Made by a program: the position numbers and the translations under genes. A stretch of DNA of 64,000 bases, from positions 1-64,000 of the forward strand of contig NZ_KB913018.1 of assembly GCF_000383975.1 (NCBI RefSeq), given 5' to 3'. This stretch comes from Natronorubrum tibetense GA33 (GTDB taxonomy: Archaea; Halobacteriota; Halobacteria; Halobacteriales; Natrialbaceae). Of the stretch, positions 1 through 64,000 are shown piece by piece. Every line of letters begins with the position of its first letter. Positions within the stretch are counted from its first letter, which is position 1. Under the pieces are notes generated by a model that searched no databases, had not been told where the DNA came from, and saw nothing but the letters and a program-made list of their open reading frames with translations.

Positions 1-599
1 GGCCCCCCCCCCCCCCCCCCCCCCCGCCAGTCGGCGGGAGTCGATTCCGCCGGGATCTGTTCGTTCCATCGGTCACGGACGTCTTCGCGAGTGATTCGAC
101 GGTACGTGTCGAGCGGCTCCCGCTCGACAAATCGTTCGCCGACGGCCGCTGGCGGTCGATAGACCGGCGCAACCTGGGTCAGCGACGCGACATCGTCATC
201 GACGGTCGTGAGATAGGATCCACACACGATACTTCCCCAGGAGTAACCGACGAGGTGAACCCGATCGAACCGACCGCGGATCGACTCGAGGACTGTGGCC
301 ACGTCTCCGACGACGGCCGTTGCTCGAGCGAGAGCGTTGCTTTCATCGTCGGTCGGCGACGGTCGTTCGCTCTCACCATATCCGCGGAGGTCAACGGCGA
401 ACGCCGCCCTGCCGCGGCAGGCCGTTGCATGGAGCCAAGAGTAACTCTCGCTGTCCATCGGTGGGGCGAATACCGCTCGACTCGGGTACGTCGCGCCGTG
501 AACGAAGAGTACCGCTTCGCTCTCGTCGCCGCTCGAGACTTCCCAGCGGCGCAGTCGCGTTCCGTCGGGAGCCGTGATATCGCTTCCGAGAGGATCCAT
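1..599 (-). CDS. Alpha/beta hydrolase, 3' end outside window
   Basis: The frame opens at ATG 599 and runs off the window without a stop. The visible ~190 residues show an alpha/beta-hydrolase fold: an oxyanion-region VLFVHGA at about residues 30-36, DLRGYGES at 70-77, and the nucleophile elbow GYSWGS with Ser120. The catalytic acid and histidine would lie in the missing C-terminal part. The residues after about 190 fall in the poly-C run and are unreliable. Substrate is unknown; ester, lactone or carbon-carbon-bond hydrolysis are all possible in the family. It is divergent from the AroD-like gene at 770, and the catabolic setting suggests a degradative role. This is inference from context. 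Confidence 0.8.
   Translation of the reverse strand, partial: MDPLGSDITAPDGTRLRRWEVSSGDESEAVLFVHGATYPSRAVFAPPMDSESYSWLHATACRGRAAFAVDLRGYGESERPSPTDDESNALARATAVVGDVATVLESIRGRFDRVHLVGYSWGSIVCGSYLTTVDDDVASLTQVAPVYRPPAAVGERFVEREPLDTYRRITREDVRDRWNEQIPAESTPADWRGGGGGGG
3..25. repeat. 23-base C homopolymer
   Basis: Twenty-three consecutive C bases lie at the very edge of the window, inside the reading frame of the partial hydrolase on the minus strand. On that strand the run would encode polyglycine, which does not fit an alpha/beta hydrolase. A run this long is more likely a contig-end or polymerase artefact than a phase-variable tract, but the sequence alone cannot decide. Confidence 0.9.
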
Positions 600-769
600 A
601 CGACGATATCCGGGTCCGGAATCAAAAGGATTGGTGCGGTCGACGAACGATAACACACTCAGTCGGCCGAGTAGCGGCTACCCGTTGCGGAAGGCGCGCC
701 GACTACCACGGGCGAACCTTGGTCTGATACCGGAACAACGCTTTTAGCTCTGTCTGTAGACGCTAGAGT

Positions 770-1660
770 GTGATTGGCGAACAACCTACATTCACCGAAA
801 TCGAGCAGCCGTTCATCTGTACGATGATTTCGGAGCCGACTGTCGGGGAGGCACGTAGCGTGATGAAGCACTCGGAGTTCGAAGGGGCCGACTCGTTCAT
901 CGTGAATCTAATGGGCGACGGCGAGTTCGGACTCGAACGATCGCTGCTCAACGAGGCCGACCTCGGTGAACTCTTCAGGAGTACATCGCTTCCGTCGATG
1001 GCGTGTTACTACCGGTGGAAGTACACCGGCGAACGCGTCGACGAAGACGACGAAGAGCGCATGGAAATACTCAGGACCGCCGTACGGGCGGGCGCCCGAG
1101 CGGTCGATATGGTGGGAGACACGTTCAACCCGACCCCAGGGCCCGACGAATTCTCGGACGAAGCGACCGAGTACTCACTCGACCCCGATTCGACGGCCAG
1201 AGAGTTCACGACAGACCCGGACGCGATCGACCGACAGCGCGAGGAGATCAAAGCGATCAACGAACTCGGCGGAGAGGTTCAGCTAACGGCCCACACCAGA
1301 ACACACCTGTCACCCGACCGGGCCCTTGAGATCGCGACGGCGTTCGAGCGGCGGGGAGCCGATATGGTCAAGATCGTCAGCGTCGACACGAGCTGGGAGG
1401 ATCTGCTCGAGACGCTCGAGGCGACGGTCCTGTTGAACCGTGAACTGGAGATTCCGTTCATTATGATGAGCCACGGCGAACACGGCGTACTCGGTCGCTA
1501 CATGGCACCGTTTCTCGGGTCGATGCTGTGTTTCACCCAGCACGAGTACCCACCGGGTGGATTCTATCTCCAGCCCCTCACGCCGAACGTTCGGGCGGTT
1601 TTCGACTCAATACGGAACGTCACACCGACTCGCGAACCGGCAGACCAGAGCTGGCTGTAG
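770..1660 (+). CDS. Type I 3-dehydroquinate dehydratase-like (AroD-like) protein
   Basis: This is a 296-residue TIM-barrel protein resembling class I dehydroquinases, which make a Schiff base between an active-site lysine and substrate. The first beta strand (FICTMISEPTVGEA, residues 15-28) requires the GTG start at 770; the ATG at 824 would remove it. Lys201 in the motif MVKIVSVDTSWED matches the Schiff-base lysine, and His175 in TAHTRTH is a plausible catalytic histidine. The C-terminal loop (residues ~262-277, PPGGFYLQPLTP) differs from the usual APGQ loop, so the substrate may differ from dehydroquinate. Its place beside an NTF2-like protein and an MFS transporter, away from other shikimate genes, favours a catabolic paralogue over the biosynthetic AroD. 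Confidence 0.75.
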   Translation: MIGEQPTFTEIEQPFICTMISEPTVGEARSVMKHSEFEGADSFIVNLMGDGEFGLERSLLNEADLGELFRSTSLPSMACYYRWKYTGERVDEDDEERMEILRTAVRAGARAVDMVGDTFNPTPGPDEFSDEATEYSLDPDSTAREFTTDPDAIDRQREEIKAINELGGEVQLTAHTRTHLSPDRALEIATAFERRGADMVKIVSVDTSWEDLLETLEATVLLNRELEIPFIMMSHGEHGVLGRYMAPFLGSMLCFTQHEYPPGGFYLQPLTPNVRAVFDSIRNVTPTREPADQSWL

Positions 1661-1722
1661 ATTAGTCGCCCAACTCCAGTATACTCGAAACACCAAAGCA
1701 ACCACCCGTCATACGGTACTGT

Positions 1723-2091
1723 ATGCCACTTGACCATCCTCGTGTTGAGGTCGTTGAAACGTACCTCGAGCACCTCCGTAACGAGCGGTTCGACGCGGCC
1801 GCAGCGCAGTTTACGGAGGGCGCTTGCTATCTCCATCCGCCGACGTTCCAGGACGAGGTCGAGGAGGTCGGACGAGAGAACATCAGACGATACTTCGAGG
1901 AGAGTCGCGGTCCACGCGATATCGACCACAGTATCGAACGTACCGTCGTCGTCGACGAACCCTGTGCCGTTTACGGTCGGGTGACCAGCGGAGACGTCGA
2001 CGGAGACGAGCGGTTCGTCTCGTACGCGGAAATCGAAGACGGAAAGCTATCGCACTACTGTGCCGGCTTCCTGAAGGGGACCATCGGCTGA
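1723..2091 (+). CDS. SnoaL/NTF2-like small protein
   Basis: A 122-residue protein with the cone-shaped NTF2-like pattern: an N-terminal helix (VVETYLEHLRNERFDAAAAQF), then the segment GACYLHPPTFQDEVEEVGRE, and strands ending in YAEIEDGKLSHYCAGF. SnoaL-like members are small-molecule isomerases, cyclases or dehydratases, or have no known activity. No catalytic residue can be assigned safely. It sits 60 bases after the AroD-like gene and before the MFS transporter in the same direction, so one transcription unit is likely. Confidence 0.7.
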   Translation: MPLDHPRVEVVETYLEHLRNERFDAAAAQFTEGACYLHPPTFQDEVEEVGRENIRRYFEESRGPRDIDHSIERTVVVDEPCAVYGRVTSGDVDGDERFVSYAEIEDGKLSHYCAGFLKGTIG

Positions 2092-2211
2092 CCGAAATCA
2101 CGGCGCCGTGGCAATTCGGGGACCGCGGCTCGACGACGGCCGTCGACGGTGAACCGCTAACGGCCGGTGTTCCGAAACCCTAACTGTTACGTCGTGAAGA
2201 GGACACCTCTA

Positions 2212-3474
2212 ATGACAATGGAGATAATCCCCGATCCTCGCCGTATGATCGCCAAGCGGATCTACTACGGCTGGATCATCGTCGCCGCCGCGCTGTTAGC
2301 CACGACGGCTGTGTACGGCACCAGTTACGCGTTTGGCGTCTTCTACGACGTGTTCATCGAAGAGTTTGACGTCTCGCGGTCCGTGCTGGCGGCGGTGTTC
2401 GGCTTCCAGACGGCGCTGATTTACGTCGTCGGCGTGGCTGCGGGCAGTGCCATCGACCGCTACGGCCAGCGGGCAGTCGCGGCCGTTTCGTCGCTCCTGT
2501 TTGTGACCGGGCTCGTCTGGGCCGCGCTATCGCGGTCGTATCTCGAGCTCCTGTTCGCCTACGGCCTGCTCAGCGCTATTGGAATGGGCGGTCTCTTCGT
2601 CGTGAGCTTCGCAACTATTCCGCTCTGGTTCGAGTCCAGGCGCGGGACGGCCTCGGGTATCGCTTCAGCCGGACTCGGAATCGGCATGGTCGTCTTTCCG
2701 CTCGGCGCCGACCTGCTCATTTCGTCGGTCGGCTGGCGGCGGGCGATGTTCGGGATCGCGGTCTTATCGACCGTTCTGTGTGTCGTGTTCACCGCGTTCT
2801 TCGCCAACCGCCCGTCGGACGTCGGTGCGGACGCGAGCGTGGAGTTTGACGGCGGCGAATCTCCGTTCGAGACGGCACAGGGGTATCCCGGCGACCGCAC
2901 ATCCCTCACGAGCAACGAAACGATTACGTCGGTGCCGTTTCTGCTGGTTTTTCTCAGTTGGGTACTGCTGTCGGCACCGATTTATATCGTCATCAGTCAC
3001 ATCGTTTCCTACGCGACGATCATCGGAATCGGCCGCTCAGAAGGAGTCCTCGCGCTCACCGCGATCGGCGTCACGGCCACGCTCGCTCGCTTCGGTATCG
3101 GCGCCCTAGCCGACAGGATCGGGCGCACCCGAACGTTCATCGCCAGCACGTACCTCCTCGGAGCTGCGATGCTCGGCATCACGTTCGCACCGATACCGGC
3201 GGTCTTTCTTGGAGCGATCGTCTGTTTCGGAGTCGCATACGGTGGCTGCGGCAGCCTCTTTTCGCCCTTGGTGGCCGACCTGTTCGGCCATGACGACCTC
3301 AACACATCCTTTGCCGTGATGTCACTCGCATTCGCGGTAGGGGGACTGTCGGCGCCACCGCTCGCCGGACTCTGGTTCGAAATCACCGGCAGTTACACGG
3401 GATCGTTCCTGGTCGCAAGTCTCGGGACCATCGTCGGTGCCGGTTGCGTCACGGCCGCGTCTCGGCTCGTCTGA
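2212..3474 (+). CDS. Major facilitator superfamily transporter
   Basis: About 420 residues with 12 predicted membrane segments, the first being YYGWIIVAAALLATTAVYG. The loop-2/3 region contains AIDRYGQRAV and the second half ADRIGRTRT, both versions of the MFS motif A. A charged central loop (residues ~205-240) separates the two six-helix halves. The overall pattern resembles the oxalate/formate and monocarboxylate antiporter branch, so an organic acid is a reasonable but unproven substrate. The frame is open from a GTG at 2167, but ATG 2212 or 2218, close to the first membrane segment, is the more natural start. It follows the AroD-like and NTF2-like genes in the same direction and may import their substrate. 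Confidence 0.85.
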   Translation: MTMEIIPDPRRMIAKRIYYGWIIVAAALLATTAVYGTSYAFGVFYDVFIEEFDVSRSVLAAVFGFQTALIYVVGVAAGSAIDRYGQRAVAAVSSLLFVTGLVWAALSRSYLELLFAYGLLSAIGMGGLFVVSFATIPLWFESRRGTASGIASAGLGIGMVVFPLGADLLISSVGWRRAMFGIAVLSTVLCVVFTAFFANRPSDVGADASVEFDGGESPFETAQGYPGDRTSLTSNETITSVPFLLVFLSWVLLSAPIYIVISHIVSYATIIGIGRSEGVLALTAIGVTATLARFGIGALADRIGRTRTFIASTYLLGAAMLGITFAPIPAVFLGAIVCFGVAYGGCGSLFSPLVADLFGHDDLNTSFAVMSLAFAVGGLSAPPLAGLWFEITGSYTGSFLVASLGTIVGAGCVTAASRLV

Positions 3475-3649
3475 GCGCCGTTCGCGGCTCTCGAGGTCGA
3501 CCGATGTTCGATTCCCAGCCTGTTCGGTGGGTGGCCAGTAGTCGCTTGGTTCAAGATCGTCTCGTGAGTGATCCCGCGAGTCCAGACCGACGGTCTCTGG
3601 CGGGCTGCTCGGTCGGCGACCGGCCCAGAAGCAAAGTGGTCGAGAGAAG

Positions 3650-3844
3650 TCATCGAGAATCGGTCCACAACGCGTTCAGCCGTTCGGCGAGTAACGGTAC
3701 CACCATCAGCCCACCGGCCATCCCTACCAGCCTGCTGAAAACGATGTGCTCAATGACAAACATCGCTACAAGGATTATGCCCACACCCAGGATCGCGATC
3801 TCGTATCGATGTGCTAACACCGGATCATCGTACGCTCGAGCCAT
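3650..3844 (-). CDS. Small two-helix membrane protein
   Basis: A 64-residue protein with two hydrophobic helices (about residues 15-33 and 36-50) and short charged ends. It has no recognisable family motif. It lies alone between the convergent end of the MFS gene and the minus-strand oxidoreductase. The clean membrane pattern supports a real gene; function unknown. Confidence 0.5.
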   Translation of the reverse strand: MARAYDDPVLAHRYEIAILGVGIILVAMFVIEHIVFSRLVGMAGGLMVVPLLAERLNALWTDSR

Positions 3845-3997
3845 AATTGATACAACTCAGTGGGGTGTAAAAACGATACCGGCGTTCAGGATCGGCTACC
3901 CTCGGTCGCCTGCAGTCCGGACGCGCAACCGTCCGAGGAGAAACGACCTCGACCGACCGAGTAATGCAGTTGCTGAACGCGGCCGGTGCAGCAGTAC

Positions 3998-5005
3998 TTA
4001 CAGTAATCCACCTAGCGCGGTCATCGTCGTCTCTTTTTCAGCATCGGTCATGCCGAAGACGAACCCAACGCGGACCGCGTCGACCGCGTTGATTTCCGCG
4101 TATCGACGGACTCGCGTCTGAACCTCGTCCTGCGTGCCCGCGGCGGCAAACTTGTCGAGTACATCGTCCGGAAGTGCCGCTGCCATGGCCTCCTGATCGT
4201 TCGCCTCCCACGCAACTCTGATTTCATCGACCACGTCCGAATACCCCTGCTGGGCCACGGAATCCCCGTAGTAGGGACCGTACGCGCCGATCAGGAACGC
4301 GAGCATGGATCGCGTCGCGTCGCGCGCCCGCTCACGGTCATCCGCTGCGAAACACCGGAGGATCGGACTCACCTGGACGTCGCTCGCCGCTCGATTACCG
4401 AGGGCCAGTCCCCGTTTGAGGTCGTTGAGACGTTCCTCGAGGCCTGCCGGTGAAAAAAGCTGTGGGACCCAGCCATCGGCGAACCGCCCGGTCAGTTCCG
4501 TGGCTTTCGGACCGAGCGTCGCGAGATCGATCGGCAGCGGACGCTCCGGTGGCTTCCTGTCGTACGAGAGTCCGTCAAGGTCGAATATCTCGCCCGAGTA
4601 GTCGGCAGGACCGCCGTCGCAGATCGAACGCACTACCTCGATCGTCTCGCGTAATCGCCGCAGTGGCCGATCAAATGCCGCACCGTGCCAGTCCTCGGTC
4701 AGTGCCGGCGAACTCGGTCCGAGACCGAGACGGTATCGCCCGTCGGACAGATCATGCAGTGTGAGCCCGGTCTGCGCGATCATGGCGGGCGACCGACCGT
4801 ATGGCGAGAAGACATCATTCGAGACACCGATGTTGTCGGTCCGATTGGCGATCAGTGAGAGCGCGGGAACGACGTTCCATCCCGTCGCTTCGCCCATCGA
4901 GACGCGGCTGTATCCCAGCTCTTCTGCTCTTCGGGCCCGGTCGACCATCGTTCCGTGCGCGTCGTGATCGCCAGACATGATCACGAGTTCGAGCGCCTCA
5001 TTCAT
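3998..5005 (-). CDS. F420-dependent luciferase-like oxidoreductase (NP1902A type), paralogue 1
   Basis: A 335-residue bacterial-luciferase-like TIM barrel. It resembles the haloarchaeal coenzyme-F420-dependent family modelled as TIGR04024 (from memory). The barrel begins at ALELVIMSGDHD, so ATG 5005 is the start; the frame is open further upstream but that part does not look coding. Conserved landmarks are the GLGPSSPALTEDWHG strand (about residues 85-100), the R-R-ETIEVVR helix, and GPKATELTGRFADGW. Members transfer hydride with F420H2, but the substrate is not predictable. Two paralogues lie at 5817-6815 and 12489-13475; the 5817 copy is the closest and is divergently oriented. Clustering with CoA ligases and acyl-CoA dehydrogenases suggests roles in the same catabolic network. 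Confidence 0.85.
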   Translation of the reverse strand: MNEALELVIMSGDHDAHGTMVDRARRAEELGYSRVSMGEATGWNVVPALSLIANRTDNIGVSNDVFSPYGRSPAMIAQTGLTLHDLSDGRYRLGLGPSSPALTEDWHGAAFDRPLRRLRETIEVVRSICDGGPADYSGEIFDLDGLSYDRKPPERPLPIDLATLGPKATELTGRFADGWVPQLFSPAGLEERLNDLKRGLALGNRAASDVQVSPILRCFAADDRERARDATRSMLAFLIGAYGPYYGDSVAQQGYSDVVDEIRVAWEANDQEAMAAALPDDVLDKFAAAGTQDEVQTRVRRYAEINAVDAVRVGFVFGMTDAEKETTMTALGGLL

Positions 5006-5529
5006 CAATCGATGACCTCGATTCGGCCGGAATCGCTTCGTTCCATCGGTCGTAATACCCCTTGGACAACAATAAAAGCTAATGCCAGGGAGTCGGTTGG
5101 TTCGTCTCCGTACCGGATCCGACTTCACGAACTGCCGACTCGTCCACGGACGTCCGCAATACATCGTCAGATCCGGTTTGGAGAGCCTCGATGACCGACT
5201 CTCCGTATCACTCGTCGGTACGGCCCGCCCGCAGGTCGAGTGCGTGCCTCTTTGGACCGAGTCACCACTCGAAACACCAAATTTCGGTTCGGCGATGAGC
5301 GGCGTTCGAGACACTGACATGCCGTCTTCGCACGGCCTTCGCTCTGTCTCGGTACTTGAGCGAACCGGTCGCAGTCAGGCCGCTGCGCCTCGTTGGCCGT
5401 TTCGGCAGCTCTCCGACCACGTGACTGTCGGCCAGTGGGTAGTACTATCTTCTCACTGAGTCGAATCAATATTGTTGGCGGAATTGAAGATCGACGCGTA
5501 ATGGTGCAACTGAATCGGGAGGAGCAGAA

Positions 5530-5712
5530 TCTACGCGATTCCAAGACGATCGAATCGCCACGATGCTCGAACCGCGTCCCGGACTGTACGCGACGATTTC
5601 CGCCTCGTGGCTCGGCGGATCTCAATTCGTTCTGCTGTCACCGCTGTTCGACCCCGACGCGACGAACTACCGAATCGCGGACTCGGATGCGAAAGCGATC
5701 GTCGTCCCGTGA
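5530..5712 (+). pseudogene. Remnant of an AMP-dependent acyl-CoA synthetase
   Basis: Translation in the frame of 5563 gives about 60 residues ending at TGA 5710. It contains DDRIATMLEPRPGLYAT, SWLGGSQFVLLSPLF and NYRIADSDAKAIVV. This aligns well with the intact ligase at 14820-16466 (GDRVAAVMEPREALYATIAG, then WLGGYVYVPLYTLFGPEALQYRLENSG). The AMP-binding P-loop, the central domain and the C-terminal domain are absent. It is therefore a short relic of a related ligase gene, left between two F420-oxidoreductase genes. Confidence 0.7.
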
Positions 5713-5783
5713 ACCAATCGTCGGTCGCGGGATTAGACACCGTTTGAAACCCGACGGAACCACCGAATTCGGAACGCTGCATA

Positions 5784-5791
5784 CTTTTATA
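5784..5791 (+). promoter_or_regulatory. TATA box for the 5817 gene
   Basis: CTTTTATA lies about 26 bases upstream of ATG 5817, the usual archaeal distance to the transcription start. This implies a leaderless transcript and favours the second ATG (5817) over the one at 5811. Confidence 0.6.
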
Positions 5792-5816
5792 TCGCGCGGA
5801 CGCGACGATTATGCGT

Positions 5817-6815
5817 ATGTCAGACAGAGACGTGTTTCTGCCGGTCGGTGCACAGCCCACTCTCGGAGATCTCGTCGAGCAAGCGGTGACTGCGGAAGAC
5901 CTCGGATACGACCGCGTCTGGTTCCCAGAGGGCTGGGGACGCGACGTCGTCACGCCGATCGCGACCGCCGCCGAGCGAACCGAACGTATCGGACTCGGAA
6001 CGAGCATTGCGAACGTCTACTCCAGATCGCCGACGTTGCTGGGCCAGACCGCCGCCACGCTGCAGGAAGCGAGCGACGACCGATTTCGACTGGGAGTCGG
6101 GCCGAGTGGCCCAATCGTGGTCGAGAACTGGCACGGCGAGGACTTCGGTAACCCGCTCCGACGCACCCGGGAAACGATCGAGATCGTTCGACAGGTGCTG
6201 TCGGGCGAACCAGTCTCGTACGACGGCGAATACTTCACGCTTGAGGGGTTCCGGTTACGTTTCGATCCACCGGAAACGCAGGTACCGATCGATGCGGCGG
6301 CGCTCGGGCCCAAAGCTGTTGAACTCGCAGGTCGCTTCGCCGACGGGTGGCACGCCGTCAACTACACGCGGGACGGAGTTACGCCCCGTCTCGAGGATCT
6401 GGAACGGGGTGTGGAACTCGGCGAACGCGACCCCGACGAGGTCCGCGTGACCCTTTCCGTGTGTTGCTGTACCCTCGAGGACGGTGACCGAGCTCGCGAA
6501 CTCGTCGCCCAGCACATCGCATTCTACATTGGCGGCATGGGGGAGTTCTACCGAGACAACCTCGTGCGGCAGGGGTACGAGGACGTTGCCAACGAAATCT
6601 ACGACGCTTGGCAAGACGGCGATCACGGTCACGCCACGGCTCTCGTCGGGGACGAGTTAATCGATCAGATGGGGGCCGCGGGGACCCCATCCGAGGCCCG
6701 CGAGCAGCTGTCGCAGTTTACCGATCTCGAGGGGGTCGACGCCGTCAACGTGTCGTTCCCGAGAGGTGCCGATCCGGAAGAGATACTCGAGACAATGAGA
6801 GCGGTGGCTCCGTGA
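5817..6815 (+). CDS. F420-dependent luciferase-like oxidoreductase, paralogue 2
   Basis: A 332-residue protein closely related to the product of 3998-5005. It starts SDRDVFLPVG and carries the same landmarks: DDRFRLGVGPSGP, VVENWHGEDFGNPLRR and GPKAVELAGRFADGW, with a C-terminal helix bundle around GMGEFYRDNLVRQGYEDVANEI. It is inferred to use coenzyme F420, as other NP1902A-type members are; the substrate is unknown. The TATA box spacing gives the start at 5817. It is flanked by ligase and thiolase relics, so it may be a survivor of a decayed catabolic cluster. Confidence 0.85.
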   Translation: MSDRDVFLPVGAQPTLGDLVEQAVTAEDLGYDRVWFPEGWGRDVVTPIATAAERTERIGLGTSIANVYSRSPTLLGQTAATLQEASDDRFRLGVGPSGPIVVENWHGEDFGNPLRRTRETIEIVRQVLSGEPVSYDGEYFTLEGFRLRFDPPETQVPIDAAALGPKAVELAGRFADGWHAVNYTRDGVTPRLEDLERGVELGERDPDEVRVTLSVCCCTLEDGDRARELVAQHIAFYIGGMGEFYRDNLVRQGYEDVANEIYDAWQDGDHGHATALVGDELIDQMGAAGTPSEAREQLSQFTDLEGVDAVNVSFPRGADPEEILETMRAVAP

Positions 6816-7058
6816 CGATGGTCTCGTCCGGTAGACCGCCCCGTAACCGTTCAGGTAACCGGTGTGCTGATCTGAACGAGCGGCCTCGAACAGAGGAACA
6901 CGAACTTCGGGCCCCGTGACTATGGTGGTCTGGTGATTATACCGGGCCGATGTCCGGCTCCATCGGATCACTCCCAAGAAGACAGTCGCGCTTTACACAC
7001 GTTCGATTATCCTCATTTCCTGACCGAAACGGATACACATGGTTGACAATGCAGTTTC
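6816..7058. other. Gene-free spacer
   Basis: I see no coding pattern, repeat or clear promoter in this ~240-base stretch between the oxidoreductase and the thiolase relic. Confidence 0.5.
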
Positions 7059-7303
7059 CTATCCCGTCTGCCCGAGTTCATGGGCGAGTTTGATCAGAAG
7101 CATCACGCCGGTCGCGCCCAGCGGGTAGCCGTGGGCGATCACACCGCTGTTGATGTTGGTTCCTCCCAGGAGATGCCGTCTCCTCCAGCCACACGGCGAC
7201 GGCCGACGCGAACCCTTCGTTCACCTCGAACAGGTCGATTTCCCCGGCAGTCATATACACTTTCTCAATGACACCTTCGGTCGCGGGAATCGGTCCAGGT
7301 GCT
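7059..7303 (-). pseudogene. Frameshifted thiolase C-terminal fragment
   Basis: On the minus strand the segment 7303 to about 7175 reads APGPIPATEGVIEKVYM then GEIDLFEVNEGFASAVAVWL, the DIDLFEVNEAFA region of acetyl-CoA acetyltransferases. The frame then shifts, and a second frame reads GGTNINSGVIAHGYPLGATG and LLIKLAHELGQTG to TAG 7059. This is the GGAIALGHPLGATG region carrying the catalytic histidine, here within AHGYP rather than GHP. The final GGG-catalytic-cysteine region is missing and the upstream side ends at a stop near the transposase relic. It is a dead thiolase fragment. Confidence 0.75.
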
Positions 7304-7339
7304 GTTCAGATATGGTCTGAAAAGCGAGACGGTTAGAAT

Positions 7340-7937
7340 TCTATGTGTCTATTCCCGAATTCAGCCGCGTCATCGATTCTAGCAATGGCGTTCAATTAGC
7401 TTTTGTGGAACGCGAGGCGACACCACGCGAACTGATGCGACTCAGCATCCAATTCCGTCTGTCCAGTTTATCACTTTCGGATACTGTTTCTGCCCTAGGG
7501 GTTCGATGTCGAACGTGTGCGATCAACCGTTCATAATTGGATTCAGAAAGCAAATTTACAGCCGACAGACGGAAAACAACCGGATCACGTCGCGTTCGCC
7601 GAGATTGTGATCCAACTTAATGAACAACGTTACTGGCTGTACGCTGCTGTCGATCCCGAAACCAACGAATTCCTCCATACTGAGCTCTATTGAATGCGAA
7701 CAACAGCTCTCTCCTCGATGTTTCTCGTCGATTCTGCACCGTGGCTCAAGGCTGTACTGCACGATCACGGACTCCAATTTCGATACGAAACTCATGAAAA
7801 TCGGAACACCGTCGAACGTCTCTTCAGGAGATAAAACAATGTACAGCCCAGTTTGGAAACTGTTTCAGAAACGTTATCCAGCAACCGCTGAAACACGGCT
7901 GCAGAGCTACGCATACTGCAGGAACCAGCTAATCTGA
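7340..7937 (+). pseudogene. Degenerate IS6-family transposase
   Basis: The three frames together reconstruct an IS6-type DDE transposase: FVEREATPRELMRLSIQF, then GFDVERVRSTVHNWIQKAN, QRYWLYAAVDPETNEFLHT, MFLVDSAPWLKAVLHDHG, and a C-terminal helix. At least three frameshifts or stops interrupt it. The usual LDETVIQL motif reads FAEIVIQL, so the first catalytic Asp is lost. It is homologous to the second relic at 29513-30181. It lies between the thiolase fragment and the amidohydrolase gene and may mark the break that truncated the thiolase. I could not define its ends. Confidence 0.8.
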
Positions 7938-8080
7938 ATAATGCCTCGGGCTACTGGCGATCTGACCGATCGAGGGGGTGAATCATTCTCAGGACATGCT
8001 TCGACTCACCCCTCGGACGGCCGCACACGCTGACCGTTGTCCGCCGGAACCTTTTCCTACTCACTGACGAATGCTATGGC

Positions 8081-9682
8081 ATGACAGACCTCCTCATTAC
8101 GAACGCGCGGATCGTCGACGGAACCGGCGCTCCGTGGTTCGCGGGTTCGGTTGCCGTCGATGACGGAAAAATCGTGGCGGTTCGTCGGGAGACAGCGCCC
8201 GACGCCGACGGTGAAACGACGATCGACGCCGACGGCCGCGTCCTCTGTCCAGGTTTCGTCGACACGCACTCCCATTCAGACATGCGACTGTTCGAGGAGC
8301 CGACGCTCGAACCGAAGATCCGACAAGGAATAACCACCGAAATTCTCGGCCAGGACGGGTTCTCGATGGCGCCGATGTACCGTGAGGGTGGTGCAGCGGA
8401 GTGGAGCGCCCAGCTCAGCGCGCTCGCGGGACAGGTCGACGTGAACTGGACCTGGGGGAGTGTTGCCGACTATCTCGACGCGGTCGAGGAGAACGGAATC
8501 GCACCGAACGTCGCCCTGTTCGTCGGTCACGGGACCGTTCGGTTCAATCTGCTCGGGATGAGCGACAGGGACCCGACCGACGACGAGCTTGCAGAGATGC
8601 GCGACCTCGTCTCCGAAGCGCTCGATGACGGCGCGCTCGGACTGTCGACCGGACTCATCTACACGCCGTGTACGTACGCGGATCGTCGCGAAGTGCAGGA
8701 ACTGGCCGCGGCCCTGGAACAGTACGGCCGGCCGTTCGTAGCCCACGTTCGAAGCGAGGGGCGCTGGATCTGGGACGCACTCGACGAATTCATCGATATC
8801 GGCGCTGAAGAGAGCGTTCCGCTCCACGTCTCACACTTCAAGGTCGCCGGCCTCGGACAGCAGGGAAAAGCGTCGCGGGCCACGACCCTGATCGAGACCG
8901 CCCGGGACCGGAACGTCGATATCACGGTCGAACAGTACCCGTACGCTGCGGCCAGCACGATGCTCTCGGCGGTCCTGCCGCCCTGGGTCCACGCAGACGG
9001 ACCGGAACAGACGCTCGAGCACCTCGCCGACGAGGGGACCAGAGAACGGATCCGCCGGGACGTCGAGGAGTGGCGGATCGAGGGCTGGGAGAACATCGGT
9101 GCCCTCACCGGATGGGACGGCGTCGTCATCTCGGACGTGCGGACGGACGCCAACGCGGACCTCGAAGGAAAAAGCGTCGCCACCATCGCAGAGGAACGCG
9201 ACACCGATCCGGTCGACGCGGTCTGCCGGGTGCTCCGCGAAGAGGAACTCGCCGTGAGCGCGGTCTATCACATGATGGACGAGGCGGACGTCCGGGAGAT
9301 TCTCACTTACGAACGGACTTGCGTCGGTACGGACGGCCTGTTCGGCGGCAAGCCCCATCCGCGAGTGTACGGCTCCTATCCGCGAATTCTGGGGCAGTAC
9401 GTCCGCGAAGAGAACCTCCTGACGCTGGGGGAGGCCGTCCGGAAAATGACCTCGCTACCGGCGCGGGCGATGGGCCTTCCACGGAAGGGACTGGTTCGTC
9501 CGGGAATGGACGCGGACCTGGTCGTATTCGACCCGGTCCGCGTCGGCAGTGAGGCGACCTACGAGAACCCGCGGCGGTACCCGAACGGCATCGATCACGT
9601 GCTCGTCGACGGCGAACCGGTCGTCCACGACGGCGAGGTCACCGGGGCGACGCCGGGGCGAGCGATCAGGGGCGACGAGTGA
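8081..9682 (+). CDS. N-acyl-D-amino-acid deacylase family amidohydrolase
   Basis: A 533-residue metal-dependent amidohydrolase. The N-terminal beta sandwich (DLLITNARIVDGTGAPWF) is followed by the metal motif DTHSHSD near residue 61-67. The second-shell strands are FVAHVRSEG (~residue 218) and PLHVSHFKVAG (~247), and GTDGLFGGKPHPRVYGSYPR near 413-432. This order is that of D-aminoacylases and N-acyl-D-Glu/Asp deacylases, which release a free D-amino acid and a carboxylate in the cytoplasm. The next genes encode DgcN and DgcA, which handle N-acetyl-D-glutamate, so an N-acyl-D-glutamate-type substrate is a fair inference. D-aminoacylase, enamidase or dihydropyrimidinase-like activities remain possible. 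Confidence 0.85.
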   Translation: MTDLLITNARIVDGTGAPWFAGSVAVDDGKIVAVRRETAPDADGETTIDADGRVLCPGFVDTHSHSDMRLFEEPTLEPKIRQGITTEILGQDGFSMAPMYREGGAAEWSAQLSALAGQVDVNWTWGSVADYLDAVEENGIAPNVALFVGHGTVRFNLLGMSDRDPTDDELAEMRDLVSEALDDGALGLSTGLIYTPCTYADRREVQELAAALEQYGRPFVAHVRSEGRWIWDALDEFIDIGAEESVPLHVSHFKVAGLGQQGKASRATTLIETARDRNVDITVEQYPYAAASTMLSAVLPPWVHADGPEQTLEHLADEGTRERIRRDVEEWRIEGWENIGALTGWDGVVISDVRTDANADLEGKSVATIAEERDTDPVDAVCRVLREEELAVSAVYHMMDEADVREILTYERTCVGTDGLFGGKPHPRVYGSYPRILGQYVREENLLTLGEAVRKMTSLPARAMGLPRKGLVRPGMDADLVVFDPVRVGSEATYENPRRYPNGIDHVLVDGEPVVHDGEVTGATPGRAIRGDE

Positions 9683-9784
9683 CTCACCGGCGGCGACCGG
9701 CCACGCAGTTCGGATTCGCACGCGAACCGCACGCTCGGTCGGGTGACCCGTAACTATCTTCACCGAGAACTGCATATTCCACTT

Positions 9785-10840
9785 ATGAACCTCAGAGAAG
9801 AACTCGAACCACCCGTGCCGGCAATCGTTCTCGCAGAGGGTGAGTTCGGTGACGCCGGCGGAAAGACGGCACACGGCGTGGTCATGCACAGCGACCTGTT
9901 TACACCCGCGGCGATCGTCGACTCGGAGACCGCCGACGAAACGCCGGCAGCGGTTCTCGACAAGCCGGATGCACCGGACGTCCCGATAGTCCCGTCCGTC
10001 GCGGCGGCGCTCGAGGTGGCGCCGGACGTCGAGGCGCTCATCATCGGCGTCGCACCGGCCGGCGGACAGCTTCCCGACGCGTGGGTCCGCGACATCGAGG
10101 CGGCGATCGAGGCGGGCTGTGACGTCGTCTCGGGACTTCACACGTTCTTCGGCGAAGACGACGGCTGGTCGTCGCTGGCCGACCGACACGACGTGCGCAT
10201 CTTCGACGTTCGCAAGCCGCCCGGGGAAGACCGACTCCGGGTCGCCGACGGTTCGGTCGACGACGCCGACGCCGACGTCGTCCTCGTTCTCGGGACGGAC
10301 TGTGCCGTCGGGAAGCGGACGACGACGTACGAGCTGTTCTCGGCAGCGCGGGAAGCCGGCCGAGACGCGGGCTGGGTCGCGACCGGCCAGACGGGGATCA
10401 TGGTCGGTGCGCACGCGGGCGTCGTTATCGACCGGGTTCCGGCCGATTTCACCGCCGGCGTCGTCGAGGATCTCGTCTCGAAGGTCGCCGACGATCACGA
10501 CCTCGTCTTCGTCGAAGGCCAGGCTTCGCTCACCCACCGCGCGTACTCCGGCGTGACCCTCTCGATCCTCCACGGAGCCTGGCCGGACGCGGTCGTGTTG
10601 GCGGACGACCCGGACCGCGGCGACCGGGCGCACTTCGAACAGTTTCCCGTCGACGGCGTCGCGGCGGAACGGCGAGCGATCGAAGAGCTGTCCGATGCCG
10701 TCGTGGCCGGCGTTTCGACCTGGGGCGACGCCGACCAGCAGGCCCGCTACGATCTTCCCGCGGCGAACGTGTACGACGACGGCGGTGCGACCGAACTGCT
10801 TGCTGCGATCGACGACGCCTTGGAGGGGGATCGCACGTGA
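9785..10840 (+). CDS. dgcN: DUF1611 / DgcN-type protein (probable D-glutamate N-acetyltransferase)
   Basis: About 351 residues. The N-terminal Rossmann-like domain contains IVPSVAAALE and LIIGVAPAGGQLPDAW. The C-terminal P-loop domain has GTDCAVGKRTT (about residues 170-180) followed by GWVATGQTGIMVG and VFVEGQASLTHRAYSG. From memory, DUF1611 proteins paired with an enolase-superfamily epimerase were described as DgcN, which acetylates D-glutamate, with DgcA racemising N-acetyl-D-glutamate, in marine bacteria and haloarchaea. The ATG at 9785 is chosen because it begins the conserved domain; the in-frame 9743 start adds an unlikely leader. The stop overlaps the dgcA start by four bases, indicating translational coupling. 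Confidence 0.8.
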   Translation: MNLREELEPPVPAIVLAEGEFGDAGGKTAHGVVMHSDLFTPAAIVDSETADETPAAVLDKPDAPDVPIVPSVAAALEVAPDVEALIIGVAPAGGQLPDAWVRDIEAAIEAGCDVVSGLHTFFGEDDGWSSLADRHDVRIFDVRKPPGEDRLRVADGSVDDADADVVLVLGTDCAVGKRTTTYELFSAAREAGRDAGWVATGQTGIMVGAHAGVVIDRVPADFTAGVVEDLVSKVADDHDLVFVEGQASLTHRAYSGVTLSILHGAWPDAVVLADDPDRGDRAHFEQFPVDGVAAERRAIEELSDAVVAGVSTWGDADQQARYDLPAANVYDDGGATELLAAIDDALEGDRT

Positions 10841-11886
10841 CCGAGATCGTCGCGGTGGAGGCGGAGCCACACGACCTCCCGCTCTCGGAGCCGTTCCATA
10901 TCGCGCTCGGAACGCGAAACGAGGCCAACAACGTCCTGGTGACGATCGAAACCGAAAACGGAACCCGGGGGTACGGCGAGGGGTCGCCGAGCCTTCCAGT
11001 CACGGGCGAGACCAGGGCAGCAGCCCTGGAGACGGCGCGTGCGGCGGCGGAGCTGCTGGAGGGGGAACCGGTCGACGAGTATCGACGCCTCACCGATCTC
11101 GTCCGCGACACGTTTCCGGGGATGGTGTCGGCGACGTTCGCCGTGGAGACGGCGCTCCTCGACGCCTACTGTCGCGAACGCGGAATCGCGTTCGCGGAGC
11201 TGTTCGGCGGGCCGCCCGAATCCGTCCGAACGGATCTGACGGTCCCGCTCATGCCACCGGCGGAGGCCGGAGATCGAGCGGCGACGGCGGCCGCACGCGG
11301 TTTCGATCAGCTCAAGCTCGGCACGGACGTCGAGACCGATATCGAGCGCGTCGCGGCCGTTCGCGACGAGGTACCGGAGGCCGAACTGAAGAGCGACGCG
11401 AACCAGGGATGGACGCCGAAGGAAACCGTTCGATTCGCGAATCGTATCGCCGATGCGGACATCGATCTCGAACTGATCGAACAGCCCGTTCCGGCGTCGA
11501 ACGTCGCCGGACTCGCCGAGGCGACGCGGCGGGTCGACGTCCCGATCGCCGCCGACTAGGCGGTCTTTACGCCCCAGGACGCCGTTCGGATCGCACGCGA
11601 AGACGCGGCCGATATTATCAACGTCAAGCTCTCGAAATCGGGACCGCTCGCGGCCGCGGACATCGTCTCGATCGCTCGCGGCGCGGACCTGGAGCTCATG
11701 ATCGGCTGCATACTCGAAAGCGCGATCGGTATCCACGCGAGCGCGCATCTCGTCGCCGGAACCGGCGCGTTCAGCTACGTCGATCTCGACGGGAACCGAC
11801 TGTTATCCGCGGACGTCGTTCCGACCGGCGACGGGCCCGAGCACGATATCACCGGGCCGGGTCACGGCGTCACGCCCAACGGGTAG
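10837..11886 (+). pseudogene. dgcA: DgcA-type dipeptide/N-acetyl-glutamate epimerase interrupted by TAG codon 241
   Basis: The frame runs from GTG 10837 through one TAG (11557-11559) to TAG 11884, about 348 residues without the internal stop, the normal size for the family. It is an enolase-superfamily enzyme with catalytic Lys160 (LKLGTD), metal ligands Asp187 (SDANQGW), Glu215 (LIEQPV) and Asp240 (IAAD), and the second catalytic lysine at 264 (VKLSKSG). The TAG falls directly after Asp240, where relatives have Glu (ADEAVF); GAG to TAG is one base. Truncation would remove the second catalytic lysine, so the product should be inactive unless the stop is read through or is a sequencing error. 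Reading on both sides is otherwise intact, so any mutation is recent. Confidence 0.8.
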
Positions 11887-11923
11887 CGACGTCGGGGTAC
11901 CGTCTCGAACCATCCGGAGCGGG

Positions 11924-12391
11924 TCATTCGAACCGTCCCGTCCGTTCCCCACAGTCCAGACATCGGGTTACTTTCGCGTCGCGGTCGTCCGTCCACTCGA
12001 TCGCCTGTGAGGTTCGATCACCGCAAACCTCACAGTCGCGCAAGAGGTCGAAATCTCCCCCATCCTGTGGCGCGCCGAGAGCGACCGCTTCGACCCGCTC
12101 GGTCCCGGTGTTCGTCCCCTGCTGGTACTCACCCGGTGCGAACCGGATGGCGTCCCCGGATTCGACGTCGACCGGTCCCTCCTCCGTCTCGAAGGTCACT
12201 GTCCCCGAACTGATAACGAACACTTCTTCCTGGGCTTCGTGGGCGTGATAGCCGTACGCGAAGCTGTCTCCGGGCGCGAGTTCGTAGTAGTTGATAGCGA
12301 GGTTCGATGCGCCGAGCGCAGCGGTGAGCGGTCGGTTGACGGTCGCCGAATCGATTCGTCGCTCCACGTCTTCGATCGTGACTTTGTGCAT
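11924..12391 (-). CDS. Cupin with C-terminal zinc ribbon
   Basis: A 155-residue protein. The cupin domain has motif 1 GYHAHEAQEEVFVISSG (two His and Glu metal ligands) and motif 2 FAPGEYQQGTNTG, in which the usual third histidine is replaced by Gln. This may weaken or change metal binding. A zinc-ribbon-like tail follows: CEVCGD, then CLDCGE about 25 residues later. Such small single cupins can be isomerases, dioxygenases or ligand-binding proteins. ATG 12391 is preferred because the domain begins HKVTIEDVERR. It faces the broken dgcA gene tail to tail. Confidence 0.75.
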   Translation of the reverse strand: MHKVTIEDVERRIDSATVNRPLTAALGASNLAINYYELAPGDSFAYGYHAHEAQEEVFVISSGTVTFETEEGPVDVESGDAIRFAPGEYQQGTNTGTERVEAVALGAPQDGGDFDLLRDCEVCGDRTSQAIEWTDDRDAKVTRCLDCGERTGRFE

Positions 12392-12488
12392 AGTCGGACG
12401 ATAGTGGACCAGTGCCATATATACGGGGGGTGGACCGAGCCCGCAACTCGAAGCGATGAAAATACGTCCGCTTCCCGTCGATACGGCG

Positions 12489-13475
12489 TCAGTACTGTGA
12501 GGGAGCCAACTCTTCGGTGGTCCGTTCGGCGATCCGTTCGTCCGCGTTGCTCGGGATGGTCACCATCGGACGACTGATGCAGTCGATCTCGGCGATGGCC
12601 CGAAACTGGTCACGAGCCTGCTCGGGCGTTCCGGCGACCCCGAGCGCCTCGACCATCTCGTCCGTGACGTTACCGGCCGCGGCCTCGCGGTCGCCGCTGT
12701 GCCACGCCTCGGCGACTGCTTCGGCGCCGTCGGGGAACCGCCCCGCCACTGCGCGCTCGTATCCCTGACCGTTACCGACGTAGTAGGCGACGTGGGCTCG
12801 AACGGTGTCCTTCGCCGCTTCCGGATCGTCGCTCACGGCGGCCGGAACGTACGGCGCGACGTCGATCGTTGCATCGCGACCGGCCTCCTCCATCTGCTCG
12901 ACGATATACGCGAACTCGTCCTCGAGGTCGGGGAACGGGACGTTGTGCGGGATCCAGCCGTCGCACAGTCGCGCGACGACCCGCTTGTTCGCATCGCCGA
13001 GCGCCGCGTGATAAATCGGAACGTCAGCGTTCAACGGCGGGAAATCTTGGACGTCGAAGATTTGCCCCTCGTAGTCGACGCGGTCTCCGTCACCCAGATA
13101 CGCCGCGGTGAGTTCGATAGTTTCGTGGGCCCGTCGAACCGGATTCGGATCGTCCCACGCCATGCCGTGGAGATCTTCGACGGCTTTCTTGGTCGACGTT
13201 CCGACCCCGAGTTTGAACCGGCCGTCGGAAACGCGATTCAGCGACGCGGCAGTCATCACTAACACGGCGGGTGTCCGCGAAAAGACGTTGGCGATCGCCG
13301 TCCCGAGAGCGACGTCGTCGGTGTGGTTTGCGATGTCGGTGAGTTCCACGACGGAGCTCGATCCCCACAGTTCACCGAGCCAGAGGCCGTCGTAGCCGAG
13401 TTTCTCCGCGCGAACCGCCAGGTCGGTGTTGTCGAACGTCGAGCGCTGTGGTAACAGGAGATCGGTTGGCATCAT
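12489..13475 (-). CDS. F420-dependent luciferase-like oxidoreductase, paralogue 3
   Basis: A 328-residue luciferase-like protein of the same group as 3998-5005 and 5817-6815, but more distant. It has DLLLPQRSTFDNTD at the N-terminus, GRFKLGVGTSTKKAVEDLHG, and HAALGDANKRVVARLCDGW at about residue 165-185. F420 use is inferred from the family. It is divergent from the acyl-CoA dehydrogenase at 13623 across about 150 bases, so the two could share regulation. Confidence 0.85.
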   Translation of the reverse strand: MMPTDLLLPQRSTFDNTDLAVRAEKLGYDGLWLGELWGSSSVVELTDIANHTDDVALGTAIANVFSRTPAVLVMTAASLNRVSDGRFKLGVGTSTKKAVEDLHGMAWDDPNPVRRAHETIELTAAYLGDGDRVDYEGQIFDVQDFPPLNADVPIYHAALGDANKRVVARLCDGWIPHNVPFPDLEDEFAYIVEQMEEAGRDATIDVAPYVPAAVSDDPEAAKDTVRAHVAYYVGNGQGYERAVAGRFPDGAEAVAEAWHSGDREAAAGNVTDEMVEALGVAGTPEQARDQFRAIAEIDCISRPMVTIPSNADERIAERTTEELAPSQY

Positions 13476-13622
13476 TCGTCACACACACTCGAACGATAAA
13501 AAACTAGCCGCCTGTCCTCGAGTTTTCGAGCGACCGATAACTTCTTCGGACGGGACCCTCTTCGGAGGGAAATTCTTTTACGAGCAGCTACATTTATGAT
13601 CCCCCACGTGGGTACTACTGTC

Positions 13623-14756
13623 ATGTTCGGACGCTCGGAGGAGCAACAGATGTTAGTCGTTAGCATCGAAGGCGCCATCGAACGAGACATAGAGCCAGTT
13701 ATCGAATCGTACGAGAAAGACGAGCCGGTATCAAAAAGCGACGCGAAAGCCGTCCTTCGCACGCTCTCCGAACAGGGAATGCTCGGACGGGATATTCCGG
13801 AGGAAGAGGGGGGTGCAGGGCTCGATCATACGGATTGGGCGCTCATGTTCGAGCAGTTGCCGATGCAGGTGGATCTGCTAGCGATGATCTCCAGCGAGGT
13901 CGCTCGAACGGTTCACTTCACCGGTTCTGAGTATGTCCGCGATACCTATCTCGGGCCGTTGCTCGAGGGCGAGCTGATCGGTTGCGCTGCCATCTCTGAA
14001 CCGGGGGCCGGTTCCAATCCGCGAGAGATGCAGACGATCGCGGAACGGGACGGCGACGAGTGGGTGATTTCCGGGACGAAAACGTGGATCTCGAACGGCG
14101 AAATCGCCGACGTCGCGATGGTCGTAGCGGAGACGGAAGCGGGCAAAACGCAGTTTCTGATCGAAACTGACGCCGACGGATTCCACCGGGAACGACTCGA
14201 AATGCTCGGGCGGCAGTACGATCATATGGCCCAGCTCTACCTCGACGAGGTTCGCGTTCCCGACGCACACGTCCTCGGATCGCCGGGCGAGGGTCTGGAT
14301 CGAACCTACGAGTCGTTCGAACTCGGCAGAGCGAACGTGGCGCTGCTGGGAGTGAAAACCGCACGGAACGCGCTGGACGACGCGATCGAGTACGCTCAGA
14401 CGCGCGATCAGTGGGGGAAACCGATCGGCGAACACCAGCTCGTTCAACAGCTCATCGCCGACAGCGCCACGTACGTCGACGCGGCACGGCTGCTGGCCTA
14501 TCGTGCGCTGCACCGATTCGACGAGGGAGACCGAGCAAGTGCGGAGAGCGCGATGGCAAAGTGGTTCGCGACCGAGATGGCCGTCGAGGTCACGTCGAAC
14601 GTCGTTCAGGTCCACGGCGGGATTGGGCTCTCGCGGGAACTCGACGTCGAGCGGTACTTCCGTGACGCACAGATGCTAACCATCCCGGAGGGAACGACGC
14701 AGATCAACAAGCTGATCGTTGCGCGGGATATGCTGGGACTATCCGCGTTCGATTGA
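13623..14756 (+). CDS. Acyl-CoA dehydrogenase 1
   Basis: About 377 residues with the three acyl-CoA dehydrogenase domains. The FAD-contact strand reads AAISEPGAGSNP and the following strand WVISGTKTWISNGEIAD. The region GVKTARNALDDAIEYAQTR is the helix preceding GKPIGEHQLVQQ. The C-terminal catalytic loop IPEGTTQINKL has the Glu used as catalytic base in short- and medium-chain enzymes. ATG 13623 is preferred over 13596 because a TATA-like ATTTATGAT is about 27 bases upstream. The enzyme introduces the alpha-beta double bond with electrons going to ETF. Acyl chain specificity cannot be read from sequence. Confidence 0.88.
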   Translation: MFGRSEEQQMLVVSIEGAIERDIEPVIESYEKDEPVSKSDAKAVLRTLSEQGMLGRDIPEEEGGAGLDHTDWALMFEQLPMQVDLLAMISSEVARTVHFTGSEYVRDTYLGPLLEGELIGCAAISEPGAGSNPREMQTIAERDGDEWVISGTKTWISNGEIADVAMVVAETEAGKTQFLIETDADGFHRERLEMLGRQYDHMAQLYLDEVRVPDAHVLGSPGEGLDRTYESFELGRANVALLGVKTARNALDDAIEYAQTRDQWGKPIGEHQLVQQLIADSATYVDAARLLAYRALHRFDEGDRASAESAMAKWFATEMAVEVTSNVVQVHGGIGLSRELDVERYFRDAQMLTIPEGTTQINKLIVARDMLGLSAFD

Positions 14757-14819
14757 GTGCGTCGCGACCGATCGGTCGGCGACGACGATCGAGACGCGGA
14801 TGGGAGACCGAACGGGGAC

Positions 14820-16466
14820 TTACTCTTCCTCCCCGTACTCCTCTTCGAGTCTGTACCGCTGGATCTTCCCCGAGGCGGTCTTCGGAAGTTCGTCGACGAA
14901 TTCGATGCGTCGTGGATACTCGTGTTTCGAGAGGCGCTGCTTGACGTCCGTACGAATCTCCTCGGCGAGTCCGTCGGACGGCGTCGCGGAAGCCGTCGGA
15001 ACGATAAACGCCGTGACGGCCTGGCCGCGCTCGTCGTCCGGTAGTCCCACGACGCCGACTTCGGCCACGGTGTCGTGTTTCAACAGACTGTCCTCGACTT
15101 CCGACGGACCGATTCGGTATCCCGCCGAGATGATGACGTCGTCCGCTCGACCCACATACCAGAAGTACCTGTCCTCGTCTCGGCGAGCGAGGTCGTCGGA
15201 GCGGATCCACTCGCCGCCGAACTTCTCGTCGCTTTTGTCGGGCATCTTGAAGTACGCTTCGGCGAACGGAACCTCGTCCGTGGTCCGGACCGATATCTCA
15301 CCCACGCCACCGGTGTCTACCGGTTCGTTCTCCTCGAGGTCGAGAAGCGTTACCTCTCGTCCGGGTATCGGTTTCCCCATCGCACCGGGCTTGATTTCCC
15401 ACTCCGCCAGCGGGTAGTTGTTCACCAGCATGCCGCCCTCCGTGAACCCGTAGTGTTCGAGAACCGTCGTCCCGAACGTCTCCTCGACCCACTCGATCGT
15501 ACTCGCGCCAACCGATTCTCCCCCCGAGTAGATGCGCCGGATGTCGACGGCCGAACTGTCGACGTCGACGTCGAGTTGCGCCATCTGTCGGAACGCGGTC
15601 GGTGGAGCGAAGAAACTGGTCACCGGATAATCGGCGATGATATCGAAGAGGACATCGGGATCGAAATCCCCACGAATTGTGATCAGTTCCGTCCCCTGGT
15701 GGAGCGGAACGACCGTACAGTAAAAGAGGCCGTACGACCACGCTGGCGGGGCCATTCCGAGGAACGTGTCGTCGGGCCGGAGGTCGGCAGCGTACCTCGT
15801 ATACGGATAGAGGGCGACGGGGGAACCGTGTGGCATCTCGACGCCCCTCGGATCGCCGGTCGTTCCACTGGTATACTGGAGGGCACAGATATCTTCGGCG
15901 CTCGTTTCGGCCGGGTCGAAATCCGACTCGTACTCTCGAACCTCGGCGAACGTCGTCTCCGCCGCCGTTCCGCCGTCGACGAGGACGATCTGATCGAGAC
16001 CGCTCAGTTGGGATTCGTCGATCTTCTCCCGGTGTTCGGGCGTCGTGACGAGCACTTTCGTCCCGGAGTTCTCGAGTCGGTACTGGAGTGCCTCCGGGCC
16101 GAACAGCGTGTACAAGGGAACGTATACGTATCCGCCGAGCCACGTACCCGCGATCGTCGCGTACAGCGCTTCCCTGGGTTCCATCACTGCTGCGACTCGA
16201 TCGCCAGCCGAGAGGCCGCACTCGTCGAGGAAGTTCGCAAACTGGCGACTCCGCGTCGCAATATCGGTCACGGTGATGGTGTCTTCCGACCCATCGTCCA
16301 TATCGACAATTCGAATCGCTGTCGTTTCAGTCTCATCGCTACCGAGAATTTCGCTCCCCAGATTGAACGAACTAGGCGTACCTTCGAAGGAATCCCAGGC
16401 CTGGTTCCAGTCGAATTCGTCACGCGCCTCGTCGTACATCGTGGATAGTGGATTGTCGACCGACAT
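14820..16466 (-). CDS. AMP-dependent acyl-CoA synthetase
   Basis: A 548-residue adenylate-forming ligase converting a carboxylic acid, ATP and CoA to acyl-CoA. Visible motifs are the P-loop YTSGTTGDPRGVEMPHG (about residues 190-206), HYGFTEGGM (about 340), the hinge region around WYVGRADDVIISAGYRI (about 437) and the C-terminal catalytic lysine in KTASGKIQRYRL. The N-terminal YDEARDEFDWNQAWDSFEG resembles the medium-chain (ACSM-like) subgroup. It faces acyl-CoA dehydrogenase 1 tail to tail. A related relic lies at 5530-5712. The substrate is probably a fatty or aryl acid, by family inference. Confidence 0.88.
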   Translation of the reverse strand: MSVDNPLSTMYDEARDEFDWNQAWDSFEGTPSSFNLGSEILGSDETETTAIRIVDMDDGSEDTITVTDIATRSRQFANFLDECGLSAGDRVAAVMEPREALYATIAGTWLGGYVYVPLYTLFGPEALQYRLENSGTKVLVTTPEHREKIDESQLSGLDQIVLVDGGTAAETTFAEVREYESDFDPAETSAEDICALQYTSGTTGDPRGVEMPHGSPVALYPYTRYAADLRPDDTFLGMAPPAWSYGLFYCTVVPLHQGTELITIRGDFDPDVLFDIIADYPVTSFFAPPTAFRQMAQLDVDVDSSAVDIRRIYSGGESVGASTIEWVEETFGTTVLEHYGFTEGGMLVNNYPLAEWEIKPGAMGKPIPGREVTLLDLEENEPVDTGGVGEISVRTTDEVPFAEAYFKMPDKSDEKFGGEWIRSDDLARRDEDRYFWYVGRADDVIISAGYRIGPSEVEDSLLKHDTVAEVGVVGLPDDERGQAVTAFIVPTASATPSDGLAEEIRTDVKQRLSKHEYPRRIEFVDELPKTASGKIQRYRLEEEYGEEE

Positions 16467-16487
16467 ATGCTGTCACATTACAAACAT

Positions 16488-16496
16488 CCATATAAG
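16488..16496 (-). promoter_or_regulatory. TATA box for the acyl-CoA synthetase
   Basis: On the minus strand CTTATATGG lies about 25 bases upstream of ATG 16466, giving a nearly leaderless transcript. Confidence 0.55.
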
Positions 16497-16499
16497 TGT

Positions 16500-17190
16500 T
16501 AGGTGAGGGACACCGGCTACGAGCCAGTCTACGGGACACGGACGGTTCATTGCACCCCTTTCGTGGATAGACCGCGTGGTACTTCTGATATCGGTAGAGC
16601 AATAGATGCGCTGCGTCAAGGAGCGTAACACGGTTATTCCGCGACGACCGTGATGCCCATTAGTATCAACCAAGCGCTTCGATCGCGTACACGTAGATGT
16701 TCTATTTCGAACACAACGGTGTCGAGAGGACGGCTTTCACCAGGAATCCACGCCGAGAACGGTTCAGCCGTGTCGGTCGCAGGCGTTCTATTACGATCAT
16801 TTCGGATACGAGGTAATACTCGTGTCTGGCCGGCGTACGACCGGTCGAATCCATCGTGATATAAGATGTCATGACACGACGTACGCTTATTCCAGAACGG
16901 ATCGGTGGCTGTGCGAGATCGCGTTTGGTCTCACCGGTCGAGAGGCAGAAATCGACCATATACATACATTTGTACGATTGTAAATCGAAGCGTAACACCG
17001 AGACGCACCGGAAGTGGCAGGCTGCGGACGGCAATCCGAAATAGTCGGATGATTCCCGGCAGCGGCCGACTCGAGTCGTACACGTACTCGGATCGTCGGC
17101 TGTCGAACGGCACGGACGGCGGGATACCGCCCACGCTTCGGCCGGCCCACCGATGTCGCGTGAGGTGGGCATTCTGTTAGCACTGAGCTA
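16500..17190. other. ~690-base region without a convincing gene
   Basis: Open frames here lack family patterns and show no haloarchaeal acidic bias. I could not identify a relic. The right edge carries the IclR operator and promoter. Confidence 0.45.
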
Positions 17191-17209
17191 TTTCCGAATA
17201 TATCGGAAA
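17191..17209 (+). promoter_or_regulatory. Palindromic operator overlapping the iclR-type promoter
   Basis: TTTCCGA-ATATA-TCGGAAA is a perfect 7-base inverted repeat with a 5-base AT spacer. It ends 32 bases upstream of ATG 17241 and its centre can serve as the TATA element. A dimeric regulator bound here would block transcription-factor access, which suggests autorepression. Confidence 0.6.
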
Positions 17210-17240
17210 GAATATGCAGGTCGCCGTGGATCGGTAGGGC

Positions 17241-18005
17241 ATGGCAACGGGAATCGGATCACTCCGACGCGCGAACCGCCTCATCGAGCGATTGATCGAA
17301 CTCGAGACGGCGTCGCCGACGACCCTGGCCAACGAGTTGGAGCTGCCGACGAGTACCGTCCACGACTACGTGACGACACTCGAGTCGCTCGGATATCTAA
17401 CGAGGATGGACGACGGGCAGTATCGAGTCAGCGGTCGCTTCCTACGACTCGGTAACGAGGTCCGCCATCGGTACGACGTCTACACGACCGCGGAGCCGGA
17501 ACTGGCCGAACTGGCAGACGAAACCGGAGAGTACGTCGCACTGATGGTCGAACACGGCGGACTTGGGTTGATACTCAGCATGAAACAGGGGAAGAAGGCC
17601 GCGCACGTGCGGATCGAGGAGACCTACCCGGGCATCCGGACGCGACTCAACACGACTGCCAACGGGAAGGCACTCCTCGCCTGCCTCTCCGAGGAACGCG
17701 TCGCGGAGATCATCGAGAGCTACGGTCTCTCGAAAAAAACGGAGAACACGATCGTCGATCGGGAAACGCTGTACGCGGAACTCGACCGTATCGGCGAACG
17801 TGGTTACGCGATCGATGACGAGGAGCGGTTCGATGGAATGCGAGGTATCAGCGCTCCGCTGGTGAGCGAACCGGACGAGACGGTCGCGTCAATCGGTATT
17901 TACGGCCCCACGAATCGCCTGACGGACGACGTCCTCCACGAGACGTTCTCGGACCGCATACTCCAGGTGACGAACGTCGTCCAGGTCAATCTCACGTACT
18001 CGTGA
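17241..18005 (+). CDS. IclR-family transcriptional regulator
   Basis: A 254-residue regulator. The N-terminal winged helix covers about residues 8-60 (RLIERLIELETASPTTLANE, LPTSTVHDYVTTLESLGYL). The C-terminal effector-binding domain (about 70-250) has ELADETGEYVALMVEHGG, TTANGKALLACL and GYAIDDEERFDGMRGISAPL, the usual IclR signature. IclR proteins sense aromatic or organic acids and control catabolic genes. It sits between the acyl-CoA synthetase and the SDR and enoyl-CoA hydratase genes, so it probably controls some of these. The palindrome at 17191-17209 suggests autoregulation. Confidence 0.9.
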   Translation: MATGIGSLRRANRLIERLIELETASPTTLANELELPTSTVHDYVTTLESLGYLTRMDDGQYRVSGRFLRLGNEVRHRYDVYTTAEPELAELADETGEYVALMVEHGGLGLILSMKQGKKAAHVRIEETYPGIRTRLNTTANGKALLACLSEERVAEIIESYGLSKKTENTIVDRETLYAELDRIGERGYAIDDEERFDGMRGISAPLVSEPDETVASIGIYGPTNRLTDDVLHETFSDRILQVTNVVQVNLTYS

Positions 18006-18089
18006 TAGCCAATCCCGACCACGACCCTCGTGGCAACTGGCGGCCGTCGCGGTGGCGCGTCGAATACTGAAAGAGCGGTTCGGGACGGG

Positions 18090-18866
18090 TTACCCGCGGA
18101 TGTATCCGCCGTTGACGCTCAGCGTCTGTCCCGTGATCCAGTCGGCCGCATCGCTCGCGAGAAACGCGACCGCGTCGGCGATGTCCGTCGGCTGGCCGAG
18201 ACGGTCCAACGCGTAGGAGTTCTCGATCATTCGTTCGCGGTGCGCTTCGATCACGTCCTCTGTAGCCGGCGTCTCCGTCGTCCCCGGGGAGACGCAGTTG
18301 ACCCGGACTCCATCGTCTCCGACCTCATGAGCGACGGTACTCGTCAGTGATACGTTGGCGGCCTTCGCCGCACCGTACACGGCCAGTCCGGGGTCGTTCC
18401 CCTTGTAGGAGTCGCTGGCAAAGTTGATGATCGCGCCCGATCCCTGATCGATCATCTGTGGGAGGGCGGCGTGCATGCAGTTCATCGTTCCGAAGAAGCA
18501 GACGCCGACCCAGAACTCCCACTCGTCGGGTTCCGTCTCGACGAACGGTTTCGCCTCCGTCAGTCCCGCGTTGTTCACGAGCACGTCAAGGCGACCGAAC
18601 TCGTCGACGGTCGTCTCGACGAGGTTTCGAGCGTCCTCGTACTCGGTTACGTCCGTCTCGACGGCCTCGACGGTCGCGTCGTACTCCGCCGCGACGTCTC
18701 GAGCCGTCTCTTCGGCGGAGTCGATAGCGACGTCGGCGATGACGACGTCGGCACTGAGTCCGGCGAAGGCTTCGGCGATGCGTCGCCCGATTCCCTGTGC
18801 GCCACCCGTTACGACCGCCACCTGTTCATCGAACGCTACTTTCTCTGTGATTGTCTCACCCGTCAT
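18090..18866 (-). CDS. Short-chain dehydrogenase/reductase
   Basis: A 258-residue classical SDR. It has the cofactor motif VTGGAQGIGRRIA (about residues 16-28), VLVNNAG (about 93-99), a serine in NFASDSYKG and the catalytic YGAAK, and ends in the usual DWITGQTLSVNGG segment. Asp in VIADVAI at the end of beta 2 suggests NAD rather than NADP preference. ATG 18866 is taken as start. The likely step is oxidation of a hydroxyacyl or alcohol intermediate. It lies between the IclR gene and the divergent enoyl-CoA hydratase. Confidence 0.88.
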   Translation of the reverse strand: MTGETITEKVAFDEQVAVVTGGAQGIGRRIAEAFAGLSADVVIADVAIDSAEETARDVAAEYDATVEAVETDVTEYEDARNLVETTVDEFGRLDVLVNNAGLTEAKPFVETEPDEWEFWVGVCFFGTMNCMHAALPQMIDQGSGAIINFASDSYKGNDPGLAVYGAAKAANVSLTSTVAHEVGDDGVRVNCVSPGTTETPATEDVIEAHRERMIENSYALDRLGQPTDIADAVAFLASDAADWITGQTLSVNGGYIRG

Positions 18867-19101
18867 GCATTGACTCACACTTCGATCAATTACATAAAAT
18901 TTCGGGGCTGACACGGTTCGAACGGTTCGCCGTCGTCGACTCGTCGACGACCATCGCGCGGAGGGACCTGTTCACACGGTCGGCTCGTCGACGGAATACT
19001 CGAGACGATCGATACTAGGAAACGAGCTCGAACTACTACTCCGACAGCGGTGTAATTTGATAGATAGTTATTTGTGCGATTGTCGATACCTCTCATATGG
19101 C

Positions 19102-19890
19102 ATGGATACGGAGTACAACGATATCGACGTGAGTCTCGAGGACGATGGTCGAGCGAGAATACGGTTGAACAGACCGGAGTCCCTGAACGCGCTCAGCAAT
19201 CGTATGGCCGACGAAATACTCGCCGCACTGGACCGACTCGAGGAGGAAGACGTACGGGTGCTCGTCCTCAGGGGAGCCGAGGGTAACTTTTGTGCCGGCG
19301 CCGACGTCGGGTCCCCGCCGGCAGAGACCAAACCCCACGAACAGACCCGTCGGTTTCGCCGACTCCGGCGGATGTTCAACCGCATCGAGAGTTTCCCCCG
19401 ACCGACGGTCGCCGCGATCGAGGGATACTGCCTGGGCGGGGGGTGTGAGATCGCTTGCTGCTGTGATACCCGCATCGCCACCGAGAGCGCGACCATCGGC
19501 GTCCCGGAGATCATGCTCGGTGTGATCCCAGCCGGCGGTGGCACTCAGCGGCTCTCTCGACTCATCGGCCTCTCACGGGCGCGGGACATGGTCCTCCGTG
19601 GAAAGCACCACGATGCGGAGACGATGCAGGAGTACGGGTTCGTCCACGAACTCGCCGACGACGACGCGTTCGAAGCCGAACTCGAGACGGTCGTCGAGGA
19701 GTACCTGCTACGTCCACCGGTCGCGATGGAAGTAGCGAAGATGGCGATCAACGGCGGTTTTGAAGCCGCTCTCGAGTCCGGCCTCGAGATGGAGGCACTC
19801 GCGACCGGCGTCGTCTTCGGTACCGAGGACGCACAAGAAGGACTCGAAGCGTTCCGCGAGGATCGAGATCCCGAGTTCGAGGGCGAGTAA
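19102..19890 (+). CDS. Enoyl-CoA hydratase/isomerase family protein
   Basis: A 262-residue crotonase. The oxyanion-hole segments are GNFCAGADVG (about residues 64-73) and YCLGGGCEIACCCDTRIA (about 110-127), and the active-site region is GVPEIMLGVIPAGGGTQRL. ATG 19102 begins the conserved beta strand region; the upstream open frame is not protein-like. It would hydrate the enoyl-CoA made by the neighbouring acyl-CoA dehydrogenases, though ring cleavage or isomerase roles are also known in this family. Confidence 0.88.
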   Translation: MDTEYNDIDVSLEDDGRARIRLNRPESLNALSNRMADEILAALDRLEEEDVRVLVLRGAEGNFCAGADVGSPPAETKPHEQTRRFRRLRRMFNRIESFPRPTVAAIEGYCLGGGCEIACCCDTRIATESATIGVPEIMLGVIPAGGGTQRLSRLIGLSRARDMVLRGKHHDAETMQEYGFVHELADDDAFEAELETVVEEYLLRPPVAMEVAKMAINGGFEAALESGLEMEALATGVVFGTEDAQEGLEAFREDRDPEFEGE

Positions 19891-20104
19891 GGCGTATCGA
19901 CCCCGATCGGATGCCGGGCGACGGGCTCGGCGGGGCCCGTCACCGGCCGATCCGTTTCCGTTCGCGTCCCGTCGGTGGCGAGTTAGCGAAACGAAGTTCT
20001 CCTCTACAATCCGCCGACGGCAAGAAGAGGACGTTTCACGGCGGGACCGACAGACGATCCGCGTGACGAGCTGGGGCGGTCGCGACCGGGAGGGAAGCCG
20101 AATC

Positions 20105-20422
20105 TCACTCCTGGTGGACCGCTCGGACGTGAACCGCTCCGGTTCCCCGAACGACGACTCTATACCCCGTATACCGAAAATCAACCTGCGTTTCGGGGGC
20201 ACAAGAGTCCGCCCTGAACAACGTATTCAGGGCCTCGGGGTCGATCGCTTCGTGGAGTGGCGGCAGTTCGAAGCGGTCGGCGTCGGTCGCTTTCGCGACT
20301 GCAGAGACGACGGCGAAAACGGGTGTCATCCCGGTATCGTCGCCCCAGGCAGAACTGTCGGTGATTACTAAATCCGTTGACGGGTCAGCCGTGCTAACCC
20401 GAGTGTCATCCCCTGACATCAC
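20105..20422 (-). CDS. HalOD1 output-domain protein
   Basis: A 105-residue protein. Residues ~35-100 fit the small haloarchaeal HalOD1 domain: a helix (FAVVSAVAKATDADRFELPP), then LHEAIDPEALNTLF, and a beta hairpin around VDFRYTGYRVVVRGTG. Such proteins are thought to be output or ligand-binding modules of haloarchaeal signalling; none of the motifs is catalytic. Another member lies at 63503-63751. It stands alone between the crotonase and acyl-CoA dehydrogenase 2. Confidence 0.7.
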   Translation of the reverse strand: MMSGDDTRVSTADPSTDLVITDSSAWGDDTGMTPVFAVVSAVAKATDADRFELPPLHEAIDPEALNTLFRADSCAPETQVDFRYTGYRVVVRGTGAVHVRAVHQE

Positions 20423-20489
20423 TCGACCATGCTACGATCTCGCATAAATCCGTTGTTGACCGGTCGATATAGTGCGCGAGAGACCACCG

Positions 20490-20546
20490 GGGGAGCTGAT
20501 CTACCCTCGACACCGTACTGGGGAAGCTGATCCGCCCTCGACATCG
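20490..20546 (+). repeat. Imperfect tandem repeat, two ~27-base units
   Basis: Two copies of GGGG(G/A)AGCTGATC followed by CCCTCGACA start at about 20490 and 20520, 30 bases apart. They lie in the 400-base gap upstream of acyl-CoA dehydrogenase 2. No function can be given. Confidence 0.5.
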
Positions 20547-20790
20547 GCTCGATGTTCCGTATTTGTGCCGCGATCGGTATGTTCGATCTCGGTCACCTCG
20601 GCACGTCCCAGTCCGCCCGGCCGGTTTACGGCGCCGGTTGATTCGGGTTCACAGCGTCGTACGAATCCGATGACTGTCGGATCGGGTGGCTGCAATCCTA
20701 TAAATCCCTCGCCTCGCCGAGTCGTCCCACACGCCAGGCGTGATATCTTACGAAAAATCTACAAATTGATATCTTGGTGGAGTACTAGAC

Positions 20791-20797
20791 TTATTAG
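20791..20797 (+). promoter_or_regulatory. TATA box for acyl-CoA dehydrogenase 2
   Basis: TTATTAG lies 23-29 bases upstream of ATG 20820 and supports that ATG as a leaderless start. Confidence 0.5.
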
Positions 20798-20819
20798 CTC
20801 GGGCGGTGATCTTCAACGC

Positions 20820-22046
20820 ATGCGGTCAGATCAAAGCTTCGAAGACTACCGCGAGTCGATGCTCGACTACCTGTGGAGCGAGATCGAACCACACGCCGAG
20901 GAGTGGGACGAGACGGGCGACCTCCCGCGAGAGGAGCTCTGGGATGAGTGGCAGGAGATGGGCTTTCTCGGCGCGATGGCTCCCGAGGAGTACGGCGGAC
21001 TCGACCTGACACAGCGGGAGTACGTCGAACTCGAGAAGGAGTGGGCGAAAGTGTCCGGCGGACTCCGGGTCATCCTCCACGTTCACAACACGAACGTCGA
21101 ACTGCTGGACCACGTTGGGACCGAGGCTCAGAAGGATCGGTGGATGCCGGAGATCGTCGACGAGGGCGCGTCGTTCGCGTTCGCGCTGACCGAACCGCAC
21201 GCGGGCTCCGGGACGGACATCGAAACCCACGCCGAGAAAGACGACGACGAGTACGTTCTGAACGGCGAGAAACATCACATCACGAACGCCGACTTCACCG
21301 AATATTTCAACGTCATCACGCGGACGGAGAACGGCTTCTCCATTCTAGTCGTACCGCGGGACGCTGACGGGTTTACCATCAGAGAGATGCCCGAAACGAT
21401 GGGGAGTCACGGATCGGAACACTGCTATCTCCACTTCGACGACGTGCGCGTTCCCGAGGAGAACCTGCTCGGTCGCGAGGAAGGCAGCGGCGTCCGCGAC
21501 GCGGTCGACCACCTCCGGGTGAGCCGAATCTACATCGGTGCGAACGCGCTGGGGATCTCCGAACGCTGTCTGGAGGAAGCGGTCAATTGGGCGAAAATGC
21601 GCGTCACCTTCGGTAAGCCGATCGCCGAGCGGCAGGCCGTCCAGCAGTACCTCGGTGAGATGGCCCGAGACGTCTACGCGCTTCGCCTCGCCGTCGAGGA
21701 CGCCGCCCGACAGGTGGACGAGAAGGGGCGGGCGGGTATCGAGGCGGACCTCTGCAAGCTCATGGCGAAGGACGTCACCCAGCGAGTCACCGACAACGCG
21801 ATGCTCGTGTTCGGCGGGTTGGGGTACTACCGCGAGGTCCCGGTTCAGCGGTTCTACCGCGACGCGCGGCTCAACTGGCTCGAAGAGGGAACCCCCTCGA
21901 TCCAGCAGATCACCGCCGCGAAGAACCTTCTGAACGGCGAGTACCCCTACGAACTCGACGAGCAGGCCGTCGACCACCTGGACAATCCGGTCGACGAATA
22001 CGATTCCGACGGCGGGAACGAGTACGAACTGTCCTACGAACTGTAG
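20820..22046 (+). CDS. Acyl-CoA dehydrogenase 2
   Basis: A 408-residue acyl-CoA dehydrogenase. The N-terminal helices (FEDYRESMLDYLWSEIEPHA), the middle beta domain with FALTEPHAGSGTD and YVLNGEKHHITNADFTEYF, and the helical C-terminal domain with GKPIAERQAVQQYLGEM are all present. The catalytic Glu is in WLEEGTPSIQQITAAKNLL. The TATA position decides ATG 20820; the frame is open 350 bases further upstream but that part is not protein-like. It precedes the ligase at 22279. Substrate class is unknown. Confidence 0.9.
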   Translation: MRSDQSFEDYRESMLDYLWSEIEPHAEEWDETGDLPREELWDEWQEMGFLGAMAPEEYGGLDLTQREYVELEKEWAKVSGGLRVILHVHNTNVELLDHVGTEAQKDRWMPEIVDEGASFAFALTEPHAGSGTDIETHAEKDDDEYVLNGEKHHITNADFTEYFNVITRTENGFSILVVPRDADGFTIREMPETMGSHGSEHCYLHFDDVRVPEENLLGREEGSGVRDAVDHLRVSRIYIGANALGISERCLEEAVNWAKMRVTFGKPIAERQAVQQYLGEMARDVYALRLAVEDAARQVDEKGRAGIEADLCKLMAKDVTQRVTDNAMLVFGGLGYYREVPVQRFYRDARLNWLEEGTPSIQQITAAKNLLNGEYPYELDEQAVDHLDNPVDEYDSDGGNEYELSYEL

Positions 22047-22246
22047 CCGGCGCCGACCGACGTCCGGTGGCGTCACCGACTTCGGTCCCTCGAAACGACC
22101 TTTCGATCGATGACCGGAACGGTAGCCGTGGATCGCTCTGTTATCGACGCCAAGCTGTGCGTGCAGCGCGTGAAAGGATCCGAAACCCACGGAGTATCGG
22201 TCGGGTTCGCCCGCTCGACGGTTAGCGTGCGAACTTGTCCCAAAGG

Positions 22247-22253
22247 CTTAATA
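22247..22253 (+). promoter_or_regulatory. TATA box for the 22279 ligase
   Basis: CTTAATA lies 26-32 bases upstream of ATG 22279. Confidence 0.5.
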
Positions 22254-22278
22254 GTGGTATGGTCGATTCCTACACGTC

Positions 22279-23622
22279 ATGGGAGAGTCACACGCTACCG
22301 ACGCGTTCAATCCCGAGCGCGAGTTCATGGAGCGAGAGGAGATCGAGGACCGTCAGGAACGGATGCTTCGAGAGAAGGTCGAACACGCGTACAAGAACAC
22401 GAGCCACTACCGGGAGGCGTTCGACGAGGCGGATATCGATCCGTCGGACATCAAGACGATCGACGACTACCAGCGGCTCGTCCCTACGATGCTCAAAGAG
22501 GACGTCCGGGAAAATCGGTCGGTCGAGGATCCGTTCGGCGGGTTCCTCGCCGTCGACAGGGACGAAATCGACTACTACCACACCTCGACGGGGACGACCG
22601 GCACGCCCACGTTTATGCCGGTGCAGGAAACGGAGGTAAGTGCGGCCAGCGAACTCATCGCCCGAACGCTCTATCCGAGCGGGATCGCGGAGGGAGACGT
22701 CGCACTCAACGCCGGAATGTTCTACCACCTCTACAGCCGCATGATCGAGGACGCCTACCACAATCACCTCGATATGATTCACTTCAATCGCGGCGGACTC
22801 CCGTTCGAGGTCGAGAGCGATCTGGAGGAGGACGTCGAACTGTGGGAGATGGGTAACCCCGCCGTAATAAACATGACTCACTCCTCGCTGCAGAAGGCCA
22901 CGACGCTCCTGCAGGAACACGATATCGATCCGAGTGACGCGTTTCCGGAGCTGAAAGCGGTCGTCACCGCCGGTGCGGTCGTCACCGGAACTGCCCGGCA
23001 GGAACTGGAGGAGTTCTGGGGCGTCCCGCTCATCGAGCACGGCGGCCCGACTGACCAGATGTCGTTTATGGGAACGTTTTGCGAGGCCCGAACCGAAGGG
23101 TGGGGTCACTTCTTCGAGGACCAAGGGTTCCACGAAATCATCGACCTCGACACCCTCGAACCGGTCGCCGAGGGCGAACGCGGCGAACACACGTACACCA
23201 CGTTCCATCTCGACAGCACCCCGTATCTCCGGTGGCGCTCGGAGGACGCCGGTGTCCACGGCGGGTACGATTGCTCCTGTGGCCGCTGTCACATGCGGAC
23301 TCAGATCCTCGGCCGAACGGTCCAGGCAGTGAACGTCCAGGAAACCTCGGTGTTCCCGCGGGATTTCGAGGAGGTCCGGGACCGCCACGGCTATCCCGAA
23401 TCGCCCTACCAGATCGTCCGGCGCCCCGAGCAGCCACAGGACCTCCTGACGGTGTTGTTCTCGGCCGACATCTCCGATCAGGAGCGGACGTCGATCGTCT
23501 CGGATCTCGCCGAGAGCCTCGGCCTCGAGGAGTCGGACGTGGATATGGACCACATCGACGAGGACGACATTCCGATGAAAGGGCAGTGGAAGTACCGGCT
23601 CATCCGTGACGAGGACGAATAA
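22279..23622 (+). CDS. Phenylacetate-CoA-ligase-like adenylate-forming enzyme
   Basis: A 447-residue protein of the PaaK branch. The P-loop YYHTSTGTTGTPTFMP is near residues 100-115, with ERMLREKVEHAYKNTSHYREAF as the typical N-terminal PaaK helix. The cysteine-rich stretch YDCSCGRCHMRTQILGR (about 332-348) resembles the RPCSCGR region of PaaK enzymes. The C-terminal small domain contains GQWKYRL in place of the usual lysine-containing motif end. It would activate an aryl- or acyl-carboxylate with ATP and CoA. A second PaaK-like gene lies at 28216-29454. Neighbouring DUF35 and thiolase genes suggest CoA-ester chemistry downstream. Confidence 0.82.
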   Translation: MGESHATDAFNPEREFMEREEIEDRQERMLREKVEHAYKNTSHYREAFDEADIDPSDIKTIDDYQRLVPTMLKEDVRENRSVEDPFGGFLAVDRDEIDYYHTSTGTTGTPTFMPVQETEVSAASELIARTLYPSGIAEGDVALNAGMFYHLYSRMIEDAYHNHLDMIHFNRGGLPFEVESDLEEDVELWEMGNPAVINMTHSSLQKATTLLQEHDIDPSDAFPELKAVVTAGAVVTGTARQELEEFWGVPLIEHGGPTDQMSFMGTFCEARTEGWGHFFEDQGFHEIIDLDTLEPVAEGERGEHTYTTFHLDSTPYLRWRSEDAGVHGGYDCSCGRCHMRTQILGRTVQAVNVQETSVFPRDFEEVRDRHGYPESPYQIVRRPEQPQDLLTVLFSADISDQERTSIVSDLAESLGLEESDVDMDHIDEDDIPMKGQWKYRLIRDEDE

Positions 23623-23776
23623 CGGACGTTCGATCGAACGTCTGAACGACACGGTTCGAGACGCGGCGGAACCGGGTCGATCGGTGCGAACGCGCCTGTT
23701 CGCTCTCGACTGCGGTGGACGCAGACAGTAGGGACAGCGGCCCGAGCTTCGCCGACTCGTCGTCCTTCCTTTCGAA

Positions 23777-23786
23777 ATTCTTATGA
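23777..23786 (+). promoter_or_regulatory. TATA-like element for the DUF35-thiolase operon
   Basis: ATTCTTATGA lies 23-32 bases upstream of ATG 23809. Confidence 0.45.
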
Positions 23787-23808
23787 CCGAGGCTGTGGAT
23801 GTGAATCT

Positions 23809-24246
23809 ATGTCACGGGTACATCCCGAGTACGACGAATCGCGGCGACTCGTCGACGGTTCGATACGCGTTGCTGAGGACGGCTATCCCGTTCTCGTGGG
23901 TACGGAGTGTGCGGAGTGTGGGTTCGTCGTCTTTCCGACGCGGTCGTTTTGCCGGAACTGCCTCTCGGAGGACGTCACCGACGTCGACCTCTCACGCGAT
24001 GGTGAGCTCCGGACGTACACCGTCGCACGCACCGGACAGGAAGGGTTCGAGCCGCCGTACGCGTTCGGCTTCGTCGATCTCCCCGAAGGGGTCCGACTCT
24101 ACTCCCTCCTCGAGGGTTGGGAGACGGGGACCCTCGAGGTCGGAGCGCCGGTGGAACTGACCATAGACGAGATCAAACCGGATCCCGAAACCGGTGATCC
24201 CCTGTTCGGTCACGTGTTCCGACTCGTGGAGGGTGACGATGAGTGA
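23809..24246 (+). CDS. DUF35 zinc-ribbon/OB-fold protein
   Basis: A 145-residue protein. The rubredoxin-like zinc ribbon uses four cysteines, CAECGFVVFPTRSFCRNC (about residues 32-49), and an OB-fold follows (about 60-140; LRTYTVARTG, VRLYSLLEGWE). In archaea DUF35 proteins form complexes with thiolases and channel acetoacetyl-CoA (known for the thiolase/HMG-CoA-synthase complex). The stop overlaps the thiolase ATG (GATGAGTGA), so both are translated together. A partner role for the 24239 thiolase is therefore likely. Confidence 0.85.
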   Translation: MSRVHPEYDESRRLVDGSIRVAEDGYPVLVGTECAECGFVVFPTRSFCRNCLSEDVTDVDLSRDGELRTYTVARTGQEGFEPPYAFGFVDLPEGVRLYSLLEGWETGTLEVGAPVELTIDEIKPDPETGDPLFGHVFRLVEGDDE

Positions 24247-25414
24247 TCACGACGTCGCCGTCGTCGGCGTCGGCCAGTCGGAGTTCGGAGCGCTGGAGGG
24301 ACAGCGGGTGACGGAGTTCGGGGGACGGGCCGTCCGCGAGGCGCTGCTCGCATCGAACGTCGACAACGACGGTATCGAGGAGGCGTACATCGGCAACGTC
24401 GCCAGCGCCGCACAGGACCAGACCGGCGTCGTCGGGCAGGCAGTGCTGCGCGAGGTCGGAGTGACGGGCATCCCGATCACCCGCGTCGAAAACGCCTGTG
24501 CCAGTTCGACGTGTGCGTTCCGAGAGGCATACAGGACCGTTCGGTCCGGTGAGTGCGACGTCGTGCTCGCACTGGGCGTCGAGAAGATGACCGGCGTCCC
24601 GACCGACGTCGCCCTGAAGGACATGAGCGGGGCCTCCGACGCGGAGGTCGAGGGGCCGATGGGAATGACGTTCATGGGCGTCTACGGGATGCGCGCGAAC
24701 GCCTACATGGATCGGTTCGGCGATGTGCGCGAGGAGCTCGCTGACATCGCGGTAAAGAACCACTCGAACGGGCTCGCGAATCCGTACGCTCATCTGCACC
24801 TCGACGTCGGCCGCGAAGACGTCCTCGACTCCCGGATGGTCGCCGATCCGATCCGGCTACTCGACGCCTGCCCGATGTCTGACGGCGCGGCTGCGGCCGT
24901 TCTTGCACGCGGCGAGGTAGCCGAGAAACTGACGGACGAGCCGGTGTACGTCGACGCCGTCGAAGCGTCCAGCGGGGACTACCTCGACAGCGACCTGGAG
25001 TACTGGCGCGAGGAACTCGACGAACGAGTCTCCGAGCGAGCCTATCGCGAGGCTGGCATCGGTCCCGACGATCTCGACGTCGTCGAGGTCCACGACGCGG
25101 CCACCATCGGTGAACTGATGCACTACGAGGGGCTCGGGCTGGCGAGTCACGGCGAAGGCGCGTCGCTCGTTCGCAACGGGGACGTGCTACTGGACGGACG
25201 GATTCCGGTCAATCCCAGCGGCGGACTCAAGTCACGAGGGCATCCGGTCGGGGCGACGGGGATCGCCCAGGTCTGCGAACTCGTCTGGCAGCTCCGCGGC
25301 GAAGCCGGCGATCGACAGGTCAACGATCCCACCATCGGTCTCGCTCAGAACTCCGGTGGGGCGCTCGTCGGCGAAGGGGGCGTCTCCACGGTGACGATAC
25401 TCAGCACCCGCTGA
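24239..25414 (+). CDS. Thiolase family protein (SCP2-thiolase type)
   Basis: A 391-residue thiolase. The nucleophile cysteine is in ENACASSTCAFREA (about residues 84-97) and the catalytic His in NPSGGLKSRGHPVGATG (about 323-339). The C-terminus QNSGGALVGEGGVSTVTIL lacks the second Cys-x-Gly of classical biosynthetic thiolases, as in the SCP2/archaeal branch. It probably cleaves or condenses 3-ketoacyl-CoA with its DUF35 partner. ATG 24239 overlaps the DUF35 stop. The IS605-type element is inserted 100 bases downstream. Confidence 0.87.
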   Translation: MSDHDVAVVGVGQSEFGALEGQRVTEFGGRAVREALLASNVDNDGIEEAYIGNVASAAQDQTGVVGQAVLREVGVTGIPITRVENACASSTCAFREAYRTVRSGECDVVLALGVEKMTGVPTDVALKDMSGASDAEVEGPMGMTFMGVYGMRANAYMDRFGDVREELADIAVKNHSNGLANPYAHLHLDVGREDVLDSRMVADPIRLLDACPMSDGAAAAVLARGEVAEKLTDEPVYVDAVEASSGDYLDSDLEYWREELDERVSERAYREAGIGPDDLDVVEVHDAATIGELMHYEGLGLASHGEGASLVRNGDVLLDGRIPVNPSGGLKSRGHPVGATGIAQVCELVWQLRGEAGDRQVNDPTIGLAQNSGGALVGEGGVSTVTILSTR

Positions 25415-25509
25415 AATCGAATCGTCGCCCTGCTGGGTTGACCTCATCCGCGTGAACGCGGAGGAATCCCGCCACGGGATTTCAGGCCGAGCAAAGCGGC
25501 CTGTTGGTT

Positions 25510-26764
25510 TCAAGACGCATACGTTCCAAGCGTCACCTGCTGGTTTTCAGCATCGGCTTGGCTGTCTTGCGGCCCGGTCAAAGAGGCCCCATCCGTAGCC
25601 AAGTCATCGTCACCGGCCTTCTGCCGGGAAGCTCGGTCGCTTTGGCGGTGACTCTCTCCACTACGGTAGCGGTCTGAAATGTTTATCGCCCCGTTCACGT
25701 CGGCTTGATACTCACCGACCAAACAGCCGTCGTTCGAGCATTTGAACGTCGCCTGTCGTGGCCGGTAGCCATGTTCACCGCAGGCGTGGCACGCCTTCGA
25801 CGTGTTCCGGGGATTCACCGTCTCGACGGGAATCCCTTTCTCGGCGGCTTTGTAGCGAATCTGTGCGTAGAGCTTGGCAAAGCCCACCCATGCAACTGCC
25901 GATTCATGTACTCGCCGTAGTCCATGTTCTCGCGAATGTACGTCAAGTCTTCCAGCACCAGCACTGGGTTCTCGACGGACTCGGCGCAGTCCACAACCTC
26001 GCGGGTTACACGGTGGAACAGGTCGTCAATCTGGTCCCACAGTGCGTCACGTAGGACTCTGCGATTCGTTCACTGCCGCGCTGCTGAAGGCGTCTCTTGG
26101 CGATGAAGTAGGTTTTGCGGAGCCGACGAACGGCCTTGCCGTCGTCGGCCCACAGTCGGGGGCGAGCAGGAGAACCGTACTCGTCGCGGTGACACATCGT
26201 GACGAGACTCGCTTCTCCAATGTCCACGCTGATCGGCGTCCGCTCGTCGGCGGACGCCTCAGATTGGTCCTCCACATCGCGGGTAACGGTGATGTGGAGA
26301 TACCACGTTCCGTCCCGCTCGAACAGCTGACTTTCACCCATCTCGGCGTCGTCTGCGTACAACGCTTCGAGCCAATCCCACTGTTCGGGATTGGCGCGTA
26401 CCGGAATCCAGAGGTGGTAATCCTCGTGGTGTGGGACTTTGACGTACCACTCGATAGCGTTCTGTGGCTGATGGTCAAGTTGCAGTCCCTCGTTGGTGAA
26501 CCGCACCGGGTGGTCGTCGTGAAGTTCGTCGGCGTCGTAGCTGTTGTGCAGTTGTGGGACGTACTTCTTGAGGGCGTTTTTGGCGTAGCCGCTCAGGTCG
26601 TACTCAACAACCACGTCGTTGGCCGCTGACTGTGTGTCACAGCCAGCGGTAAAGGCGGCCTGAAGCGCCTGCTGGTAAGCGTCTCGTATCTCTCGAAGCT
26701 TCTGACGCTTGTGGACGTTCGGGTCCACAAGCTTCAATTCGAGCGTTTTTGTGAGTTCGGTCAC
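25510..26764 (-). pseudogene. tnpB: TnpB, two frameshifts
   Basis: The N-terminal part (GTG 26764 to about 26050) and the C-terminal part (25887-25510) are separated by two one-base shifts, near 26045 and near 25888. Between them, a third frame supplies RRVLRDALWDQIDDLFHRV, VLVLEDLTYIRENMD and NRQLHGWA. When joined, all RuvC residues are present: Asp in SVDIGEASLV, Glu in VLEDLT and Asp in YQADVNGAINI. The zinc finger CHACG is followed by KCSNDGC. TnpB is an RNA-guided nuclease that helps retain the element; this copy cannot make a full protein. The GTG start overlaps the tnpA stop. Confidence 0.8.
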
Positions 26765-27201
26765 GCTTCGGCCTCCTTGTGTCGGTTGATGTAGTCCTCG
26801 ACAGTTTCGCTGGAGACGTGTCCGGCTGTTCCGGTGTAGTAGCCGCGTTCCCACCGGATTTTCTCGCTATCGTGGTCGGCGTGGCGGTGGTTGTACTTCC
26901 GTGATGAAATGCACTTGAACCAGTTGGCGAGTAGTGACGGACTGTGTTTGGGCGGGCTACTGACGAACAGGTGAACGTGGTCGGGCTGAACAGTCAGGTT
27001 TTGAATGTCCAATCCCTTCTCGTCGGCAATTTCGTGGGGAATGGATTCCACACGGTCAGCAACCTCCCCCGTCAGTACCGTGTTGCGGTACTGAGCGGAA
27101 CCCTGTTCCGCGATGTCCGCAGAGCCGTCGGTTCTGCGAGACTTCGGGAGCCACACTATGTGGTAGTTGAGGTTGCAGATTGCGTGCCGTGTGGTCTTCA
27201 T
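26761..27201 (-). CDS. tnpA: IS200/IS605 Y1 transposase TnpA
   Basis: A 146-residue HUH transposase that nicks and joins single-stranded DNA ends. The HUH motif is QPDHVHLFVSS and the catalytic tyrosine is in SSETVEDYINRHK near the C-terminus. Compared with relatives as I remember them (PKYRRSVLTGEVADRV), there is an insertion of about 17 residues (TDGSADIAEQGSAQYRN) after SRR, which may disturb the fold. The element could be inactive. The stop TGA overlaps the tnpB GTG. Confidence 0.85.
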   Translation of the reverse strand: MKTTRHAICNLNYHIVWLPKSRRTDGSADIAEQGSAQYRNTVLTGEVADRVESIPHEIADEKGLDIQNLTVQPDHVHLFVSSPPKHSPSLLANWFKCISSRKYNHRHADHDSEKIRWERGYYTGTAGHVSSETVEDYINRHKEAEA

Positions 27202-27490
27202 TTGTGCCACACACTATGGTCATCTCATGAAAAATATCTTTCAAAAACGGTAGAAAATCCAGCAGTGCAATAGAACGGTGGACTGTCACACTATGCTGTC
27301 CGCTCAACTCCCGCCTGTTCGCTCCTCGGTTCCGACGGAGCGTCGGAACACTCGTCACTCACGGGAAGACGGGGGTATGCGCTCGATAACTCTATCAACG
27401 GCTTCACGAATCGATCGGCCTTTATATCGTCCGGTGGACGACGTGACCGCGTCGGTCCGGCGAACCGTCCGAAAGACCGGACGGTCAGGG

Positions 27491-28219
27491 TCAGTGATAG
27501 ACCACCGGAATGGAGTCGGGTGGAACCGCGACGATCTCCGGAACGTATACGCCCGGCGGTCGAGTCGCGAGAAAGACGACGATCTCGGTGATATCGTCCG
27601 TGTCGAGGCGATCGACTTGAGCGATATCGTCGGTCATTTCGGTCGCTACCTGCCCGGGACAGACGGAACTCACCCGAATGGACGTCTCCTTCAGTTCCTT
27701 TGCCAACGTGTTCGTCATACCCTGGATACCGTGTTTCGACGCGCCGTACGCGCTCGTGCCGGCGAATCCAACCTTTCCCGTGAGCGAGCCCATATTGACG
27801 ATCGTCCCCTCCTCGCGCTCCAGCATTCCGCCGGCGAGTGCCTCCCGACTACACCGAAACGCGCCACTGAGGTTTACGTCGAGTACCGTCTCCCACTCGT
27901 CGTCGGTGAGTTCCCAGAGCGATCCCTCGGTGGACGCCCCCGCGTTGTTCACGAGGAGGTCTACCTGCTCGAACGCTCCTCGAGTGCGGTCGAACAGTGC
28001 CGTCACGTCGCCAGTCGAGGTCACGTCGGTCGGGACCGCAATCGCCTCGCTCCCGCGGTCGCGGATCGTTTCGGCCACCCGCGTAATCTCGTCCTCGCTC
28101 CGAGCGGCAAGAGCGACGTTCATCCCCTCATCGGCGAGTCCGAGGGCGATGTTCCGGCCGATTCCGCGACCGGCGCCCGTGACGACCGCCGTCTTTCCGT
28201 CGAGATCCATGCTGGTCAT
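27491..28219 (-). CDS. Short-chain dehydrogenase/reductase
   Basis: A 242-residue SDR with TAVVTGAGRGIGRNIA (residues ~9-24), LLVNNAG, NMGSLTGKVG with the catalytic serine, and the YGASK catalytic motif. The C-terminal segment PGVYVPEIVAVPPDSIPVVYH is longer than in most SDRs and contains no GG-x-LDGG end. Arg in AARSEDE after beta 2 suggests NADP(H) use, as in FabG-type reductases. Its ATG overlaps the ligase stop at 28216-28219 by four bases, so the two genes form an operon. Confidence 0.87.
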   Translation of the reverse strand: MTSMDLDGKTAVVTGAGRGIGRNIALGLADEGMNVALAARSEDEITRVAETIRDRGSEAIAVPTDVTSTGDVTALFDRTRGAFEQVDLLVNNAGASTEGSLWELTDDEWETVLDVNLSGAFRCSREALAGGMLEREEGTIVNMGSLTGKVGFAGTSAYGASKHGIQGMTNTLAKELKETSIRVSSVCPGQVATEMTDDIAQVDRLDTDDITEIVVFLATRPPGVYVPEIVAVPPDSIPVVYH

Positions 28220-29454
28220 CGGTCATCGATAACGACCCCATCGGCTGTCGCCTCGAACTCGGGCTCGATACTGAGTTCGTCCATCGAGATGTTCAGGATT
28301 GAGCGGACCTCGCCGGCGAACGCCTCCCGATCGACCGAATCCGGATCGCCCGCGACCGTCAGCGCAACGTGATCCGTCGTCCCCTTCGGACGAGTCAGTC
28401 GAATCTCGAGATTCTCGTGGTCGAGCTCGTCGACGCCCGCCACGTACATCGTTAGTTCGTCGGGATACAGTTTTACCCCTTTCACCTTCTTCATGCTGTC
28501 GACACGACCGAACACACCCTGGGGGAGGACGTAGTCGCCGTACTCCGACTCGCGTTTCTCGAGGATCGTGAGGTCACCGGTCCGGTATCTGAGGACGGGA
28601 GTCGAATCGGGGGAGAGCGTCGTGAGCACGAGCTCACCCTTCTCGCCGCGCTCGAGCAGCTCCCCCGTTTCCGGGTCGACGACTTCGGGGAACACGCGAT
28701 CGGTAAACACGTGCATGCCAGCCTCCTCCCGCGACTCGAAGCCGACAAACCCGACCTCGCTCAGCCCGTAGTTATCGACGACGGTCACGTCTCCGCCGTA
28801 GGCCTCGCGTACCTCCTCGCGATAGCCCTCGATCGCGGTAAACGGCTCACCGCCGCCGATGACGATATCGACCCCGTCGAGGGTTTCGTCCGCAGTAGTG
28901 GCGAGCTCCTGTGCAAAACTCGGGAATCCGCTCACGACCGTTACGTCGTAGTCGCGAATGATCTGGACCTGTTCTTCCGCGTTCCCCGGTCCCATCGGAA
29001 TGTGAGTTGCGCCGATCGTCTCGGCGGCACCGGCGATCGACCAGCCGAACGGGTACGGCATCATCCCGGCAGTGTTCAGCACCACGTCGTCCTCGGTGAC
29101 GCCGACCAAGCGGTACGCCTCCGCGAGGCGCTCCTCGTCTCGCCGAATGTCGTCCTCGGTGGCGGGAACCGGCATTCGATGGTCCATGTATGGACTGGGC
29201 GTGAGATTACACCGGACCACGTCGTCCGGATCCACCAGGCTCCCGAAGGGGGGGTTCGACTTGACATCGTCGGCCTGGTCGCCGGCGTCCATCGTCGGCA
29301 GTTCGCGGAACTGGTCGATCGAGTCGATATCGCTCGGTTCGAGCTCTGCCTTCTCGAAGGCTGTACGATAGAGATCGTACTCGTAGAGCCGTTCGGCCGC
29401 CTCTCGGAGCTTTGTGACTACCTCGTCGGTCTCATCGAGCGTCGCACGTGTCAT
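28216..29454 (-). CDS. Phenylacetate-CoA-ligase-like adenylate-forming enzyme 2
   Basis: A 412-residue PaaK-like ligase. It has the N-terminal PaaK helix LREAAERLYEYDLYRTAFEKAELEPSD, the hinge-side region VVDNYGLSEVGFVGF, and the C-terminal GRVDSMKKVKGVKLYPDEL, all typical of PaaK. The usual Ser/Thr/Gly P-loop is replaced by CNLTPSPYMDHRMPV, so ATP binding may differ. ATG 29454 is preferred; the frame is open upstream only through the IS6 relic. It is translationally coupled to the SDR at 27491. Substrate unknown. Confidence 0.8.
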   Translation of the reverse strand: MTRATLDETDEVVTKLREAAERLYEYDLYRTAFEKAELEPSDIDSIDQFRELPTMDAGDQADDVKSNPPFGSLVDPDDVVRCNLTPSPYMDHRMPVPATEDDIRRDEERLAEAYRLVGVTEDDVVLNTAGMMPYPFGWSIAGAAETIGATHIPMGPGNAEEQVQIIRDYDVTVVSGFPSFAQELATTADETLDGVDIVIGGGEPFTAIEGYREEVREAYGGDVTVVDNYGLSEVGFVGFESREEAGMHVFTDRVFPEVVDPETGELLERGEKGELVLTTLSPDSTPVLRYRTGDLTILEKRESEYGDYVLPQGVFGRVDSMKKVKGVKLYPDELTMYVAGVDELDHENLEIRLTRPKGTTDHVALTVAGDPDSVDREAFAGEVRSILNISMDELSIEPEFEATADGVVIDDR

Positions 29455-29512
29455 AGCAAGCAAGCAATTGACACACCTGTAGAAAAGCTTTGCCCAGCCA
29501 CAGGGGTCGTGT

Positions 29513-30181
29513 TTAGTTTGTAGCATTGTGCCAGACGGCGAAGGCTTGGAGCCACGATTCTGCTGTCGACGGTTGTGCGTGGCTGAAACAGTTTGAGAAT
29601 GAAGAGGTACGGCGCTTTATCTCACAAAAGACACGTTCAACACTGTTCCGACCTCCATGTTTTTCGTATCGAAATCGGAGCCCAGATCAGCGGAGTGCAG
29701 TCTGAAGATGTTTTGTTCCATCAACGAGAAACATAGCATCGTCGAGGTCATGTTTCTCAGTGAGTTCCTGCAGGAACTGTTCTGTCAGAGCGGTCGTAGT
29801 CGTCGAATACAGCCGTGTATGGAGTATCTTGTTAGTTTCTGGATCGACAGCAGTGTACAGCCAATAGCGGTGTTCGTCAAGTTGAATCACCGTTTCGTCA
29901 AGCGCGATGTGATTCGGATCCTCGTCAACTGCCGGCTGTAGATCGCATTTGTTAACCCAATCGTGGACTGCCTTTCGACTGCGCTCGACACCGAACTTTT
30001 CTAATTTTCGAACAGTGTTCGAAAGCGAGAGACCAGCAAGGTGGAGTCGAATACCAAGTTCCATCAGCTGACGCGGTGTCCGCTCTCGCTCCACAAAACT
30101 CAAATCAATCCAGTCGCTACACCAGCTGAGGCGGTCGATTTTGGCATGGATACCATAAAATCGCACCGCCTCACTTTTCAC
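29513..30181 (-). pseudogene. IS6-family transposase with one frameshift
   Basis: The first 164 residues (30181-29687) are well preserved: FVERERTPRQLMELGIRL, RSRKAVHDWVNKC, HIALDETVIQL (first catalytic Asp), YWLYTAVDPETN and DAMFLVDG (second Asp). A frameshift near 29687 follows, and the rest (RFRYEKHGGRNSVERVF with the catalytic Glu, to WLQAFAVWHNATN) is in another frame to TAA 29513. Only one lesion is visible, so this copy is younger than the one at 7340. It ends about 60 bases from the ligase start and may have altered that promoter. Confidence 0.82.
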
Positions 30182-30306
30182 GCTTAACGAAACAGCGCCG
30201 CCACAGAAGGTAGATAGTCCGGAGCAGAACGGGCGAGGTTGTACCGGAACTGACGTACAGCGGCCCTACGAGAGGACCGGTCGAGCGATCGCGGTCTGCC
30301 CAACAA

Positions 30307-31893
30307 TCACTTCACGGCAACGATTTCGTCGATTGTGATGGCGTGTATCGTCGCATCGAATGCTGCAGTGACGGCAGCCCGCTTCACTGCCAACGAATCG
30401 ATCACGCCAGCGTCGACGACAGAGTCCACGCGAGCGGGGCCATCCGACGGGTCCACCACTCCGGCTGCCTCCTCAGGAACGCGAGCCCGAACTGTCGTCA
30501 CCGCGTCCAGATCGTCTAGCCCGACGTTTGTTGCTAACGTCCGAACTACCGTCTCAAAAGTGTCGGCGATGGTTTCCAGAATTATCGCTTCCCGCCCTGC
30601 GGTCTCCGCGCCAGCCCAGCGAAGCGAGCGTGCGATGTGCATTTCACTACATCCGCCACCGGGAACGGTGGCGGGTTCCCGGACCGCAGCGGCGGTCGCT
30701 CCGATCGCAGCTTCGAGCCCTCGCTCGATCTCCTCGGCGCTCGTCCACGTTCCTCCGCGAGTGAGAACGGTAGTGGCCGCTGTGGATTCACACTCCCCGA
30801 TGAGTGTGTACGACAGCGGACCGAACGTCAACTCCTCTACCTGACCCGCGTATCCGATATCAGTGGGACTAATATCTTGTACATCGCCGACGACGCTCGC
30901 GCCCGTCGCTGCGGCTACGCTCTCGAGTATGTTCTCCGGTTTAGCCCGGCGAACGGTGAGGATTCCCTCGCGGAGGAGGGCTGTGGAAACGCGCTCATCG
31001 ATGCCCTTTCGAGTGACGAGCACATCGACGCCGGCTTCGCGTAGCGGCCGGACGAATCGGTCGTGAACCGCATCTTCAGCACGGTGGAACGCGTTCAGTT
31101 GCTCGGGTGAAGAAGGAGCCGCCCGTCGCTGTGTCTCCGCTTCTCCTCTGGTCGTTTCGATGTAGAACTTCTGGTCGACGGTCGCCACGCGAGCGTCCCG
31201 GATCGATGTCCGATCCCGGTTGAGGAGCTCTTTCTGGACGAGGATCCCGTCAAACCGTTGAGTCTGTGCCCGCGAGGAACCGGTCCGTGCGATCACGTGC
31301 GCGCGGTCAGTATCAAGCAGTAGGCCACCCGCCTCCGTGGGCCGAGCGTCTCGCGCTAGGGCTGTCAACACCTCGGTTATGAGCGGGCCAAACGCTGCCC
31401 CGTCGATGAGCTTCGTTCGCGCCTGCGATTGGGCGAGCGCGCGCATATGCGAGTCGGTCGGATCCGGTTCGATTGGGAAGGCAGCGTCCTCGAGCGTTTG
31501 TACGGCGATCGCTCGTGCCTGCTCTAGCCCGTTTCGAACGATCTGTGGATGGATTCCCGTCTCGATCGTCGTCTCGAGGCAGTCGGTCAGTAGCCGAGCG
31601 GTGAGCAAGACACTCGTGACGACCCCATCATCGTAGTGGGACGATTGAGTGTTGCCGACACCGTAGAGGAGTCGACCGACGGGGTGATCGACCTCGATGG
31701 TCCGAAGGACGCGGCTGCAGTCACGAGTGACGATCGACTCACCCTCCTCTGGGATGACGAGTTTGTACATCCCTTGCGGTCCGAGCATGGTCTCGGTCAG
31801 GTCGACGAACGACCTGGCCGCCGTTCGAAAGTTATCGTGTACCGCCGCTTCCGAGAGGAGACTCTTGGTCGTCGGTGACCGCTCTATAGGCAT
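30307..31893 (-). CDS. Divergent group II chaperonin (thermosome-like)
   Basis: A 528-residue TCP-1/Cpn60 protein. The order of features is that of thermosome subunits: ETMLGPQGMYKLVI (equatorial, about residue 34), SHYDDGVVTSVLLTARLL (about 84), apical-domain segments such as GVDVLVTRKGI, VPGGGCSEMHIARSLRWAG (about 395) and the C-terminal IHAITIDEIVAV. Nucleotide loops deviate: the canonical NDGATIL reads RDCSRVL, and GDGTTT reads DDGVVTS. The usual glycine-methionine tail is absent. It may be an ATPase-weak paralogue, a mixed-ring subunit, or a specialised holder of one client. A TATA-like ATTAATACC lies about 25 bases upstream of ATG 31893. Confidence 0.85.
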   Translation of the reverse strand: MPIERSPTTKSLLSEAAVHDNFRTAARSFVDLTETMLGPQGMYKLVIPEEGESIVTRDCSRVLRTIEVDHPVGRLLYGVGNTQSSHYDDGVVTSVLLTARLLTDCLETTIETGIHPQIVRNGLEQARAIAVQTLEDAAFPIEPDPTDSHMRALAQSQARTKLIDGAAFGPLITEVLTALARDARPTEAGGLLLDTDRAHVIARTGSSRAQTQRFDGILVQKELLNRDRTSIRDARVATVDQKFYIETTRGEAETQRRAAPSSPEQLNAFHRAEDAVHDRFVRPLREAGVDVLVTRKGIDERVSTALLREGILTVRRAKPENILESVAAATGASVVGDVQDISPTDIGYAGQVEELTFGPLSYTLIGECESTAATTVLTRGGTWTSAEEIERGLEAAIGATAAAVREPATVPGGGCSEMHIARSLRWAGAETAGREAIILETIADTFETVVRTLATNVGLDDLDAVTTVRARVPEEAAGVVDPSDGPARVDSVVDAGVIDSLAVKRAAVTAAFDATIHAITIDEIVAVK

Positions 31894-31921
31894 AGTGTCA
31901 GGGGGCGATCAACGGTATTAA

Positions 31922-32347
31922 TGCTTGGGATCGCCTCGACCGTGGCGGCTGATAATACGGTGGTGCTGCTGACGAAGGAGACAGGAATCGAGTAGGAGAC
32001 GCTCAGCGTTAGGCCCATCTCTCGATGAGAACGCTGTCCGCTCAGCAAACCACCGAAGTGGTGATAGTCCGAGAAAAATGGCGGTGGAGAACCGATCTGA
32101 AGCGGTTCCCGATCGGGAATCTGTCTGCAATCGTGTATTACAGCCGTGCTACACCTGATAGAGTCTAAACTTCTAAACCTCGAAAATTTCTTATAGCGCT
32201 ATATGATTTATTGATTGGCTAAACACAGATTACATGGGCTGAAGGGCGGCAAATCAAGAAATACGTGGGTACTATCGAATACGCTTGATTAGGTGAATAA
32301 TCAAGTGTAGTTTTATGATGGTCGCCTCCCTCTATCAATCACGACCG
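31922..32347. other. Intergenic region upstream of integrase
   Basis: About 425 bases without a gene. AT-rich stretches at 32160-32230 suggest promoters or integration-related DNA. It contains the inverted repeat at 32284-32305. A tRNA or clear att duplication was not found. Confidence 0.5.
32284..32305. promoter_or_regulatory. Inverted repeat upstream of the integrase
   Basis: CTTGATTA-GGTGAA-TAATCAAG is a perfect 8-base inverted repeat, 84 bases upstream of the integrase. A further ATCAAG half occurs near 32254. It may be an integrase or regulator binding site; this is inference. Confidence 0.5.
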
Positions 32348-32392
32348 ATGGAATCTAGCCAGATCCGGGCTCCCGAGGGTGATCACGCGTGA
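32348..32392 (+). CDS. Possible 14-codon leader peptide of the integrase
   Basis: ATG 32348 opens a short frame, MESSQIRAPEGDHA, ending TGA 32390-32392, which overlaps the GTG start of the integrase (GTGA). The coupling could let ribosomes terminate and restart, limiting integrase synthesis. A chance frame is equally possible. Confidence 0.3.
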   Translation: MESSQIRAPEGDHA

Positions 32393-33528
32393 CCATTGAA
32401 TCAACGGCTGTTGGGGCGCCGCTCGAGGAGTTCCTTCGATCGAAGTCCAAGGGCGGCGAGGGAAGCGGGAACTACCGACGGAACCTCGAGCGCTGCGTCG
32501 AGGACTTCCTTGCATGGCTCGAGGCGGATTCGCAGTCCGGAACGACGTTCGACGAGATCGACGTACGAACGTTCCGCCGGTACGCGCGCGAACTCACAAC
32601 CCGAGACCTCACGCCCGGAACGATTCGAACCTACTACGCTCAGGTGAGCGCCTACATTGGATGGTGCGTTCGAGAAGGACTTCTCGAGGTGAATTACGCG
32701 CAGCGAAACGTCGCGAAGGAGCCACTGCCAGAGAACAACGGACGACGATCGGGGGATCAACAGGCCTGGACCGACAAACACCGGCTACAGATCACTCGTT
32801 ACGTCGACGAACAAGCTCACGACGCAGCAGATAAGAAGGGATTTGGCGCGATCAAAGAGTTCCGCGATCGAGCTCTTGTCTATGTCCTCTGCTACTCGGG
32901 GGTGCGGGGCGGAGAAATCTTTGCGGACCCAAAGGATGATCGGCGAAACGGGCTTCGCTGGAGCGATGTTTCCCTCGAGGATCAGAAGATGACCGTCCTT
33001 GCGAAGAAGCAGGATTGGTCCGATCGATCGTTGACGAAACAGGCTGTAAATCCTATGCTACGATACAGACATATACTCGATCCGGCTAGTGACGACTGGC
33101 CAGTGTTTCCAACGTTTCACCTTCCCTCGCTCTACGAGACGCTTCGAACTGGGTTACGAGATGTTTACGGCTGGTCGACCGACGATATCGAAACGTTCGT
33201 CGACGAACTCACCGGGCAGACCGAAGTGTTCGAAGCCCTGCGCGAATATGACCTCTCACCGACCTCGATCAATACAGACGGTGCTCGGAGGATCATGCGC
33301 CGACTCTGCGAGGGAGCCGATCTCGACCTCGAGGGGAAGCACGGCTATCTCGCTCCTCACGGAGGACGCCGTGGCGCTGGAGAGGTGATGGTTCGTCAGC
33401 GCGGATTCACCGCTGCTGCTCGTCTCTTAGATAACAGTGAGGAAGTTGTTCGCAAGTCATATTCACACATCGAAGCGAAAGAGATGGCCGAAGATGCGGG
33501 AAACGCCTTCTCCGAACACGACCAGTGA
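32389..33528 (+). CDS. Tyrosine recombinase / integrase
   Basis: A 379-residue integrase. The N-terminal SAM-like DNA-binding domain covers about residues 10-105 (NYRRNLERCVEDFLAWLE, FRRYARELTTRDLTPGTI). The catalytic domain shows the first Arg in CYSGVRGGEIF (about 178), the second Arg in the box APHGGRRGAGEVMV (about 324, reading HGGR rather than HxLR) and the nucleophile Tyr in EEVVRKSYSHIEAKEM (about 363). Such enzymes integrate and excise plasmid- or virus-like elements. It starts at GTG 32389 because of the overlapping leader; no ATG fits. It marks one side of the accessory region containing the giant gene. Its att sites were not found. Confidence 0.88.
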   Translation: MTIESTAVGAPLEEFLRSKSKGGEGSGNYRRNLERCVEDFLAWLEADSQSGTTFDEIDVRTFRRYARELTTRDLTPGTIRTYYAQVSAYIGWCVREGLLEVNYAQRNVAKEPLPENNGRRSGDQQAWTDKHRLQITRYVDEQAHDAADKKGFGAIKEFRDRALVYVLCYSGVRGGEIFADPKDDRRNGLRWSDVSLEDQKMTVLAKKQDWSDRSLTKQAVNPMLRYRHILDPASDDWPVFPTFHLPSLYETLRTGLRDVYGWSTDDIETFVDELTGQTEVFEALREYDLSPTSINTDGARRIMRRLCEGADLDLEGKHGYLAPHGGRRGAGEVMVRQRGFTAAARLLDNSEEVVRKSYSHIEAKEMAEDAGNAFSEHDQ

Positions 33529-33551
33529 GTTTCAGTCCCTCACAAGGTCAG

Positions 33552-34043
33552 TTAGTCACTGAGCTCAGGAGCGTAGGATCCTTGATCAGGACTAGAGTAG
33601 CTGATCTCGTTGAACTCGTCGAACACAGCGTACGTGTTATCAGAGCCTTCGATTAGGAGGTTTGTCTCGTATTCGCTTTCGTCGAGTGGTACGGTCTTAG
33701 CGGTGGCCTCGACTAGCAGTTGATGGTATCCCTCGTCAGGATCGAGGCCGAGATTGTCCTCGTCAACGTGAGACAGGTGGTAGAGGTTCATCACGGTGTA
33801 CTCTTCCATTGCTACGGACTGCCCCTCTCGAGTAGGATTCCGGTTTTTACGCCAGAGACTTGCGACGAATGTATCTCGCTGCTCGGTTAGGATCTCCCAA
33901 TCTGTGGTATCCCGTTCTTGCAGTGATTGATTCTGTTCGCGTAGTGATTGGAAGACGCACAGATCACAGGTCGTCTCACCATGATCGGTCACTATGGGCT
34001 CACCGAGCAGCGTTTTCCTTGCCTTCTCGATTTCACTGCTCAT
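33552..34043 (-). CDS. Uncharacterised acidic protein with CxxC motif
   Basis: About 163 residues from ATG 34043 (SSEIEKARKTLLG). A TCDLCVFQSLREQN segment gives one CxxC pair, not enough for a complete zinc site in the monomer. The rest is acidic and helical. I do not recognise a family. It is convergent with the integrase, 23 bases from its stop. Typical haloarchaeal composition makes a real gene likely. Confidence 0.5.
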   Translation of the reverse strand: MSSEIEKARKTLLGEPIVTDHGETTCDLCVFQSLREQNQSLQERDTTDWEILTEQRDTFVASLWRKNRNPTREGQSVAMEEYTVMNLYHLSHVDEDNLGLDPDEGYHQLLVEATAKTVPLDESEYETNLLIEGSDNTYAVFDEFNEISYSSPDQGSYAPELSD

Positions 34044-34100
34044 GCTTCGATCGACCCTCCTTTTGGGACTGCGTAGTTGGTAATCTCTGCTTCTCGTCAT

Positions 34101-34595
34101 TCGCCGCCTTTAAGAGATCGACGGCGGATCGTTCTTTCGTGGACATAATGCGTAAACCCTTGACGTCCACACCATGAGGCTGTGATCACCGTGTTTGAGC
34201 CGGTGATCGAACGCCTCTCGGAACTTTTTGCGGAGTTGTCATCCGCTCAGCCGCGGTGTCGACCAAGGGCAGTTTGGATCGGTCAGGGCTAACGTATAGT
34301 TCTTCCCCACACCCCCACGTTAGAAAGATTATATTCTGTATTATATGAAAATCATTTGTGGGTACAGTGCGTGAGGTCAGCCGGATTGTACTGGGCCCTA
34401 TTGTAACCGTCAGAGCTACTTGCTCGAAAACCGTCATAATATTGCAGTGTATAACCTCGAGCGGTGCTGTATCTCCTTCCTGTTCGCGGTTTCAGCACTC
34501 GCCCGGGAAGGCACTCTTCGACTCAGTTCCGCTAAATCAACCCACCCCCCACCATGGGAATAGTTATTTGTAAACTCCCTATCTCGAGGACAAAT
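34101..34595. other. Intergenic region, ~500 bases
   Basis: No gene identified. AT-rich stretches near 34320-34345 (ATATTCTGTATTATATG) may serve as promoters, and short G/C-rich patches occur. No repeat stands out. Confidence 0.4.
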
Positions 34596-35030
34596 ATGAA
34601 GAAAAACGCTGACCCATCAAATAATGTCCAAGCACCATGCAAGAGACACAGTCCTCATTCACCTCCCAGTAGTATCTACTCAGTTCCTCCGTCAATAGGA
34701 CTTGGTGCACTCGTCCTTCAAGGGCGTCTGAATGGATGTCTTACTCCTACCTTCGCCCATATCGATACTCTCATTGCTTTCCTCGTGGCGGGACCTCTCC
34801 TCACCGTGATCGGTTTCTTTGGTCTTGCTGAACTGATTTCTAGATTTGTCCCACACTCTCGGTATGAATACTACTTAACTAATGCTGTGAGTATCTGTTT
34901 TCGGGTTAGTTCCGTCCTGATCCTAATTGGACTATTCTTTGTCTTTTTCGTGATATTCCTTGCCCCAGATTGGATTCAAGCTTGCTCTAGGTATGGTGAC
35001 GACACGGTTTCACTCATTTCCGCTCTGTGA
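34596..35030 (+). CDS. Small membrane protein upstream of the giant gene
   Basis: About 144 residues from ATG 34596. Three hydrophobic segments can be seen: around LIAFLVAGPLLTVIGFFGLA, around NAVSICFRVSSVLILIGLFF, and VFFVIFLAP; a weaker one occurs near residues 35-50. No family is recognised. It ends 21 bases before the giant translocase-primase gene in the same direction, so co-transcription is likely, and it could be a membrane partner of the translocase. This is inference from position. Confidence 0.55.
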   Translation: MKKNADPSNNVQAPCKRHSPHSPPSSIYSVPPSIGLGALVLQGRLNGCLTPTFAHIDTLIAFLVAGPLLTVIGFFGLAELISRFVPHSRYEYYLTNAVSICFRVSSVLILIGLFFVFFVIFLAPDWIQACSRYGDDTVSLISAL

Positions 35031-35051
35031 ACTGAGGAACTATTAAAAACT

Positions 35052-38000
35052 ATGAATCCAACCATGACAGACCCGTTAGGTCGAATCGCCGATCACGCTT
35101 TGCCCGACTGGATCAAACACGTCCGTCATTCCCAACTTGGGTCGCGTCCGTATGATGCGGTCGCACTTTCAGAAGAACAAGCAGATCAATTACAAGAGGC
35201 AGGTGAGTCATACCAAGGCTACCTCAACCGAATCCGTCCACACAAAAACGAGGACGGCCTCGAGTACGCCAGCGAACTCATCTCCACCCTCCACAACGAA
35301 AACGCGTCTCACTCGCGGCTCGCCCAGAAATTCAACCTCGCAGAGGAACCGAAAAAGTTCACCTTCGAACTGGTACTCAACGACGAAACCGTCGAGTTTC
35401 ACTGGGGACTGCCCGACACGATCGAACAGCGAGAGTTCCGCCAGCAGGTCTACGGACTGTACCCCAACTCCGAAATCAAGCCCGTCAAGAACAAGTTCCC
35501 CGAAATCGATCCGGGGATGTACGTCTCTGGGGGTAAACTTGAGCTATACAGCGAAAAATACCGTCCGATCAAAGGCACCAAGGGAGCTGATCAATTCGAA
35601 AACGACCCCTACCAGAGCATCCTGAGTGAACTCGTCGGTTACAGCGACGAGATTGCGATCGTCCAGTTTGTATTCACTCCCGCAAGCGACAAGTGGACAG
35701 AAGGCCACAAGTACCACGAGTTTAGCGCTGACCAGATCAACGATAGTCTCACGTACGGCCGAGTCAGAGGGAGTTACTGGAACCCCCGATTAGACGATCC
35801 CTCTTCAAAGGACCTCCGAGCAGCAGACGCTGTCCTCAATCAAGAAGGCAAGCAAGCCTTCTACGTCAACATCCGCTACCTCGTCTTCGCTTCAGCTTCG
35901 AAAATCGCCAAACACCACGCTCACGGTATTGGGTCGGTCTTCTCGTCACTCTACCACAACGACGAAATCGATCAGACGTTCACGCCACTGGCCTACCACG
36001 GCGATGGTCTCCTTGAGGAAGCTCGCCGAACAGCAGCCCGGGAGTTCCATTACGACCAGACCGCGCTTACAGTGGAAGAACTCGCGTCTGTCGCTCACCT
36101 CCCCGGCGAAAGCGTCGAATCAACAAACGTTGACTGGACTCGGAAAGGCGTCGGGAATCGCCCACCCGCCCAAGCCAAACGAACGGTCAAGCCGCCGGAC
36201 ATGGAGTACCAACGAGACACCTCTGATGTCAGCGGTGACGCCCTCGCGATGAGTTCCCTGTCGAACGACTCGATGGAGGAATCAGACACTGTCGGCAGTG
36301 AAACCACTGATAGCGATTCACTCCTCTGGAAAGGTGCCGAAGTCCTCGCACGCTTCCTCTTCGATGACAAAACTGACTCTGCAGATACCAACGCCCAAGG
36401 GGAAGATACTGTCGTCAAAATCGATAGCCCCGAACGACAGGAGGCATTCAACAACGTCTATCGCCGGTTCATCAACGGTGAACTCACCCGCCAACAGATC
36501 AAGGCCCAGTACAACGAGAACGTCGCAGATAACCTCCTCCGGAAATTCCGTGAACGACGTGCCGAGGAGATGGGCATCGACCTCGAGGAACTTGAGGATG
36601 GATCGATCTTCGACCAGCCGGGCGCTCGGAAAACACCCGACGAAGAACCAGAGCAGGACGACAAACCGGCCACGCAAGAAGATGACCAAGACGACGATAC
36701 TGCAAGCGAACACACACGCGAGACATCTGCCCCCGAGAGCGTTGAAACGACGTCGGGGCTGCCAGACACGGTTGACGACACACTCCCCGAAAAGCAGGAG
36801 TCTGGACTCCCGGCGACTGATCGCCGTGGCTTAGAGAACCCAGCCCACCCAGCCCACTACGTCTACGATCAGGCTGACAGTGACGTCCAGTTCCGGCGTG
36901 AGCCGGGCCTTCAGCAGTACTTCCCGTTCGAACTCAAAGCGTTCGCGAGTGGCAAAGAGTATGCTGAAGAGGGAGCCGTCTACTCCGGCTTCGACGTTCG
37001 CGACCGACTCGTCCACTCCCACGAACACAACCCGGACGAACCCATCTGGCTTGGCTACGATTCCAACCCAATGGACGGGATTCGAGAAATCGGTCTCGAG
37101 CCGTTCTCGTGGTTCCGCCATGCGACTGTCTTCGGATCGACCGGGAAAGGGAAATCCACGACGCTGAACAACATCATGAACCAGATCGCCCGGAAGGATC
37201 ATGGCTTCGTGTTCATAGACCCCAAGGGCGATACCGTCGACGACCTGATCACGCAACTTCCCGAAGATCGGATGGACGACATCCTCTGGGTCGAACCCGG
37301 CAGCGAAACCTTCGAGCAAGTCGCGGGCATCAACTTCCTCGAGCCCGGCAACTGCGAGACGGAGAAAGAGTTCAACCGGGAAGTCGAGTCGATTATTGAC
37401 GATCTCCGGGCCGTCCTCCGTGGCGGTGAGTACTGGGGACCGAAGATGGAGGGGATCACGTGTAACATCGCTCGTGCGATGATCCGCTCCCGGCGCAAGT
37501 TCACCCTCGTGGATATGTACTACGTGCTGGCCGACAGCGAGAGCCGAGCGAAGTTCTCGAACGTCGTCAGCCAAGAAGGGATGACGTTCATTCACGAGTA
37601 CACCACGAAAATCGCAGAGATGGACGACGAAGAAATCGACCCGGTGCTGCGCCGGATTCAGGACTGGGTCGAGGACCCCATCTCTCGGGGTATCGTCGCC
37701 CACCGAAAGGGGACGATCAACATCTCCGACGCCGTCGAAGAAGGAAAGATCATCCTCGTCCGGAATACGATCCGCTCCGACGAGATTCGGAAGGTTGTCT
37801 CGACGGGGATCATGCGCCGGGTCTGGTCGACCATCCGCAAGCGAGAGAAGATGCCCGAGGCAGAGCGGGAACCGTTCTTCGCGATCATGGACGAGTTCGA
37901 CGACATCGCCTCGGAGAACATGGCGCTCGACAAGATGCTCTCGAAGGCCCGGTCCGGGAAGATGGGCGTCATCACCTGCTTGCAGAATCCATCACAGGTG

Positions 38001-41000
38001 CGGGACTTCGCACCACAGACGCTCAAGCAGATGTTCGGTAACTCGGACACACTGATCAGCTTCGGTGTCACCGAGGTCGATGACGCGAAGATCATCGCCG
38101 AGCGTTTCGATGACGAGAATATCGACTCGAGTACGTTCATGTCACTGCCAGCGTTCACGGCACTGACGTCGATCTCCGTGATGGACGAGGACGGCCCGAT
38201 GCGGTCGGACCCACTGGCACCCAACACGTTCGCTGACTACCCGCCGCGGCGGACGAAAGCCGACGCCGAAGCGATCATCGGCGAGAACCTCGCTGAGTAT
38301 GGTGTCGATCCACTCGAGCAGGACCTCGACGAATCCGAACACGCCCTGATGCACCTCGGCGGTGAAGCTGACCTCACCAAAAGCTTCCTCGAGGCGTTGT
38401 GGGCCGAGCAGATCCGACAGAATGCCCTCGATACACTCGAGGCCGACTACGAGACGCTGGACCCGTCCCCGCCACTCAACATCGATGCCCCAAGCGCCGA
38501 TACCGATGGAGAAGCGGTCGCTGACGGCGGCACACTCACCGTCACTGTCGAAGACATCTTGGACGGCTTCAAACGCCGGACGAGTACCGCATTTGAGGAA
38601 CTCCCCGATGGAGTGATGCTTGACGAGGAGTACGTCGAACTCGTCGAGGATGAGGATGAACCAGACGACGACTCGATCCGTGGCAGTGGCGGCACCCCAC
38701 CCGGTGAAATCCGAATTGCGGAAACGGACACTGAACTCACGATCACGGACAAAGGCATCCGTGCCGTCCTCGAGCAAGCTGATGAGGACTGGCGACCTGA
38801 GACGGAGAAACACAATGAGGTCCTTCGGCGTGCGTTCGTCGTGTTCTCTGCAATCGGCATGGAAGTCACCATCGTACACCAAGAGAACAAAGAGAGTTTG
38901 CCAGACGCTGTTGCGTTCCCACCGATTGACACCACCGTTGAAACAAAACGGGCAGCGAAACTGCTTGAACAATTCGAGCGGGACTTCCCGATCGCTTCGG
39001 AACTCTCTGATGGCGGCGCAATCGCCATCGAAGCAGAGACTGCAACCTACAAGAAACCAGCACGAACCCTCGAAAACCTTGCTCGAGCAATCCGAAACGA
39101 GCAGAAGACGATGTTCATCACGCCAGAGAAGGAAGCAGATGACCGAACTGCGCCTGCTGCTCGAGTCAACCACATCCTGACTGACCCAATGTTCCATCGA
39201 GGTCACCTCCGAATACGTCCAAACGAGGACGAAGAGGATGTCGATAGTCCTGAAAACCGTGACCCACTCCCTCTCTACTACAACAAGACAGAGTACCTGA
39301 ACCTCGGGACTCCAACAGATGGCGAACGCAAACATGCAGTGATCGAACGAGGGAAACAGGCTGTTTGGGTGAAGACAGACGACAACGAGCTCAGGCTCTA
39401 CAACGGAATGACTGGCTCCAAGCGGCGTGGGAAACTCCGCATGGACGAGCACTTCGGTTCAACCAATGCTTTCGAGTCATGGTGCCGATTTGACGACCAT
39501 AACAACGAATGGATCGTCTATCCGGGTGGTGAAGCACAGCGATACAACACATTGGGTGATCTCAAAGAAGACTGGCAACTCGTCTACGAACCATTCGTCC
39601 CCGAACGCGAGTTCGAGGAGCAACCATCCGAAGACCAATGGGACATCGTCCAAACGCCGCTTCCAGACTTCCTCTCACCTGCCGGAAGTGATGAAGAGCC
39701 AGAAGTAGAGGGACCATCCGAAACAGACTACAACCACATCGGCGAGGTTCCAGAGGAGGCTGCACTCGACCAAAATCAATCAGCAGATGGAGATGAGGAC
39801 GACAACGACCCTGAGATAGACGCACGCAGAGCCGGGTTCACGAGAGAGGCAGTCCCACTCCCCAACCGACTGCTTCCAGAAGAGCTCCCAAACAGCACCA
39901 ACAACGCTATTGGACAGTCTGTCACCGGCGGCCAACAGTATACAACATTACCCGACGATGCCCTCGAGTCAATCATACCTGACGAGTATCAGGACGACTA
40001 TCGCGGCTTGACCGCACTCGCAGTAGCGGGCAACGATGCCGACCCGGTCGGACTCGACGAAGGCAGCGATGAGACTACAGAAGAAAGTGAGGGACAAGCC
40101 CCGGACGATACTGACGATACTAGCGTCGACGCTGAAGTCTCAGACGACGGCTTCGAAGTTGAAGATGACGACGATGGCCCAATCGATGTCCTCGGGGATG
40201 GAGACGAGACCGACACCAGCGCCCAGAGCGGCGCCGAACGAATCGCAAAGATTGAGTTTGACCAATACGCTGCTATGGAAGACCTGAACAACTACTACAT
40301 CGCAAACGACGCCGACGAGAGTACCGCCCCCGAAGATATTGAGATCGACGACGAGGCCGTTGCCGATCGCTTCGGAAGCAAGAAGCCGACGACCCGGAAG
40401 TTCTGGACACGGATCTGGGACTCAGCAAACGTCGACGAGACCAAACCGATCTACCGTAACCGACTCCCCGGCGCAGTCGAACTCGCCGGCACTCGGAGTA
40501 CACAGGTAGCCGATGCAGTCCAACTCGGCCTCGCTTCGGGCGAACTCGTCCCAGCTGGCGAAGACGAAGACGCTGTGCGACTGCCCGGCCCTCGCGATGC
40601 CTACCGCGACTACCTCGAGGATGATGAACTCGCGGAGGCTCAAGAGTGGAGTAACTGGAAACGGGTTTGGGACCGCTGCAATCGTGACCACTCCGAGTCA
40701 CTCCCAGTCCGGCGAGTCGTCATGATGGCAAGGCTGGTTTTCGATGTCGAAGAGCAACTGGCTCGAGCATCGATCGGCGCCGCAGTCGATACGGGTGTTC
40801 TCGGCGAATCTGGAACGGACCTCACACTCGGCGACCGGAGGGTCCCGGCCTTCTGGCGTGCCGTCCTCGATAACCTCAACGAACCTGCCCATACGGACAA
40901 CCACCTCCCCGAGCTCGTAAGTTGGGTCCAACTCACCCACGATATCGATGAGTCGGTGGCCAAGGCCTGCATCGATGCTGGTGTCGATCATGGCGCAGTC

Positions 41001-44000
41001 TATACCCAAGATGAGGGTATGGAGACCTATCACATCAACACACCTCGAGACAACCGTGGCCCGGAAATCGCTGAGGAAGCGTTCGATCCAGACGCCTACC
41101 CTCCAAGTGGCGATTCCGATAGTGGTGCAGGCGACAATGGCGACGGAGACGATGACGACAACTCTGGACCGAGCCAAACCGACGGAGAAACTGAGTCACC
41201 CCCATTGTCCGAGCAAACCGAAGCAGACAGAGATGGACCTGCCACGGATTCGTCGCCGACTGACGCAACGTCCAACTCCAGTGGAGCGGACCACAACGAG
41301 AACCAACAGGAGGCAGACAGCACACCCGGAGAGCAGGCGACCGAGACCGATGCGACCAAGACCACGTCTCAAGACGAAAATCGCACAGCGACCGACTCAG
41401 CGACTCACAGCGAATCGACCGATCAAGACTCGAGTGCTGACGGGGAACAGTCTTCTGAGACACCCACTGAAAATGACGATGGCTCAGAAGACGAGAGCGC
41501 CTCACAGAGCGATTCCAGTGAAACGAGTAGTGTAGGTCAAACAGCAGACGGCGAGCCGCGTACCGAGCCCAACAGCACACTCGAAACGAAAGACACGGAC
41601 GACCTTCGACTCAAACCCACACCGGACCTCGGTGCCGTCCAAGCCTGTCTCGAGGAAGCCGCTCAGTTCTTCCACGACCAACTGGACCAAGAGATCGACC
41701 ACAACGTCGAGTGGAACGAAGACCGAGCGTTCGAGGAAGGCTACCGAATGCCCGAGACCCCACGCGAGTACTTCACCAGTCTCGAGGGAAGCGATCCAGC
41801 CTACCCAGTCGAGCAGGATCCCGATGCTGCCGATGCGATGCCCGCCCATCGCGACGACCAACCAACGGGAATACAGTCGGTCGCAGACGCCGAACAGAAA
41901 GTAGCCAGCCCCAGCGACTTCGCCGTCGACGGGCAACCCTACCAGTTCCTCGGCGCCGATCACCGTGGCTGGAGCGAGTCGATCGTCGAACAGAAGCAAC
42001 TCGGCTGGGCACCCGCCTTCGGCAAGGAACTGTTCTTCCATCTCGAGGAGGAGGGCTTCTCCCATCACACAATGGTCGCGACGGGGCTGTTCACGAAACC
42101 GAATGACGCCTACGGAGAGAACAGCGACGGTGAGGGCTTCGTGGACTACAGCCGCGTCGATGATCCAGACGATCTATCGTGTCTGTTCCGTGGTCGCTAC
42201 ATCTTCCCCTACTACGACGAGGAAGGGAGAGTCGCGTTCTTCATCGGCCGCTGTCCCGATTTCGACACCGAGTATGGCACCCATCCCGAAGACTTCACCA
42301 ATGGCAAGTACGCCAAGCTCGCGACGACGAAGAACTACACCATCGTCGAAGAGCCGATCTACGGCCGAGAGACGATCCGCGACGGCGAGCCACTCGTCAT
42401 CACCGAGGGGATGGCCGACGCGATCACCGCTCATGCTCACGGTATTCCGTGCATCTCGCCAGTGACGAAGACGTTCAAGCTGAAACACCGCGACGTACTG
42501 GCCGACATCATCCGCGGGCGCCAGATCCCCGACGTCTACTTCCTGCAGGATAGCGACCCACCGAAGCGTGTCGTCCTCGCCGAAGAAGATCAGGATCACG
42601 ACGAACGGGCCTGCCAACGAGCAATGAACGTCCGGAAGCTGTTCTGTACCGGCGAGTTTCCCGGCGGGCCAGAGTTCACGCCAAACACTGTCGTCAGTGC
42701 CGCCGAAAACGATATCCTCGACGATATGCTCGAGGATCAGGACCTCCGTGTCTCCCCACCAGCCGATCCAGAGGCAGACGCCGAGGAAGAGACACCGGTC
42801 ACGGCTGATGAAGTTCCAGTCCACCTCCTGACGACAGAGATGGACCGACCACGTGGGACCGGCCCAATCAGCGAGGCGATCGAGATTCACCAACACGGGC
42901 CCGGTGTGGACAGCGCGGTCAACATGGGTCGCGTACTGGATACGCACACCCCATCCCCTGACGATACGTTCACCGGGACCGTCCAGATGGCCACAGACAT
43001 CTATCGCGAAGAAGTCGTCAACGGCGATTCCGATCCTACGAACGACTACAACGACCTGATGTCGGAACTCGCAGACCGACTTCTCTCGATCAACTTCGAG
43101 ACCGAGGCAGACACCGAAGACGACTCGAAGAGTGAAGAAGACGGACAGGCCGCCCTCGCGGATGAACCAGACCCAGACCGTTTCGACTACGGTGGGACGA
43201 ACGTCTGGCTGATCGAGCTCCCACAGTTCGGTGACGAAAAGCGCGACCTCGACGACTACCTACAGAACGGTTGGCTGGCGCTGGCGCCGCCTGCAGACTG
43301 GGCTCTCCGACTGACGATGGAAGATACCCCATCGGTCAAAGAACAGCGTGACGGACAAGCCACGGCCCCTGAGTGGATGCAGGCACTCGCCCAACGTGCC
43401 GATCCCGTCGCAGACTACCCGACCGGCATGGACACGGACTCACTGAACTACCCAGTGGCTCACGACCTCCTCAACACGGTCGGCTCGATTCCGCACGCAG
43501 CGGCTGGAGACGACTTCCCAGTGAAGTCGCCGCACGTCATCAACTCGGTTCCGGAAGCCGACAGCGACGAACTGCAGGCCACTCACAGACATCCTGTTGC
43601 CGACGCTGCCGAGCTACGGCAAGACAACAATGCACTCACCCCGACCCCAGAGTCGCCTCATGTCTACCCACCACTCTCGCTGTTCGGCGTCATCCCGACG
43701 ATACACCCAACGCAGCATCCCGCAGCTTCGGGGACAGTCGGTGGCCTCGTCAACTCCGACAGCGCCTCGACGATCGATGTCGACCCACAGGAGATCGACG
43801 ATCGTGCTGAGGAGCAGGACTACAAGAGACTCACTGGGAAGCACAATCCCATCTGGAGTCTCGAGCTTCGCGACCTCGGTCTGACCCCCGGCTCGCGAGG
43901 GAAGAATCCGTTCGGTCACTTCGGCGAATCGCAGAACTACTTCGTCGTGATCGACGACGATTTCGCCTACTGCCACAAGCGCGAGGCAGTATACAATTTC

Positions 44001-44858
44001 CAACACTTCGCCCTGTGCGACATGGGCCATCGCGACGGATCCACGTCGGCGAAAGGTCAGAATCTCGATGACTATGAATACTTCCTCCTGTGGAAGTACG
44101 CACGCCAAAATGGACTGGTCCCAGAGCACACACCGATCCCGCTCAAGGGGCTGGTCGGCTACGCGCTCAAGCACGACTTCTGTGACCCAGAAGACCTCGA
44201 GCAGTTCGGGGGTTCGGAGGGGGCAGACGACGGGGCAGATGACGACGATTCGGGATCGAATGAGAAGCCGCTCACACGTAATCTCAAGCTCCCCGATGAC
44301 ACCTACTTCCCAGTTCTCAAAGATATCGAAGAAGAGACTGGATACACTCCTGCACGCCTCGGTGACAGCGGATCCAGAGAGGGACAGACCGACCACGGTG
44401 ATGGCCCCAAAGATGCCCCCGATGTGGACCCTGATGAAGTCGCCCGTGAGGAGGCACTCGAGAAGTTCAGTGGCTACTATCTCCTTGGGGACGACTGGCC
44501 GGACCCGATGGACCAATTCTTGAACGGGTTCGTCGAGTTCGATGACGAGATCACTGCGGACAAAGACGAGTCCAATTTCACCCCCGTCTCGGACGTCCGT
44601 GATGCCTACAATGCATGGGTACAGATCACCCTCGAAGACCTACGTCAAGATCCTGAGAAAAACGTCGACGAAGCCGACATCAAAACCTACGCCCCGGGCG
44701 GATTCTCGAGCCGGTTAAAGTCGGTTTCTAATGTGGATCTCCCGAAGAAGAAGATCACGATCGAGGGTCGTGGTCGCCCCCGATGCTACTTCGGTATCAC
44801 CCTGACTGAGGAGGGCGAGCAGCTCGCCCAGCTCGAGGGTGAGTTCACGGACGATTAG
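35052..44858 (+). CDS. Giant fused DNA-translocase ATPase / DnaG-like primase, 3268 residues
   Basis: One uninterrupted 9.8-kb frame. Residues ~70-350 form an N-terminal domain like those before TraG/VirD4-type or HerA-like ATPases. The ATPase follows (about 660-1080): Walker A GSTGKGKST at 695-703, FIDPKGD, Walker B FFAIMDEFDD with Asp947-Glu948, and a TraG-like end (TLISFGVTEVDDAKIIAERF). Residues ~1230-1350 may be a PD-(D/E)XK fold (Asp1285, Glu1327, Glu1329, Lys1334/1335). Winged-helix-like repeats lie near 1745-1990, then a Ser/Thr/Asp-rich linker (~2010-2185). The DnaG-like part has ACLEEAAQFFHDQL, FLGADHRGWSESIVEQKQLG, TOPRIM Glu2452 in VITEGMADAI and Asp2500/Asp2502 in FLQDSD. The end has a possible Cys/His motif and a winged helix. 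A role in conjugative or replicative DNA processing is inferred. Confidence 0.85.
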   Translation: MNPTMTDPLGRIADHALPDWIKHVRHSQLGSRPYDAVALSEEQADQLQEAGESYQGYLNRIRPHKNEDGLEYASELISTLHNENASHSRLAQKFNLAEEPKKFTFELVLNDETVEFHWGLPDTIEQREFRQQVYGLYPNSEIKPVKNKFPEIDPGMYVSGGKLELYSEKYRPIKGTKGADQFENDPYQSILSELVGYSDEIAIVQFVFTPASDKWTEGHKYHEFSADQINDSLTYGRVRGSYWNPRLDDPSSKDLRAADAVLNQEGKQAFYVNIRYLVFASASKIAKHHAHGIGSVFSSLYHNDEIDQTFTPLAYHGDGLLEEARRTAAREFHYDQTALTVEELASVAHLPGESVESTNVDWTRKGVGNRPPAQAKRTVKPPDMEYQRDTSDVSGDALAMSSLSNDSMEESDTVGSETTDSDSLLWKGAEVLARFLFDDKTDSADTNAQGEDTVVKIDSPERQEAFNNVYRRFINGELTRQQIKAQYNENVADNLLRKFRERRAEEMGIDLEELEDGSIFDQPGARKTPDEEPEQDDKPATQEDDQDDDTASEHTRETSAPESVETTSGLPDTVDDTLPEKQESGLPATDRRGLENPAHPAHYVYDQADSDVQFRREPGLQQYFPFELKAFASGKEYAEEGAVYSGFDVRDRLVHSHEHNPDEPIWLGYDSNPMDGIREIGLEPFSWFRHATVFGSTGKGKSTTLNNIMNQIARKDHGFVFIDPKGDTVDDLITQLPEDRMDDILWVEPGSETFEQVAGINFLEPGNCETEKEFNREVESIIDDLRAVLRGGEYWGPKMEGITCNIARAMIRSRRKFTLVDMYYVLADSESRAKFSNVVSQEGMTFIHEYTTKIAEMDDEEIDPVLRRIQDWVEDPISRGIVAHRKGTINISDAVEEGKIILVRNTIRSDEIRKVVSTGIMRRVWSTIRKREKMPEAEREPFFAIMDEFDDIASENMALDKMLSKARSGKMGVITCLQNPSQVRDFAPQTLKQMFGNSDTLISFGVTEVDDAKIIAERFDDENIDSSTFMSLPAFTALTSISVMDEDGPMRSDPLAPNTFADYPPRRTKADAEAIIGENLAEYGVDPLEQDLDESEHALMHLGGEADLTKSFLEALWAEQIRQNALDTLEADYETLDPSPPLNIDAPSADTDGEAVADGGTLTVTVEDILDGFKRRTSTAFEELPDGVMLDEEYVELVEDEDEPDDDSIRGSGGTPPGEIRIAETDTELTITDKGIRAVLEQADEDWRPETEKHNEVLRRAFVVFSAIGMEVTIVHQENKESLPDAVAFPPIDTTVETKRAAKLLEQFERDFPIASELSDGGAIAIEAETATYKKPARTLENLARAIRNEQKTMFITPEKEADDRTAPAARVNHILTDPMFHRGHLRIRPNEDEEDVDSPENRDPLPLYYNKTEYLNLGTPTDGERKHAVIERGKQAVWVKTDDNELRLYNGMTGSKRRGKLRMDEHFGSTNAFESWCRFDDHNNEWIVYPGGEAQRYNTLGDLKEDWQLVYEPFVPEREFEEQPSEDQWDIVQTPLPDFLSPAGSDEEPEVEGPSETDYNHIGEVPEEAALDQNQSADGDEDDNDPEIDARRAGFTREAVPLPNRLLPEELPNSTNNAIGQSVTGGQQYTTLPDDALESIIPDEYQDDYRGLTALAVAGNDADPVGLDEGSDETTEESEGQAPDDTDDTSVDAEVSDDGFEVEDDDDGPIDVLGDGDETDTSAQSGAERIAKIEFDQYAAMEDLNNYYIANDADESTAPEDIEIDDEAVADRFGSKKPTTRKFWTRIWDSANVDETKPIYRNRLPGAVELAGTRSTQVADAVQLGLASGELVPAGEDEDAVRLPGPRDAYRDYLEDDELAEAQEWSNWKRVWDRCNRDHSESLPVRRVVMMARLVFDVEEQLARASIGAAVDTGVLGESGTDLTLGDRRVPAFWRAVLDNLNEPAHTDNHLPELVSWVQLTHDIDESVAKACIDAGVDHGAVYTQDEGMETYHINTPRDNRGPEIAEEAFDPDAYPPSGDSDSGAGDNGDGDDDDNSGPSQTDGETESPPLSEQTEADRDGPATDSSPTDATSNSSGADHNENQQEADSTPGEQATETDATKTTSQDENRTATDSATHSESTDQDSSADGEQSSETPTENDDGSEDESASQSDSSETSSVGQTADGEPRTEPNSTLETKDTDDLRLKPTPDLGAVQACLEEAAQFFHDQLDQEIDHNVEWNEDRAFEEGYRMPETPREYFTSLEGSDPAYPVEQDPDAADAMPAHRDDQPTGIQSVADAEQKVASPSDFAVDGQPYQFLGADHRGWSESIVEQKQLGWAPAFGKELFFHLEEEGFSHHTMVATGLFTKPNDAYGENSDGEGFVDYSRVDDPDDLSCLFRGRYIFPYYDEEGRVAFFIGRCPDFDTEYGTHPEDFTNGKYAKLATTKNYTIVEEPIYGRETIRDGEPLVITEGMADAITAHAHGIPCISPVTKTFKLKHRDVLADIIRGRQIPDVYFLQDSDPPKRVVLAEEDQDHDERACQRAMNVRKLFCTGEFPGGPEFTPNTVVSAAENDILDDMLEDQDLRVSPPADPEADAEEETPVTADEVPVHLLTTEMDRPRGTGPISEAIEIHQHGPGVDSAVNMGRVLDTHTPSPDDTFTGTVQMATDIYREEVVNGDSDPTNDYNDLMSELADRLLSINFETEADTEDDSKSEEDGQAALADEPDPDRFDYGGTNVWLIELPQFGDEKRDLDDYLQNGWLALAPPADWALRLTMEDTPSVKEQRDGQATAPEWMQALAQRADPVADYPTGMDTDSLNYPVAHDLLNTVGSIPHAAAGDDFPVKSPHVINSVPEADSDELQATHRHPVADAAELRQDNNALTPTPESPHVYPPLSLFGVIPTIHPTQHPAASGTVGGLVNSDSASTIDVDPQEIDDRAEEQDYKRLTGKHNPIWSLELRDLGLTPGSRGKNPFGHFGESQNYFVVIDDDFAYCHKREAVYNFQHFALCDMGHRDGSTSAKGQNLDDYEYFLLWKYARQNGLVPEHTPIPLKGLVGYALKHDFCDPEDLEQFGGSEGADDGADDDDSGSNEKPLTRNLKLPDDTYFPVLKDIEEETGYTPARLGDSGSREGQTDHGDGPKDAPDVDPDEVAREEALEKFSGYYLLGDDWPDPMDQFLNGFVEFDDEITADKDESNFTPVSDVRDAYNAWVQITLEDLRQDPEKNVDEADIKTYAPGGFSSRLKSVSNVDLPKKKITIEGRGRPRCYFGITLTEEGEQLAQLEGEFTDD

Positions 44859-46810
44859 TAGTTCACCACTGCCTTTCGACCTCGATTTTCGTCGTTCACC
44901 TCAACCGTTTCCCGCTTACTTCTCAGATTTCGTATGTGGATCTCACTTCCTATTCACTACTGTAAGACCACCACAAAATCTCTTCTAACTCAACGTTCAG
45001 GACTCCCAATTACCCCTCCACCAACCGCCTCTCAACGCCTCTCAATCGAACTATAATCCACAGACACAACCAGAAAATTATCTCTGGTATTGGCGGTCTG
45101 TGGCGAGTATAGAGATAGCCTGCTCCAGCGCCGTCTCTGAGTTAGCTGACCACCCTCGGATATCCAAATCAAAACCGCAAGAGGGAGACGGGTGTCCGGG
45201 GGTTAGATGTAGGGAAAACCACTCCAATATAATCCGTAGAATTAGGTGCGGATCGCGATTAGACGCTGGCCTCGATTATTACAGCCCCACAAACATGGAA
45301 TATGCGATTTCCGAGAAATATGAAAATAACCATACGGCGTCGGGTGTCCGGGGGGTCGCCAATCCAAAATATTACCCCCCGGACACCAGTCTATAATCGC
45401 AAGACGGAGACGGGTGTCCGCGGGTTCACTTCGGACTTTATTCCGCTTCTAATACTCACATTTCAGATACGAAATTCCATATCGTGAAAATAACCATACG
45501 GCGTCGGGTTAGGGGTGATTTCATCACTCCTCTGTGACCCCCCTCGGACATCCCCACAAAATCGCAAGAGGGCGTCGGGTGTCCGAGGGGGTGTTACCCC
45601 ATCAACATTTTTGACTTAGAAATACGCACACTAAACGCCTGTAACGCAGGAATATGAGCTCTCGAGTAGTTATTACAGACCTGAGTTTATTTCACACTTT
45701 GAGAGCCCCCCTGATTTTGCCAGCGGCGTCTGGAAAATACCGGTCTATCCCCCCGTTGGGTGGGGGTGTTCAGGCCACTGGGCCAAGAGTCAGAAGAGCT
45801 AGATAGACTTGGGCTGAAGAAGACAGCAACACACCCCCTTTCCCCCTGAAGGGGGATGGACTGAATTGGAGAGAAAAGAAGGTGAGTGAGAGAGGGGAAG
45901 TGAGGAGTGACCAGACGATCTCCCACCGGCCGGATGGCCTCTCTCCGAACACCAGTAACCAGCAGTCGACGGCCACCACAGCTGGCCGTCTCTCAGTGAA
46001 CACAGGTCTGTCGAATATCTAGGCGAATCTGATATAGAACAATAACCCAACTTCCTCCGGTCAGTGGGACCGACGAGTGGAGACAAGTCTTGACCAAGAT
46101 GTCCTGTTGGACTTCCCGTTCCAGATGTCTCCTGATGACCGACGGCCACCTCCGTTTCACTCATCTCGACGAGGCCTGTTGACCCTCGACCCTTCGGTGG
46201 AGATGAAGACCATGCTGGTCGCGACGATCGTTGTTCAACTGGACTCGATTCACCGGCGACGAGATGCCTCTCCCTCTGTGTCAGGTTGACCTAGATATTG
46301 GTGGTTGTTGACCATCTGGATTCCACTCGGATTCGTCCCTCAGTGATGGCCACGAACTGGCCGCGATAAGACCGTGGGTGACTACTACTGAATCACCTCC
46401 GACGTCGGTGACCGACTGGCTGTGATCGACACCACGATTCACCCCCAGATGCGGCAGTGAATTAGCCGCTATTCGACCGTTGATTCCGACTGGATTCAGA
46501 CCCCAATAATTGGCTCCGAACCAACCTCGTTGAGAGACCGCTATCGCCGGACTCGATTCACCACTGATCGTGGCTGTGAACAAACCCCGATTCAAACTTC
46601 TTCGAGCCGTCGATCTCACGGTCGTATCAGCTTCTCGAGGTACCACCACGACCGGCTGTTGACCAGCTTATCGACGACCGACAAACGCGGCCGGAAACCA
46701 CTTCCAGTCTGAGGGACAGAAGCTGCGGTCTGTGTTCTTGTGTGCGAACGAGACGCGACTCGCCAACGCGGGAATCCACGAAGTGGATATCCAGAACAGA
46801 CAAAGACCAA
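44859..46810. other. Two-kilobase gene-free region with repeat array
   Basis: No convincing gene. The left part (45150-45600) carries repeats listed separately. The middle (45700-45900) is rich in C and G runs (for example CCCCCTGAAGGGGG near 45843, a small hairpin). The right part (46170-46700) has degenerate recurring motifs such as GGACTCGATTCACC (46241 and 46549) and TGTTGACC (46173, 46305, 46652). It separates the giant gene from the convergent histidine-kinase gene. Confidence 0.55.
45151..45590. repeat. Iteron-like repeat array with inverted partners
   Basis: Five related units occur. The core GGGTGTCCG is at 45190, 45342, 45412 and 45577; a fifth unit with the same left part ends GGGTTAGGG near 45506. 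The left parts are of two types: CGCAAGAGGGAG/CGCAAGAGGGCG/CGCAAGACGGAG and CCATACGGCGTCGGGT. Units at 45321-45345 and 45485-45509 are identical over 25 bases. Inverted partners of the core precede or follow: a perfect 14-base pair at 45343-45356 and 45374-45387 (loop 17), and a 12-base pair at 45539-45550 and 45579-45590. Such arrays are usual for replication origins, oriT sites or cooperative repressor sites. Confidence 0.75.
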
Positions 46811-49003
46811 TCATTCAACCGAGGACGACACCCGTTCACAACCATTTTTGTAAAGGCTGATTTCGAATCGAGCACCGCCTTCGGATCGCTCCGTAATTGC
46901 AATCGCCCAGTCGTGTGCATCTACAACACTGGAGACGATGTTTAGTCCGAATCCAGTTCCATCCTCTGCCGTCGTATATCCAGCTTCGAAAATCTCGTCG
47001 TACTCCGAGTCTGGGATCCCCGGACCGTCGTCCTCGACATAGAATCCGTCGGCTGTCTCGCCAACGGTCACTGTTACGTTCTCGCCAGCGTGTTCGATTG
47101 CATTCCGGAACAGATTCTCGAATAACTGCTTAAGTTGATCCCGGTCAGCCACAACCATGCGATCCGTTTTGATAGCGAGTGTTGCGTCTTTTGTTACTAC
47201 TGTACCCCAACACTCTTGAAGAATTTCGTCAAGTGACACCTCTTCGACCTCCATTGCATCATCTCCGACCCGAGCGAGTGTGAGCAAATCTTCAGTGAGG
47301 GTATTCATCCGGTTAAGAGCGAGTTCAATATCTGCTATGTGGGCGCTGTCGCACTCCTCTTGGAGTAGTCCAAGCCTCCCCTGTGCGAGTTGAATGGGGT
47401 TCCGAAGATCGTGACTGACAATGCTCGTGAATCGCTCCAACCGCTCGTTCTGCTCGACGAGTTTTTGTTTTTGTTTATTCTGTTCGGCAATGTCGCGGTC
47501 CATCGCCACGAATCGGTCTTTACCGTCCAGATCGAGGCGGATAAGATGAATTTCAACGGGAACAGTTGTTCCATCATTACGTTCGAGTTCACCTTCGAAC
47601 CGTTGTGGGGTGTTCGTCGGTAAGTCTTTCCAGAACGACTGTGCACGGTCCGGGTCGGCAGCTGTGTCGAATTCCAAGACGTTTTTTCCGATAAGTTCGT
47701 CCGCCGTATAGCCGAGTTTGGTGGACATGCGCTGGTTGACATCACAGATGATGCCATTGGCGTCGTGGATAGCAATCATGTCTGGAGAGTGTTTGAAGAG
47801 TGCTTCGAGCCGTGCAGTCTGTGAGCGTAACTGCTCTTCGTGAGTCTTCTTTTTCGTCACGTCATTTTGAAAGCCGACGAAATACTCGATGTCGCCGTTG
47901 TCGTCAAAGAGTGGTGCAATGCGGACGTGATTCCAGAATTTGGTGCCGTCTGCACGGTAGTTCCGGAGTTCGACAGTAACAGGCTCCCTGTTCTCAACTG
48001 CAGTGCGAAGTTTGTCGACTGGTTCTTCGCGTGTTTGTTCGCCTTGGAGGAACCGGCAGTTCCGCCCGAGAACCTCGTCTTTCTCGTAGCCGGTGAGGTC
48101 AGTGAACTTATCGTTCACATAGATAATCGGGTTATCCTCGGCATGGGGGTTGGTGAGGATGATACCGACGGGTGCTTCGTTCATCGCTCGTTCTCTCACC
48201 GACAGCTGTGTTTCGGCAGACTCGTCAATGGTCGGATTCGAAAGCGTACAGATGAGTGAGCCGTCGTTCGTGTATGAGAGCGTGTGCTCGAGGTCAATCA
48301 TGGTTCTATCTTTCCGGATGAACGATGTCTGACCGTGCCAGCGGCCGTCCCTAGCAGCAGGTAGCAACACATCATAAATCTCATCGATGTCCTCATCACG
48401 GTAGAGTGTCTCCCAATGGGTCCCGATGAGGTTGTCACGCTCGTAGCCGAGTAGTTCCGCGTACGCCGAGTTCAGATACTCAATGTGACCATCTTCGCCC
48501 AAGATGGCAATCCCGTCGTGAGCAGTTTCGATAGCTTCGAGGCCGCGATTAAGATAGCGTTTGGCCCAATAGTGTTCGACAGCGTTCTGGATGCGGTTAG
48601 CAAGTACCTGGTACTGTTCGGTGCCGCCGCCTTTTTGAAGGTACTCTGTGACGCCCGCAGTAATCGCTTCACTCGCTATTTCCTCAGATCCTTTCCCAGT
48701 AAAGAGGACAAATGGGAGCTCAGGATTTTCTTCTCGGACCTGTTGCAGGACCTCGAGGCCGTTCAATTCGGGCATATCGTAGTCGCTGACGATGCAATCA
48801 AACGTGATGTCACTGTCCCAAAGTCTGGTAAGCGCGTTCTGAGGATCTGTTTCAGTATGTACGGCAAAGTTCTCGCGTTCGCGCTCGAGAAACGTAGCGA
48901 CAAGATCTGCAAAACTCTGATCGTCTTCGATATGGAGGATATCAATCGTTTTTGAACTAGGTAACATGGATGCATGGGCAGTAGAGGATAGATTCGATTT
49001 CAT
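46811..49003 (-). CDS. Receiver-PAS-histidine kinase
   Basis: A 730-residue signalling protein. A receiver domain (about residues 20-140) has IEDDQ, the phospho-acceptor Asp in IVSDYDMPELNGL, LFTGKG and the lysine in YLQKGG. Three PAS domains follow (about 150-275, 275-390, 395-510); the second has GRNCRFLQGEQT and could bind flavin, though the LOV cysteine is present only as NCRFLQ. The kinase core has the phospho-His in SIVSHDLRNPIQLA (about 527), N box NLFRNAIEHAG, G1 DDGPGIP and G2 GTGFGLNIV. It is soluble, as no membrane segments are seen. A TATA-like CATATTATTC upstream supports ATG 49003. No partner regulator is adjacent; target unknown. Confidence 0.9.
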   Translation of the reverse strand: MKSNLSSTAHASMLPSSKTIDILHIEDDQSFADLVATFLERERENFAVHTETDPQNALTRLWDSDITFDCIVSDYDMPELNGLEVLQQVREENPELPFVLFTGKGSEEIASEAITAGVTEYLQKGGGTEQYQVLANRIQNAVEHYWAKRYLNRGLEAIETAHDGIAILGEDGHIEYLNSAYAELLGYERDNLIGTHWETLYRDEDIDEIYDVLLPAARDGRWHGQTSFIRKDRTMIDLEHTLSYTNDGSLICTLSNPTIDESAETQLSVRERAMNEAPVGIILTNPHAEDNPIIYVNDKFTDLTGYEKDEVLGRNCRFLQGEQTREEPVDKLRTAVENREPVTVELRNYRADGTKFWNHVRIAPLFDDNGDIEYFVGFQNDVTKKKTHEEQLRSQTARLEALFKHSPDMIAIHDANGIICDVNQRMSTKLGYTADELIGKNVLEFDTAADPDRAQSFWKDLPTNTPQRFEGELERNDGTTVPVEIHLIRLDLDGKDRFVAMDRDIAEQNKQKQKLVEQNERLERFTSIVSHDLRNPIQLAQGRLGLLQEECDSAHIADIELALNRMNTLTEDLLTLARVGDDAMEVEEVSLDEILQECWGTVVTKDATLAIKTDRMVVADRDQLKQLFENLFRNAIEHAGENVTVTVGETADGFYVEDDGPGIPDSEYDEIFEAGYTTAEDGTGFGLNIVSSVVDAHDWAIAITERSEGGARFEISLYKNGCERVSSSVE

Positions 49004-49091
49004 ACTGAATTGATAGTAGTTAGGAGTCAGAGGCTCTTGAATAATATGGCCCTTTTTTCAGTTTACCCTGTACTGTTCGCTGATGTTCGCA

Positions 49092-49660
49092 CACCCCCGT
49101 GTCCGCAACGTCCGTAATGTCCACAACTCTGTCTAAGTATTTTCTTTAAGTAACCCCCGCGTCCGCAACGTCCGGAGTAGTATTTGCTTAAATAACACAC
49201 CCACCCCTTCGCGCCGCATAATTTTCCTACGAGAGGGGGGAGGGGGCAAGAGCCTGAAACCGAACAGAGATAGGGAGTTGAGCCGCGAATCGCTAAAGAA
49301 GCCATAGAGAGCAAGGGGAACCACGCTGCGGTCGGAGTACTCCTCTCTTGCTCTATGGGAATCGCCAGTGCGGTTCTGGTTTCTAACCAGTCCACTAAAA
49401 TTTTTTCTTCCTAAATATTCTTGGTGGGACTGCTACATATCGATCATTCGATGTCTGTCTTTGGTCCCTCCCGATCGGTCCAAATGCAGACCTATCTAGC
49501 AATACCAACGCTCTCTCTCTGGGGGTATTCCCATAATCGACTTCGATCTATTTTCACCTCTATCCCACCCCCCACTCCTTCGGATGAGAATTATGCGGCG
49601 CGAAGGGGTGGGTGTGTTATTTAAAGAAACACCGTTCCGGACATTGCGGACGTGGGGGTG
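49092..49660. repeat. Long inverted repeat with perfect 36-base core
   Basis: Positions 49188-49223 and 49589-49624 are perfect reverse complements over 36 bases (core CCACCCCTTCGCGCCGCATAA). Similarity continues outward: GTCCGCAACGTCCG occurs at 49101-49114 and 49161-49174, and its near-complement CGGACATTGCGGAC at 49638-49651. Together the arms are about 100 bases and enclose about 365 bases with no gene. Confidence 0.85.
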
Positions 49661-49760
49661 ATTGATATTACCACATATGAAAACCGGATTCACTCCCACC
49701 TTCAGGGAGGGAGTTTCTCCTCAAAGAAAGATAGATATTCAACATAAACTGACTCCCCCA

Positions 49761-49784
49761 CCCCGGATTGCCGCCCTATAGAAT
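49761..49784 (+). repeat. Inverted repeat, left copy, beside TnpB element
   Basis: These 24 bases (CCCCGGATTGCCGCC onward) are the reverse complement of 51586-51609 with one mismatch. The pair encloses the TnpB gene and its hairpins. IS605-type elements have no terminal inverted repeats, so this may belong to another element or be a target family. Confidence 0.75.
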
Positions 49785-49982
49785 ACAGAGGTAGGTGGGG
49801 CAGTTGAAAATGAGGTTTGACATGACTAAAATACCTTTCACAGAAATGTAAGGAGGAAGCCCATGACTTCAGTCGTGGGAGGAATCCAACAAGGCCCGAA
49901 TCAATCCGCGAGCGATAGCAGTCCGACTCCCCACCACCAGTCGTAGTATTTATAAAGAGATAGTTCAATATGTGAAAAACGG

Positions 49983-51281
49983 ATGGGAGACGTGATTCGC
50001 ACCGTCAAAGTCAAACTCAACGTACCCACAGAGTGGTGCGACGACTTCCATCAGACGAAAGACCAGTTCCTCCACTGTGCGAACACAACCGCAGGGTGGG
50101 CGTGGAGACATCCACAGGACTACTGCGTGACCTCGAAACAGAAAGCCGAGAAAGCCCTCTACGAGCGACTTCGCGATGAGACTGAGTTAACCGCGAATCT
50201 CGTCCAGAAAGGGATTCGGCGTGCTATCGAGGCTACCAAAAGCGGTGTCGCTCGCCTCAAGAAAGGCGACAAGACGAGTCAACCACATTTCGATGCATGG
50301 AGCGTCGTCTACGACAAACGAAGCGCGACATTCCACCGCGACCACGTTTCCCTTTCCACAGTAAACGGGCGTGTCGAGTGCGACTACGTGATTCCCGACG
50401 ATCCAGAGGGAACACCGGTTGACGAGTACTTGCTGAACGAGGATTACGAGTTCCGTATGTCCACGTTACAGTACGACCGTTCCACAGAGTCGTTCTATCT
50501 CCATGCACGGATGCGCCGAACCGAAAGTGACGAGCAGTCCACGACTGATTCTTCCGATGCCAAGCACAGAACAGTCCTTGGCGTTGACCTGAACGTGGAC
50601 GGCTCGCTCGCCGTAACTTCCACAGGTGCGTTCATCGGGAACGCTGACGAGGTGAACCACCGACGCCGAGAATTTGAGAAGACTCGTGCGTCGATGCAAC
50701 AGACGGGAACGCGGTCGGCGCACCTGTCGATTCAGTCACTGAAAGACCGCGAACACCGCTGGATGCAGGACAAACTACACCGAGCATCGAACCAGATTCT
50801 CGAAGAAGCCCGTGACCACGACTGTACGCATATCGCGTTCGAGAATCTGACCGATATTCGCAAGCGGATGGCTGGTGCCAAGCGATTCCACGCTTGGGCG
50901 TTTCGACGCCTCCACCAGTACGTCGAATACAAAGCCGAGATGTTCGGTATCATGGTTGAACAGGTGAGTCCTGCGTACACCAGTCAGCGGTGTTCATCTT
51001 GTGGGTTTACCCACGAGTCGAATCGGCGGTCGAAGCACCAGTTCGTGTGTCAGAAGTGCGAGTACGAACTGAACGCTGACTACAACGCGAGCAAGAACAT
51101 CGCTCGCAAACTTCTCAAGAAACTCCACTCGGGGCAGAAGTCTTCGAGTGGAGGCGCACTCTGTCAGTGTGCGCTACCGTCAGGGACGCTGAACTTGAAC
51201 GGCGATTTCCACGCCTCCGTCAGTTCGACGGCAGAAGGGGAGTCCACTGACAAGCCCACGACTTCAGTCGTGGGTCACTGA
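49983..51281 (+). CDS. tnpB: TnpB RNA-guided nuclease, apparently intact
   Basis: A 432-residue TnpB. The RuvC residues are Asp in GVDLNVDGSLAV (about 201), Glu in IAFENLTDI (about 283) and Asp in NADYNASKNI (about 364). The zinc finger is CSSCGFTH and CQKC. The N-terminal part (IRTVKVKLNVPTEW, HFDAWSVVYDKRSATF) is the wedge/REC region. The end reads PTTSVVGH, encoded by the right-end hairpin. With its guide RNA it would cut DNA at the emptied donor site and retain the element. It is the only one of three tnpB genes here that looks functional. Confidence 0.9.
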   Translation: MGDVIRTVKVKLNVPTEWCDDFHQTKDQFLHCANTTAGWAWRHPQDYCVTSKQKAEKALYERLRDETELTANLVQKGIRRAIEATKSGVARLKKGDKTSQPHFDAWSVVYDKRSATFHRDHVSLSTVNGRVECDYVIPDDPEGTPVDEYLLNEDYEFRMSTLQYDRSTESFYLHARMRRTESDEQSTTDSSDAKHRTVLGVDLNVDGSLAVTSTGAFIGNADEVNHRRREFEKTRASMQQTGTRSAHLSIQSLKDREHRWMQDKLHRASNQILEEARDHDCTHIAFENLTDIRKRMAGAKRFHAWAFRRLHQYVEYKAEMFGIMVEQVSPAYTSQRCSSCGFTHESNRRSKHQFVCQKCEYELNADYNASKNIARKLLKKLHSGQKSSSGGALCQCALPSGTLNLNGDFHASVSSTAEGESTDKPTTSVVGH

Positions 51282-51347
51282 CACGCGGATAACTGCTGTA
51301 AGACTGAGTTCCGGAAGAGAAGGCCTGAATCCCCGTTTCAAGTCTTC

Positions 51348-51370
51348 AAAGCCGAAGGCGTCTCGGCTTT
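51348..51370 (+). terminator. Hairpin downstream of tnpB
   Basis: AAAGCCGA-AGGCGTC-TCGGCTTT makes an 8-base stem followed by TTC. It could end the tnpB transcript or form part of the element's right-end RNA. Confidence 0.45.
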
Positions 51371-51585
51371 TCAGTCTGCCGAAGATGGTATGCGGAATAC
51401 TACAGCACCAATGTATAAAAAGCCACGTACCTCAACAATTATAACTGCTTCTTCTCTGTGCCGAAATCGGTAACACCAAAGCCTCTATCAGCGTTATTCG
51501 GCATATCTTCGGCTTCATCATCAAATATTTCCTCCGATTTAATGTTACCCGATCAATGTTTCTGTTCTCCCCCTCCCCCTCTCTC

Positions 51586-51609
51586 ATTCTATACGGCGGC
51601 AATCCGGGG
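51586..51609 (-). repeat. Inverted repeat, right copy, beside TnpB element
   Basis: Reverse complement of 49761-49784, one mismatch in 24. A run of six G follows. It ends the interval that contains the tnpB gene. Confidence 0.75.
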
Positions 51610-51814
51610 GGAGGGTGTCGCTTCGCTCAGATCAGATCCCTTCTTCTACAAACAAAACACGACCACCATTAGCCTCCAAAGCTTCGTTAGGAAACTCAAC
51701 CTATAGTAACAGCTGAAACGATTTACACACCGATCGCAACGCCATCCTGCGATCAGGTGAGCATTGACTTCCAGTGGCTACTATAGCCTCGTAAGAAGAG
51801 TTGCTGGTGGTCTG

Positions 51815-52014
51815 AAGTACATGGATTGCAAGCAAACGGGATAAAGAGACGCTCGAGCCAGCGACACTTGCCCAGAACGCACCCAAGCTCGAAACAGTTG
51901 TCCAACTCCTGAATCAGCCAGCATTGGCCCGTGTGTTCGTCTACAGACGAGCAAGGCGAGTGCCTTGGAGCTTGACCCCGAGGCAATTCATTCTCATCCT
52001 CTCAACTGAGATAT
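51815..52014 (+). pseudogene. Possible relic of a winged-helix regulator
   Basis: One frame reads KETLEPATLAQNAPKLETV, then VQLLNQPALARVFVYRR, to TAA near 52012. The stretch LLNQPALARVFVY resembles the first helices of haloarchaeal winged-helix regulators (for example NHPLRARVFVWL). The rest of the domain is missing and the 5' part has a stop. A relic or a chance match cannot be told apart without a search. Confidence 0.3.
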
Positions 52015-52079
52015 AACTATTAGAAAATTGTCTATTTGGAACTGTTCATATCGCTCACAGACCAGTAAAACTCTTTACT

Positions 52080-52099
52080 GTTGCATACAATTGTGCAAC
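52080..52099 (+). promoter_or_regulatory. Inverted repeat operator candidate for the toxin-antitoxin pair
   Basis: GTTGCA-TACAATTG-TGCAAC, with 6-base arms, ends six bases before ATG 52106. This position suits autoregulation by the winged-helix antitoxin. Confidence 0.5.
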
Positions 52100-52105
52100 C
52101 ATACA

Positions 52106-52771
52106 ATGTATGAGATATGTGGGGAAAACGAATTCAAAACGCTTCTGGCGATTGAGTCAGGTGATTCAATCTCTGGTGTCGCTCGGAAAATCGACGAGAA
52201 TCGAGAGACGATTCGTCGTGTTGTGAACCGGCTCGAAGACGCGGGATATCTCGTATATGACGATGGATTGGATGTTGTAGATCAAACTGTTCGAGATGCA
52301 GCGCTCTCATTTCTCGCAACGTCAGCCGATGTCTCGCCACCATCTATCTCTGAGGCCTATGTACTCCCGCAGTTCGCAGAGATGGAGTATGCCTACACGT
52401 CAATTGACGCAGTTTACGTCTGGACACGCGGTGGCTATCAAGTCGCACGTGATCCTGATGACTACCCACTATTCATTGCTGTTCGAAAGCAGGATCTCGA
52501 GATATGGACGGAGTTTTTCGAGCGCTTCGGGATTCTTGCCACTGAGGAACGACAGTCCGTAGACGAGCATGATGGTCGATTGCAGGTTGTCCTCGAACCC
52601 CGCGAACAGATCACAGCAGAAGTTGTCGATGGCCGGCCTGTAATTCCACTCGAGGAGACCATTGAGTTCGCCACTGAACACTATGCAACCTTTGAGTCTG
52701 CCCTTGAGATGCTCGATCGGATGTACGAAGATATTGATACGCAAGCAGAATATCGCATGGGGGCTGCCTAA
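52106..52771 (+). CDS. Winged-helix protein, probable AbiEi-like antitoxin
   Basis: A 221-residue protein with an N-terminal winged helix (about residues 5-60: EFKTLLAIESGDSISGVARK, NRETIRRVVNRLEDAGYLVY). The C-terminal half has no known catalytic motif and is probably the toxin-neutralising part. It ends two bases before the nucleotidyltransferase gene. The order regulator then nucleotidyltransferase is that of AbiE-type type IV toxin-antitoxin systems; sequence similarity to bacterial AbiEi is not obvious. ATG 52106 follows the inverted repeat at 52080. It probably represses its own operon. Confidence 0.7.
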   Translation: MYEICGENEFKTLLAIESGDSISGVARKIDENRETIRRVVNRLEDAGYLVYDDGLDVVDQTVRDAALSFLATSADVSPPSISEAYVLPQFAEMEYAYTSIDAVYVWTRGGYQVARDPDDYPLFIAVRKQDLEIWTEFFERFGILATEERQSVDEHDGRLQVVLEPREQITAEVVDGRPVIPLEETIEFATEHYATFESALEMLDRMYEDIDTQAEYRMGAA

Positions 52772-52773
52772 CC

Positions 52774-53475
52774 ATGAGTCAGGAAGCCCGAAGTGAAGCA
52801 CTCATCGAAGTACTGGAAGAACTAGAGGACTCGGATATTGGATTTGTTCTCGTGGGTGGCTACGCAATCAGCCAATTTGAAACGCGCTTTTCGACCGATC
52901 TGGATCTCGTTATCGCACCTCATGACTACGATGGGGTCGTGAACTTTCTAACGGAGCGTGACTTTGAACGAACTGCAGATCTGGAGGTGCCGCCAGCGGA
53001 GACCATCTATAACCGGGAAATTGAATTGTTCAAACGTACAACGGGGCTTCCCCATCCTGTTGGTGTGGATGTTCTGGTTAACGGACTTGGTTGTCGCCAG
53101 ACTGAAGCTGAGTGGTCGTTCGATTACCTGTACCAGCATAGTACAGAGACCACCATCTCCGGAGGATCTCGCTCAACAACGGCGAGAGCTGCTGACGGCG
53201 AAGTCCTCGCGGCTGCCAAGCTTCACAGCGCTCGAAAAACCGATCTCGCAGACGTCCTCGCAGCAATTCCAAACATCAATCTCGAAGAAGTCGAAATGCA
53301 CCTACATCGTGGAGACAACGAGGCACTCCGAGACCAACTCGAGAGCGCATTCAAATTTATCAAAGAAGGTGGCCTTGATCACCGGTTCAAAAGTATGTTC
53401 GGTCAGTCGTCGGCGTCAGCCGACGACATCGACGTATTGATCGAGTTTCTTCAGAGGCAGCAGAAACGTCTCTAG
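52774..53475 (+). CDS. Nucleotidyltransferase, AbiEii-like probable toxin
   Basis: A 233-residue nucleotidyltransferase-fold protein. The signature GGYAISQF is followed by RFSTDLDLVIAP (about residues 42-53), the GG...TDxD motif that binds metal and NTP. Later, GVDVLVNGLGC supplies the third acidic residue and the helical part follows. AbiEii toxins add nucleotides to RNA, and other members modify proteins. The two-base gap to the upstream regulator gives a single operon. The pair may provide phage defence or stabilise the element. Confidence 0.78.
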   Translation: MSQEARSEALIEVLEELEDSDIGFVLVGGYAISQFETRFSTDLDLVIAPHDYDGVVNFLTERDFERTADLEVPPAETIYNREIELFKRTTGLPHPVGVDVLVNGLGCRQTEAEWSFDYLYQHSTETTISGGSRSTTARAADGEVLAAAKLHSARKTDLADVLAAIPNINLEEVEMHLHRGDNEALRDQLESAFKFIKEGGLDHRFKSMFGQSSASADDIDVLIEFLQRQQKRL

Positions 53476-53526
53476 CCCTGTTTGACTACTCGCTGCGTGA
53501 ATCTGCTTTGGCCTTAGTTCGTTGAC

Positions 53527-54234
<708 letters not shown>

Positions 54235-54443
54235 GCCGCTACTAGACTAGTTTCGGATCCCGAGACAGCTGTCGTCACCGGTGTTAGACGAGAAGCTGTC
54301 TGCTGCATAGACTGCCGATAGACTGCTTGAGGAGTATACTAACGACTATCCGACCTAGCAACCATCCACATCGCGGCTCCCGTCAGTGAGTTTTGTGAGA
54401 GATGTATCCTCTCCCGAGGGGATCTGTTAGGTCGTGTCCATAG

Positions 54444-55304
54444 TTAGCCGAGGACGTCAGCTGTCTTCAGGGAGTCCGTATCGGTATCACTCGAAGAGGT
54501 AGTCTCACCGGGGATGTCGGCATCCGAAGGGAGGATGAGTCGCCGTTCAGTGTACTCGAGCCCGTTCTTGCGTTCGTTTCGCTTACGGATTGCGACGCGA
54601 TGCTTGGAGAGATCGAGAATGGCATCGATCACTCGTGAGACGAGTTTCTTGGCGTAGGCTTCACTCGTTCCGGGCTCCTGACGGCGGATCCAGTGTTTCA
54701 AATCGCTGGCCTTGACGTACTCTTTGATTCCTTTGCCGCCTATGTCCCATGGGTTGTCGCCAACGCTTGAGTCGGTGCGGGACTGCCACAGCTTTGCAGC
54801 TAACCGGATCGGTAACGCGTTAGCCGTCGACTGGAGCATCTCGTCGTCCATTCGAGCGAGTTGTTGGATCGGCAGGAGGTCACCATACGACAGCGAGACG
54901 CTACCGTTGTCGAGTGGATCTGCACTCTCGGGGAGCCGGAAGTACGTCTGGCCGTCGTCTTTGGTGAGTTTCTCGAGACGATCGCCCTGTACCTCGAGTT
55001 CGTGTTCGTTGACGGTCTCCGTCTGGAGGTGGGCGCCTTTCTCGAGTTCACGTGCCTGTAGTTCGCTGATTCGATCGAGGTTGGTCGTAGCCTTTTTAAC
55101 AGCAGCGTCGACAATGGCTTCGAGACGGTTGTTCTCCTTTTCAAGGTCAGAAATTTGCTCCTGTTGTTCCTTAGTGGTCGACTCAAGTTCGCCGATGCGG
55201 TCTTGTAGCTGGTTATTTTCTTCGATCAGTTGTCCGACTTGTTCCTCGAGAGTAGTAAGGCGAGCGCTTGTGTTCGGTTCTGCTGAATCCGTTTGCGTTG
55301 ACAT
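54444..55304 (-). CDS. Coiled-coil protein with C-terminal winged-helix-like domain
   Basis: A 286-residue protein. Residues ~15-85 form a heptad-rich coiled coil (LTTLEEQVGQLIEENNQLQD and following). The middle has FRLPESADPLDNG. The C-terminal part (about 175-265) is basic and helical, ending ERKNGLEYTERRLIL, as in winged-helix DNA-binding modules. Similar coiled-coil proteins are frequent on haloarchaeal plasmids in my recollection, but no function is known. It is next to the 1-kb AT-rich gap and divergent from the 56331 gene. A segregation, replication or regulatory role is plausible. Confidence 0.6.
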   Translation of the reverse strand: MSTQTDSAEPNTSARLTTLEEQVGQLIEENNQLQDRIGELESTTKEQQEQISDLEKENNRLEAIVDAAVKKATTNLDRISELQARELEKGAHLQTETVNEHELEVQGDRLEKLTKDDGQTYFRLPESADPLDNGSVSLSYGDLLPIQQLARMDDEMLQSTANALPIRLAAKLWQSRTDSSVGDNPWDIGGKGIKEYVKASDLKHWIRRQEPGTSEAYAKKLVSRVIDAILDLSKHRVAIRKRNERKNGLEYTERRLILPSDADIPGETTSSSDTDTDSLKTADVLG

Positions 55305-56330
55305 TCTTTATGTTGGGGTTAGTGCGGTTGATTGGGCATCGATACGATTACTGGGATAGACTCCGCTACATCTGAGGCGGTACGTCAAGTAGGACAGCGC
55401 CGCCGCTCTGTGAGCGGAAAACTTAAATCGATAGCTGATGCACAAAGAACTGCGTGAGGGGTTCTCGGGGCGAGGTAACGCCCCGGTGCGGTAACTATCG
55501 ACCAGTTGGCGGTATTGCTTTGTACCTATCTTCTTGAATGACTGCTTGTAGTTGACTTCACTTAAACAGTCGCCCCGGGGAGTCCGGTAGATCGTCTAGA
55601 AACTCGATAAAATTAATACACTTATTCAACAACAGAACTAAAATTTTACATAAGTTAATAATGGAGCGTAGAAAAATGACATATGGGGGAGATGGAAAAA
55701 TGCGTATAGACTCGACAAGAAGACGGTTGAGAGCCATATATCGGTATATTTAGATATGGTGAGAAATATGGCGAATCAATTTTATATAAGTGTATCTCAA
55801 GTATTTCTTCTCCTCAAATAGATACTGCTTATTTACTTAGAAACTACTAGATTCTTTTTGAATGGCTTATTTCAACCGTCTTCTATTATGCTATATTCCA
55901 TTTTCTGATCAAGCACTTCGCGGTATGTTTGTGAATTACAGTCTGTATATGTTCTCGAGACAATTCATATGTCACGTCACTTTCGAAGTCTTCAAACCAA
56001 ATGATAGCTTCAAGCTTCCACGGTATTGATAGGAGTAACGACTGCGTCGTAGTCGAGAGTTCTTTACTCTCTTGCCATCACGAACCCCTTTCTTTCGTAC
56101 ACCGATAGTGTATCTGTGCACTCATAGTGTTCGCTAGCCGAATCCTGTCACATCTCGGGACGTGGCGTTGACGCAATCGACGTTCGCCTCCCCGTGGAGA
56201 TACATGCCCGGTGCTCGTCGGTCGAGAGTGTCTGCTTCGTCACGTTCCGTACATCAAGCGCTCGAGAGTCGCGAAATAGGCGGGACAGCAGGTCGAAAAG
56301 GCTATTTGGTTAGTACTTAGTGCTAACGAC
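55305..56330. other. AT-rich 1-kb intergenic region between divergent genes
   Basis: No gene identified. 55600-55960 is strikingly AT-rich for this genome (for example AAAATTTTACATAAGTTAAT near 55640). A GC hairpin CGGGGCG-AGGTAA-CGCCCCG lies at 55466-55485. The right end carries the GTTAGTA palindrome. An origin of replication or a large regulatory region is possible. Confidence 0.5.
56309..56327 (+). promoter_or_regulatory. Operator candidate GTTAGTA-N5-TGCTAAC
   Basis: GTTAGTA-CTTAG-TGCTAAC, with 6 of 7 base pairs matching, ends three bases before ATG 56331. The same 7-5-7 arrangement occurs at 58468-58486. A repressor bound here would block a leaderless transcript. Confidence 0.6.
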
Positions 56331-56783
56331 ATGGCCAACCGGATCAAGTCTTCCGGCGCTGCGGGGCTCGCCTTGCAGGTTACGAACCCCGCTCGAGCGT
56401 CGGGGCTCGTCGACGAGAACGCAGAAGGAGAGGCAACCTCGCTTGCGGACGTCCGTGTGTACGCGTTCGATCACCTCCTACTGGTCGTCGATCTCGGGGC
56501 AGTCCCAATGGCCGACGTGTCGGAACTGGTGGTCGCCGCTGCACGGGATACCTCGAGTGTGCATCGGGCGATGGATGCCACGGTACAGATCGCCGGCAAC
56601 GGCTACCAGATCCAACTGCCGCCAGCCGAAGATGCCGGGTTCAACGAGGGTGACCAAGCGCCGTGTTATCCCGCGCCGGGTGTGATCGTTATTTCGATAG
56701 ACGATGGGACGTCTGCCGGAGCTGACGCTGGACGACTCGCTCGAGATCTAGTGACGATTCGGGAGGGACAAATCAGTACATAG
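56331..56783 (+). CDS. Uncharacterised protein, 150 residues
   Basis: A small protein with alternating strands and helices (VRVYAFDHLLLVVDLG, ADVSELVVAAARDTSSVHRA, GVIVISIDDG). There are no cysteines suited to metal binding apart from one, and no catalytic motif. No family is recognised. The promoter carries the palindrome shared with 58468, so it is probably repressed with the 58114-57213 operon. The start at 56331 is set by that promoter. Confidence 0.6.
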   Translation: MANRIKSSGAAGLALQVTNPARASGLVDENAEGEATSLADVRVYAFDHLLLVVDLGAVPMADVSELVVAAARDTSSVHRAMDATVQIAGNGYQIQLPPAEDAGFNEGDQAPCYPAPGVIVISIDDGTSAGADAGRLARDLVTIREGQIST

Positions 56784-56881
56784 TGTGTCGCTCGAGGTCA
56801 TGCACTGAGGGGGTCATAGACCACAACTCAATCTGCGAAGTGGAGCAAGGTTCTATACTATTCCGTGTTGAGTCGAGAGAT

Positions 56882-57175
56882 ATGAGCAAGTCTGTCGACG
56901 TCTCTCAACAGTATACATTCACCTCGTCGATTGACGTTACAGCCATACTGGATCGGCTTGAGGTCCAATATCTGGATGTCAACGAACATCGCGCAATCGT
57001 CATTTTTGCTGGCGGGATTCTCAATCTCGAGAGTCAAGCGGGACTGCTGACCGATCTCGAGCGTGCAGAGATCACTGTCTACGACCTGCCACTGAACAGT
57101 GATAGGAACACAACGAACGAGACTGAGGCCGCAATTGAACTAATCGAGGACTTCAGGAACCAACTCTCTAACTGA
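56882..57175 (+). CDS. Uncharacterised acidic protein, 97 residues
   Basis: ATG 56882 (SKSVDVSQQYTF) begins the protein-like part; the frame is open upstream to 56783 without protein character. The sequence alternates hydrophobic strands (RAIVIFAGGILNL, AEITVYDLPL) and ends in a helix (AAIELIEDFRNQL). It could be a small dimeric regulator or antitoxin, but I do not recognise it. It lies about 100 bases after the 56331 gene and is convergent with the methyltransferase gene. Confidence 0.55.
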   Translation: MSKSVDVSQQYTFTSSIDVTAILDRLEVQYLDVNEHRAIVIFAGGILNLESQAGLLTDLERAEITVYDLPLNSDRNTTNETEAAIELIEDFRNQLSN

Positions 57176-57212
57176 CCTCTCGGTAACAAGAGGCTGTGTC
57201 TCCCTTTTGACT

Positions 57213-57794
57213 CTACAGGAACCCAAACTCGGATAACTCTCTTGCAACCCGGTCCTCAACGGTGACGAGCGTGTCGTTGTGGCGGCCGCCATGGGGCACC
57301 AGTAGGATTCGTCGTATCTCAAACCCTCGAGTCTTGCCGATTCCACCGCTGTTCCACCCAAATGAGATAACCGTTGCACCGCTCGAGCAGATGCGCTCTA
57401 TCTCGTCTTTTACGTCTGACCAGAATGTGGCCTGCGTCGTTTCCATTGATGTCTCGAGTCCGATCGAATCATAGACCTCTTTGATTTGTCGTGGCGAATA
57501 CGGTGGATCGAATAGCACTCCACCGTCTATCTCGTTATCGTCGAACTGCTCGAGGAAATCGAGTGCCTTCATCGTGTAATCCGACTCGATTTCGGGGTTG
57601 AGGTCGTTTGTCACGTCGGCGATGGTCGCTCCGCCAGAATACGGATCGACCCACAGACCCTTCGATCGGTGACGCTCTTCAGTGACCAGATCACTGATTG
57701 GATTGATATCGAACGTTGCGCTGTTCGGCATTGCCCACTCGCGCTCGAACTGAATACCGCCGTTAGTCGGTCGACTGGTACTGTCTTCCGACAT
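57213..57794 (-). CDS. Orphan DNA methyltransferase, adenine-type
   Basis: A 193-residue protein. Motif IV is DPPY in GGVLFDPPYSPRQIKEVYDS, the catalytic motif of N6-adenine and N4-cytosine methyltransferases. The segment GLWVDPYSGGATIADVTNDL is probably motif I and the motif-II region (SAM binding), although it lacks the usual F-G-G pattern. VISFGWNSGGIG follows. It is short and has no separate target-recognition domain, as in virus- and plasmid-borne orphan enzymes. No restriction enzyme is adjacent, so protection of the element's own DNA is likely. The ATG overlaps the preceding stop as TGATG. Confidence 0.75.
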   Translation of the reverse strand: MSEDSTSRPTNGGIQFEREWAMPNSATFDINPISDLVTEERHRSKGLWVDPYSGGATIADVTNDLNPEIESDYTMKALDFLEQFDDNEIDGGVLFDPPYSPRQIKEVYDSIGLETSMETTQATFWSDVKDEIERICSSGATVISFGWNSGGIGKTRGFEIRRILLVPHGGRHNDTLVTVEDRVARELSEFGFL

Positions 57795-58114
57795 CACGAC
57801 CACCTCGTGATCGTGGTGTGAGTCGGACTATTGGTACCTGAATTGGCACTGCTTGTGTTCGCTTCGTGTTTGATCACGCACTCAATGCTGCATCGTTCGG
57901 CGACTATCCGACTGGTAGTAAGTCCGAGAGAGGGGACGATACCACCATCAGTTGGGAGAGACCCATTGTGATACTGCCAGTCGATAGTTGGATCCTCTTT
58001 GGTGTTAGTAGACTGTTCTTCACTGCCGCTGTAGTCGCTGTCTTTAACAGAGAGACAACTCGTACGTTGTATTGCGGGTACCATTGTGTAATAGCTTTGC
58101 ACTGACACCCGCAT
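57794..58114 (-). CDS. Small hypothetical protein coupled to the methyltransferase
   Basis: About 106 residues from ATG 58114 (MRVSVQSYYTMVPAIQ). Its stop overlaps the methyltransferase ATG as TGATG, which is the main support for it being translated. It has low similarity to known patterns, is Ser/Thr-rich and slightly acidic. It lies downstream of the 58468 palindrome. No function is proposed. The first in-frame start is further upstream at 58144. Confidence 0.4.
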   Translation of the reverse strand: MRVSVQSYYTMVPAIQRTSCLSVKDSDYSGSEEQSTNTKEDPTIDWQYHNGSLPTDGGIVPSLGLTTSRIVAERCSIECVIKHEANTSSANSGTNSPTHTTITRWS

Positions 58115-58144
58115 CGTGAGGCCGCGGTCACCGTGCTGGCACAC

Positions 58145-58600
58145 GGTGACCGCGTCCTTGCGGCTTTGTCTGATATCGACTCAGCTTAGCCGCAGTACGC
58201 GTGTCAGACTGCATTTGGCGTGCCGCCGTGACGGTACTTATAATTTTCCCAGAGCGTGCTCTGTCAGTGAAATATTATAATAACTGACAATGCGAAGTCT
58301 TGCGATTTTCTCGGACAATAAACCTTTGGGGACGAGGGGTCCGACGTCTAAAATCGCCCATTTATAAGTCTGGTGTGTATCGTATTCATTAGAATATATT
58401 AACTATAGGATTGCGGAACCCCGAATAGCATCCACTCTGCTCGCGCGCACTGAAACATCGCTCTATCGTTAGTAGCAGCTACTAACGCGATCGCTGAGCT
58501 ATCCGTTAGAGATCAGTAGCTGCTAAACTGAGATTGTTGTCGCTGTCGTCTCGATCCGGTCGAGACAGTGGGGCAGTCGATGAGTACTAATTCAGTCTCG
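58145..58600. other. Intergenic region with operator cluster
   Basis: About 450 bases without a gene. An AT-rich stretch at 58375-58420 is followed by the palindrome at 58467-58487 and more partial copies: AGTAGCTGCTA near 58516, TACTAAT near 58583 and GTTAGTT near 58598. Confidence 0.5.
58467..58487. promoter_or_regulatory. Perfect 21-base palindrome, operator candidate
   Basis: CGTTAGTAGC-A-GCTACTAACG has 10-base perfect arms. Its core, GTTAGTA-GCAGC-TACTAAC, matches the arrangement at 56309-56327. Copies of parts of it follow over the next 130 bases. Confidence 0.65.
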
Positions 58601-58816
58601 TTAGTTTAGCGTCTCCGCTGGTATGAGCCCACCAGTGCAGATGACGCTCACGGCTTCCGAAGAGTCGAAATCTCCACCAGCGTTCACATAACACAGATCT
58701 CGTGGAGTCCGCGAGAGCCAAAGGTCCTGGAGACGACTAACCGGTATTCCCCATTCACGGGAAGCCTCGCCGTTTACTAGAAGGGGGATGTCACGTTGGA
58801 CCCTGAATCGTGTCAT
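58601..58816 (-). CDS. Small hypothetical protein, 71 residues
   Basis: It starts at ATG 58816, overlapping the preceding frame's stop (ATGA). It is short and contains FRVQRDIPLLVNGEASREWG and LCYVNAGGDFDSSEAVSV. No family is recognised. The overlap with the neighbour supports translation. Confidence 0.45.
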   Translation of the reverse strand: MTRFRVQRDIPLLVNGEASREWGIPVSRLQDLWLSRTPRDLCYVNAGGDFDSSEAVSVICTGGLIPAETLN

Positions 58817-59082
58817 GCTCGCATTTCGCTGGAGTTGACTATCGGAAGTGGTTGCTGGACGATATGTCTCGAGCCCATAGAGACAGATTGGATCAGTTTC
58901 TCGCTATTCGAAATTCCGGATCCACTTTCGGGGACATTCTCCAGAATCGGGATCCACCACTCGACCCACTCCCAGTGGTCGACCAGTTGCTCGAGATCGG
59001 GGTGCACGTGGTCGGTCAGCTGGAGCCAGCAGCCACAGACCGGATCATCTGGGTCGCCCCATCGGCTCGGGTCCTCAATCAA
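58813..59082 (-). CDS. Haloarchaeal conserved-looking protein, start uncertain
   Basis: The frame reads DPSRWGDPDDPVCGCWLQL, then HPDLEQLVDHWEWVEWW, both strongly haloarchaeal in style and Trp-rich. No ATG is available; the first candidate is TTG 59082. The frame stays open to about 59164 (SGGCSLECWQATIRDLVSGL precedes), so the real protein may be longer or 5'-truncated. Two cysteine pairs (GGCSLEC; VCGC) could bind zinc. Its stop overlaps the 58816 start. Function unknown. Confidence 0.5.
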   Translation of the reverse strand: MIEDPSRWGDPDDPVCGCWLQLTDHVHPDLEQLVDHWEWVEWWIPILENVPESGSGISNSEKLIQSVSMGSRHIVQQPLPIVNSSEMRA

Positions 59083-59272
59083 CCCCGATACCAGATCTCG
59101 AATTGTGGCCTGCCAACACTCGAGCGAGCACCCTCCAGAAAACCGTTCAGTCTCAGTTACGAATCCCGACAGAGTTTAGCGATTTCCGATGATCTCTTAA
59201 AATTACATGCAGAACATAGGTCACTGAGCTTTAATTTTATCTTTTGAGGATTTCTGGTGATAACCGTACGCA

Positions 59273-60694
59273 ATGACTTCGCACAAGCATCCGCTCGGAA
59301 CTGTAGCTGAACTCGGCGAACAGCGGCTTCGAGAGCTCGACGAAAACCTCCGCGGCGATCTCATTCTCCCCGACAGCGAAGAGTACGACGACGCGCGCAA
59401 TGTCTGGAATGGGCTTATCAACGAGTATCCCGCCGTTGTAGTACGCGTCGCCGATGCGACCGATGTCGCCAGCGCCGTTCGATTCGCTCGCAACACTGAC
59501 CTCGAACTCGCCGTTCGCGGCGGCGCCCACCACCAGACCGGCAGCGCCGTCGTCGACAACGGACTCGTCATTGACCTCGAGGACCTCGACAGCATTCAGG
59601 TCGATCCCGAGAGACAGACCGCCCACGTCGAACCTGGCACCCGTGCCGAAGACGTACTCGCGGAGACACAGGAACACGGTCTCGCCACACCGACCGGGAG
59701 CGCTGGCAGCGTAGGTATCCCCGGTTCGACCCTCGGCGGGGGCATCGGCTGGATCCGTCGCAAGCACGGCCTCAGTATTGAGGCGCTTCGCAGTGTCGAG
59801 ATCGTCACACCCGACGGCGAACTCCGGACGGCCAGTCCGGACGAGAACGAAGATCTATTCTGGGCCATCCGCGGCGGAGGCGGGAACTTCGGTATTGTCA
59901 CGAGTTTCGAGTTCGAACTGTACAAAGTCGGGCCGATGGTACAGGGACTCGGCGTCTTCTATCCCGCTGCTGCGGCCGACTCAGTCGTGGAAACCTATCG
60001 GCAAGTGATGAGCGAAGCGCCTGAAGAACTGACCACGATGCTCATTAGCGGCCACGTCCCCGGACTTCCGCCGATTCCAGACGATATTGCCGGCGAGGAT
60101 GCAGTCTGCATTCTCGGTTGCTATGCAGGCGATCCCGAAGTGGGCGCCGAGATAGTCGAACCGCTCCGTAACATCGCGGAGCCGCTCATCGATATGAGCG
60201 ACGTGATGCCCTACGAGGCGCTCCACGACCTCGGCACGCAGATGTATCCGTGGGGTCGCAAGTACACCCATCGCTCGGTCTTCGTCGACGAAATCACCGA
60301 CGAGATTCGGGATCTCGTACTCGAGCGGACGGAAGCAGCGCCCACGCCGATGGCCGCGATCGGTGTCTGGTCTCTCGGCGGCAACATCGGCAACGGACCC
60401 GACGCCGCATACGCGTGGGCGGACAAACAGTACATGATCACGATCGAGGGGAACTGGGAAGATTTCGAAAACCAGCCAACTCTCAACTGGGCTGCTCAGA
60501 CCGAACGTGAACTTCGTCGGAGAGGTGCGGAAGGCGCCTACAGCGGTTTCACGGGCGTCGAAGAACGAAACTGGGAGGACTGGACGATGCAGGTCTACGA
60601 CGACAACTATGACCGCCTCGCCGAGGTCAAAGCCGAGTACGATCCCGGCAACGTCCTGAGCCAGAACGTCAATATCGATCCCGACGAGGACTGA
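59273..60694 (+). CDS. FAD-linked oxidoreductase, berberine-bridge (BBE) type
   Basis: A 473-residue flavoprotein. The FAD-binding PCMH-type domain has AVRGGAHHQTGSAVVDNGLV (about residues 79-98), where one histidine of AHH is the probable 8-alpha-histidyl FAD site. It continues with GLATPTGSAGSVGIPGSTLG, where the bicovalent cysteine of some relatives is absent, and RGGGGNFGIVTSFEFEL. The C-terminal BBE-like segment ends YDPGNVLSQNVNI. Such enzymes oxidise sugars, alcohols or other small molecules using O2 or other acceptors. It stands alone, so a substrate cannot be suggested. Confidence 0.88.
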   Translation: MTSHKHPLGTVAELGEQRLRELDENLRGDLILPDSEEYDDARNVWNGLINEYPAVVVRVADATDVASAVRFARNTDLELAVRGGAHHQTGSAVVDNGLVIDLEDLDSIQVDPERQTAHVEPGTRAEDVLAETQEHGLATPTGSAGSVGIPGSTLGGGIGWIRRKHGLSIEALRSVEIVTPDGELRTASPDENEDLFWAIRGGGGNFGIVTSFEFELYKVGPMVQGLGVFYPAAAADSVVETYRQVMSEAPEELTTMLISGHVPGLPPIPDDIAGEDAVCILGCYAGDPEVGAEIVEPLRNIAEPLIDMSDVMPYEALHDLGTQMYPWGRKYTHRSVFVDEITDEIRDLVLERTEAAPTPMAAIGVWSLGGNIGNGPDAAYAWADKQYMITIEGNWEDFENQPTLNWAAQTERELRRRGAEGAYSGFTGVEERNWEDWTMQVYDDNYDRLAEVKAEYDPGNVLSQNVNIDPDED

Positions 60695-60734
60695 TCGAGC
60701 GAAACGGCGGTCCGATCTCAGGCTTGAGATCCTC

Positions 60735-60790
60735 CGTGCTCTAAAGGCCGGAGCTTTCTCCTTGTTTCTCAGGAAGTCTCGACCAGAAGA
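60735..60790. other. Possible right-end relic of an IS605-type element
   Basis: The stretch beginning CTCCGTGCTCTAAAGGCCGGAG makes a small imperfect hairpin and resembles the right ends of IS1341-type elements in haloarchaea as I remember them. No transposase gene is next to it. Confidence 0.3.
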
Positions 60791-60857
60791 GCGCGGAGGA
60801 CGTCACCGATAGAATAAAGCCTTCTTGATCAGCATTAACCGGTACGAGGATTTTATA

Positions 60858-61313
60858 ATGGAGATTTCAGATGACTTGCTATGCTTATTTAGCGCAGAGT
60901 TAAGAGAAAAAGACGGAAACTACGTTATCGAAATTCCGGCACGTGAAGTATCTAAGGGCCAGATTCAACCAGATCAGGTCTATCGTGCAGCGATAATGCA
61001 GACTGAGACAACAAAGTCAGAAGATCAGATTCAAAGACAGGACCGATCTGATTCAGTAGCAAAGAAGTCAGATCACTCAGCTCAAAGGCGAACCCAACCT
61101 GATCAAGAGCCCCCTGTCGAGAAAGGGGAACAGCGTACTGTCGATATCGAGGATCTCGGTGAGCAAGGTGATGGTATCGCTCGTGTCGAGAGGGGCTACG
61201 TTGTTATCGTCCCTGATACTGAACCGAACGAGCGCGTGAGAATTGAGATCACGGATGTCTCTAAGAACGTCGGTTTCGGCGAAGTCGTTGAGCGTGAGGA
61301 CTACTACGAATAG
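60858..61313 (+). CDS. TRAM-domain protein
   Basis: A 151-residue protein. The C-terminal TRAM domain (about residues 90-150) has VDIEDLGEQGDGIARVERG, then VVIVPDTEPNERVRIEITDV and GFGEVVE, the usual RNA-binding beta barrel. The N-terminal part (EISDDLLCLFSAELREKDG, then EIPAREVSKGQI) is typical of haloarchaeal TRAM proteins. A charged linker joins them. TRAM domains bind tRNA or act as RNA chaperones in archaea. ATG 60858 (MEISDD) is favoured over 60825 since it starts the conserved part. The AT-rich codon use may point to transfer. Confidence 0.82.
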   Translation: MEISDDLLCLFSAELREKDGNYVIEIPAREVSKGQIQPDQVYRAAIMQTETTKSEDQIQRQDRSDSVAKKSDHSAQRRTQPDQEPPVEKGEQRTVDIEDLGEQGDGIARVERGYVVIVPDTEPNERVRIEITDVSKNVGFGEVVEREDYYE

Positions 61314-61620
61314 CAGTTTGGATACAAGATCTACAGGAGGAGCAGACCGAGTGTCTTGGGGTCGTCCGAGAGATTTTCGCTCTCGTTTAATGACAAACGG
61401 CCTTTAGCCTTCCGAACCATTTGAGTCCGAGGCGATTCATCTCGCTGCGTGGAAAGGTGACGAACCGGAGGGAATCCTCTATCGCCTGGAGTGCATTAGT
61501 TTGACTGCTCAGGAAATCATGACGTCGCCGAGGAGATGGTCGGCACAAACTGAAGAATACTGAGATCATATACCTGTGCTTTAGAAAAGATATATGGCCT
61601 ACGTTCTCGAAGAAGGAATT
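61314..61620. other. Intergenic region, possible coding relic
   Basis: About 300 bases. On the minus strand one frame ending near 61387 reads ALQAIEDSLRFVTFPRSEMN and WFGRLKAVCH, which looks protein-like and might be the tail of a transposase. I could not name a family, and no intact gene is present. A TATA-like AGATATATGG is at 61588. Confidence 0.3.
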
Positions 61621-62154
61621 ATGACAAAACAATCAGACCCCCCAAACGATCCGTCAAAACAGTGGGATGCGGATCGGACGACGTTTCAGCGTGTCTACGA
61701 CATCCTCGTCGGTACTACCGATCCCGTTTCTGCACAACAGTTCGCAGAATGGGCTCGCTGTTCCGAGACCGGTGCTCGGCAGGCACTTGAACAACTCGTT
61801 GAGATGGGGATTGCGGAACGAACGGGAACCCGACCAGCTCAGTATCAGCGTAATCCATCGTACTTTCAGTGGAAGCGTGTTGAAACACTTGCACACGAAC
61901 ACAGTGCAGGTGAGCTCCGTTCGCGTTTGGCAGAACTTATTGAAGCAGACCGGGACCTTCAGGAAATGTATGGGGTCCCAGATCCGGATGCTGTCGTCGT
62001 CTCTGATGATCCTGTCGAAGATCACGAAGCGCTTCACGACCGGTGGGACGACCTTACAGAATGGCGGACGATTCGTCGAGACATTACGATCTTGAAACGA
62101 GCTGTTCAACGCGCCGAGTCATCAAATAATGGTCGTATCCAGTCAAAGACGTGA
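61621..62154 (+). CDS. Winged-helix regulator, probable antitoxin of a TumE-like pair
   Basis: A 177-residue protein with a DNA-binding domain (about residues 18-75: TFQRVYDILVGTTDPVSAQQ, RCSETGARQALEQLVEMGIA) and a helical C-terminus. Similar small winged-helix proteins occur widely in haloarchaea, generally next to a short protein like that at 62151. Its stop overlaps the next gene's GTG (GTGA). The arrangement fits autoregulated toxin-antitoxin operons, but no toxin activity is proven. ATG 61621 is preferred over 61594 because of the TATA position. Confidence 0.6.
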   Translation: MTKQSDPPNDPSKQWDADRTTFQRVYDILVGTTDPVSAQQFAEWARCSETGARQALEQLVEMGIAERTGTRPAQYQRNPSYFQWKRVETLAHEHSAGELRSRLAELIEADRDLQEMYGVPDPDAVVVSDDPVEDHEALHDRWDDLTEWRTIRRDITILKRAVQRAESSNNGRIQSKT

Positions 62155-62582
62155 CGGGGCGAGACGAAACGCCAAGCGGTCCTCTTGATGTTCCGACGCT
62201 CGAAGTACTCGCACAGCGTGCAGCAACGCATCCGCTTGTTTCAACTTGGGGGTTCCGACCTGATGCAATTTCTCCGCGTGTTCTTGAGCTACAATTAGAC
62301 AAAACACAGTATCCCTCGGTAGTACATGAGGTTCGGATCGACATCCGGTGGTTTGTCGGAGGCGACTACACAGTCCACTATCTCGAGATCTCTGAAGACG
62401 AGACCTGGCAATGCCGATGGGATCGACATCCTAAACCAGAGGCACCCCGGGAACACTATCATCCGCCACCAGATGCATCCGCAAATGTAGAGCCGTCCTC
62501 ACTCGAGTCTGACCATCACTTGGATGTCCTCTTTGCCGTACTAGAGTGGATCGAAGATCGAGTCCAGACGTTACACGTCTAG
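62151..62582 (+). CDS. TumE-like small protein, possible toxin
   Basis: A 143-residue protein. The stretch YTVHYLEISEDETWQCRWDR, then PEAPREHYHPPPDA, and a final helix VLFAVLEWIEDRVQTL resembles the TumE/DUF6516 pattern (RWDNAPHHP...FPHHKH, then VLDFI). TumE-type proteins act as toxins with HTH antitoxins. The GTG start overlaps the upstream stop, so the two are co-translated. Assignment is from pattern only. Confidence 0.5.
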   Translation: MTGRDETPSGPLDVPTLEVLAQRAATHPLVSTWGFRPDAISPRVLELQLDKTQYPSVVHEVRIDIRWFVGGDYTVHYLEISEDETWQCRWDRHPKPEAPREHYHPPPDASANVEPSSLESDHHLDVLFAVLEWIEDRVQTLHV

Positions 62583-62769
62583 CCTGGATATATTTTCACA
62601 GCTAATCCGCCACATCGGATGAACGTATTATACCAATGGTGAATCTCCTCAGGGTCAGGCCCCATAGCGGTTCACAGTGTTCAACTTATAAAGAAATACC
62701 ATTTATCACTACTTACAGCAGAATACGGGATAGATAACAAATACCACGACTGATGGAGTCTTCAGTGAG

Positions 62770-63042
62770 ATGAACGACCTCACAGGATTCCAGCGAGACC
62801 TACTGTACGTGATTGCAGGAGCAGACCAACCGTCTGGTCAAGAAGTCAAAGAGGAAGTCGAGATGTACTACAGTAGTGAGATCAATCATGGACGGCTGTA
62901 TCCGAATCTCGACACGCTCGTCAATAAAGAACTGGTCGAGAAAGGGGCTATTGATAGACGAACGAACTACTACGCAATTGCCGAGGATGGGGAAGAAGCA
63001 ATCAAGGAACGACGTGAGTGGGTGGAGCAATACGTCGATTAG
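62770..63042 (+). CDS. PadR-family winged-helix regulator
   Basis: A 90-residue regulator. The pattern LTGFQRDLLYVIAGADQPSG, HGRLYPNLDTLVNKELVEKG and TNYYAIAEDGEEAIKERREW is the PadR winged helix with its C-terminal dimer helix. Single-domain PadR proteins are common in haloarchaea. The neighbour on the minus strand (63039-63248) overlaps its stop by four bases. Its target and ligand are unknown. Confidence 0.87.
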   Translation: MNDLTGFQRDLLYVIAGADQPSGQEVKEEVEMYYSSEINHGRLYPNLDTLVNKELVEKGAIDRRTNYYAIAEDGEEAIKERREWVEQYVD

Positions 63043-63248
63043 CTGATCGTGATCTCGTAGTAGTCCGTGTACTTCACGAGGTCACACTCTCGAAGCCCAG
63101 CTGCAATTGAACAATCGACAGGAAGGTCATTAGACTCCGTGAGTACGGGGATTTTTTCTTTTGTACCCTCGCTGAGTTCGTCGTAGTGGCATACTCAAGA
63201 GTCAGTAGGAATGTCTTCTACTGGCTCGAGTGTGATTTCTGGTGACAT
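63039..63248 (-). pseudogene. Small haloarchaeal protein gene interrupted by TGA
   Basis: ATG 63248 opens SPEITLEPVEDIPTDS, then TGA (63197-63195), then VCHYDELSEGTKEKIPVL through LRECDLVKYTDYYEITIS to TAA 63039. The whole looks like one small family common in haloarchaea (…VCHYDEL…VKYTDYY…). One nonsense codon at position 18 breaks it. A start after the stop is not obvious. Sequencing error or recent mutation are both possible. Confidence 0.55.
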
Positions 63249-63268
63249 GGTTGCCCATACCAACCATG
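63246..63268. promoter_or_regulatory. Inverted repeat at the start of the interrupted gene
   Basis: CATGGTTG-CCCATAC-CAACCATG has perfect 8-base arms. It overlaps the ATG of the interrupted gene at 63248 and could be an operator. Confidence 0.45.
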
Positions 63269-63502
63269 ACATCTTCAGTATTTCTGTGGGTGCAATCTAT
63301 GTGTGTCCATTAGAGAGAGATACACGGAGGTTTGATTAGACCTATGTCCAGAAATAGAGTGGTGGGCCTTCGAACAGCAATGGAAAATTAGATAGAACAT
63401 ATGGTGTGGCACCCGAACTCTAAGTGAATTACACTCACATCCAATTACTGTCGGTTACAAAATTTCGAAAAGTATTACTAAGATGCCGTGGCCTACGATA
63501 CC

Positions 63503-63751
63503 ATGACTCGGTGTCTCCTGGGTGAGAACACTACACTAAGCGAACAAATCATAGACCGCATAGCAACTCTCGAAAATACCGACCCACTTGAGCTTCCACC
63601 ATTGTTTGACGCCATCGATCCGGATGCACTCGAGGCGCTCTTCGCTGATCACCGAATCGGAACAGTTGAATTTCCATACGCTGGATACACTGTGACTGTC
63701 GAAATTGGAGATGAGTCCACAATCACGATTACGACTGCTCGCGGAGCATAA
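63503..63751 (+). CDS. HalOD1 output-domain protein
   Basis: An 82-residue single-domain protein: SEQIIDRIATLENTDPLELP, LFDAIDPDALEALF, then VEFPYAGYTVTVEIGDESTI. It aligns with the HalOD1 protein at 20105-20422 (LHEAIDPEALNTLF and the beta hairpin). A TATA-like GTATTAC about 27 bases upstream supports ATG 63503. The gene end overlaps the 3' end of the minus-strand gene. Probably a signalling output module. Confidence 0.75.
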   Translation: MTRCLLGENTTLSEQIIDRIATLENTDPLELPPLFDAIDPDALEALFADHRIGTVEFPYAGYTVTVEIGDESTITITTARGA

Positions 63752-64000
63752 CGAGATGCGGGTGGAGATCCTCGAATTGAGGGCCTCTTATGATTCTCTT
63801 GCTTTCTTGGTCCCACTCGATGAACCCAGCATTAGCTAAGTGTGGGAGATGGACATGATGGAGTTCGACGATGGCATCCTGTTCTTGGCGCTCCAACTCC
63901 GACTGTATTGTGTAAGTCGCGTCGTTGAAGCAGGAAGCCCCTGCCTCAAGGAGCCGCCAAAGACGGCGAGTAGACAGGGGTAGTTCACAGGGGGCGTCTG
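63729..64000 (-). CDS. DUF7344-like winged-helix protein, 5' end outside window
   Basis: The frame enters from the right edge and ends TAA 63729. It reads LPLSTRRLWRLLEAGASCFN, LERQEQDAIVELHHVHLPHL, NAGFIEWDQESKRIIRGPQF and LHPHLVMLREQS. Haloarchaeal winged-helix proteins of the DUF7344 type have the same ELHHVHLPKL...GxIEWD...RGP pattern. These are found with HalOD1 genes in other haloarchaea as I recall. The 3' ends overlap by 23 bases. Confidence 0.7.
   Translation of the reverse strand, partial: DAPCELPLSTRRLWRLLEAGASCFNDATYTIQSELERQEQDAIVELHHVHLPHLANAGFIEWDQESKRIIRGPQFEDLHPHLVMLREQS

Follow-up and report, generated by a model that had tools for sequence, protein, structure and literature searches.

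The first 64,000 nucleotides of contig NZ_KB913018.1 of Natronorubrum tibetense GA33 (the window) encode a giant protein in which a conjugation-type ATPase motor, a DnaG-like primase and a C-terminal winged-helix domain are joined in one chain; an iteron-like site follows the gene directly. The wing of this winged helix and the core of the downstream repeats vary together among relatives of the giant, which probably starts the handling of its own plasmid's DNA by itself. The giant is read here as a coupling-protein-derived initiator, and the process served is most likely plasmid transfer (probability about 0.5). A first-pass annotation had proposed the fusion of motor and primase, which proved genuine; the winged helix, which it had missed, is new here, along with the parallel to T4SS operons that encode a coupling protein and a PrimPol.

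Domain architecture of the giant

The giant gene is a single uncut frame, open throughout its 3268 codons (Table 1), and the residues of its ATPase (GSTGKGKST at 695-703 and DE at 947-948) lie exactly where the first-pass annotation had placed them. Pfam matches over residues 688-1028 include TrwB_AAD_bind (5e-10), TraG-D_C (1e-6) and also DUF87, giving the giant the P-loop motor, Walker A and B motifs and TraG-D_C/TrwB similarity of a type IV coupling protein. Among the PHROGs, the motor is matched by phrog_5156 and residues 2304-2506 by DNA primase families, and the NCBIfam models for TraD, VirD4-like CD1115 and dnaG match the giant, all below their cut-offs. Aligning 11 diverse full-length relatives shows no variation at residues G695, G698, G700, K701, T703, D947, E948, E2452 and D2456.

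Table 1 Positions of the giant gene, its domains and neighbouring features in the window
Feature	Residues	Position	Strand	Basis or remark
Tyrosine integrase		32389..33528	+	PF13102; tblastn to L010/L083
158-aa membrane protein		34554..35030	+	two strong membrane segments; directly upstream of giant
Giant gene, 3268 aa		35052..44858	+	open frame; full-length relatives; purifying selection
Module A	5-385	35064..36206	+	matches N-terminal part of PHROG 5156
VirD4/TraG/HerA-type motor	640-1116	36969..38399	+	Walker A 37134-37160; Walker B 37890-37895
Coupling-protein extension domain	1220-1540	38709..39671	+	alignment with T4SS coupling proteins
Variable region	1770-2020	40359..41111	+	resembles three winged-helix repeats, by eye only
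DnaG-type primase core, first part	2296-2510	41937..42581	+	contains E2452, D2500, D2502
Insertion inside TOPRIM, about 210 aa		42582..43211	+	alignment; Halorubrum/Natronorubrum giants
Last TOPRIM motif LDDYL	2733-2737	43248..43262	+	alignment
Domain D	2865-3060	43644..44231	+	common to stand-alone plasmid primases
C-terminal winged-helix domain		44472..44855	+	hhalign to T4SS coupling-protein C-termini, P 96.7%, E 4e-10
Wing EGRGRPRC	3238-3245	44763..44786	+	varies together with downstream repeat core
Iteron block		45153..45591	.	core CCCCGGACACC / GGTGTCCGGGG, both orientations
Conserved hairpin site		45673..45855	.	three hairpins at 45749-45855
Hairpin-site element CCCCCCGTTGGGTGGGGG		45749-45766
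Hairpin-site element TTCAGGCC....GGCCAAGAGT		45769-45790
Hairpin-site element CCCCCTGAAGGGGG		45842-45855
Further non-coding DNA		45856..46717	.	conserved with nearest relatives

Profile searches recovered no known fold for module A and no PDB match for the variable region. The extension domain, in which H1254, Q1277, D1285, E1327-A-E1329, P1336, Y1410 and W1439 are invariant, has no Pfam or PDB match and is undescribed. Its motif resembles, by eye only, the pattern of PD-(D/E)XK nucleases, and if the domain were such a nuclease the coupling protein would have its own nicking activity. A hydropathy scan of the giant found no N-terminal transmembrane segment; its only candidate, a weak one at residue 1257, is buried within a conserved domain. 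AlphaFold models of residues 1-400 and 2190-2770, for which there were only six similar sequences, had a pLDDT of about 31.

In the primase half, the TOPRIM residues E2452, D2500 and D2502 had been correctly positioned by the first-pass annotation, and the latter two form a DxD or DxE pair in most relatives (GTD in one divergent relative). Pfam finds DNAG_N at residues 2304-2402 (1e-4), and a profile of 28 TOPRIM sequences finds, in the PDB, solved structures of bacterial DnaG primases with E 7e-17 to 2e-5, all other structures having E >= 0.8; the segment aligns best with DnaG, not with an unrelated fold. Carrying a DNAG_N/TOPRIM core with the catalytic acidic residues, it is classed as DnaG-type and would putatively synthesise primers. 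Bacterial DnaG has the same core and the motifs EG..D, DxD/DxE and DDYL, whereas the giant differs in its TOPRIM insertion, in its fused motor and in having no recognised N-terminal zinc domain, the search for a CHC2 zinc-binding domain giving no Pfam zinc-domain match in the whole giant.

The integrase and membrane-protein genes upstream and the repeats downstream, all named in the first-pass annotation, are present. A small gene similar to that of the membrane protein lies directly upstream of the giant in L003, L004, L078 and L081, and not in Halorubrum, and by tblastn the tyrosine integrase has a counterpart only in the H. persicum locus (L010/L083). As for the features of an ICE, an integrase is present, no tRNA was found within the window and there are no channel genes on the giant's contig, C2. 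A ParA-type ATPase gene is found upstream of the giant in L009, L010, L011 and L013, in some cases with a small partner gene. The window also contains two TnpB-type genes with a Cas12f1-like TNB domain, at 49983-51281 (+) and 53527-54234 (-).

Relatives and origin of the fusion

A search of other haloarchaeal genomes, as suggested in the first-pass annotation, found the fusion in full-length relatives of 3118-3401 aa at about ten other loci. Among them are a copy in Natronorubrum thiooxidans (77% identical), copies at five Halorubrum loci (about 61-70%) and on two Halobaculum plasmids, and three that are more divergent and 3118-3401 aa long. The fusion is not an assembly fault, since independent contigs and complete plasmids carry it, and close relatives are fused rather than encoded as separate genes. 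No relative of the motor was found in viral contigs.

Values of dN/dS across motor and primase are 0.04-0.13 between the window and its nearest relative, and those for motor and primase core are 0.03-0.13 in all four pairs compared, which points to purifying selection on the giant and to conservation well above what chance would give. Other copies are truncated or interrupted (L001, L002, L005, L015): the H. ezzemoulense copy has lost its 5' part to an insertion sequence, the Halorubrum sp. PV6 copy is in two parts and the H. lacusprofundi copy is cut. Such copies, together with the lack of channel genes in cis, would be expected of a decaying orphan coupling protein with a passenger primase, having no present function or only interfering with other elements; the low dN/dS in every pair and the intact frames in about ten loci make this very improbable.

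Each half of the giant also exists alone, since short T4SS-type motors and stand-alone primases were found, and the giant joins these pieces. The motor is kept with its repeats, and the primase absent, in L006, L078 and L079, a point against the initiator reading, and the H. salinarum copy is without the primase stretch, residue 2016 being joined in frame to residue 3121. The stand-alone primases recovered by searching with the primase are about 470-1800 aa long and about 40% identical to the giant in the TOPRIM core, with domain D common to both; several are on small plasmids, and the majority run on into a different P-loop part.

The motor tree has a branch with support 99/98 that separates all fused giants from the T4SS-type proteins, among which L090 also has module A fused. 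The TOPRIM tree, which has long branches, does not place the giants in a single supported clade relative to the stand-alone primases; it is compatible with capture of the primase in either one or two events.

The cis site behind the stop codon

Repeats are found behind the stop codon in all giants looked at, each with its own core (weak in L079), as 3-7 copies located 0.3-0.7 kb behind the stop. The iteron block of the window also includes GAAAATAACCATACGG motifs at 45322 and 45486. The Natronorubrum and Halorubrum giants are followed by a gene-free stretch of about 2 kb with conserved blocks at fixed distances, and the hallmark TTCAGGCCNNNNGGCCAAGAGT of this stretch occurs in 8 of 391 haloarchaeal genomes, always about 0.9 kb behind a giant gene or its remnant.

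A structured RNA was considered for this region and rejected, as no Rfam family reached threshold and the only structures from RNAalifold were three short hairpins in which compensatory change was nearly absent. Because compensatory change is so scarce, the hairpins are preferably read as a putative DNA site.

Between 45673 and 45749 (about +815 to +890 behind the stop) the site is of two types, GTGTTGAAAAGGTACGATATA or GTCTG.GATATACC.GGTAATA, and this segment splits the loci in the same way as giant residues 1244-1347, 7 kb away. Many segments recombine, and this joint split may be due to chance (roughly one in ten by the author's estimate). A 420-bp stretch of a Natronorubrum bangense plasmid (L145, 15001-15419) resembles the non-coding DNA of the window at +1442 to +1858 with no giant beside it and is possibly a relic. 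Just after the conserved non-coding stretch, L001 (20465-20668) and its Halorubrum equivalents encode a small membrane protein with a CxxC...CxxC motif.

Co-variation of the wing and the repeats

The giant ends in a winged-helix domain of approximately 110 residues, a relative of the domain at the C-terminus of phage primases. This relationship is drawn via the T4SS relatives: L087-type coupling proteins match phage DNA primase C-termini over their last 100 residues (PHROG 1829 and 6088, E about 1e-6), and the giant's own C-terminal segment alone has no primase match in PHROGs.

Twelve giant loci present five wing types (GRGRPRC, GKQVRT, PRKTV, NRPTV and GRGRAKC) and five repeat cores (CGGACA, CGGATA, TTGACC, TTGACG and CCGACA), and the assignment of wing type to core is one to one, with a strictly diagonal copy matrix and no mismatch. 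Counted over 2.1 kb behind the stop codon, all core copies lie in the first 775 bp. If types combined freely, the chance of such a match would be 7e-5 for nine non-redundant units or 2e-4 for eight, shared ancestry being ignored.

L009 and L011, about 95-100% identical across most of the stretch compared, differ from codon -40 to +720, and L013 and L002 have the same pattern, the exchange comprising the wing codons and a repeat block of about 720 bp. L144 and the window have wing and repeat in common although their domains are only 40% identical. Two genomes encode two giants each, L012 and L013 in H. laminariae, with different wing and repeat types, and L076 and L077 in G174, with different repeat cores, differences that are as expected if the types define compatibility.

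Since the wing codons adjoin the repeats, exchange in one tract explains part of the co-variation, and the match could then be a case of hitch-hiking, in which both elements, lying within 1 kb, are exchanged together and the repeats are not bound by the protein. The exchange tracts, spanning wing codons and repeat block together, are in line with this account. One-tract exchange does not, however, explain the absence of any mismatch, which extends over the 12 giants and the main classes of 33 coupling proteins (below). L144 acquires the window wing by two changes relative to L010, yet its whole repeat array has the window core, and the C-terminal domain belongs to a DNA-binding family. Hitch-hiking is accordingly improbable, and it is very likely that the C-terminal domain binds the repeats. 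The wing-repeat pairs would then amount to a readable specificity code, from which origin or transfer-origin sites and their partners could be predicted across haloarchaeal plasmids.

Short relatives in T4SS operons

Searching with the motor also recovered a second and commoner class of relatives, of about 1000-1650 aa, most of which have module A as a separate gene (about 390-590 aa) directly upstream. The L087 operon encodes a T4SS pilin (PF18895), a 594-aa protein, TrbL/VirB6 (PF19590) and a VirB4-type ATPase, followed by module A, the coupling protein and a primase gene, the last being a PrimPol with an NrS-1-type helix bundle (phrog_1829, E 3e-95). Of the 46 short loci, 34 have a PrimPol immediately after the coupling protein, and those without it are also without a recognisable winged helix, except for one cut by a contig end.

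Repeats, mostly in 3-5 copies, are present within 450 bp behind the coupling-protein gene in 33 short loci; in nearly all of these a PrimPol gene follows the coupling protein. The wing class DGDDLVTVY is associated with the repeat CCCTGAACA, VDG(D/E)RVQFY with TGTCCACGCA, QDGDRVQFY with TGTCCAACC, DGDDKVNVY with CCCCGGACA, and both KDG(E/K)RITVH and VDGERVTVY with CCCTGGACA. Two apparent exceptions, L157 and L165, do contain TGTCCACGCA copies, and the repeats of the small classes L150, L152 and L158 are too weak to assign.

The C-terminal domain of these T4SS proteins predicts the repeat type when the upstream 285 aa are controlled for (partial r 0.66, p 2e-4 by permutation of labels, uncorrected for ancestry), and the reverse prediction, from the upstream 285 aa with the C-terminus controlled for, fails (partial r -0.36). 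None of the 75 pairs with a similar upstream part but a different C-terminus share a repeat. The coupling protein thus seems to carry its own origin-recognition domain, working with a primase either in trans or, in the giant, in the same chain. Such a protein would depart from the textbook scheme of transfer, where choosing the DNA is the task of the relaxosome. In L085-L088 and L146-L178, the combination of a primase-type C-terminal domain, matching downstream iterons and a PrimPol marks candidate origin or oriT sites of numerous elements.

The process served by the giant

Plasmid transfer is considered most likely because the combination of motor, winged helix and repeats, with a primase gene adjoining, sits in complete haloarchaeal T4SS operons, and because the complete replicons checked carry their own Orc1/Cdc6 initiators (the giant's replicon in the window's genome, G000:C2, at 221477, as well as G223:C3, G146:C3 and G148:C2). 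Comparison establishes that the fusion is real and conserved, that its motor motifs are intact, that its primase is related to DnaG and that winged helix and repeats co-vary; from this we infer binding, ATP-driven movement and primer synthesis in the following order. The C-terminal winged helix would bind the repeats directly behind its own gene, gathering several copies of the giant there; the VirD4/HerA-type ring would then load on the repeat DNA, moving or unwinding it; and the DnaG-type primase of the same chain would start the complementary strand. The fused primase would in this way tie the start of transfer or replication to priming in one chain.

A serious alternative of lower probability is a vegetative replication initiator of the P4-alpha or pRN1 type, in which a VirD4/HerA ring would replace the SF3 helicase and the origin would follow the gene directly. 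The giant resembles P4 alpha and pRN1 in its primase, ATPase and winged helix, and P4 alpha in its iterons; four Halorubrum loci have a ParA gene next to the giant, and the coexistence of two repeat types in H. laminariae (L012 and L013) is what incompatibility would favour. The replicons checked, however, have the Orc1/Cdc6 initiators listed above, the motor is of the coupling-protein type with its nearest relatives in T4SS operons, and a helicase role is not established for ATPases of the VirD4/HerA type.

For plasmid transfer, the channel that the giant would use is not encoded beside it. VirB4, VirB6 and pilin genes were not found on contig C2, the whole genomes of the giant carriers G111, G249, G223 and G146 gave no match to VirB4, VirB6 or a T4SS pilin, and no MobA/MobL relaxase was found in 14 genomes. 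The lack of these channel genes on C2 and in several giant-bearing genomes argues against simple conjugation. It had been suggested in the first-pass annotation that the chain could pump single-stranded DNA while priming its complement; the fusion behind this idea holds, and the pumping stays a conjecture, no VirB4 or VirB6 relative having been found on C2. In G000, VirB4 and VirB6 are encoded on contig C5 beside another motor-like gene, so that supply in trans is possible in this genome.

A more far-reaching scheme appears rather unlikely as a whole. Under it, coupling proteins in haloarchaeal conjugation would choose their DNA through the C-terminal winged helix and the iterons behind the gene, working with a primase, and the giants would recognise, drive, prime and perhaps nick (through the extension domain, PD...ExE) in one chain, without relaxase or VirB channel genes.

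Comparison with known systems

Coupling proteins of the VirD4/TraG/TrwB group have in common with the giant the P-loop motor, the Walker A and B motifs and the TraG-D_C region, and the giant's short relatives lie in T4SS operons. The giant differs in having no membrane segment and in having module A, the extension domain, the C-terminal winged helix and the DnaG primase in its chain, and, unlike the short relatives, it is not encoded with VirB4 and channel genes. PHROG 5156, which includes gp156 of Bacillus phage G, likewise combines module A and motor in one protein, but spans only 824 positions, with no primase and no winged helix described.

The P4 alpha protein contains a TOPRIM primase, and its C-terminal winged helix is the domain that binds the iteron origin of P4; in pRN1 the origin, a stem-loop, follows the primase-helicase gene directly on its downstream side (PMC4234260). 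P4 alpha and pRN1 ORF904 are therefore like the giant in combining a primase, an ATPase and a C-terminal winged helix, and differ in being far smaller and in using an SF3 helicase, for which the giant, with its VirD4-type motor, has no Pfam match. Directly behind their gene, the Rep-Arvir (DUF7845) rolling-circle initiators have a variable recognition motif and then a conserved hairpin (PMC13107129), but they are unrelated to the giant, which has no DUF7845 match. Rep-Arvir was also rejected as a partner of the giant, as it is found in G000 only on contig C1, with no DUF7845 on contig C2.

The open-access literature, to which the search was confined (subscription papers lying outside it), described neither the fusion nor coupling proteins carrying a C-terminal domain of this kind, which is weak evidence of novelty. 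The start of haloarchaeal plasmid transfer was likewise not described in the open-access papers found.

Stand-alone haloarchaeal plasmid TOPRIM primases, such as that of the 13,972-bp plasmid of Halorubrum sp. BOL3-1, resemble the giant in their TOPRIM core and in domain D, and usually carry the P-loop part ALPATGKT, not a VirD4 motor. In the plasmid primases of 1100-1800 aa (L099, L096, L098, L104 and others) this P-loop is missed by Pfam, and these proteins may form an unnamed primase-helicase family found on small haloarchaeal plasmids.
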